Origin: Verrucomicrobiota bacterium
Lineage (GTDB): Bacteria; Verrucomicrobiota; Verrucomicrobiia; Chthoniobacterales; JAFAMB01
NCBI GenBank assembly: GCA_019247695.1
Contig: JAFBAP010000001.1
Location: forward strand, 1-32,258
Direction: 5' to 3'
Length of the DNA stretch: 32,258 nt
The notes under the pieces are model-generated. The model was given only the letters and a program-made list of their open reading frames with translations. It ran no database searches and was not told where the DNA came from. This document shows positions 1 to 32,258 of this stretch, one piece after another. Both the position numbers and the translations under genes were made by a program. How positions within the stretch are numbered: position 1 is the stretch's first letter; each line of letters opens with the position of its first letter.

Positions 1-77
1 ATGCCGCTCCGAACTCCGAACTCCGAACTCCGAACTCCGAACTCCGAACTCCGAACTCCGAACTCCGAACTCCGAAC
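1..77. repeat. Heptamer array, right part of composite element A
   Basis: Ten exact tandem copies of TCCGAAC occupy 8-77. The preceding bases (ATGCCGC) match the left flank of the same array near 20735 and 32064, so the window begins inside an element whose core lies outside it. Looser micro-repeats follow: CGCCGTG-like words at 90-110 and 178-197, and GGTGTCGGGTGTCGGG at 117-132. Reading frames through the array give only a seven-residue period and are not genes. Confidence 0.9.
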
Positions 78-224
78 TCTTTCCGCTTTCCGCCGTGGCG
101 CCGTGTGCTTCTGAGGGTGTCGGGTGTCGGGTAGATGCGGAGCTGCCGGCCAACCTCTCCCCCGCGGTGGCCGCCAAATCGCCGTGCCCGCCGTGTGACC
201 CTGTGGTACGCTGTCCTGGACACC

Positions 225-809
225 ATGACCAGCACCCTGCAAGTTCATCCCCCGCCCTCGGGCGGCGAACACCGGTTTACCGTCGAGGATTTTTACAACA
301 TGGTGCCGGCCGGTCTCCTGGAGGAGGATAGCCGGGTCGAGTTACTCGAAGGTCACGTTATCCCGATGGCGCCGATCGGTCCCGAGCATCATTGGATCCT
401 GCGTGACCTGCTCGAAGCCTTCGTCATCCAGGAACATGGACGTTTTCAGACAGAACCGGGGCGTTCGTTACCAATCCCCTATCATAACGTGCCCGAGCCG
501 GACCTGATGCTTTGCCGCCCGGGTGCCGTGAACCGGCGGAAGCACGTGAGGCCTGAGGGCGTTTTGCTGGTCATCGAAATCGCGGACTCGACCCTTGAAC
601 GCGACCTGGGGGTTAAGGCCAACATTTACCGGGAAGCCAAAATCCCTGAATATTGGGTCGTTGACGTGCAACACCGATGTTTGCACATCTTCGGCCTCGT
701 CGAGGATCTCTACGAGAAGGCGCTCGTGAGTGCAGGTAAGGTCTCCCCAAAGGCTTTGCCCGGGGTGGAAATTGACGTGGACCTATTGTTTGGAGGCGAC
801 GAGGCCTGA
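225..809 (+). CDS. Uma2-family (DUF820) PD-(D/E)XK nuclease-fold protein
   Basis: A 194-residue protein of Uma2 length. The restriction-endonuclease-like core is visible: Asp93 in PEPDLML, Glu118 in VIEIA and Lys131 in GVKANIY, followed by the family-typical stretch IPEYWVVD. The N-terminal half carries the usual FTVEDFYNM and RVELLEGHV strands. The reading frame is open upstream to an ATG at 135, but that extension is Arg/Pro-rich repeat-derived sequence. The ATG at 225 directly precedes family-like sequence, so I chose it. The family is widespread, often multicopy, in cyanobacteria and PVC bacteria. Its nuclease role is inferred from fold and its biological role is unknown. The gene stands alone, converging on the sugar permease gene with a 6-nt gap and no room for a separate terminator. 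Confidence 0.85.
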   Translation: MTSTLQVHPPPSGGEHRFTVEDFYNMVPAGLLEEDSRVELLEGHVIPMAPIGPEHHWILRDLLEAFVIQEHGRFQTEPGRSLPIPYHNVPEPDLMLCRPGAVNRRKHVRPEGVLLVIEIADSTLERDLGVKANIYREAKIPEYWVVDVQHRCLHIFGLVEDLYEKALVSAGKVSPKALPGVEIDVDLLFGGDEA

Positions 810-815
810 CAGCCG

Positions 816-1796
816 TCACCGTCTTTTACGCCGCAATCCGTCGAAATAGACGATCACGATGATAAGGGCACCGGTGATGATCCGCTGCCAGAACGAATTC
901 ACGTTTAACAGGTTGGCGCCGTTATTGATCGTCGTGAGAATGAAGGAACCGAGCAGCGGCCCGTGGACTGAGCCGATGGCACCGAAAAGGCTGGTGCCGC
1001 CGATCACGGATGAAGCGATCGCCTGCAATTCCCATCCTTCCGCCTGGGTGGCGTTGCCGATGCCGATGCGCGCGGCGAGCAGAATGCCGACAAAGGCGGC
1101 GCAGAGGGCCGACAGCGTGTAGGCGATGTAGAGCATCCTTTTCGTGTTGATGCCCGACAAGCGGGCGGCCTCCATGTTAGAGCCGATCGCGAAAAGGTAG
1201 CGGCCGAATCGGCTATGATGCAGGAATATATAGGAGGGAATCGCGACCACTAACACCATCCAGAACAGGTTCGGCACGCCGAGAAAATCGCCCCGTGAAA
1301 AGCCCGTGAATTGATCATTGGTGATGGAAATGGTGGCGCCGTTGGTCATGAGCAGGCCGATGCCGCGCAGCGCCGTCAGGGTTGCCAGGGTCATGATGAA
1401 TGGCGGCAAGCCGAGACGGCTGATTCCGAAGGCATGGAAAATGCCGATAATCAGCCCGATTCCAAGTGTGATGACGATGGCGGCCGAAATCGGAAAACCA
1501 TGGGTCAACAGCACGGCGATGATGACGCTGGTGAAGCCGACGACTGCACCGACCGACAAATCGATTCCGGCGGTGATGATCACGAAAGTCTCTCCTACCG
1601 CCAGGATTGCGGTCATCGCGCCCTGACGCAGCAGGTTGGAGATGTTGCCGTACGTCCAGAAACTCCTCGTGCTGAAGGCCAGGGCCAGCCACATGAGCGC
1701 GAGGAGCGCGAGCAGGGTCAGGCTGAGAAGCGTGCCGATGCGCGCCCTCTTTTTGGTTGCGGCTAACGGTACAGCCTCAGACGCTTCAACGCTCAT
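816..1796 (-). CDS. Ribose-type sugar ABC transporter permease
   Basis: An RbsC-like inner-membrane permease (BPD_transp_2 family) of about 326 residues, the usual length, with 8-10 hydrophobic segments. Family hallmarks are GETFVIITAGIDLSVGAVVG near the N-terminus, a central GLPPFIMTLATL, and a late IGGTSLFGAIGSVHGPLLG. It would form the membrane channel with the adjacent ATPase and binding protein. An in-frame ATG at 1805 lies directly against GGAGG (1806-1810) with no spacing, whereas the ATG at 1796 is 9 nt from that Shine-Dalgarno, so I prefer 1796. It is the last gene of a minus-strand set; the ATPase ends 36-45 nt upstream. The sugar imported cannot be told from sequence. Confidence 0.92.
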   Translation of the reverse strand: MSVEASEAVPLAATKKRARIGTLLSLTLLALLALMWLALAFSTRSFWTYGNISNLLRQGAMTAILAVGETFVIITAGIDLSVGAVVGFTSVIIAVLLTHGFPISAAIVITLGIGLIIGIFHAFGISRLGLPPFIMTLATLTALRGIGLLMTNGATISITNDQFTGFSRGDFLGVPNLFWMVLVVAIPSYIFLHHSRFGRYLFAIGSNMEAARLSGINTKRMLYIAYTLSALCAAFVGILLAARIGIGNATQAEGWELQAIASSVIGGTSLFGAIGSVHGPLLGSFILTTINNGANLLNVNSFWQRIITGALIIVIVYFDGLRRKRR

Positions 1797-1841
1797 TTTG
1801 CTCATCCTCCATAACGCTGTTTCTCATTGTTGTTACCGGCG

Positions 1842-3395
1842 TCAAACGCCGATCGCTTCCGTTAAGATGGTTTCGTGCAACACCTTCTCGCTCGTATGGC
1901 CACTGTCATGGCTCGCCACCAGCCGTCCCCGGCGAAACACGTGGAGCGTGTCAGATAGATCGTAAACCTCCGGCAGATAGGAGGAGATCAGGATGATCCC
2001 CGCACCGTCCTTCAGCAGTTTGGCAAACAGTTTGTAGATCTCAGCCTTCGTGCCGACGTCGACGCCGACCGTCGGCTCGTCGAAAATGAAGAGCTGGGCG
2101 CCATGGTTGAGCCATTTGCCGATGACGATCTTTTGCTGATTGCCGCCGGAGAGGCTCGACGCGAGGGCGTCGCGCGAGGCGGTTTTTATCTGCACGTCGC
2201 GGATCTGGCGGTCGGCGGCGGACGCCTCGGCCAATGGGTTGATCACGATGCCCCTCGTCAGCCGCTTGTAGATGGGCAGGTTGAGGTTGAGCCCGACCCC
2301 AAGGTTGAGGCACAAACCCTGATCGCGCCGGCTTTCCGGCACCAGGGCAATGCCCAGCGAGATCGCATCCTTTTCCCGGCGGATGTCGACCGGCTGGCCT
2401 TTCCAGAAAATCTGTCCGCCGGTCTTCGGGAACCGGCCGAACAGACTCTGCACAAACTCGCTGCGCCCGGCGCCGATTAAACCGTAAAGGCCGATAACCT
2501 CGCCTGCCCGAACCCGAACCGAAACGCCTTCGAAGCCCTGGCCGGTGAGGCTTTCGGTGCGCAGGATCTCGGCCCCGAAAGGAATCGTCTCCTTGTAATG
2601 GATCTGCTCGATCGAACGGGCGATCATGCCGGCGATAAGCTTCTCCTCGTTCGTCTCGGCGACGCGCTGGGTTGATACAAGGCTGCCGTCACGCAGGATC
2701 GAGACGCGGTCGGCGAGCTGGAACACTTCCTCCAACCGGTGGGAGATGTAGACGATGGTGACGCCCTGGGCTTTGAGACGGCGGATCAGCGTGAAGAGCT
2801 GGGCGGCTTCCTGCCGGGTGAGATAGGCCGTTGGCTCATCGAAGATGAGAAAACGCGTGCCGCGCGTCGTGGCGCGCGCGGTCGCGACCAGTTGCTGCTG
2901 GCCGATCGTAAGGGTAGACAGCAAGGCGCCGGCCGGCAGCTGAAAACCGATCTCGTCCAGAATCTTCTGAGCGTCGCGCACCATCGCGCCATGCTGCAGC
3001 AGCCCCAAGCGCACTTTCTCATCGCCGAGGAACAGATTCGCCGCCACCGAGAGATGCGGGCAGAGCACGACCTCCTGGTGCACCGCGTTGATGCCGAGTT
3101 CGATCGCCTCGTGCGGGGTGGCAAGCGCAACCGGCTTGCCTTCCCAGAACACTTCGCCGCCCGAACGCGGATGGACGCCCGTAAGCAGCTTGATCAGCGT
3201 CGATTTACCGGCGCCGTTCTCGCCGACGATTGCGTGGACCTCCCCCGCTTCAAAGGTGAGATCAACGTGCTTCAGCGCGTGGGTGGCGCCGAAACGTTTA
3301 TCGAGCCCTTTGAGGACCAGGATCGGCACGGCGGACGCCGTGCCTGCCTTTAAGTCGCTGTTAGCCCGGGCCACACCCGATTGCGTCTGATTCAT
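1842..3395 (-). CDS. Ribose-type sugar ABC transporter ATP-binding protein (two NBDs)
   Basis: An RbsA/MglA-like tandem ATPase of 517 residues. The first nucleotide-binding domain has Walker A GENGAGKST at residues 58-66, a signature LTIGQQQLV and Walker B FLIFDEPTAYL. The second has the degenerate Walker A GLIGAGRSEF, signature SLSGGNQQK and Walker B LFIFDEPTVGVDVG. Such a weakened second P-loop (GAGRS) is normal in this family. It powers sugar import through the adjacent permease, at the cytoplasmic face. It lies between the binding-protein gene (77-nt gap) and the permease gene on the same strand. The first 25 residues are a non-conserved tail, so a later start is possible, and no Shine-Dalgarno is visible. 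Confidence 0.94.
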   Translation of the reverse strand: MNQTQSGVARANSDLKAGTASAVPILVLKGLDKRFGATHALKHVDLTFEAGEVHAIVGENGAGKSTLIKLLTGVHPRSGGEVFWEGKPVALATPHEAIELGINAVHQEVVLCPHLSVAANLFLGDEKVRLGLLQHGAMVRDAQKILDEIGFQLPAGALLSTLTIGQQQLVATARATTRGTRFLIFDEPTAYLTRQEAAQLFTLIRRLKAQGVTIVYISHRLEEVFQLADRVSILRDGSLVSTQRVAETNEEKLIAGMIARSIEQIHYKETIPFGAEILRTESLTGQGFEGVSVRVRAGEVIGLYGLIGAGRSEFVQSLFGRFPKTGGQIFWKGQPVDIRREKDAISLGIALVPESRRDQGLCLNLGVGLNLNLPIYKRLTRGIVINPLAEASAADRQIRDVQIKTASRDALASSLSGGNQQKIVIGKWLNHGAQLFIFDEPTVGVDVGTKAEIYKLFAKLLKDGAGIILISSYLPEVYDLSDTLHVFRRGRLVASHDSGHTSEKVLHETILTEAIGV

Positions 3396-3472
3396 CGACG
3401 GCTGGTTACTTACTGGTTGTTTATGGATCAGGGGCCGCCGGGCGGTCTGAAGGCACCCTCCGGCTTACTTAC

Positions 3473-4465
3473 TTACTTGATCTTCGGGTTAAGCAGCTCC
3501 TGGGATCGGGGACTGTCCATGTTCGCTTTGGTGATCAGGTTCACCCCCGTGTCTACCTGCGCAGCCACCTGCTCGCCCTTGGCTGCGGCCAGCGCGGTCT
3601 TGACGCCGTCATACCCCATGCGGAATGGATCCTGGACCACCAGGGCCGCGATCGTGCCGTCTTTAACGAATTTCACGAGCTTGTCGTCCGAGTCAAAGCC
3701 GACGAGTTTGATTTTGTCGGCCACCTTATTCTCGGCGATCGCCTGGCCTGCGCCTTGCGCCATGATCAGGTTGGAGGCAAAAACGCCGCGCAGGTCAGGG
3801 TTGGCCGTTATCAGGTCGGTCATGATGTTCAAGCCGGTCGTCGCCTGACCGTCGGCAACTTTATCCGCAGTGAGTTTCAGTCCCGGGTATTTGGCTCCGA
3901 GCTCTTCCTTGAACCCTTTGGCGCGCTGGTCGAGGGAACCGACCCCGGGCAGCGAGGTGATCAGCGCAACGGCACCTTCGGCTTTGCCGTATTTCGCCGT
4001 GATCGCCTCAGCCAGACCGTCGGCCGCGACCCGGCCTGCCTGCACGTTATCGGTGGTCAGAAAGGAGGTGAAAGCCTTCGAATCAGCCGCAGAGTCGATC
4101 CCGATGACTTTGACCTTTTTGGCGGCCTCGTCGATCGGCTTACCAAGGGCGGCGAATTGGGTTGGTGCGATGACGACGGCAGCCGGGTGCCCGGAGACGG
4201 CGTTCTCGAGGATGGAGATCTGGCCATTGATGTCGGATTCGGACTGGGCGCCGAGCTCCGGCACGCTAACGTTGAGATCCTTACCGGCCTTGCGGCCGCC
4301 GGCAAGGACGATCTGCCAGTAGGCCGACGTGGTATCCTTAACGATGAGCGGGATGGTAAGTTTCTGGGCCGAGGCCGGCACCGCCTGGAGCATTCCGGCG
4401 ATGACGAGCGCTCCAAACAGAGCGGTAAAGATGCGCGGGCGGGGGAACAAGCTGACAACTTTCAT
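3473..4465 (-). CDS. Ribose-type sugar ABC transporter substrate-binding protein
   Basis: A 330-residue periplasmic-binding-protein-like domain (Peripla_BP_4, RbsB type). A Sec signal peptide covers about residues 1-33, ending PASAQK, with no lipobox Cys. The mature part starts LTIPLIVKDTTSAYW and contains APTQFAALGKPIDEA, VIGIDS and LVGFDSDDKLVKFVKDG, all typical of this fold. It captures a sugar in the periplasm and delivers it to the permease and ATPase encoded just downstream. As first gene of the set it probably carries the operon promoter. I cannot assign ribose, xylose, galactose or inositol from the sequence. Confidence 0.93.
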   Translation of the reverse strand: MKVVSLFPRPRIFTALFGALVIAGMLQAVPASAQKLTIPLIVKDTTSAYWQIVLAGGRKAGKDLNVSVPELGAQSESDINGQISILENAVSGHPAAVVIAPTQFAALGKPIDEAAKKVKVIGIDSAADSKAFTSFLTTDNVQAGRVAADGLAEAITAKYGKAEGAVALITSLPGVGSLDQRAKGFKEELGAKYPGLKLTADKVADGQATTGLNIMTDLITANPDLRGVFASNLIMAQGAGQAIAENKVADKIKLVGFDSDDKLVKFVKDGTIAALVVQDPFRMGYDGVKTALAAAKGEQVAAQVDTGVNLITKANMDSPRSQELLNPKIK

Positions 4466-4793
4466 GGGCTAATCTTGTTATAAGGCGCCGCAAACCTGGG
4501 TGGTGACCCCGGCAAGGAGCGGCGCGTTCCGTACCAGGGAGGTCAATGGGTAAGAACAATTTGACGTGGATTGTTATACGCGGTGAGCCGTTGAATCAAG
4601 CAGAATGGTTCGCTCGACGGATAACCTCGTCGGAGCGGAAAGCGCCGAGCCCCCGCCACGGGCAACCGTGTGAGAACGTGCATTGAAGTTGTGCGCGAGC
4701 GGGCGTGCTTCACCTTGTCGCGGCGCCTTTCCCGCATTTTCTGAGGTGAGCCGGATGAAAACGTCGACCCAAAGGCGGGTTTAACCGGCCGGA
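4466..4793. other. 328-nt intergenic region upstream of the sugar-transport genes
   Basis: This stretch separates the esterase stop from the binding-protein start, both on the minus strand. I see no convincing gene in it. A 106-codon minus-strand open frame crosses it but is Arg-rich and overlaps the esterase. Apart from one possible promoter (separate entry) I see no repeat, riboswitch or strong terminator. Confidence 0.6.
4573..4600 (-). promoter_or_regulatory. Possible sigma70-type promoter of the sugar-transport operon
   Basis: On the minus strand CTTGAT (4595-4600) is followed after 16 nt by TATAAC (4573-4578), about 107 nt before the binding-protein start codon. This is a visual match only. 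The region is otherwise GC-rich, which makes the AT-rich -10 box stand out. Confidence 0.3.
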
Positions 4794-5834
4794 TCAATGG
4801 TCTCTCGGTCCGGGTACGGGAGAACTGCCAAGCCCCGTGAAAGTATCTTTTCGCCCTGCCCACAAGTAATGCCGGAAAAAGCCGAAGATTAACGGTTCGA
4901 CCGCCCGGTCCTCAAACAGGCCGATCCCTCCCCCGCCCGCATCAAAATCGTTTGCGCCGGCGTTGTAGGTGAGCCCGAAATACGGGTTGTGCCCACCCCC
5001 GACCACGGAATGAAAATAGAAGGGGGCGCCCGCTTTTTCCATGGCTTCCACCAACACTTCGGCTTGCAGGTAGGGCACCAGTTTGTCGGCAGTCCCGTGC
5101 ACGACCAGCATGGGAGGCTGGCTTGCGTGCACGTAGTTGACCGGACTGGCCGAGCGCGCGAGTTCGGGACGTTCTGAAGGCGGTCCGCCGAAGAGGGCTT
5201 TCAAGTTGGTGACCAGCGCCGGCATGGGCAGCGTAAAATCAGAGACCCCGAAAAGGTCGACGACGCAGGTCACCTCGCTGGAGACGTTCAGATTTTCGCC
5301 CACGTCGAACGCCTTGTCCCCGTTCGTGACGCCCAGCATGGCCACCAAGTGGCCGCCGGCCGATTCACCGATCACCCCGATCCGGTTCGGGTCGTACCCG
5401 TATTGCTCGGCGTGGGCGCGCAACCAACGGAGGGCCGCTTTGCAGTCTTGGATTTGGACGGGCCAAACCGCGGCCGGGCCGGCCAGGCGGTAATTGATCG
5501 ACGCCATGGCGTAGCCGTCCCAAAGCAGCTGCAGGTTGTCGGGGTTCCAGCTGTCGCCCATCTTGTCGCCGTGCTCCCACCCGCCGCCGTGGACGTAGAC
5601 GATCAACGGTTCGTTTTTGTGTTCGGTCGGAACGTACAAATCCAACTGCTGCTGCGGACCGCCGCCGCTGACGTATGGCACGTTCCAGACCACCGCGACG
5701 CTGTTGCCGCCGGTGGGGTACGGTTGCTGGGTAACCGTGCGAACTTGTGCGCGTCCAATTCCGGCAGCGCCGAGGACCGCCGAAGTGAGAAGCACGAAAA
5801 AGAGTTTCGATGGCCAGGTTGGGTTGATGAGCAT
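4794..5834 (-). CDS. Exported alpha/beta-hydrolase esterase (BD-FAE/lipase-like)
   Basis: A 346-residue serine esterase/lipase-like alpha/beta hydrolase. Counting from the ATG at 5834: the oxyanion-hole motif HGGGW starts at His82, the nucleophile elbow is GESAG with Ser158, the probable acid is Asp250 in HGTADKLVPY, and the catalytic His282 is in GGGHNPYFG. An ATG eight codons upstream exists, but the chosen start gives a clean signal peptide (MLINPTWPSK, a hydrophobic stretch, then GIGRAQ), so the enzyme is likely exported. The family includes acetyl-xylan and feruloyl esterases and carboxylesterases; the substrate is not readable here. It lies upstream of the sugar importer on the same strand, which would fit deacylation of plant-type saccharides, but the 328-nt gap weakens the operon case. 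No Shine-Dalgarno is seen. Confidence 0.9.
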   Translation of the reverse strand: MLINPTWPSKLFFVLLTSAVLGAAGIGRAQVRTVTQQPYPTGGNSVAVVWNVPYVSGGGPQQQLDLYVPTEHKNEPLIVYVHGGGWEHGDKMGDSWNPDNLQLLWDGYAMASINYRLAGPAAVWPVQIQDCKAALRWLRAHAEQYGYDPNRIGVIGESAGGHLVAMLGVTNGDKAFDVGENLNVSSEVTCVVDLFGVSDFTLPMPALVTNLKALFGGPPSERPELARSASPVNYVHASQPPMLVVHGTADKLVPYLQAEVLVEAMEKAGAPFYFHSVVGGGHNPYFGLTYNAGANDFDAGGGGIGLFEDRAVEPLIFGFFRHYLWAGRKDTFTGLGSSPVPGPRDH

Positions 5835-5908
5835 TGTGGGGGAGGAACAGGACGGCACCGGCTATGACGTTGTCACTTTTGCATAGAAATTCCACATCTA
5901 CTTTTTGC

Positions 5909-6109
5909 ATGGCGTTGCCAGCCGAGGCTTCCGGACCCCCTCAAGGCCCTGAACCGCGCAAGACGCCAGCGCCGCCGCAGCAACCGGGCTCACGCATCGT
6001 GCGCCCGGTGGGAAATCCGGGGCATGACCGCAACGGCCTTGGATTCGGGAACCCGAAGCAGCCGCTCATCTCTTCCGTCGCGTTCAAAGAGCGACTAAGC
6101 TATTTGTAG
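5909..6109 (+). CDS. Doubtful small proline-rich ORF
   Basis: A 66-codon open frame from ATG to TAG encoding a Pro/Gly-rich N-terminal half and ending VAFKERLSYL. Third codon positions look G/C-rich, as in neighbouring genes, but that alone is weak evidence in this genome. No homologue is recognised and there is no Shine-Dalgarno. It is oriented away from the esterase, leaving a 74-nt divergent gap. It may equally be non-coding sequence. Confidence 0.25.
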   Translation: MALPAEASGPPQGPEPRKTPAPPQQPGSRIVRPVGNPGHDRNGLGFGNPKQPLISSVAFKERLSYL

Positions 6110-6160
6110 GTCGTGGTGATGATCGAACTTCCGCTACATTAAATCGACGAAACTCAACGC

Positions 6161-6300
6161 ATGCCAACGCTTGTACCCACTGCACCCGGCAGAGACATTG
6201 AGCTCTGGAACGCGGACGAGTTCCTCGATTGGCTCGAACCGGGCGTTCACGCCGAACTCCTCAATGGCAAGCTCCTCATGCATTCTCCGGTCAGGGGCGA
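6161..6300 (+). pseudogene. Truncated Uma2-family gene
   Basis: From the ATG at 6161 the frame encodes about 46 residues resembling the N-terminus of Uma2 proteins: ADEFLDWLEPGVHAELLNG followed by KLLMHSPV. The family likeness stops there; the frame runs into palindromic-repeat sequence and ends at TAG 6368-6370. The whole catalytic half (PD, E and K motifs) is absent. The break coincides with the start of a sequence also found near 10800, suggesting repeat insertion or recombination destroyed the gene. This is a separate copy from the intact Uma2 gene at 225. Confidence 0.6.
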
Positions 6301-6470
6301 CAGAACCCGCGAGCGGCACCCTCTGCCGCCCCTTCAGCAAATCCAACCCGGCGGGGCGGGCGTTTGTTAGGGAGGGCGTACAGGCGTGACGCCTTAGGAG
6401 GGCTCGATCGTGATTTGACGGTTAACCAGGGTAAACCCTGGGCTATGGTCTAACGCCCCTTCGGGGCTGA
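6296..6470. repeat. REP-like palindromic repeat cluster 1
   Basis: This holds three parts that reappear in cluster 2 (10745-11067): a CAGAACCC(G/A)CGAGCG segment at about 6301-6315, the hairpin CCAGGG-TAAA-CCCTGG at 6426-6441, and the hairpin GCCCC-TTC-GGGGC at 6455-6467. The order GGGCTCGATCG, spacer, hairpin 1, GGGCTA, spacer, hairpin 2 is shared with 10835-10903. It lies downstream of the ATPase gene ending at 6615, so the hairpins could also protect or end that transcript. The family resembles REP-type repeats; no RAYT transposase is in view. The remaining bases up to 6614 show nothing I recognise. Confidence 0.8.
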
Positions 6471-6614
6471 AAGCGACCCCGAAATCCGTCCGCTTTCGGC
6501 CGTTACCCCTGTTGGGCACAAAAGCGAGGTAAACGCCAGGCGGAGCGTCCGGCAGCACCTCCTGCGCCGGAATTATACCCAATTAATTGTCCACATAGTA
6601 TGACATCGTCCAGG

Positions 6615-7597
<983 letters not shown>

Positions 7598-7601
<4 letters not shown>

Positions 7602-8599
7602 GCGCCGGCGGCAACTTTGAGGTTGCTGAGCTCACCCGCCTGGTACCGCAGGCAGGCGGTCTGGTGGCGTTCCGCCATCGTCTGCAACGTAACCGGCTGC
7701 TCGCGGCACTTCGGCTCGGTGTAAGTACACCGGGGCGAGAACGGGCAGCCCGGCAACGGCCTGGAGAGATCGGGCGGCAGGCCGGGAATGGTAAAGAGCG
7801 GCCTGCCCTTTTGATGAAGGGCTGGGATCGACTGCTGCAACGCCGCGTTATAAGGATGCATCGGGCGCGCGAAGATCTCCTCGGTCGAGGCCGACTCGAC
7901 GATTCGGCCCGCGTACATTACGTAAACGTCCTGACAAAAGGCGGCGACGACGCCGAGATCGTGCGTGATGAAGATCACGGCGGTGCCGAGGTCCCGCTGG
8001 CGTTGTTTCATCAACTCCAGAATCTGCGCCTGTACGGTCACATCCAGCGCCGTCGTCGGTTCATCCGCGATCAACAGTTCCGGGCGGCTGATGAGAGCCA
8101 TCGCGATCATGACCCGCTGGCGCATCCCGCCGGAGAATTCGTGCGGGTAAAAATGGATGCGCCGCCCGGCATCCGGAATACCGACTTCCTCGAGACCGGC
8201 CACAGCCTGGTCAAGCGCGTTGCGGCGGCTGATTTTTTCGTGCACCCGCAAGGGCTCGATCAACTGCTCCGACACCCGCAGGTACGGGTTTAATGACGTC
8301 ATGGGATCCTGGAAAATCATCGAGATGCGTTTCCCGCGGATACGCCGGAGTTGCTCCCGGCTGCACCCGAGGAGATCCACCCCGTCGAACATTGCCCGCC
8401 CCCCTACAATTCGCCCGGGCGGTTGCGGGATCAATCCGAGGATCGAGTAGCACGTGACGGATTTGCCCGAGCCGGACTCGCCGACGATCCCGAGGGTTTT
8501 GCCCGGCTCCAGCGAGAAGGAAACATCGTCGACGGCCCGCACGATCCCGGCCCGCGTGTAAAAATACGTCTTGAGGTTTTCAACGCTCAGAAGCGGCAT
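7598..8599 (-). CDS. Peptide ABC transporter ATP-binding protein (OppD/DppD family)
   Basis: A 333-residue ATPase. Walker A is GESGSGKS at residues 40-47, the signature FSGGMRQRVMIAMAL, Walker B LLIADEPTTALD, and the H-loop FITHDLGVV. The C-terminal Cys-containing extension (GCPFSPRCTY, PKCREQP) is typical of OppD/DppD. It pairs with the ATPase of the next gene to form the motor of the peptide importer. It starts 9 nt after the OppC-type permease gene and overlaps the next gene by 4 nt, so the four transporter core genes form a tight operon. Confidence 0.94.
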
Positions 8600-8608
8600 G
8601 GAACTAGG

Positions 8609-9706
8609 TCAGTCTTTGGACGATTGGGGGTCGAGCGCATCCCGCAAACCATCCCCGAGGAAGTTGAGCGAGAAGAGCGTTGAAGAGAAAAACAGGGCCG
8701 GGAAGAGCAGCAGCCAAAACGAAGTTTCCATCGTCCTCGCGCCGTCGTCGAGAAGGGCGCCCCAGGAACTCATCGGAGGCGGGACGCCCAGCCCGAGAAA
8801 GCTGAGGACCGCCTCCAGGAGCATCACGTCGGGCACCGTGAGGGTGGTGTAGATGATCACCGGACCGAGGACATTCGGGATGAGGTGTCTCAAGATGATC
8901 CGCCGTTCGCTCAAGCCGAGCGAGACGGCTGCTTCGACGAATTCCTGATGCCTGAGTGAAATGATCTGGCCGCGGACGATTCGCGCCATGGTCAGCCATT
9001 CCACGGCTCCGATAGCCACGAACAACAGGATAAAATTGCGGCCGAAAGTCACCATCAGAAGGATGACGATGACCGTGAAAGGAAGCGCATAAAGGACGTC
9101 GACTACCCGCATCAGGACCAGGTCGACTTTGCCGCCGGCAAAACCCGCCACCGCACCCCAGAGCACGCCGATGACCACCGAGACGAGGGTGGCCGCGAAA
9201 CCGACGGCCAGGGAGATCCGGCCGCCGACCAACACGCGGGTAAGCAGATCGCGCCCGAGCGCATCGGTGCCGAAAAGGTGCCGGCGGCTGGTCAGGTGAT
9301 AGGTGTACTGGTCGTCACGGTAGACATCCCCGCGGAAGATCCCGGCGGCGATGGCCTGGCGTTCCGCTTCCGGCTTGTCCAGGAATTCGTCGTCCAGCGA
9401 CGAGAAGGCGAGGTAATCGCGACGCGGCTCCCCGGCGTTCCGCGCCTCGACTCGTTGGACGATCCGTTCCAGCGGGGCGCTGGCCTTCAGGCTTAGTTCG
9501 GTGCGCTCGTAGGTGTAGCCGGTCAAAAACGGGCCAAGACCGCACGCGACCGTCATGGCCGTGAAAAAGATCAGGCCGGATAGAGCCAGCTTGTTCCGCT
9601 TGAGGCGATACCAGGCGTCTCTCCAGAGGGAGGTGCCGGCGACGGCTGCTTCTGCGCCGGCGCCTCTATCCCTTGCGTCCGGAAAACTGATTGCCGTTTG
9701 GCTCAT
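8609..9706 (-). CDS. Peptide ABC transporter permease (OppC/DppC family)
   Basis: A 365-residue inner-membrane permease, longer than the roughly 300 residues usual for OppC/DppC. An N-terminal OppC_N segment and TM1 (ALSGLIFFTAMTVACGLGPF) are followed by about 85 polar residues before the conserved HLFGTDALGRDLLTRV. The extra length lies in that extracytoplasmic loop. The C-terminal half has the permease EAA-type loop (RHQEFVEAAVSLGLSERRI) and further membrane helices. It overlaps the OppB-type gene by ATGA (9703-9706). The enlarged loop may contact the binding protein or substrate; that is inference. Confidence 0.93.
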   Translation of the reverse strand: MSQTAISFPDARDRGAGAEAAVAGTSLWRDAWYRLKRNKLALSGLIFFTAMTVACGLGPFLTGYTYERTELSLKASAPLERIVQRVEARNAGEPRRDYLAFSSLDDEFLDKPEAERQAIAAGIFRGDVYRDDQYTYHLTSRRHLFGTDALGRDLLTRVLVGGRISLAVGFAATLVSVVIGVLWGAVAGFAGGKVDLVLMRVVDVLYALPFTVIVILLMVTFGRNFILLFVAIGAVEWLTMARIVRGQIISLRHQEFVEAAVSLGLSERRIILRHLIPNVLGPVIIYTTLTVPDVMLLEAVLSFLGLGVPPPMSSWGALLDDGARTMETSFWLLLFPALFFSSTLFSLNFLGDGLRDALDPQSSKD

Positions 9707-10641
9707 GAGGATGATCCGCGGCTTTTCGGGTCAAGCAGCGCCTGGACGACGTCCGACACCAGGTTAAAGAGCACGATCAGCGTGCCGAAAAAGATGACGG
9801 TCCCCAGGATCAGGGGATAGTCGCGGTTGAAAACCGACTTGATGAACTCCTGCCCTAACCCGGGCACATTGAAGATTTTCTCAACAACGAACGAGCCGGT
9901 GATCAGGCCGGCAAAAGCCGGTCCCAGGAACGAAACCACCGGCAGCAAACCGCCCCGCATGGCGTGCTTGAGAATGATCTGGTGATCCGGCACCCCCTTG
10001 GCCCGTGCGGTGCGGATGAAATCCTGGTTCAGCACGTCGAGCAGACCTCCCCGGGTGAGACGGGCGATGTTGGCGGCATAAAACAGGCCCAGAGTAACTG
10101 CGGGCATCACCGCCGGGTGCAGCGGCACGTAATCAAGACCGTACCACCCGCTCACCGGGGCGACCTTCAGCTGCAGGCAGAAGATCAGCGCGAGGATCGG
10201 CCCCATCACGAACGTGGGCAAACAAATGCCGGCCATGGCCAGCGACATCGGAAAATAGTCCCAGACCTGGTTCTTGTTAACCGCGGCGATAGTTCCCGCC
10301 GTGATCCCAATGAGTAAAGCAATCAGGAATGCGAGGGTTCCAATTTGAAGGGAGATCGGGAAGGCGCGCACAATGATCCCGGTGACGGTATCATTCTGGT
10401 AGGTGTAGGATGGCCCGAAATCAAAACGGATCACCTTGCCCAGGTAAGCCACGTACTGTTCCCAAACCGGTTTATCCAGGCCATAATACTCGTTTAGCTT
10501 TGCAATCACTTCCGGTGTGGCCTGCCGTTCTGCGCTGAACGGGCCTCCGGGTACGATCTTGGTGAGGAAAAAGGTGAGCGTCAGCAGGACCCAGAGAACC
10601 GGGACTAACTGCAGGAGGCGGTAAAGGACAATCTTCAACAT
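9703..10641 (-). CDS. Peptide ABC transporter permease (OppB/DppB family)
   Basis: A 312-residue inner-membrane permease of normal family length. It starts with the family-typical helix and LTFFLTKIVPGGPF, and has the coupling loop LDVLNQDFIRTARAKGVPDH and a late FNVPGLGQEFIKSVFNRDYPLILG. It pairs with the OppC-type permease whose gene overlaps it by 4 nt. Unusually, about 470 nt of palindromic repeats separate it from the binding-protein gene upstream, so this half of the system may have its own promoter or a lower transcript level. Confidence 0.94.
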   Translation of the reverse strand: MLKIVLYRLLQLVPVLWVLLTLTFFLTKIVPGGPFSAERQATPEVIAKLNEYYGLDKPVWEQYVAYLGKVIRFDFGPSYTYQNDTVTGIIVRAFPISLQIGTLAFLIALLIGITAGTIAAVNKNQVWDYFPMSLAMAGICLPTFVMGPILALIFCLQLKVAPVSGWYGLDYVPLHPAVMPAVTLGLFYAANIARLTRGGLLDVLNQDFIRTARAKGVPDHQIILKHAMRGGLLPVVSFLGPAFAGLITGSFVVEKIFNVPGLGQEFIKSVFNRDYPLILGTVIFFGTLIVLFNLVSDVVQALLDPKSRGSSS

Positions 10642-10744
10642 ACGCCGGCTTGCAACTCGCTTGAGCCGTTCTTTCCCCCAGAAGGGCAGCCGGAGAGTAG
10701 CCCGGCACTGAAACGCGTCTTACAGCCCGCAGGGCCAGGAGAAC

Positions 10745-11067
10745 CTGGCACAGGGTTTACCCTGGGAAACCGGAAAATGACGATGAGCCCTGGAGGGGCG
10801 GAAGGCGTCGCTCGTGGGTTCTGCCGCCCCTTCAGGGCTCGATCGGGGGGGAGGACCCTACCCAGGGTAAACCCTGGGCTAAGTTCTCCTGGCCCTTCGG
10901 GCCGTAAGACGTGGGTAAAGCCTGGGCTAAGTGCTACCGCCCCGTCGGGCCTGCAAACGGCTCCGTCGACCGGTGCCGGTTTGAGACGAGGTCGCGGGTT
11001 CAGATCGGTTGATTCACAACAGACGTTAAAATCCCTGGCTACCATCAGTGGCCCCATCGGGGCATAG
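10745..11067. repeat. REP-like palindromic repeat cluster 2, inside the peptide operon
   Basis: Several related palindromes lie between the binding-protein and permease genes: CAGGG-TTTA-CCCTG (10751-10764, inverted relative to the others), CCCAGGG-TAAA-CCCTGGG (10861-10878), GGCCC-TTC-GGGCC (10891-10903), a diverged copy GGGTAAAGCCTGGGCTAAGT at 10913-10932, and GCCCC-ATC-GGGGC (11051-11063). The segment 10800-10840 contains the inverse of the CAGAACCC-type part seen at 6301. A 151-codon minus-strand open frame spans the cluster, but its protein is only the translated repeat (recurring LSPGFT) and I do not call it. The rest of 10642-11114 holds nothing else that I recognise. Confidence 0.85.
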
Positions 11068-11114
11068 GCTGGCTCAACTATCTCGAGCATCGGTGTAGAG
11101 TTGATTTTGCGGAC

Positions 11115-12794
11115 CTAACGCCGGGCCTGCCGGTTGGAACCCTTTTCTTCCGGCACGGCCCCGGTCTCGAGATCGATGAATTTGTAGTTGTGGTTATCGA
11201 GCGCCAGCGGGTACCAATTCTTTACCGAAGGCCGGATCAGGTAATCGTGCGTGTACCAGTAAACGACGAGCACGGGCGCCTCATCGAGGAAGAGTTCTTC
11301 AGCCTTGCGCAGGATCTGCAGACGGGTTTGCGGGTCACCGGCATGATTAGACCGGTCAATCAGCTCGTCATACCGCGGATTGCCCCAGTTTGTGTCGTTG
11401 TTCCCGTTACCGGTAGTCCACATGCTCAGGAAGGTCACGGGATCCATAAAGTCGCCGACCCAGGCCGAGCGCGAAATGTCATAGTTCTTATTGTTCTGCG
11501 TGTCGAGATATACCTTCCATTCCTGGTTTTCGAGTCCTACGTCGACATTCAATTCCTCTTTCCACATCTGCTGTACGGCTTCGGCGATCGTACGATGCGC
11601 ATCCGACGTGTTAAACAGAATCGTGAACTTCGGGAAGCCCTTTCCGTCCGGGTAACCGGCTTCAGCCAGCAGCTTGCGGGCCCGGTCGGGATCGAAGTGG
11701 AATTTGTTCAACGGCTGGTAGCCGGCCATGCCGGGCGGCGTGTACCCGGTCGCCGGTTTCTGGTCGGCCCGCAGGATGTTTTTGCAAATGGCTTCGCGGT
11801 CGATGGCGTAGCTGAGGGCCAACCTAACCCGCGGATCCTTCAGCACCGGACGGTCGACGTTGAGACGGTAAAAGTAGACACCTTCATACGGGTCGATCCG
11901 GAGGAGATCCGGCTGCTTGCGCCGGTAGGACGCGACTTTATCTGAGGGTATGGTGTCGGTCATGTGCAGTTGTCCGGCCATGAAGGCGCGGTTCTGCGTC
12001 ATCTCGTTTTCGATCGCGAAGAACTTGATTCCATTGAGCTTAACGTTTTTCTGGTCCCAGTAATACGGGTTGCGCTCGACTTCGATTACATCGTTAGGGC
12101 GCCACGTCTTGATGCGGAACGGGCCGGTGCCGACGTAATTCTCCGGCCGGGTCCACTTGGAATCGCGCGTGTCGATGTTGCCGAATTTGAGGATGGTGGC
12201 CGGGTGGACTGGGAACCACGCTGAGTGCTGCAGCATTGACAGCAGGTAGGGCGTCGGCCCGACGCAATCGAGCTGCAGGTGGTGATCGTCGAGGGCTTTA
12301 ACGCCGACCTGACCGAAATCCGTGATTTTACCGCGGTAATAATCCTCGGCCCCTTTGAGAATAAACAGCATGTCTGCGTACGCCGCGCCGAACGATGCGG
12401 TCAGCATCCGCCGGTAGGCAAAGACGAAGTCCTGGGCCGTAACCGGATCGCCGTTTGACCATCTGCGGTCCTCCCCGATACGAAAGGTCCAACTCGAATA
12501 ATCCTCGTTATGCATCCAGTCCGCGGCCACGCCCGGCACGCACCGGGCCTGGTCTTTCTCATCACCGCCGACCAGGCCTTCGATCAGGGCGATGATGATG
12601 TGATGCTCGAGCACTCCCTGCGACTCCTGCGGATCGAGCGTGCGCGGCTCCGAGCCGGAGACCAGGAGCAGAACTTTTGCCCGGTTAGCTTCTTGCAAGG
12701 TCCGGCTGGCGGCGGGTGAAGCCGGGCCCGAAAACAAGCGGATACCGCATATAACCGCGGCGGCCAAAATCAGGCTGGCGAGCATCCGGTGCAT
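11115..12794 (-). CDS. Peptide-binding protein (SBP family 5, OppA-like)
   Basis: A 559-residue extracytoplasmic binding protein. A signal peptide covers about residues 1-29; Cys16 lies in the hydrophobic core without a proper lipobox, so it is probably periplasmic rather than a lipoprotein. Family hallmarks are the N-terminal EPRTLDPQES, WTFRIGEDRRWSNGDPVTAQDFVFAYRR, YVGTGPFRI, VRLALSYAIDRE and the C-terminal AEELFLDEAPVLVVYWY. It resembles OppA/MppA more than DppA in having the sequence LDPQ and this length. A good Shine-Dalgarno (GGGAGG, 4 nt before ATG) supports the start. It follows the M3 oligopeptidase by 14 nt, so both are likely cotranscribed; the permeases follow after the repeat cluster. 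Confidence 0.93.
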   Translation of the reverse strand: MHRMLASLILAAAVICGIRLFSGPASPAASRTLQEANRAKVLLLVSGSEPRTLDPQESQGVLEHHIIIALIEGLVGGDEKDQARCVPGVAADWMHNEDYSSWTFRIGEDRRWSNGDPVTAQDFVFAYRRMLTASFGAAYADMLFILKGAEDYYRGKITDFGQVGVKALDDHHLQLDCVGPTPYLLSMLQHSAWFPVHPATILKFGNIDTRDSKWTRPENYVGTGPFRIKTWRPNDVIEVERNPYYWDQKNVKLNGIKFFAIENEMTQNRAFMAGQLHMTDTIPSDKVASYRRKQPDLLRIDPYEGVYFYRLNVDRPVLKDPRVRLALSYAIDREAICKNILRADQKPATGYTPPGMAGYQPLNKFHFDPDRARKLLAEAGYPDGKGFPKFTILFNTSDAHRTIAEAVQQMWKEELNVDVGLENQEWKVYLDTQNNKNYDISRSAWVGDFMDPVTFLSMWTTGNGNNDTNWGNPRYDELIDRSNHAGDPQTRLQILRKAEELFLDEAPVLVVYWYTHDYLIRPSVKNWYPLALDNHNYKFIDLETGAVPEEKGSNRQARR

Positions 12795-12808
12795 AGATCC
12801 TCCCGGCG

Positions 12809-14929
12809 TTACTGCAGTCCTACCTTTTTCAGGAACGGTTCAACCGATGGTTGGCGTCCGAGAAATTTTTCAATGGAAATCGTGATGTCACGCGAATTTC
12901 CGCGGGCATAAATCTCGTTCCGCAGGCGGGATCCTACTTTTTCGTCCAGGTAACCGCCGGGCGCGGCTTCGAAAACCGAAGCCATGTCGGCCGCGATAAC
13001 GTCAGCCCAGGCGTAACCGTAATAGCCGGCGTCGTACCCGACCAGGTGCCCATAGGAAGCGATCACGGCCGTGCCGGGGTCAGGCGGCAGGAAGACCTGG
13101 CCCAGGATCCCGTTGCAGAAATCATTGAGGTGCGCCAGTTCCTCCGGGGCCGGGCTGGAATGTAACCTCAGGTCAAGGATCCCGAACGCAAGCTGGCGCC
13201 GGTAGAACGTGGCTTTGGTGGCCAGATCCGCCCGTTTCAGCTCCGAGAGCGTCTCGGCGGGAATCTTCCTGGCCGGATCACGATAATCGGCTGCAAACCC
13301 GTCCAGCACGCTTTTGTCCCAGGCGAAGTATTCAAGCATCTGCGAGGGTGCCTCGACGAAGTCGGTAGGAACGTTAGTGCCCGAGAACCGGATGTCTTTA
13401 GCCTCCGTCAAGATGGAATGCATCGCGTGGCCGAATTCGTGAAAGATGGTCACGACATCGTCATGGCTCATCAGCGCCAATCCATTCTGATCGGGCGGGG
13501 GAAAATTGCAGAGCAAGGTTGTCGTGGGCCGTACGTAGACGCCATCGGGAAGCAGTTTACCCCAGACGAGGGGGAAATTCGCAAAGTGGTTGAATTTGCC
13601 CGGGCGCGGGAACAAATCCATGTACAGCAGGCCGAGCGGCTCCCGGCTTTTCCGGTCAATCACGGCAAAGAGCCTGAGATCGTTGACGTATTTGGAGGGC
13701 GCCTTCACTTCCCGGATCTCAATGCCAAAGATGCGTTCGTAGACCCCGAACATGCCCGTCAGAACCCTTTCGAGCGGGAAAAATCCGCGCAACGACTCCG
13801 CGTCGACATGGAACTGTTGTTGGCGCAGTTTCTCGGCGCAAAATCTCCAATCCCATATGTTCACGTCAGGCGTATCCTGGCCGGGCGTGGCCGCCTTGAT
13901 GCGTTTGAACTGGTCCAATTCCGCCCGGAATTTCGGCTCGAGCCGCTCCTTCAGGTTCTCAAGAAAGTGCAGGGCGGTGGCGCCGTTTTTGGCCATCCGG
14001 TCCTCGATCCGGTAATCCGCCCAGGAGTCGTACCCGAGTGCCCGGGCGATGTCACTGCGGTGTTGCAATACATTGACCAGGAGCGGCACGTTTTGCGCCC
14101 GGGCCCGATTATCACGGGCAAGATAAAGTTTTCTGCGGGTTGCCTCCGGGGTGGTGTTATCTTCCACCGCCTCGTATTCGAATGTGACGTTGGCGTCGAC
14201 GATGTACCGGTCATTCCGGCGCTTGAGGCGCCTCAGCATCTCCTCCGGCAGCCCGGCCAGTTCCTCCCCGGCAAGCGGGACGGGGGTTGAAGCGCCATTG
14301 ATGTTGAGGGCGAAAGTGTTCTCCAGAAGCCCGAGCTCTTTCCTCCATTTCTCGACTTCGGCCCGTTTCGCTTCGGGCAGGTCTAATCCCGCTCGCTTGT
14401 AGTCGCGCAGGGTGTCCTTGAACAGACGCTCATCCTCACCCGCAAGCTGCGGGTTAGTTGCCGCAAACGCCTTTACGGCCTGGTAAACGTCCTTTCGGTA
14501 ATCCAGACCGACGGACCATTCCTGAAGCTTCTGCGTCGCGTCGAACGCGGCTTCCCGCATCGCCGGATCCGGGTGAGCCTCCTGGAGGACATTAATCCGG
14601 CCGACAATTTGCTCGAGCCGGGAGTCAATGTCGTCAAGCGCCTCGATCGCATTTGCAAAAGTCACCTGCCCGGCAGTCAACTTACCGATTGCATCGTACT
14701 CGCGGTTAGCGCGGGCGATCGCATCATCCACGGTTTTCTGGATTTCCTCCGGCGTGCTTTCAAAGACCGGGGCAATCAGGATGGAATGACACTTTTCTGC
14801 CAGCGCCTCGAGGGCGTTCAAGTCGTCCGGCGGCCGCACCGAGGATTGCGGGGCGTCGGACGCAGACAAAGGCCGACTGGTCCCAAACAGGCCGGCCGTC
14901 ACCGCAAAAACGACGAGAACTTTGATCAT
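12809..14929 (-). CDS. Exported thimet-type M3 oligopeptidase
   Basis: A 706-residue zinc metallopeptidase that cleaves short peptides. The motif HEFGH sits at residues 497-501 (His497, Glu498, His501) and the third zinc ligand Glu526 in DFVEAPSQMLE is 25 residues further, the spacing of thimet oligopeptidase. The C-terminal substrate-binding Tyr/His segment is also present (SYGHLVGYDAGYYGYAWAD). The sequence around the active site looks closer to thimet oligopeptidase than to PepF. The first 23 residues form a signal peptide (MIKVLVVFAVTAGLFG, then PLSASD), so unlike most bacterial M3 enzymes it should act outside the cytoplasm. It is 14 nt upstream of the peptide-binding protein gene, which suggests trimming of peptides before import. 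Confidence 0.94.
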   Translation of the reverse strand: MIKVLVVFAVTAGLFGTSRPLSASDAPQSSVRPPDDLNALEALAEKCHSILIAPVFESTPEEIQKTVDDAIARANREYDAIGKLTAGQVTFANAIEALDDIDSRLEQIVGRINVLQEAHPDPAMREAAFDATQKLQEWSVGLDYRKDVYQAVKAFAATNPQLAGEDERLFKDTLRDYKRAGLDLPEAKRAEVEKWRKELGLLENTFALNINGASTPVPLAGEELAGLPEEMLRRLKRRNDRYIVDANVTFEYEAVEDNTTPEATRRKLYLARDNRARAQNVPLLVNVLQHRSDIARALGYDSWADYRIEDRMAKNGATALHFLENLKERLEPKFRAELDQFKRIKAATPGQDTPDVNIWDWRFCAEKLRQQQFHVDAESLRGFFPLERVLTGMFGVYERIFGIEIREVKAPSKYVNDLRLFAVIDRKSREPLGLLYMDLFPRPGKFNHFANFPLVWGKLLPDGVYVRPTTTLLCNFPPPDQNGLALMSHDDVVTIFHEFGHAMHSILTEAKDIRFSGTNVPTDFVEAPSQMLEYFAWDKSVLDGFAADYRDPARKIPAETLSELKRADLATKATFYRRQLAFGILDLRLHSSPAPEELAHLNDFCNGILGQVFLPPDPGTAVIASYGHLVGYDAGYYGYAWADVIAADMASVFEAAPGGYLDEKVGSRLRNEIYARGNSRDITISIEKFLGRQPSVEPFLKKVGLQ

Positions 14930-15290
14930 ACGGAGAACCGGCGCCGGGCCGTTACATAAAAGCTGGAATATGAATGAACCGCTTCGATTTGCAACCGGGG
15001 CAGTTTGTCATCGCGGTACCCCGGATGCTTGCGCCCACGATCCAGGGGCATACGCGAGGTGGCGGTGCAGGCCTGGGCGGCAACGGCAATCCGGTTTTGC
15101 GGGTTCACAACCATCGCTGAATCGTACAAAGGTTTGACAACCTCTTATTACGATACACGTTAGACGAAACCATTAACCCGGGGTTTGCCTAACGCGCGCT
15201 GCGAAGTGGTGAGAGCGCGTGCCGTTCTCTGAATCATCTGCATGGTTCAACCGAGCGGCCATTAGGCGAACGCGAGATCTTACTTTGCCC
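14930..15290. other. 361-nt divergent intergenic region (M3 peptidase / infA)
   Basis: This separates the minus-strand peptidase from plus-strand infA and should hold both promoters. On the minus strand TTGCAA followed after 18 nt by TATTCC (about 14962-14991) is a weak promoter candidate for the peptidase. On the plus strand TTGACA at 15134-15139 has no convincing -10 partner. A 67-codon minus-strand open frame (14926-15129) ends in an ATGA overlap with the peptidase start; its codons look plausible but I recognise nothing in it. Confidence 0.45.
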
Positions 15291-15509
15291 ATGTCTGTTG
15301 AGCGTCCGATTGCCACCGAAGGAAAAATCATCGCCGTACTGCCCGGAACCATGTTTCGGGTAGAACTCCCCAACCAACACCTCGTACTCGCCCATATTTC
15401 CGGCAGGATGAGGAAACGATTCATTCGTCTGACCACGGGCGACCGGGTTAAGCTGGAGATGTCCGCTTATGATCTCAGCAAAGCGCGCATCGTTTATCGA
15501 TTGGGGTAG
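15291..15509 (+). CDS. infA: Translation initiation factor IF-1
   Basis: A 72-residue OB-fold protein, the exact usual length of IF-1. It begins [19 protein letters not shown] and continues [28 protein letters not shown] and ends [13 protein letters not shown], all diagnostic. It binds the 30S A-site region during initiation. The frame is open 24 codons further upstream, but the extra residues are not part of the family, so the start is ATG 15291. It stands alone here rather than in a ribosomal-protein operon. No Shine-Dalgarno is seen. Confidence 0.96.
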
Positions 15510-15664
15510 CCGATTCGGCCGGTCCGTTTACCTTTCAGGGTTGCAGACGCGCCTTTGTCCCGGAAGGATAACCGCCGTTTGCCGTGGACCTCAGCGGCCG
15601 ACGGCAATCAACTGAACGCGGTTCCCCGTTGCAGAGGCCCGTGAGGCCGGTTCCGGACCAGCCT

Positions 15665-16450
15665 TTATGCGCCGTGATCGACGGATTCGTCCGGCATTTT
15701 CCGCGAAAGTTTACGAATTGCATCGCGCAGCTCTGCCGCACGCTCATACGCTTCAGCCGCGATCGCCCTTTCGAGGTCTCGTTCCATGATCTCCAGCGGG
15801 CTGAGCGGCAGGTTTTCCCGCAACTCCGCCAGCCATTCGTTAAGGAATCCGAGCTCGGTGCTGGTGTTAATCCATTGCGCCTGACCAATGGCCTGGTAAA
15901 ACTGCTCAATCTGCTGCTTGCCTTGTTCGATGACTTCGATCGCACGGGAGGAGCGTTCCTTCTGGAGTTCAAGCGAGGCGCTGGCCCGTGTCTTCATCAT
16001 CATGACGTAGGGCCGGTACTGCTCAAAGGCTCCCCATTTAAAATCCTCATCATCGCAATGTCCGGAGACAAAATCGAAAAGCCTGAGGTTACGCTCGGTA
16101 TCCCGGATCACGCTGGGGTACTCACGCAGTTGGAACAGGCTCAGGTAACGATGGTAATATTGGTGACCCTCCTGCTGAAGCAGGAGCAGGTCCCCCTGGT
16201 CGAGTTCGTAGGTGCCGCCACGCCCATCCACCTCACGGGCACGGGCCTGGTGGTAATCCAAGAGCGATTCAAAACCAAAGGGTCGCTGGCCATCGGGCCG
16301 ACCCGTCACCTCCATTTGCATCAAGCCGAGGTCAATGCGCAGCTGGATCTTTTCACGACCGTCATTGCCGATGATCTTGCGGGCCTTAACCGCGCCGGGT
16401 TCATGCGGCCAATCCTCCAGCAGGTTGTTCAAGTCTAGGTTACTCACCAC
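15665..16450 (-). CDS. UvrB/UvrC-motif protein of unknown function
   Basis: A 261-residue soluble protein. The last 40 residues form a UVR motif (LERAIAAEAYERAAELRDAI), the helical hairpin through which UvrB and UvrC interact; it also occurs in McsA and ClpC-type proteins. The N-terminal 200 residues contain IQLRIDLGLMQMEVTGRPDG and a Tyr-rich helical section (HQYYHRYLSLFQLREYPSVI), with no nuclease, helicase or zinc-finger motif. It is therefore not UvrB or UvrC. Proteins of this layout occur in PVC bacteria without known function. It converges with infA across a 155-nt gap in which I see no clear terminator. Confidence 0.8.
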   Translation of the reverse strand: MVSNLDLNNLLEDWPHEPGAVKARKIIGNDGREKIQLRIDLGLMQMEVTGRPDGQRPFGFESLLDYHQARAREVDGRGGTYELDQGDLLLLQQEGHQYYHRYLSLFQLREYPSVIRDTERNLRLFDFVSGHCDDEDFKWGAFEQYRPYVMMMKTRASASLELQKERSSRAIEVIEQGKQQIEQFYQAIGQAQWINTSTELGFLNEWLAELRENLPLSPLEIMERDLERAIAAEAYERAAELRDAIRKLSRKMPDESVDHGA

Positions 16451-16502
16451 TGCAAATATCGGGTCAGCGAAGCCGTTGTCAAAATGCCCAGGCGACCGGG
16501 CA

Positions 16503-16517
16503 CGCGACGCCGTCGCG
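16503..16517 (-). terminator. Hairpin downstream of tRNA-Gln
   Basis: A perfect inverted repeat CGCGAC-GCC-GTCGCG lies 45 nt past the 3' end of the tRNA gene on its strand. There is no U-tract after it, so it may be a processing or Rho-type end rather than an intrinsic terminator. Confidence 0.25.
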
Positions 16518-16561
16518 AAATCAATTGGCGGCCGGAAGTGCGCCCGGAGAAACGGCCGGAA

Positions 16562-16635
16562 TGGCTACCGCGCTAGGATTCGAACCTAGAATAACGCCTC
16601 CAAAGGGCGCTGTGTTACCGTTACACCACGCGGTA
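16562..16635 (-). tRNA. tRNA-Gln (anticodon UUG)
   Basis: The minus strand folds as a complete 74-nt cloverleaf. The acceptor is TACCGCG pairing with CGCGGTA, with discriminator G and encoded CCA. U8 is present, and the D stem is GTGT/ACAC. The anticodon stem is GCGCC/GGCGT around loop CTTTGGA, giving anticodon TTG. The T arm is CTAGG-TTCGAAT-CCTAG. The weak U1-A72 pair and G73 are glutamine identity features. It lies between the UVR-motif gene and gpmI, on the same strand as both. Confidence 0.96.
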
Positions 16636-16712
16636 GTGACTCGTCCGGCGGCGCCACACGGCCCGTCGCACCCCGATCGGTTCGGGTTAGGCTTTTCCGT
16701 CCGACCGGCCAA

Positions 16713-16740
16713 TATTTAAAGCAAATCCGGAGGGGTGCAA
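16713..16740 (-). promoter_or_regulatory. Possible promoter of tRNA-Gln
   Basis: On the minus strand TTGCAC (16735-16740) and TAAATA (16713-16718) are separated by 16 nt, about 78 nt before the mature tRNA 5' end. This is the most AT-rich stretch in the gpmI-tRNA gap and close to the sigma70 consensus. Confidence 0.4.
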
Positions 16741-16766
16741 GCAGGAAACCCGCCCAACCGGTCCGG

Positions 16767-18302
16767 CTACGCCTTTTCCCGAAGCAGAGAGTGACCGGTC
16801 ATTTCTTCCGGTTTCGGCAATCCCAGCATTTGGAGCAGCGTAGGCGCAACGTCCGCCAGGATGCCATCCTCAATCTGAAACCGGCCCGCGTCGGCGGCCA
16901 CGTACAAGAGGTGAACGAGGTTGGTCGTGTGGGCGGTGTTGGGCGAACCGTCCGGGTTACGCATCAGTTCACAGTTGCCATGGTCGGCCGTAACCAGGGC
17001 GCGGCCGTCTAACCGCAGAACTTCCTCGATAACCTGACGAACGCCGTCGTCCACCGCCTCGACGGCCTTCACGCCCGCGGCGACTACCCCCGTGTGCCCG
17101 ACCATATCCGGGTTTGCGAAATTGAGGATCACCAGGTCGTAATCTTTCAACCGCTTGAGCAGCTCCTCGGTAACCTTTGGTTCGCTCATCTCCGGCTGCA
17201 GATCGTAGGTCGCCACTTTGGGCGAGGGCACGATCACCCGGTCCTCGCCCGGAAACGGCTGTTCGACTCCTCCGTTAAAAAAGTAAGTAACGTGCGGATA
17301 CTTTTCCGTTTCCGCGATTCGCAACTGGCGTTTGCCTGCGTTGCTGACCACCTCGCCCAGGATGTCTTTGAGGCTTTGCGGCCGGAATGCAACCGGGCAC
17401 TTAAACGTTTTGTCGTAGGTGCTCAGCGTTACGTATTCAACGCGGGGCCAGATTTCGCGTTCAAAACCGTTAAAATCCTCGAACAAAAATGCATTGGAGA
17501 GCTGCCGCATCCGGTCCGCTCGGAAGTTGAAGCAGAACACGACATCCGCATCACGGATTCTCTGCTCATTGGCATGAGAAAAAATGATCGGTTTGAGGAA
17601 CTCGTCCGTTTCATTTTCAGCGTACCTCTTCCGGACGGCCTCGGAAGGATCTTCAGAAGAGACCTGGCCCCGGCCCAACATGATGGCGTCCCAGGCAAGT
17701 TTGGTTCGATCCCAGCGTTTGTCGCGGTCCATGGCGAAGTAACGCCCGACCACGGTAATGATTTTTGCGCCGATATCCTTCAGTTCACGTTCCACCGTGG
17801 CGAGGTAACCGGCGCCGCCGGTCGGTGACGTGTCGCGGCCGTCGGTGATGGCGTGGATGCAGATATCCGTTACACCGGTGGCGGCGGCATGCCTGGCAAG
17901 CGCGATCAGGTGATCCTGGTGGCTGTGGACGCCCCCGTCGGAAACGAGACCGATAAGATGAAGGCGGCGACCGCGCGCCTTGGCAAACGCCTGGTTGATC
18001 ACCTCGTTGCGGGCCAGTTCGCCGTCCGCGATCGCTTTGTTGATCCGGGTAAGGTCCTGATAAACGATCCGCCCGCCACCCAGGTTGAGGTGCCCGACCT
18101 CCGAATTGCCCATCTGGCCTTGCGGCAAACCGACGTCCATGCCCGAGGCGCTTAAGCGGCTTCCGGGATAGGTTCCGTACAAGTGATCATGGAATGGCGT
18201 CCGGGCAAGCAAAGTCGCATTCCCGTCCGCTTCGGCTCGCTCTTTCCCATGGGGATTGATGCCCCACCCATCCCTGATGATCAGAATAACTGGTTGCGCC
18301 AT
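16767..18302 (-). CDS. gpmI: 2,3-bisphosphoglycerate-independent phosphoglycerate mutase
   Basis: A 511-residue cytosolic glycolytic enzyme interconverting 3- and 2-phosphoglycerate with two Mn ions. Seen in order: RDGWG at residues 10-14, the catalytic Ser67 in GQMGNSEVGHLNLG, HAITDGRDTSP, the segment FCFNFRADRMRQLSNAF, and the C-terminal metal sites DMVGHTG and TADHGNCE. The frame is open 28 codons upstream, but those codons are non-family sequence, so I start at MAQPVILII (18302). A TAATCT box about 8 nt before that ATG with TTGCCG 16 nt further out might give a nearly leaderless transcript; this is weak. The next gene upstream is the small basic protein, 339 nt away. Confidence 0.95.
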   Translation of the reverse strand: MAQPVILIIRDGWGINPHGKERAEADGNATLLARTPFHDHLYGTYPGSRLSASGMDVGLPQGQMGNSEVGHLNLGGGRIVYQDLTRINKAIADGELARNEVINQAFAKARGRRLHLIGLVSDGGVHSHQDHLIALARHAAATGVTDICIHAITDGRDTSPTGGAGYLATVERELKDIGAKIITVVGRYFAMDRDKRWDRTKLAWDAIMLGRGQVSSEDPSEAVRKRYAENETDEFLKPIIFSHANEQRIRDADVVFCFNFRADRMRQLSNAFLFEDFNGFEREIWPRVEYVTLSTYDKTFKCPVAFRPQSLKDILGEVVSNAGKRQLRIAETEKYPHVTYFFNGGVEQPFPGEDRVIVPSPKVATYDLQPEMSEPKVTEELLKRLKDYDLVILNFANPDMVGHTGVVAAGVKAVEAVDDGVRQVIEEVLRLDGRALVTADHGNCELMRNPDGSPNTAHTTNLVHLLYVAADAGRFQIEDGILADVAPTLLQMLGLPKPEEMTGHSLLREKA

Positions 18303-18362
18303 ACGGCGCAGATTAGGCGAAAATACCTGGCCGGCAACCAGGGCTTTTTCGGCGGCAGTCAA

Positions 18363-18638
18363 ATGCCGCAAGCCGAAAAATGCCACAATGCCACAAATAA
18401 AAGAGGCGCCGGTCGGGACGCTGCTTCCTCAGACCGCACGGATGAGGAACCAAGGAGTATTTCACCGGTCCGGTGCAAGCAGCATGCCACAGGCGGGGAG
18501 CCGGTCATCCAGAGCAAGCTTCCGTTTCCGCCATTCTTGCACCGAGCCAATGCCACGCACCGGACAACCCGAAGCATGGCACCGGCAACGGACCTGCTGT
18601 CATTTATCGGATTCTTCCATTTGCGGCATCCGTGGCAT
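18363..18638. repeat. Cluster of ATGCCAC/GTGGCAT motifs upstream of gpmI
   Basis: The 7-mer ATGCCAC occurs at 18380-18386, 18388-18394, 18484-18490 and 18550-18556, and inverted at 18632-18638. One-base variants are at 18363-18369, 18576-18582 and 18623-18629. The region also has two hairpins: TTCCTCA/TGAGGAA (18425-18449, 11-nt loop) and CACCGG-T-CCGGTG (18463-18475). This fills the 339-nt gap between gpmI and the small basic protein gene, where no believable gene is present. A 117-codon frame crosses it but looks random. A regulatory RNA or protein-binding region is possible; I cannot name it. Confidence 0.55.
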
Positions 18639-18641
18639 TCT

Positions 18642-18734
18642 TCAGGGTTTGCCGGCTTTGAGTGCCGCCTTTTTCCGACGGATATAATTCGCCCGGCGAC
18701 GGCGCTTTTCAATTTTATTGTATTGTTTGCCCAT
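18642..18734 (-). CDS. Small basic protein (30 aa), possibly Verrucomicrobia-specific
   Basis: A very short gene of 30 codons plus TGA. The protein starts MGKQYNKIEKRRRRANYIRR and ends KKAALKAGKP, so about half the residues are Lys or Arg. The composition suggests an RNA- or ribosome-binding peptide. I recall small proteins with an MGKQYNK-type start in Verrucomicrobia but cannot check this here. An AGGTG element lies about 8 nt before the ATG. It follows the cysI stop by 37 nt on the same strand and could share its transcript. The orderly composition of this frame contrasts with the surrounding sequence, which has no believable gene. Confidence 0.65.
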   Translation of the reverse strand: MGKQYNKIEKRRRRANYIRRKKAALKAGKP

Positions 18735-18771
18735 GCCTACACCTGTACACGTCACTGCAGCGAAAAGCCAA

Positions 18772-20514
18772 TCACGCTTCCGCCGGTTCTAACTTCGCGC
18801 CGGCGCGCCGGGCTAACTCCACGTGAAACTGAGAGGGATGAGGTGCGGGACCGTTCTCGTGGGTGCGCCCCCAGTAAGCCGTGAAAGTTTCATCCGGCCG
18901 GCGTTGCTGCACGTATCCGGACAGCAGCTCGCGAACCTGCGCCGGGATATCTTCCTGATTCACCGTCTTCGCGTGCAGCCCGGCCAACCGGTCACCGGTG
19001 ATCGATCCGCCGACGTAGAGCGCGTATTTGCCCGGGGCGCGCCCGACGAAGGCGATGTCGGCGTTATAGGGCCGGGCGCACCCGTTGGGGCAGCCGGTCA
19101 TACGGATCAGGATCTGCTCATCGGACAGGGCGAGTTCCGACATCACCGCCTCGATCTGATCCAGAACCGCGGGGAACGCCCTCTCGCTCTCGGCAAGTGC
19201 CAGGCCGCACGTGGGCAACCCGACGCACGCCTGAGCCGTCTGGCGCATCGGCGTCAGCGTCGCAGGTTCCGGCACAGAATGGGCAGCGAGGATCCGGTCG
19301 ATTTCCGCGCGCTGTTCGGGTAAGACGTCTGCCAGGATCAAGTTGCAATTAGTCGTCAGCCGGACGGGCAGACGAAACCTTTCAACGATGGTGCGAAACG
19401 CGCTCCTATAATTTACGCCGTGCGCGTCGGCTACCCGCCCTTCCTGAACCCACACACCCCGGAACCAGCGGCCATCCCCCTGCGGGTGCCAGCCGAGCAT
19501 GTCGCCGACGGTGTCCCAGCGGACGCTCCTTGCCGGGGCGCTCTGCCCGGCAAAGCGTTTGCAGACTTCATCCCGGAACCAATCGATGCCTCGTTCGTCG
19601 ATGAGGTATTTCAAGCGGGCCCGTTTCCGGTCGGTGCGATTGCCGTAATCGCGTTGCACCAGCACCACCGCCAGGGCCACGTCAAGCGCTTGGTCGCGGG
19701 GAACGTAGAAAAGCGGTTTGGCGAGCGCAGGGTAGGTGTCGACCTTGCCGTGCGACATGCCGAAGCCGCCCCCGACGACTACCGTATAGCCGAGAACGCG
19801 GCCATCCGCCACGTGCGAAATAAAACCGAGGTCGTTTGAATAGACGTCAACGTCGTTTCTCGGGGGGATGGCGATCCCGATCTTGAATTTCCGCGGCAGG
19901 TAATGCTTCTCATAGACCGGGTCAGCCTCCGCCTCTTGGGCCGAAGCGGCTCCCGGGTCCAGCTTCTCACCGTCAAGCCAGATTTCGCTGTACGCCCGCG
20001 AACGGGCGAGAAATTTGCGGCTGAGCTCGTGCGCGAGGCGCTGCGCGTCCTCGTGAGCTTCATCCTTCAGCGGTGCAGCGGGCGCGATGGTATTCCGGAC
20101 GACGTCGCCGCAGCCGCCCCAGGTGGTGATGCCGCTCGCGTTGATTTGCTGAAGGCAACCCTTCAGATTGCCCTTCAAGACTCCATGGAGCTGAATGTCC
20201 TGACGCGTGGTGATGCGCAGGGTGCCGTTCCCGAGCTCGGCGGCAACGCGGTCGTGCTGGAGGTATTGCTCGGCCGTAAGGGCGCCGCCGGGGATTTTCG
20301 AGCGGATCATGAAAATCCACGCCTTGTCGAGGTGTTGCTGCTTACGAGCGATGCGCTGATCACGGTCGTCCTGCTGATAACTTCCGTGAAACTTCAGCAA
20401 CTGAGCCGCCTCTTCCGACACGTGGATGCTCGCGCCGTCCTGGATCTCCTCACGGAGTGAACCCCGGAGCCCGTTACTTTCGGCCTTGATTTCTTCGACG
20501 TTTTTGGCTGCCAT
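18772..20514 (-). CDS. cysI: Sulfite reductase hemoprotein (beta) subunit
   Basis: A 580-residue siroheme and [4Fe-4S] enzyme reducing sulfite to sulfide. The four cluster cysteines are Cys430 and Cys436 (ACVGLPTCGLA) and Cys475 and Cys479 (MTGCPNGCARP). Their spacing (6, 39, 4) equals that of E. coli CysI as I remember it. Other CysI-type stretches are FHGSYQQDDRD near residue 44, YAEIWLD-like YSEIWLDGEKL, YLPRKFKIGIAIPP and QRDYGNRTDRKRARLKYLID. This favours CysI over ferredoxin-dependent nitrite reductase. No CysJ flavoprotein or siroheme synthase is in the window, so the electron donor is unknown. It is divergent from a secreted-protein gene, with a heptamer element between. Confidence 0.93.
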   Translation of the reverse strand: MAAKNVEEIKAESNGLRGSLREEIQDGASIHVSEEAAQLLKFHGSYQQDDRDQRIARKQQHLDKAWIFMIRSKIPGGALTAEQYLQHDRVAAELGNGTLRITTRQDIQLHGVLKGNLKGCLQQINASGITTWGGCGDVVRNTIAPAAPLKDEAHEDAQRLAHELSRKFLARSRAYSEIWLDGEKLDPGAASAQEAEADPVYEKHYLPRKFKIGIAIPPRNDVDVYSNDLGFISHVADGRVLGYTVVVGGGFGMSHGKVDTYPALAKPLFYVPRDQALDVALAVVLVQRDYGNRTDRKRARLKYLIDERGIDWFRDEVCKRFAGQSAPARSVRWDTVGDMLGWHPQGDGRWFRGVWVQEGRVADAHGVNYRSAFRTIVERFRLPVRLTTNCNLILADVLPEQRAEIDRILAAHSVPEPATLTPMRQTAQACVGLPTCGLALAESERAFPAVLDQIEAVMSELALSDEQILIRMTGCPNGCARPYNADIAFVGRAPGKYALYVGGSITGDRLAGLHAKTVNQEDIPAQVRELLSGYVQQRRPDETFTAYWGRTHENGPAPHPSQFHVELARRAGAKLEPAEA

Positions 20515-20535
20515 TCTGAGCTGAGAAAGATAAAC

Positions 20536-20551
20536 TCGATAGACATATCGA
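20536..20551. promoter_or_regulatory. Palindrome upstream of cysI (possible operator)
   Basis: A perfect inverted repeat TCGATA-GACA-TATCGA ends 21 nt before the cysI start codon, in an AT-rich patch. Its position fits a repressor or activator site or a 5'-leader hairpin controlling sulfite reduction. No known regulator consensus is matched. Confidence 0.35.
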
Positions 20552-20575
20552 CTTTTCCCGCGGCCGCAACTAATA

Positions 20576-20935
20576 GTTCGGGGTTCGGGGTTCGGCGACG
20601 TCGTAGAACCGGGTCCGATCTCCCTCGAGGTGCACGCTCACCCGGCCGGAAAACGAAATGATTCGCAGAACACGCAGAAGAACGCAGAAAAAGATCCACG
20701 AAACCGGAGCTTGACACCGGCAGCTCGCCCCCATGCTGCCGCTCCGAACTCCGAACTCCGAACTCCGAACTCCGAACTCCGAACTCCGAACTCCGAACTC
20801 CGAACTCTTTCCCCTTCCCCTTCTTCCCGCCGTGTTCGCCGTGGCTCGCCGTGTTCGCCGTGTGAACTCAGTCGTTGTGCCCGCCGTGTGACCGAACTCC
20901 GAACTCGACACCCGGGGCCGGACACCCGACACTCC
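20576..20935. repeat. Composite heptamer element B
   Basis: Left array: three units of GTTCGG(G/C) at 20576-20596. Core: 20597-20742, containing CGAACCGGGTCCGATCTC-like sequence and a 9-nt-period part (TTCGCAGAACACGCAG and on) at 20661-20690. Right array: nine exact TCCGAAC units at 20743-20805, opposite in orientation to the left array. Right flank: CTTTCCCC, CGCCGTGTTCGCCGTGG-type micro-repeats to about 20890, then CACCCG(A/G)-type heptamers at 20917-20932. The core matches element D at 31930-32072 and in part element C. It fills the gap between cysI and the secreted-protein gene; frames through it are artefacts. Confidence 0.88.
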
Positions 20936-20955
20936 CTGCTGACCCGCTGTCGTTT

Positions 20956-21492
20956 ATGCGCTTGTGCATGCCGTGGATTCTCGTGCTAACAATCTGGCTC
21001 GCGGGCCGAGTTGCCGCCCAGAATTTTGCTCCCCAACAGATCAACCCGCCGTTCGGCTTTTACTGGGGTGAGACGGAGCAAGCCATCCAACAGCTAGTCA
21101 GCCGGGCCCAAGCCCGCGTTGTGGATCGGGCGGTGGTTAACGGCCGGGACACGTGGACGATCGAGGGGTTAATTCAACCGGCTTTGCGGCGGGCGATCAT
21201 TTATTTCGGCTCGGCCAAAACCCTGGTGGAGGTGGAACTGCAGTACGAGCACCCGGAATGGGACTTGGTCGCCTACGAGGAGTTCCTGAACAGCGCGCGC
21301 AAGCGGTTGGAAGCCAAATACGGGCCTCCGATCGTGCTGGCACGAGACAAGAAACCCGAAGGCGACATCATGGAGACGGTCGTAGGGTATCGGTGGCAGC
21401 AGGCATCGAGCAGCATCCAGCTGATCTTCTATTCGGCGCAGCGGAACAACGACGTTTACCGGACGGTGAGCATTCATTACCGCGCGGGTTAA
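20956..21492 (+). CDS. Secreted protein of unknown function
   Basis: A 178-residue protein with a clear Sec signal peptide (MRLCMPWILVLTIWLAG, then RVAAQ), so mature from about residue 23. The mature part is a small mixed alpha/beta domain with FGFYWGETEQAIQQLV, a central AIIYFGSAKTLVEVELQYE, and a final YRTVSIHYRAG. I recognise no family. The FYWG(E/M)T pattern recalls secreted proteins in which a short motif opens a repeat measuring domain, but that is not evidence of function. I start at ATG 20956 because the 27 codons before it translate repeat DNA and the signal peptide begins exactly there. It converges on the glycosyltransferase gene with a 38-nt gap. Confidence 0.8.
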   Translation: MRLCMPWILVLTIWLAGRVAAQNFAPQQINPPFGFYWGETEQAIQQLVSRAQARVVDRAVVNGRDTWTIEGLIQPALRRAIIYFGSAKTLVEVELQYEHPEWDLVAYEEFLNSARKRLEAKYGPPIVLARDKKPEGDIMETVVGYRWQQASSSIQLIFYSAQRNNDVYRTVSIHYRAG

Positions 21493-21530
21493 CTTAATGA
21501 CGTAACCCGAACGCCGGAGCGTGGTGGTGC

Positions 21531-23405
21531 TCAGCGGCGGTACTGCGACTGAAGCTGGTTGGTAAGCACGACGCGCGCGCCGCACTCCAGCACGACGTAC
21601 GCACCGCTTCCGGAACCGGCCAGGCGGTCCTGCCATTTGGGCAGGTTCTGTTTTACGGTGATAAGGAAAACCCGGGATGGCTGTTTCCAGGCGTGCGCCA
21701 ACTGGTCTTCGGTGAGGTAAAGGTCTTTGCCGATCCCATGAACGCGGGTTGCAAATTCGATCGCAGGATTGGCGTTTACCCAGCAGACACGGTGCGGAAG
21801 GTAAAAAAACAGGCTGGTGTAGTCGTTGCACTCGCTTTCGCTGGCTATTTGAGCGTCCGCGGGATTGGCATGGTTCAGAAAGTCTGCGATCCGCCAGGAG
21901 GAAAACAGGTCCTCGGTGCGTGGAAGCGCCACGGCGCCGCAAACCAGGAACGTCGCCGCGCTTAGTCCGACGGCCGCGGCGGCGAGGACCGGACGTTGGA
22001 ACCGGGCACAAACCAGGACGGCGGTGCCGGCCGCCAGCAGGGCGGCGGCGACGGTGACCAGCAAGGTCAGAAACAGGCCGCCGTGACCGGCCATGCAGCC
22101 GAGGGCGTCAATCAGGTGGATCTCAGCCCTGGCCTCACCGGCCGGGTTGCCGTCGATTGCCTGGCGGGCCAGGAACGCCCCAGCCAGGGCAGCGGTGCCT
22201 GAAGCGATCAATGCCACCCCGCTCCAGGCCGCCTGACGCCGGCGCCGCCCTTCCCAACCGCTGAAGACGGTGGCCACGCCGACCGCCAGGGCCGGCCATG
22301 AAACGAGCAAGTAATAATCCTGGATGCTCGAGAACAGAATCGTCACCGCGTTGATGATGAACCAAGCCCCCAAAAATCCGGCCGGCTTCGCCGCCTGGTC
22401 GCGCCAGTTCCTGCACATTGCGACAAATCGCGGCATGACCAGCGGCAGGAACGCCGTCCAGGGGAAGAGCAGGCCGAGGTGTTCCACCCAGAACACCGCA
22501 AGCGGTACCCGGTCGGTGTCGGGCGGCCAGCGGCGGTTGAACACGTGACCAAATTGCTCGTTCCAAAAATGTTCTTTCAGAAAGCCGGGATAACGCGCCT
22601 CCACCATGACGTACCAGGGCAAAACCAGGGCCAAAAAGAGGATCCAGCCGGGCCAGAACGCAAGAAAGCGTTTGCAGGCGAGCCGGCGCCGGGGGACGAC
22701 CCACGCCACCATCGCGTAAGCGAAGGCCGGGAAGAGCAACGCGTGCAAGCCCTTCGCCAGGGATCCGCATGCCATAAAAAGCCAGGCCGCCGTCAGCCAG
22801 ACGGAACGCCGGCGGGGCGAGCCGGTGATTTCTGCCGACCACAGGGCCCAGATCGTGAGCGACATCATCAGTGCAAGCACCGGCTCAGGCATGACGAGGT
22901 GGGTAAAGAAAAATGTGCCGGCAAAGGTGGCCAGGACCAGGGCGGCAACCGGTCCCGCCAGCGCGCGGCCCGTGATACGCCACGCAAACAGCCCCGTCAT
23001 CGCGAACCAGCCAAGCACCGAGAGCGCCAGGGGCAATCGGGCGGCAAACTCGTTTATTCCGAACGCCTTAAACGAGGCTATTTCCAGCCAGTAGAATAAG
23101 GGCGGCTTCTGAAGGCGCGGCACGCCATCCTGAGTGGGCACAAGCAGGTCGCCGCGCGCCACCATCTCCCGGGCCGCACCCGCATACTGGCCGTCGATCT
23201 GGTCAAAGAGCCGCGGCACACCGATACAGCCCAGGTAAAGGGCAGCAATCAGCAGGAGCGCGGCCCAGATCGCGACGGCGTCGACCCGGCGGCCGGGAGA
23301 ACGGCGGGTTTGCGGCGCCGAACTGACGCCCGGCACCGGCCCGCGTGCGGAGGCGGGGTGGGTTGTAGCGTTGGCCGTAACCGGCAAGGGGCTGAGTTCA
23401 CTCAT
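21531..23405 (-). CDS. ArnT-like GT39/PMT family glycosyltransferase
   Basis: A 624-residue polytopic membrane protein of the GT-C fold (ArnT/PMT_2). A non-conserved tail of about 40 residues precedes TM1. The first periplasmic loop has the catalytic-type DQIDGQYAGAAREM and the family signature VPRLQKPPLFYWL. A later loop has HFWNEQFGHVFNR and PWTAFLPLV, also ArnT-like. Around a dozen hydrophobic segments follow one another, with a small soluble C-terminal domain. It should transfer a sugar from a polyprenyl-phosphate carrier to lipid or protein on the periplasmic side; acceptor and sugar are unknown. Its ATG overlaps the stop of a possible small upstream gene (ATGAGTGA). Confidence 0.9.
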   Translation of the reverse strand: MSELSPLPVTANATTHPASARGPVPGVSSAPQTRRSPGRRVDAVAIWAALLLIAALYLGCIGVPRLFDQIDGQYAGAAREMVARGDLLVPTQDGVPRLQKPPLFYWLEIASFKAFGINEFAARLPLALSVLGWFAMTGLFAWRITGRALAGPVAALVLATFAGTFFFTHLVMPEPVLALMMSLTIWALWSAEITGSPRRRSVWLTAAWLFMACGSLAKGLHALLFPAFAYAMVAWVVPRRRLACKRFLAFWPGWILFLALVLPWYVMVEARYPGFLKEHFWNEQFGHVFNRRWPPDTDRVPLAVFWVEHLGLLFPWTAFLPLVMPRFVAMCRNWRDQAAKPAGFLGAWFIINAVTILFSSIQDYYLLVSWPALAVGVATVFSGWEGRRRRQAAWSGVALIASGTAALAGAFLARQAIDGNPAGEARAEIHLIDALGCMAGHGGLFLTLLVTVAAALLAAGTAVLVCARFQRPVLAAAAVGLSAATFLVCGAVALPRTEDLFSSWRIADFLNHANPADAQIASESECNDYTSLFFYLPHRVCWVNANPAIEFATRVHGIGKDLYLTEDQLAHAWKQPSRVFLITVKQNLPKWQDRLAGSGSGAYVVLECGARVVLTNQLQSQYRR

Positions 23406-23673
23406 GCGGATGGATTACCGGACGCTTGACGGTAAAGCGTTTTCCAGAAAAGGTGGTAATGTCAACATTTCCATAGAAGGTGCAGCGCCCGTCCAACTTG
23501 TCTCTCCCGCCCCGGTCAGCCACCCTGATACCGGCGCCGGTGTTCAAGGCAATCAGCATCGGGCAGCCCTTCGCATCCGAAGGCAGGCGACGCCATTCAC
23601 AGAAACACAGGCGGCCGTCGTTGCAATGGGGCGAGAATTGGCATTCGTTACCGTAGCTTGGAGGTAAAAACAT
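23398..23673 (-). CDS. Possible small cysteine-containing protein coupled to the glycosyltransferase
   Basis: A 91-codon frame beginning MFLPPSYGNECQFSPHCNDG and ending ITTFSGKRFTVKRPVIHPHE. It has five to six cysteines in its first half and a balanced composition unlike antisense noise; third codon positions are more G/C-rich than second positions by hand count. Its stop overlaps the ATG of the glycosyltransferase as ATGAGTGA, which favours translational coupling. Against it: its ATG (23671-23673) overlaps by 2 nt the ATG of the divergent DUF2076 gene (CATG), so that gene's Shine-Dalgarno and promoter would lie inside it. A shorter version starting inside is possible. I recognise no family. 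The rest of 23406-23671 shows nothing else. Confidence 0.4.
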   Translation of the reverse strand: MFLPPSYGNECQFSPHCNDGRLCFCEWRRLPSDAKGCPMLIALNTGAGIRVADRGGRDKLDGRCTFYGNVDITTFSGKRFTVKRPVIHPHE

Positions 23674-24460
23674 GACCCCGGAAGAACAAAACCTGATCTC
23701 AAGTTTATTTGATCGCTTACGCAAGGCCGACACGGCGCCGAAGGATTCTGAAGCGGAAGCTCTTATCCGCCAGAAAGTCGCGGAGGGCCCGTCGGCGCCG
23801 TACCTGCTTGTGCAATCCGTCCTCGTACTGGAGCACGCCGTGACGAATGCGCAGGCCCGTATCGCCGACCTGGAAAAGCAGGTTGCCGCGGCGCAACAGA
23901 ACCAGAAGGCGTCGCATGGCGGCGGGTTCTTATCCGGGCTATTCGGAGGTGGACGGCATGACGAACCAACCCCTCCGCCCGCTCCGCAGGCCCAACCCGC
24001 GGCGCCCCGTCCGGCTTACGCTCCGCCGCCCGCCCAGTACGCACCACCACCCCCTACCGCTTACCCGTCGACGACCAATTTACAACCGGGAGCAGGCGGA
24101 AGTTTTCTCAAAGGCGCATTATCGACCGCGGCGGGCGTGGCGGGCGGTGCCCTGGTGTTTCAGGGGATTGAGAACCTGATCGGCCACCACGCCGGACCGT
24201 TCGGGTCGGTAATGGGCGCGGGCGACCAGGGAGGATTTCTGCCCGGCGACGTTCAGAACACGGAGGTCACGAACAACTATTACATCAACGAGGACCCGCA
24301 GAGCGCGCAGACCGTCCAGGATCTCGATCCGGGCGATCAAGGCGGGGTGGCCGATCAAAACGTCGATTACGACCCGGGTCAAGACGCTAACCTTGATACC
24401 GTTGACGACACCTTCGACGATGGCGGCGGCAGCAGCGGCGACGACACGAGCTTCGTCTAG
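23672..24460 (+). CDS. DUF2076 family protein
   Basis: A 262-residue protein. Residues 1-85 are the conserved helical region (MTPEEQNLISSLFDRL, a central helix around LLVQSVLVLEHAV, then a coiled coil with IADLEKQVAAAQQ). Next come a Gly-rich GGGFLSGLFGGG, a Pro/Ala linker of about 45 residues, a hydrophobic Gly/Ala stretch (FLKGALSTAAGVAGGALVFQ) and an Asp-rich C-terminal tail. The layout is that of PF09849 proteins, which lack an established function and are thought to be envelope-associated. A strong Shine-Dalgarno GGAGGT, 6 nt before the ATG, supports the start; it is the best in this window. Confidence 0.88.
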   Translation: MTPEEQNLISSLFDRLRKADTAPKDSEAEALIRQKVAEGPSAPYLLVQSVLVLEHAVTNAQARIADLEKQVAAAQQNQKASHGGGFLSGLFGGGRHDEPTPPPAPQAQPAAPRPAYAPPPAQYAPPPPTAYPSTTNLQPGAGGSFLKGALSTAAGVAGGALVFQGIENLIGHHAGPFGSVMGAGDQGGFLPGDVQNTEVTNNYYINEDPQSAQTVQDLDPGDQGGVADQNVDYDPGQDANLDTVDDTFDDGGGSSGDDTSFV

Positions 24461-24553
24461 CAGGCCGGCGAAAAGGTTTTCGGCCGGGGGGCATACCTGG
24501 AGAAATGCCGGGGAGCCCGCCCGGCGACGGGGTTACCCTGACGAGGACCGCGC

Positions 24554-24583
24554 CTGACGCCGCCCCCAAAGGTGCGGCGTCAG
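24554..24583. terminator. Hairpin between convergent genes
   Basis: A perfect 10-bp stem CTGACGCCGC / GCGGCGTCAG with a 10-nt loop lies midway between the DUF2076 stop (24460) and the stop of the minus-strand gene (24620). The position suits a bidirectional transcription end. Only a weak T-rich tail (TCCGTCTT) follows on the plus strand. Confidence 0.5.
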
Positions 24584-24619
24584 TCCGTCTTGGGCGCAAT
24601 GAAAGCGGCCGGGAACCGA

Positions 24620-24961
24620 TTACAGTTTCTGGCGCAACAAGGCCGCCGAGGCGCGCTGGGGGATATGGGAAAGGTTTGCGCCGGACCGGAGCTTCAGGAC
24701 CAGAAACAGCGCGCCGGCAAGCAGGATAAGCAGCTCTTCGTGGGCGAACCGCAAATACAGCATGCGCGGGGTTCGATTAACGACGGCGTAGGCATCCCAG
24801 AGGTCCAGCAGCGCGCTGTAAAACTGCCGGGGAATGTGCTCTGCGCTGTCCTCCGGCCGGTAGATCGTCTCGGTCGGGGTGACAAATGCAACCCACAGCA
24901 CGCCGGGTTCGGCCGCGAGGCGGTCCAGGTCTGAAGGGAAAACCGTCTCAGGTAACCTCAT
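24620..24961 (-). CDS. Small roadblock/LC7-like protein
   Basis: A 113-residue protein from ATG 24961, overlapping the end of the upstream DUF4388 gene by 14 nt in another frame. It begins MRLPETVFPSDLDRLAAEPG and continues with a strand (VLWVAFVTPTETIY), a long helix (PRQFYSALLDLWDAYAVV) and further strands (MLYLRFAHEELLILLAG, LFLVLKLRSGANL). That strand-helix-strand order and the opening LAAEPGV resemble roadblock/LC7 proteins such as MglB, which bind Ras-like GTPases. The match is by pattern and uncertain. The frame is open further upstream, but that part is antisense-like Arg/Ser-rich sequence inside the partner gene. Confidence 0.6.
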   Translation of the reverse strand: MRLPETVFPSDLDRLAAEPGVLWVAFVTPTETIYRPEDSAEHIPRQFYSALLDLWDAYAVVNRTPRMLYLRFAHEELLILLAGALFLVLKLRSGANLSHIPQRASAALLRQKL

Positions 24962-25547
24962 CCAATTTCTCCAGCAGCGCCGTGATGTCGTGCGTGTTGA
25001 TCCCGATGACGCCCTGGATGCGTTCGTCCTGCAGGCGGTAGGCAATACCTTGCGTGCCTTCCACAAAAGCAATCGTATTCGGCCGAGACCGATTCAACAC
25101 CTGGCAGAGCCGATCGACGCGCTGTCCAAGAAAATCCACTTCGAAGCGCAGGAACTCCAGGTTAGCGCCGGGAGGCGGGTCGGATTGGCGGTCAAAGTTG
25201 AAGGGCAGGTAACGCGGAGTAAGGTCGAATTCATCTGCCCCTTCATCGGCGTAGACCGAGCATCTCAGGAGCAAGGTATGCAGCGGCGTCTGGATACGGA
25301 CTTCCGAGTTCCGAACCTGGGGATCAAGCTCGAAGTTCCAGGATGCCACCCCCATGATGGCTGCCAGCGCGACTTCATCGACCCAATCTCGAAACCGCGC
25401 GTTGAGCACCTGGCCAAACTGCAGGTTGATACGCGCGTTGAGCTCGCCGGACGTCAGCATCAAACAGCCCGTCTGCCGGGTCTGGCCGAGAAACTGTAGG
25501 AGGTCGGACAAGCGAACTCCCGAATCCTTAGAAATCCTGCCTTGCAT
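24948..25547 (-). CDS. DUF4388 (PATAN-type) domain protein
   Basis: A 199-residue soluble protein. Residues 8-100 match the DUF4388 pattern: LSDLLQFLGQTRQTGCLMLT, then an Asn-Ala-Arg strand, FGQVLNARFRDWVDEVALAA and ASWNFELDPQVR. This domain is found in bacterial signalling proteins, often with response regulators or GTPase modules. The second half contains VDFLGQRVDRLCQVLNRSRPNTIAFVEGTQG and ends ITALLEKLDEVT, possibly a second small alpha/beta module. The next gene overlaps its stop and encodes a roadblock-like protein, so the pair probably works together. It lies 141 nt after the SNF2 gene on the same strand; that gap has a possible -10 box TATGAT but no clear promoter. Confidence 0.78.
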   Translation of the reverse strand: MQGRISKDSGVRLSDLLQFLGQTRQTGCLMLTSGELNARINLQFGQVLNARFRDWVDEVALAAIMGVASWNFELDPQVRNSEVRIQTPLHTLLLRCSVYADEGADEFDLTPRYLPFNFDRQSDPPPGANLEFLRFEVDFLGQRVDRLCQVLNRSRPNTIAFVEGTQGIAYRLQDERIQGVIGINTHDITALLEKLDEVT

Positions 25548-25688
25548 GCCTCAAATCATCTATTATCCGGTTCGATACCCTGACGCTATCATAAATACCG
25601 GGCATTACCAAAATTCTGATTTTCAAATGGCAATGCGCGGTGCGCTGGCCGTGGCGAGGGGGACCAGCGATGCTTCGCGAAAGGCGCT

Positions 25689-28600
25689 TCAGCTGAGCAG
25701 GCCCGCGATCTCTTCCATCGTCAAAGCCGTCATGAGCGGTTCCTCGCTTTCCACCGTTGCCTCGATCACGGCGCGTTTCTTCTCCTGGAGACGGAGGATT
25801 TTTTCCTCGACCGTGTCGCGCGCGATGAGCTTGTAAGCGGTGACGACCCGGGTCTGTCCGATCCGGTGCGCGCGGTCGGTCGCCTGGTCCTCCACGGCCG
25901 GATTCCACCAAGGATCGAAGTGGAAGACGGTATCTGCGGCGGCCAAATTGAGGCCGACACCGCCGGCCTTCAGGCTGATCAGAAATACGGGGATCTCGCC
26001 GGAGTTCTGGAAACGGTCGACCTCGGCCGCGCGTTCCCTGGTTGCACCGTCCAGGTAGCCGAACCGGATGTCACGAGCTTCCAGTTCCTGGCGCAGCAGT
26101 TTCAGCATCGAAACAAACTGGCTGAAGACGAGCACCCGATGACCACCGTCGATGGCCTCCTCGAGCAGTTCCATCATCAGGTCTACCTTGGCGGATCTGG
26201 CGGACTCAGCGGGGGCAAGCAGGCGAAGGTCGCAACAGGCCTGACGCAACCGAAGGAGCGCCGTGAGCATGGCGATGCGAGCCTGAGGCCGTGCGTCGGA
26301 ACCGAAGCCCTCGAGCTTCTTGCGGCCTTCCCGGTGCAGCTTGTCGTAGAGTTCCCGTTGAGCGCCGGTGAGTTCGCAGAAGGCGACCTGCTCGATTTTG
26401 CCGGGCAGTTCCTTGACGACGTCCCGTTTCAACCGTCTCAGCATCACCGGGCGAAGCCGTTTCGCCAGGCGCATGCTCTCCCCGGCGGAGCCGCGCGCGA
26501 CCGGCAACTCGTAACGCTCGCGAAAGTCCTCGCGGGTGCCCAGGTAACCCGGGAGCACAAAGTTCATGATCGACCAGAGGTCACGGACTGAATTCTCCAC
26601 CGGTGTGCCTGTAAGGACGAACCGGTAGCGCCCTCGAAGCGCCACCGCCGCCTGCGCGTTTTGCGTGTCCGGGTTTTTGATGTGATTGGCCTCATCGAGG
26701 ATGAGGGCGTGGAATTCGATCGGCCGGTACAGGCTGATATCACGCCGGAGGAGCGGGTAACTGGTCAGAACCAGATCATGCCGCGGGATCTGCCGGAACT
26801 TTTCGGCGCGATCCGGGCCTTCAATGGCGAGGACCTTCAACGCGGGCGCAAACCGTTGCGCCTCTCGCTGCCAGTTAAACAAAAGTGACGCCGGGCAAAC
26901 GACCAGGGAGGGAGCGGGCAACGTGGTGAGGAAAGCCAGAGCCTGCACCGTTTTTCCAAGGCCCATTTCGTCCGCGAGAATGCCTCCGAGTTCATTGCGC
27001 CGGATAAAATCCATCCACGCGACGCCGTGTTTTTGGTATTCGCGAAGCACAGCGTCCAGGGGTCCGAGGTCGACGGGTTGCAACGGCGCCAACTGCCGTT
27101 GCTGAGCCGTCCAGCGGTCCCAGGCAGAGCTTCCTTCCACCTTCCCTCCGGCTATCTCCCGGAAGGTGGCGTCAAGGAACGCGGCCTGGCTTCGGTGTAT
27201 CCGGTAGCGGCCGGGCTGGACCTGATCCGGATGGCAATCGGTCAGGACGGCCTGGATTTCTTCCAGGGTGTCGCGGTTAAATACCGCGGTGCGCCCGTTC
27301 CCGAGGCTGGTCGCGCTTTGCCCAAGCTGCAACAGGCGCTGCACCTCAGCCGCAGAGAACCGGTCGCCCCGGCTCGATTCCAGTGAGAACGAAAATTCAA
27401 ACCAATCCTCACCCGAACCGATGATGTCGAGCCGAGGGGACACGCGCTCCAGGTTGCGGCTGACATGCTGAAAACGGCTGCCGACGGAGACCTGCCATTC
27501 GCCTTCGAGGCGAGGCAAGTCCCGGGCAAAAAAATCGACGATCAACCGTTCGGTCCTCAGAACGAAGTCGCCGTTTCCGTCGGGGCCCTGAAAGCCGGCG
27601 GCCCGCAAGCGCTCGGCCGAGCGCCGTTCAAACGGCAAGTTTCGGGACCGGTCGCCGTCCTGAGTTGCGTAGACGAACGTTTCGCCCGGAGACGTGACGC
27701 CGAAGGTAACGAGCCGTTTGCCATACTGGAACTGGAGTTTGGCGGTAAGATGGTTCAGCGAGCCCTCGAAGGTGGCGAACACCTTCGGGACGCCGGGGTC
27801 CGCACTCCCCGGCAACGCGATCGCCGGCACCTGAAAATACGCCTGCAAGGCCGGCAGTTCTTTCTGCATAAAGGCCGTGGCCTGGTCTGATTTCATGCGG
27901 ATCGGCCCGGCCAGCAAAGGCAGATAAGCGGGAGGCAGACCGGGGGCGATCGGGAAAAAACTTTGTCCACGGTAGAGCCACGCGCTCTCGGACCCGACGA
28001 GCAGTGCGCCATCATCCGTCCGCACGGTGATATTCAACGCTCGGTCGGGTTCCGCCCGGACGCTCAACTCCGGGCGGACCGCCTGGCCGGACACGCTTAA
28101 CGATTCCCGCCGGCCCAAGGTCACACGGGGAAACCCGGTCATCAATGGGAGCAACTTCAGAAACTGGTCGCGCGAGACCGAAAGCATCCCTGGGAGCCGG
28201 CCGTCCGTGAAGGGCCGCCCGGCCTCAAGAAGTCTTTGCTCCTCGGGTGAACAACGGAACCTGCCTGCAACCGGCAGCGCGCTGGCCAGAATGCGGCGCC
28301 CCGCTTGGACGATTTCGAACCCGAGCGTGACCTGGTCACGCGACCAGGCCGCCAGAAAATTAGGGGCCATGACCACGTGCAGTTCAATGCCCGGCGCGTC
28401 GCCGCCGGTCACCAACTCAGGCCCGATGGCGGCCGGTTGAGTAACGGAACCTTCCCTTCGGGCCGACGCGGGCGCCTGACCTGCCGGCGAGGCCTTCGGC
28501 TTTATCCACGCAAGCCCAACCGCCAGTGAGTGGGCGCAGATCGCCCCGTAATCTCGTGATTGCCGGCAGGAACAGAGGTTTTCAATATCGGTCGGGGTCC

Positions 28601-28778
28601 GGATTTTCAGCCCGCAGCGGTACTCGGTTTCACCGTCGCGCACCCTCCCCTGCAGGAGCGGCGGCCGGTAGTCGGCGGCGGTTACGCGCCCCACCTGAAA
28701 GAGGGCGCGTGCGTGTTTCATCGCGGGCCAGCCGCCCGCGTCCATCAATAACCGCTCCGTAATGATAATGTCCGCCAT
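25689..28778 (-). CDS. SWIM-domain SNF2-family helicase-like ATPase
   Basis: A 1029-residue protein from ATG 28778 (MADIIITERL). The N-terminus has a SWIM zinc finger, CSC at 69-71 and CAH at 81-83. A long central region of about 480 residues is a bacterial SNF2-associated accessory domain with no catalytic motif. The SNF2 ATPase follows: motif I ADEMGLGKT with Lys609, motif II DEAN at 695-698, motif III LTGTPVEN, and in the C-terminal lobe VFSQFVSMLKLL, LKAGGVGLNLAAADTV and motif VI QATDRAHRIGQTR near 965-977. It is an ATP-driven DNA or nucleoprotein translocase, related to HepA/RapA-like proteins. The frame stays open past the start into repeat element C and antisense to parA, but that extension is not protein-like. 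Confidence 0.92.
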   Translation of the reverse strand: MADIIITERLLMDAGGWPAMKHARALFQVGRVTAADYRPPLLQGRVRDGETEYRCGLKIRTPTDIENLCSCRQSRDYGAICAHSLAVGLAWIKPKASPAGQAPASARREGSVTQPAAIGPELVTGGDAPGIELHVVMAPNFLAAWSRDQVTLGFEIVQAGRRILASALPVAGRFRCSPEEQRLLEAGRPFTDGRLPGMLSVSRDQFLKLLPLMTGFPRVTLGRRESLSVSGQAVRPELSVRAEPDRALNITVRTDDGALLVGSESAWLYRGQSFFPIAPGLPPAYLPLLAGPIRMKSDQATAFMQKELPALQAYFQVPAIALPGSADPGVPKVFATFEGSLNHLTAKLQFQYGKRLVTFGVTSPGETFVYATQDGDRSRNLPFERRSAERLRAAGFQGPDGNGDFVLRTERLIVDFFARDLPRLEGEWQVSVGSRFQHVSRNLERVSPRLDIIGSGEDWFEFSFSLESSRGDRFSAAEVQRLLQLGQSATSLGNGRTAVFNRDTLEEIQAVLTDCHPDQVQPGRYRIHRSQAAFLDATFREIAGGKVEGSSAWDRWTAQQRQLAPLQPVDLGPLDAVLREYQKHGVAWMDFIRRNELGGILADEMGLGKTVQALAFLTTLPAPSLVVCPASLLFNWQREAQRFAPALKVLAIEGPDRAEKFRQIPRHDLVLTSYPLLRRDISLYRPIEFHALILDEANHIKNPDTQNAQAAVALRGRYRFVLTGTPVENSVRDLWSIMNFVLPGYLGTREDFRERYELPVARGSAGESMRLAKRLRPVMLRRLKRDVVKELPGKIEQVAFCELTGAQRELYDKLHREGRKKLEGFGSDARPQARIAMLTALLRLRQACCDLRLLAPAESARSAKVDLMMELLEEAIDGGHRVLVFSQFVSMLKLLRQELEARDIRFGYLDGATRERAAEVDRFQNSGEIPVFLISLKAGGVGLNLAAADTVFHFDPWWNPAVEDQATDRAHRIGQTRVVTAYKLIARDTVEEKILRLQEKKRAVIEATVESEEPLMTALTMEEIAGLLS

Positions 28779-28805
28779 CGGAATGCCACAAAAGGAGAAA
28801 CGAGT

Positions 28806-28973
28806 GTCGGGGGTCGGGGGTCGGGTGTCGAGTGTCGCGTCACAGGGCGGGAAGGCAGCATTATCCGCAGAACACGCAGAGAACGCAGAAAAGAGGAAAC
28901 ATCCACAGGTTACACAGATCAAGGGGCACACGACGGATATAGCGCATCTCTTACCCGACACCCGACACCCGGC
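28806..28973. repeat. Composite heptamer element C, with a different heptamer
   Basis: Left array: five 7-nt units GTCGGGG, GTCGGGG, GTCGGGT, GTCGAGT, GTCGCGT (28806-28840). Core: 28841-28952; its part 28841-28892 matches element D 31972-32026 nearly base for base and includes the 9-nt-period CCGCAGAACACGCAG stretch. Right array: ACCCGAC, ACCCGAC, ACCCGGC (28953-28973), inverted relative to the left. So the architecture is that of B and D while the heptamer is GTCGGGT rather than GTTCGGA. It occupies most of the 258-nt gap between the divergent SNF2 and parA genes. Confidence 0.85.
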
Positions 28974-29036
28974 ACTCTTCCTTGATTGCAGGGCTCGACT
29001 TCTCGGGCGAGATGCAGAACAAGATTGCATTTTCCG

Positions 29037-29828
29037 ATGAAGTTGCTCGCCGTTGCCAATCAGAAAGGCGGCGTGGGAAAAACCACGACCGCGGTTAACC
29101 TTTCCGCCTGCCTGGCTGACAGGGGCAAACGGGTGCTCCTGATTGACCTTGATCCGCAAGGCAACGCGACCAGCGCGTTGGGGGTGGATGGAACGGACGG
29201 CAGGAGCCTGTATGAACCGCTGATCGGCCAAGCGGAGGTCACGGCTGAAATTGTGCCGACCCGGTTTGAGCGGCTTTTCATGATTCCGGCAAGCCTGGAT
29301 CTGGCCGGTGCCGAGATTGAGGTGGCGCGCCTGGATGACCACCTCACCCGCCTGCGCGATATCCTGCGCAGTTACATTCCAACCGCGCCGTTTGATTACG
29401 CGTTTCTGGACTGCCCGCCGTCTCTGGGCATTTTGATGACGAATGCGCTCGCGGCAGCCGATAAGGTGCTGATTCCTCTACAGTGCGAATACTTCGCGTT
29501 AGAAGGGCTGTCCAAGATCGTACAGGTCGTGGAACAGATTCGGGGGGTAAACTCGAACCTTACGATCGGCGGCATCATCATGACGATGTACGACGCGCGC
29601 ACCAATCTCAGCCAGCAGGTGCTCAATGAAGTCCGGCAACACTTTGCCGACGTGGTGTTTCAAACCATCATTCCGCGGTCGATCCGCCTCGGTGAAGCGC
29701 CGAGTTTCGGGCAACCGATCATTGAATATGAGCCGAACGGGGTTGGCGCGACGGCTTATCGCGCATTGTCGGAAGAGTTTTTGCAGCGGGAACAGGGTGC
29801 GATCAAATTCGTGAGCACGCCGGGCTGA
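29037..29828 (+). CDS. parA: ParA/Soj chromosome-partitioning ATPase
   Basis: A 263-residue deviant Walker ATPase. The P-loop KGGVGKTT is at residues 10-17, followed by VLLIDLDPQGNATSALG, the Walker B region YAFLDCPPSLGILMTNAL and the C-terminal IPRSIRLGEAPSFGQPI. This is the short Soj type (no N-terminal helix-turn-helix), normally chromosomal. It should bind DNA as an ATP dimer and be stimulated by ParB at parS. No parB follows, and I see no parS (TGTTTCACGTGAAACA) near it. An ATG 17 codons upstream is possible, but MKLLAVANQKGG is the family start. It is divergent from the SNF2 gene, with element C between them. Confidence 0.93.
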   Translation: MKLLAVANQKGGVGKTTTAVNLSACLADRGKRVLLIDLDPQGNATSALGVDGTDGRSLYEPLIGQAEVTAEIVPTRFERLFMIPASLDLAGAEIEVARLDDHLTRLRDILRSYIPTAPFDYAFLDCPPSLGILMTNALAAADKVLIPLQCEYFALEGLSKIVQVVEQIRGVNSNLTIGGIIMTMYDARTNLSQQVLNEVRQHFADVVFQTIIPRSIRLGEAPSFGQPIIEYEPNGVGATAYRALSEEFLQREQGAIKFVSTPG

Positions 29829-29899
29829 GCTGGCGGGCACCGGTGGACTGAGCGGGGCTTGGGTGGACATGGAATGATTCGTGCTGCAGCGCACGGAGT

Positions 29900-30547
29900 A
29901 TGCTTGACCCGACTGATTTGGTGGGCATTCGCGGCAACGTGAGTGGACTGACCAACACCCGCTCAGATTTTGTTTTTCTCCCTGGACCGGCGTCGACCTT
30001 CCCTGCTCCGGAGAGGTCTCGCATCCGGCAAGTGAGCCGGAGGCTGCCCGAGTTCTTCTCTCAAGAACCGGGCGAACCCCCGGCGGTAAACCTCGCGCAG
30101 TACCGGTTGACCGTCGCAGGGATGGTCAGCCGCACGACGCAGTTTTCGCTCGAAGCTTTACGTCTGAATTTCACGGAACACGAGGTCGTGGTGCAGGGCG
30201 ACGGAGGAGTTTCCGGGCAAAGGCGCCCGGCCACGTGGCGCGGTTGCCGGACCGACGACGTGTTGGATTACGCCGGGGTCAGCCACCCATCCGGTTACGT
30301 GGAATTCATCGGAGCCTGCAGTTCCGTACCGGCGGACCGGCGCGAACCGCACGTGGGGTTGGTTTCCATCGATCACCTGCGATCGCATCCTTTTTTGCTG
30401 GGGTGGTCGATTGATGGCGTGCCGCTGGACGCGGCCCAAGGTGCACCCTTGGCGGCGCTGATCGCCACTGAAGGCGGTTACCAGCGCGTCCGGTGGTTAC
30501 ACCGCATCAATCTGCTTGTGCACCCACCCTTGTGGATCGTCGGGTGA
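29900..30547 (+). CDS. Sulfite-oxidase-fold protein lacking the Mo-ligating cysteine
   Basis: A 215-residue protein resembling the molybdopterin-binding domain of the sulfite oxidase/YedY family: an N-terminal NLAQYRLTVAGMVSRTTQFS, then RPATWRGCRTDDVLDYAGV, a central GYVEFIGACSSV, SHPFLLGWSIDGVPLDAAQG and the C-terminal VRWLHRINLLVHPPLW. In active members the strand before the first of these loops carries Cys-x-Gly-Asn, whose Cys binds molybdenum. Here the corresponding place reads VVVQGDGGVSG, with no Cys. There is no signal peptide. It is therefore probably non-catalytic, or bound to something else. It lies 71 nt after parA. No start exists upstream before a stop codon at 29849. Confidence 0.72.
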   Translation: MLDPTDLVGIRGNVSGLTNTRSDFVFLPGPASTFPAPERSRIRQVSRRLPEFFSQEPGEPPAVNLAQYRLTVAGMVSRTTQFSLEALRLNFTEHEVVVQGDGGVSGQRRPATWRGCRTDDVLDYAGVSHPSGYVEFIGACSSVPADRREPHVGLVSIDHLRSHPFLLGWSIDGVPLDAAQGAPLAALIATEGGYQRVRWLHRINLLVHPPLWIVG

Positions 30548-30633
30548 TGCCCCCGTTCCCGCTGGCGGTCCGAACTCGAGGCGAACCCGCACCGTGCTGA
30601 GGTCCCCTCTTTCCAAAATGGGCGCACTCGGTT

Positions 30634-31809
30634 ATGATGCGCGCCATGTTTTTTCCCCGGGTTTGGCGGCTGGCCGGCTGCGCCCTTTTCTGGTGGGCTG
30701 TTTCTGCACAGGGCGAGGAATTCCGTGCGGCCTGGGTAGCGTCGGTTTATAACCTGAATTTTCCGTCCCGGCCGGGTCTACCCTCGGAGGTACAGCGGGA
30801 AGAGATTCGTGCGATTGTTCAAGGAGCCGAGCGGGCAGGCCTCAACGCGCTGATGGTGCAAGTCCGGCCGGAAGGGGACGCCCTTTACGATTCACACCTG
30901 GAACCGTGGAGCCGGTACCTGACGGGAACGCAAGGGACGGACCCGGGTTATGATCCGCTGGAGACTTTCATCAGGGAGGGCCGGAAACACGGGATCGCCA
31001 TCCACGCCTGGATTAATCCGTACCGCGCGGCAGCCAACGCCGCCGCCCCACGGTCTGCCATGCATGAGACCACGACCCTGCGCGCCAGTGTGCGCCGGGT
31101 TGGAAATGCGCTCTGGCTCGACCCCGGGGACGCGGAGGTCCGGGAATACCTCGCGAGGGTCGTTCGCGACCTGGTAAGCAATTACGGCGTCGCCGGGGTC
31201 GTTCTGGACGATTACTTCTATCCGTACCCGGGCAGGGGTTACGCGCGCGGCACGTTCCCTGATCGCACCAGCTACATGCGCTACCTTGCCCGCGGGGGTT
31301 CTCTGGACGTGGCGTCGTGGCGGCGAGCAAATGTCGATGCGCTGATCGAGGACTTGCGTGCCGCAGTCAAATCGGCGAGACCGCAAGCGTCCTTTGGCGT
31401 GAGCCCGTTCGGAATTTACACGCCCGGGCGACCCGCCGGCGTGACGGCAGATCTAGACCAGTACCGGGATCTCTACGCGGATCCGGTGAAATGGCTCCGG
31501 AAGGGCTGGGTGGATTATCTATCGCCCCAACTTTACTGGCGCGACGGGGGTCCGCAGAGTTACTCGTCGCTCTTGCGCTGGTGGCGAAGTCCTGAGGTGA
31601 ACCCGCATGGCATTCCCATCCTTCCCAGCATCGCCCTGGAGCGACTCGGTCCGGGATACGGCTGGCCTGCAAGTGAGATCGGGCGGCAATTGGAACTGGA
31701 ACGCGCGATCAGGCCTCGGGGAGAAGGAGGCTTTATCCTTTGGAACGTCGGGCCGCTGCTGCAGAATCAGAAAGGCGTTGCGGCCATCGTGGCCGAAACG
31801 CGCGGGTAA
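30634..31809 (+). CDS. Exported GH10-like family (DUF187/GHL10) glycosyl hydrolase
   Basis: A 391-residue TIM-barrel protein of the YngK/DUF187 type. After the signal peptide (about 1-26, ending VSAQG) the mature N-terminus EFRAAWVASVYNLNFPSRPG is characteristic. Further hallmarks are LNALMVQVRPEGDALYDS, GIAIHAWINPYRA, LDPGDAEVREYLARVVRDL, VVLDDYFYPYP with likely catalytic acids, SFGVSPFGIY and WVDYLSPQLYW. It probably cleaves an unknown glycan outside the cytoplasm. An LAGC at residues 13-16 looks like a lipobox but precedes the hydrophobic core, so I do not expect a lipoprotein. ATGs at codons 1, 2 and 5 are all possible. The 86 nt before it hold no clear promoter. Confidence 0.9.
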   Translation: MMRAMFFPRVWRLAGCALFWWAVSAQGEEFRAAWVASVYNLNFPSRPGLPSEVQREEIRAIVQGAERAGLNALMVQVRPEGDALYDSHLEPWSRYLTGTQGTDPGYDPLETFIREGRKHGIAIHAWINPYRAAANAAAPRSAMHETTTLRASVRRVGNALWLDPGDAEVREYLARVVRDLVSNYGVAGVVLDDYFYPYPGRGYARGTFPDRTSYMRYLARGGSLDVASWRRANVDALIEDLRAAVKSARPQASFGVSPFGIYTPGRPAGVTADLDQYRDLYADPVKWLRKGWVDYLSPQLYWRDGGPQSYSSLLRWWRSPEVNPHGIPILPSIALERLGPGYGWPASEIGRQLELERAIRPRGEGGFILWNVGPLLQNQKGVAAIVAETRG

Positions 31810-31810
31810 A

Positions 31811-32203
31811 CGGTCACACGGTCACACGGCGGGCACAACGTAAGAATTCACACGGCGAACACGGCGGGCCACGGCGAACACGGCGGGAAGAGGGGGAAAG
31901 AGTTCGGAGTTCGGGATTCGGAGCTCGGAGGCGTCGTCGAACCGGGTCCGATCTCCCGCGAGGGTCACGTTCACACGGTGGGAAGACAGAATAATCCGCA
32001 GAACACGCAGAGAACGCAGAAAAAAGTCCAAACACTGGACTTGACACTGGCAGGCGGTGCCCATGATGGCGCTCCGAACTCCGAACTCCGAACTCCGAAC
32101 TCCGAACTCCGAACCCCGAACCCCGAACCCCGAACCCCGAACCCCGAACCCCGAACCCCGAACCCCGAACCCCGAACCCCGAACCCCGAACCCCGAACCC
32201 CGA
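31811..32203. repeat. Composite heptamer element D, longest copy
   Basis: Left flank: CACGGCGAACACGGCGGG-type micro-repeats (31811-31899), the reverse complement of the right flank of element B. Left array: GTTCGGA, GTTCGGG, ATTCGGA, GCTCGGA (31902-31929). Core: 31930-32072, shared with B and, from 31972 to 32026, with C. Right array: six TCCGAAC (32073-32114) then twelve CCCGAAC (32115-32198) and a partial unit. On the minus strand the latter reads as GGGGTTC repeats. After it come TCGACACCCG and an unassigned end to 32258. No gene is present in 31810-32258; open frames here translate the repeats. Confidence 0.9.
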
Positions 32204-32258
32204 TCTCTACTCGACACCCGCTCAGTCATCGGCTGCGCGGAGCAGGTAAGCCGCCGCT

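Follow-up and report, generated by a model that had tools for sequence, protein, structure and literature searches.

Tandem repeats with a seven-nucleotide unit have been described in several bacterial groups. In two Xanthomonas genomes, 70 and 75 convergent heptamer pairs (GGGAATC), with an array on either strand, were reported, and heptamers were noted in Nostoc as well; of the two neighboring ORFs, the one 5' of the repeats is the nearer in Xanthomonas, regardless of its direction (Rehm, 2015; PMC4692102). Direct repeats of TAACTGA are found in Beggiatoaceae and in cyanobacteria (MacGregor, 2015; PMC4679880). In the account that this paper gives of Mrazek (2007), heptanucleotides rank first in abundance among long simple repeats in most genomes, and slippage is offered as a hypothesis. 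Heptamer families are also listed in the genome paper on Geobacter metallireducens (PMC2700814). Another group of dispersed sequences comprises the REP/REPIN elements with their RAYT transposases, which are GTAG- and CGTC-tagged and abundant in the verrucomicrobium O. terrae (PMC3733652).

Here, we analyze a heptamer-containing element, B, from a Verrucomicrobiota bacterium and show that it represents a modular, non-coding repeat with many copies dispersed over intergenic DNA.

Anatomy of the elements and of the full unit

The window, that is, the whole analyzed stretch of 32,258 nucleotides, belongs to a draft genome of 5.19 Mb in 191 contigs and contains four related elements, A-D, with all features given on the plus strand. 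A sequence-only reading of this DNA had proposed that B and D share one plan, opposed heptamer arrays around a common core. This plan is borne out: the two cores are 80% identical across 141 bp (E 1e-27). Element B (20576-20935) is located between divergent genes, a nitrite/sulphite reductase gene on the minus strand and an ORF without a Pfam match. Its left heptamer array (20576..20595, GTTCGGG x2.9), with the G-rich strand pointing inward, is followed by a core that belongs to the dispersed family (20599..20742, nhmmer E 1.4e-43). The core includes the 9-mer word CGCAGAACACGCAGAAGAACGCAGAAAA (20664..20691), the portion common to the congener. The right array consists of 9.4 units of CTCCGAA with 100% matches (20742..20807). 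It is followed by an outer right arm of CGCCGTG words (20815..20894), whose micro-repeats begin at 20828 and which shows 93% complementarity to D's outer left arm (31819-31898), and by an outermost layer of CGACACCC-type heptamers (20903..20934). No Rfam match was obtained for the B region (20400-21000, up to E 1).

Element D (31810-32215, near the window end) sits after a GHL10 glycosyl hydrolase-like gene, and its outer left arm begins at the stop codon of this gene (31810..31898, micro-repeats at 31850-31887). A degenerate left array (31900..31930), the core (31930..32072), and a right array in which 18.6 units are CTCCGAA and then CCCCGAA (32072..32203) complete it. Of element A, the contig start leaves a truncated unit with a right array of CTCCGAA x10.4 (7..79). 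Element C (28806..28975) follows the plan of B and D, but its arrays are made of GTGTCGG and CCCGACA, and its core is partial (28828-28892). With regard to G-quadruplex formation, a trait considered for the Xanthomonas type, the heptamer arrays contain only short G runs. A separate palindromic repeat (CCCAGGGTAAACCCTGGG...CCCCTTCGGG) occurs in the window in several copies and orientations (6407-6465, 10698-10949).

Comparison of 30 copies yields a full unit of about 500 bp, in which micro-repeats, a left array, a core of about 145 bp, a right array, and again micro-repeats follow each other. The layers are the outer words GTCACACGG and CACGGCG, a purine stretch, GTTCGGA heptamers, the core, TCCGAAC heptamers, and the outer words in reverse complement. 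The heptamers-core-heptamers layout of the sequence-only reading stands, but the full unit has micro-repeats at both ends, and it is B that is without an outer left arm. Some copies are enclosed by extra layers (GTGTCGG, GTAACGG, ATGCCACAA); the outer layers vary from copy to copy, with no constant outer end seen. The 9-mer words CACAGATTA and ATGCCACAA also recur as extra mosaic layers in spacers of both congeners, e.g., at 18360-18398 of the window.

The suggestion that opposed arrays fold into a long hairpin applies to a part of the family. The complete copy L058:3265-3800 forms a single long hairpin (z -15.7), and folding z values over 16 copies range from +1.3 to -25, with nine of the 16 below -5. 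However, single strands of B (z +1.37) and D (z -0.21) fold no better than shuffled sequences, and neither does the core alone (z +1.1). The two arms are unequal: right arrays are longer than left ones (median 9 vs 4 units, p 0.003) and have more perfect units (164/196 vs 42/91). Arms of the same copy match each other with a mean score of 92.9, compared with 100.0 for arms of different copies. Since belonging to one copy does not make two arms more alike, the arms are not maintained together as a stem, and co-evolution of hairpin arms was rejected.

The core is modular as well. Many matches to the core profile are partial and cover only model positions 1-95, 45-146, or 61-95, and a TTGACA..CATGAT module precedes CTCCGAA here and CCGTTAC in the congener. 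The modules are reshuffled between copies. In B, the equivalent TTGACA - 15 nt - CATGCT (20711..20737), immediately 5' of the right array, is at most weakly promoter-like; TTGACA-N15-CATGAT/CATGCT is present in most full copies, but its columns are not clearly more conserved than their neighbors, and a core promoter was set aside as a weak hint.

Distribution, polarity, and placement of the arrays

The sequence-only reading considered the shared core a dispersed element, a claim that a search returning just the few copies of the window would have refuted. With the D core as a query, the genome contains at least 40 scored matches (E <= 4e-26, 79-100% identity) and 283 first-look candidates. The copies have unrelated flanks, and many are located at contig ends. 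The core profile has 54 nhmmer matches in a DNA sample of 704 kb; since this sample was partly picked for containing copies, the number per genome is estimated at a few hundred. (CTCCGAA)x3 matches the genome 673 times (456 + 217) vs 0 for the reversed control, which excludes chance as the source of the arrays. Of 240 other sampled genomes of the phylum, three contain (CTCCGAA)x3. When 56 relatives were searched with the core at E 0.001, the congener G001 alone gave a match, and it is restricted to the 9-mer word region.

At least 118 stretches contain exact (CTCCGAA)x4 arrays; they belong to named genomes of Cyanobacteria, Omnitrophota, Nitrospirota, Deltaproteobacteria, Verrucomicrobia, Planctomycetes, Bacteroidota, Synergistota, Acidobacteria, and Gammaproteobacteria. 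Viral contigs have such an array in five stretches only (L260-L264). A period of seven dominates: 44 arrays in 388 kb have a score of at least 14, whereas none of the other periods between 4 and 13 exceeds three arrays. In the GTDB loci where a second array lies within 300 bp, the order from left to right is G-rich array, then C-rich array in 31 pairs vs 2, and the heptamers of the two arms differ in 29 of the 31 pairs that follow the rule. The same polarity is obeyed by all five opposed pairs in further stretches from three or four of these genomes and by 14 of 15 pairs in the own genome.

The G-rich strand runs into the intergenic space from a start close to the edge of an ORF. The array is nearer to the ORF on the 5' side of the G-rich strand in 81 GTDB loci vs 28, for start and stop alike, with a p value of 4e-7 that is optimistic because the loci were chosen by one heptamer, several of them belong to a single genome, and ORFs were called by length. 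The stop-free heptamer alone gives 40 vs 13 in these loci, and the gene-called sample of the own genome gives 27 vs 9. The tetramer AGTT is over-represented in the GTDB loci (12 of 72 distinct units, with about 3% expected by chance), an excess that carries little weight given the selection by one heptamer. These data suggest that what was reported for Xanthomonas, arrays that face each other and lie at ORF edges, applies to many phyla, with unequal arms.

In the gene-called sample of this genome, arrays are often within 20 bp of an ORF. The sequence-only reading had placed them twice between divergent genes, which is correct for B, but in the sample arrays favor convergent pairs (13/36 vs 29/165 intergenic spaces).

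Turnover in a congener and origin of the family

The congener G001 is a draft of 470 contigs, 86% complete, of which about 115 kb could be aligned with the present genome at about 84% identity. Of 32 diverged orthologous gaps, 10 contain words of the repeat vocabulary in the two genomes alike, four in the present genome alone, four in the congener alone, and 14 in neither. Gaps filled in both genomes contain mosaics of the same vocabulary that differ site by site. When only one genome is filled, the other spacer has unrelated sequence. At this level of identity, the comparison of filled and empty sites proposed earlier revealed neither a clean empty site nor a target-site duplication in the 32 gaps. 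Hairpins are not retained at orthologous sites.

The elements also coincide with changes in gene order. In the congener, the D site has the GHL10 gene next to the aldo-keto reductase gene, while here the two are apart, each beside its own copy of the repeat in contigs C1 and C129; the D copy (31810-32258) and the C129 copy (L002) have cores that are 99% identical. Either rearrangement or misassembly has occurred at this element. At the B site, the two flanks are found in different contigs of the congener, beside other genes. Since the two genomes are fragmented drafts with contig breaks at these repeats, such losses of synteny may be assembly errors. Assemblies, and perhaps synteny too, seem to be interrupted by this family, a point of relevance to the interpretation of genomes of this group.

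Two other observations concern the congener. In L038, L041, L043, and L045, a small palindromic insert (CCGCCGCA...GCGGCGGATC) is inserted into the word ATCCGCAGAACACGCAG at a single position, with apparent empty copies alongside, e.g., in L032. It is flanked on both sides by ATCCGC, similar to a 6-bp target duplication, a reading made ambiguous by the ends of the insert itself. In L122:7107-7210, a tandem ATGAGATAATTAAG array that is absent there in the present genome breaks an otherwise aligned region.

The best explanation of the family, which we favor somewhat over doubt, is a combination of arrays grown by slippage and cores spread by recombination or copying, tolerated at sites of low harm. 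Arrays would lengthen and shorten through strand slippage, with seven nucleotides as a favored unit. Cores and layers would be copied or exchanged among sites by ectopic recombination or gene conversion, with arrays and words serving as homology, and such exchange could produce different mosaics in one spacer of two congeners. The units would be tolerated chiefly where harm is small, i.e., at ORF edges and between convergent genes, and long hairpins would be a by-product of copies that happen to have both full arms. This account is supported by the 79-100% identity of dispersed cores, the partial core matches, the shuffling of arms, the dominance of period seven, the longer and purer right arrays, and the turnover between congeners. 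The gene split at the D site with its 99% identical cores and the separation of the B-site flanks in the congener were counted for recombination. Slippage alone predicts neither the polarity nor a near-identical core at dozens of sites.

Another scenario, one of those raised by the sequence-only reading, is that of a MITE, in which long terminal inverted repeats would bound a non-autonomous transposon dependent on a transposase encoded elsewhere. Intergenic dispersed copies with inverted arms, a conserved core, and very long stems in full copies resemble a MITE in form. The genome has two Y1 (IS200-type) transposase genes, which could provide the enzyme; however, no copy adjoins either of them (by the core model and a word search), in line with the earlier statement that no transposase is nearby, and one looks like a plain IS605-type TnpA adjoining a TnpB-like ORF. 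The variable outer ends, the orthologous gaps with neither a clean empty site nor a target duplication, and the shuffling of arms among copies also argue against a MITE. Transposition through an unrecognized enzyme may have contributed, and a MITE as such we consider unlikely.

The spacer hairpin might instead be a selected device, a bidirectional terminator or an mRNA stabilizer at gene ends. The enrichment between convergent genes, the frequent short distances to ORFs, and the copies that fold far better than shuffled sequences agree with such a role, and the very stable hairpin of some copies could be selected as a terminator or insulator. However, B, D, and other copies have no excess folding, orthologous sites do not keep the hairpin, and the placement may reflect mere tolerance. 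For the family, a selected role is quite improbable.

The strict polarity could be explained by oriented de novo addition, in which an enzyme or repair pathway would add seven-nucleotide units to 3' ends at spacer breaks, followed by joining. Addition of this kind would yield convergent G-rich arrays at ORF edges, similar to eukaryotic interstitial telomeric repeats. It would fit the 31 vs 2 pairs and the opposed pairs in stretches from other genomes, the different heptamers of most arms, and the proximity of ORFs to the 5' end of the G-rich strand regardless of gene direction, including the stop-free heptamer. However, units are not detectably younger at the 3' end of the G-rich strand: directional growth, apparent from worse 3' units, proved to be a phase bias of the last unit, with no significant difference once boundaries were symmetric. 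Moreover, a single, broken reverse transcriptase is all that this genome yielded, the 86% complete congener yielded none, Ku is absent from both congeners and present in six of seven other members of the bacterial family, and copies with the same core would require a separate copying process. The reverse transcriptase match lies in contig C164:16892-17523 (L313, L315) as two pieces, one with an internal TAG, and is apparently decayed. We consider oriented addition very improbable. The broader proposal, that many phyla share an unrecognized DNA process laying oriented heptamers at gap edges, with the G-rich strand inward and the arms independent, akin to telomere addition, and that its products became a dispersed family here, is a comparably long shot. 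RNA-templated spread via a resident reverse transcriptase and Ku-type end joining were rejected, as neither an intact reverse transcriptase nor Ku was found in either congener.

Relation to described repeats

In many surveyed bacteria, no other long simple repeats are as abundant as heptamer tandem repeats, and the literature that we found offers only the suggestion of polymerase slippage. If the polarity holds across phyla, a general mechanism would have to account for direction and not for length alone. Heterocystous cyanobacteria reportedly contain small dispersed repeats and heptameric STRRs, as Mazel in 1990 and Elhai in 2008 are said to have described. These small repeats are nested in heptamer arrays and form mosaics, as observed here, but they are 21-27 nt long, compared with the core of about 145 nt.

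The TAACTGA repeats are similar in being plentiful intergenic heptamer tandem repeats with a patchy distribution among distant lineages. However, they are direct repeats, located in the Beggiatoaceae genome mostly just 5' of start codons, and do not have opposed arrays with a core. REP/REPIN elements resemble the family as dispersed intergenic elements with inverted halves. Unlike them, the present family has no tagged palindrome of 20-40 bp that we could find, its core does not fold, and the Y1 genes are not flanked by copies.

The closest likeness is to Xanthomonas. Both have intergenic seven-nucleotide units, convergent G-rich paired arrays, and proximity to the ORF on the 5' side, and in both congeners keep the gene neighbors while the repeat sequence varies. 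The differences are the heptamers GTTCGGA, GTAACGG, and GTGTCGG, the layered arms of 9-mer words, the dispersed core of about 145 bp between the arrays, and the occurrence in other phyla. In summary, the kind of repeat, with its polarity and ORF placement, is already known from Xanthomonas, and what is new, within the literature searched, is the layering of the arms together with a dispersed core.
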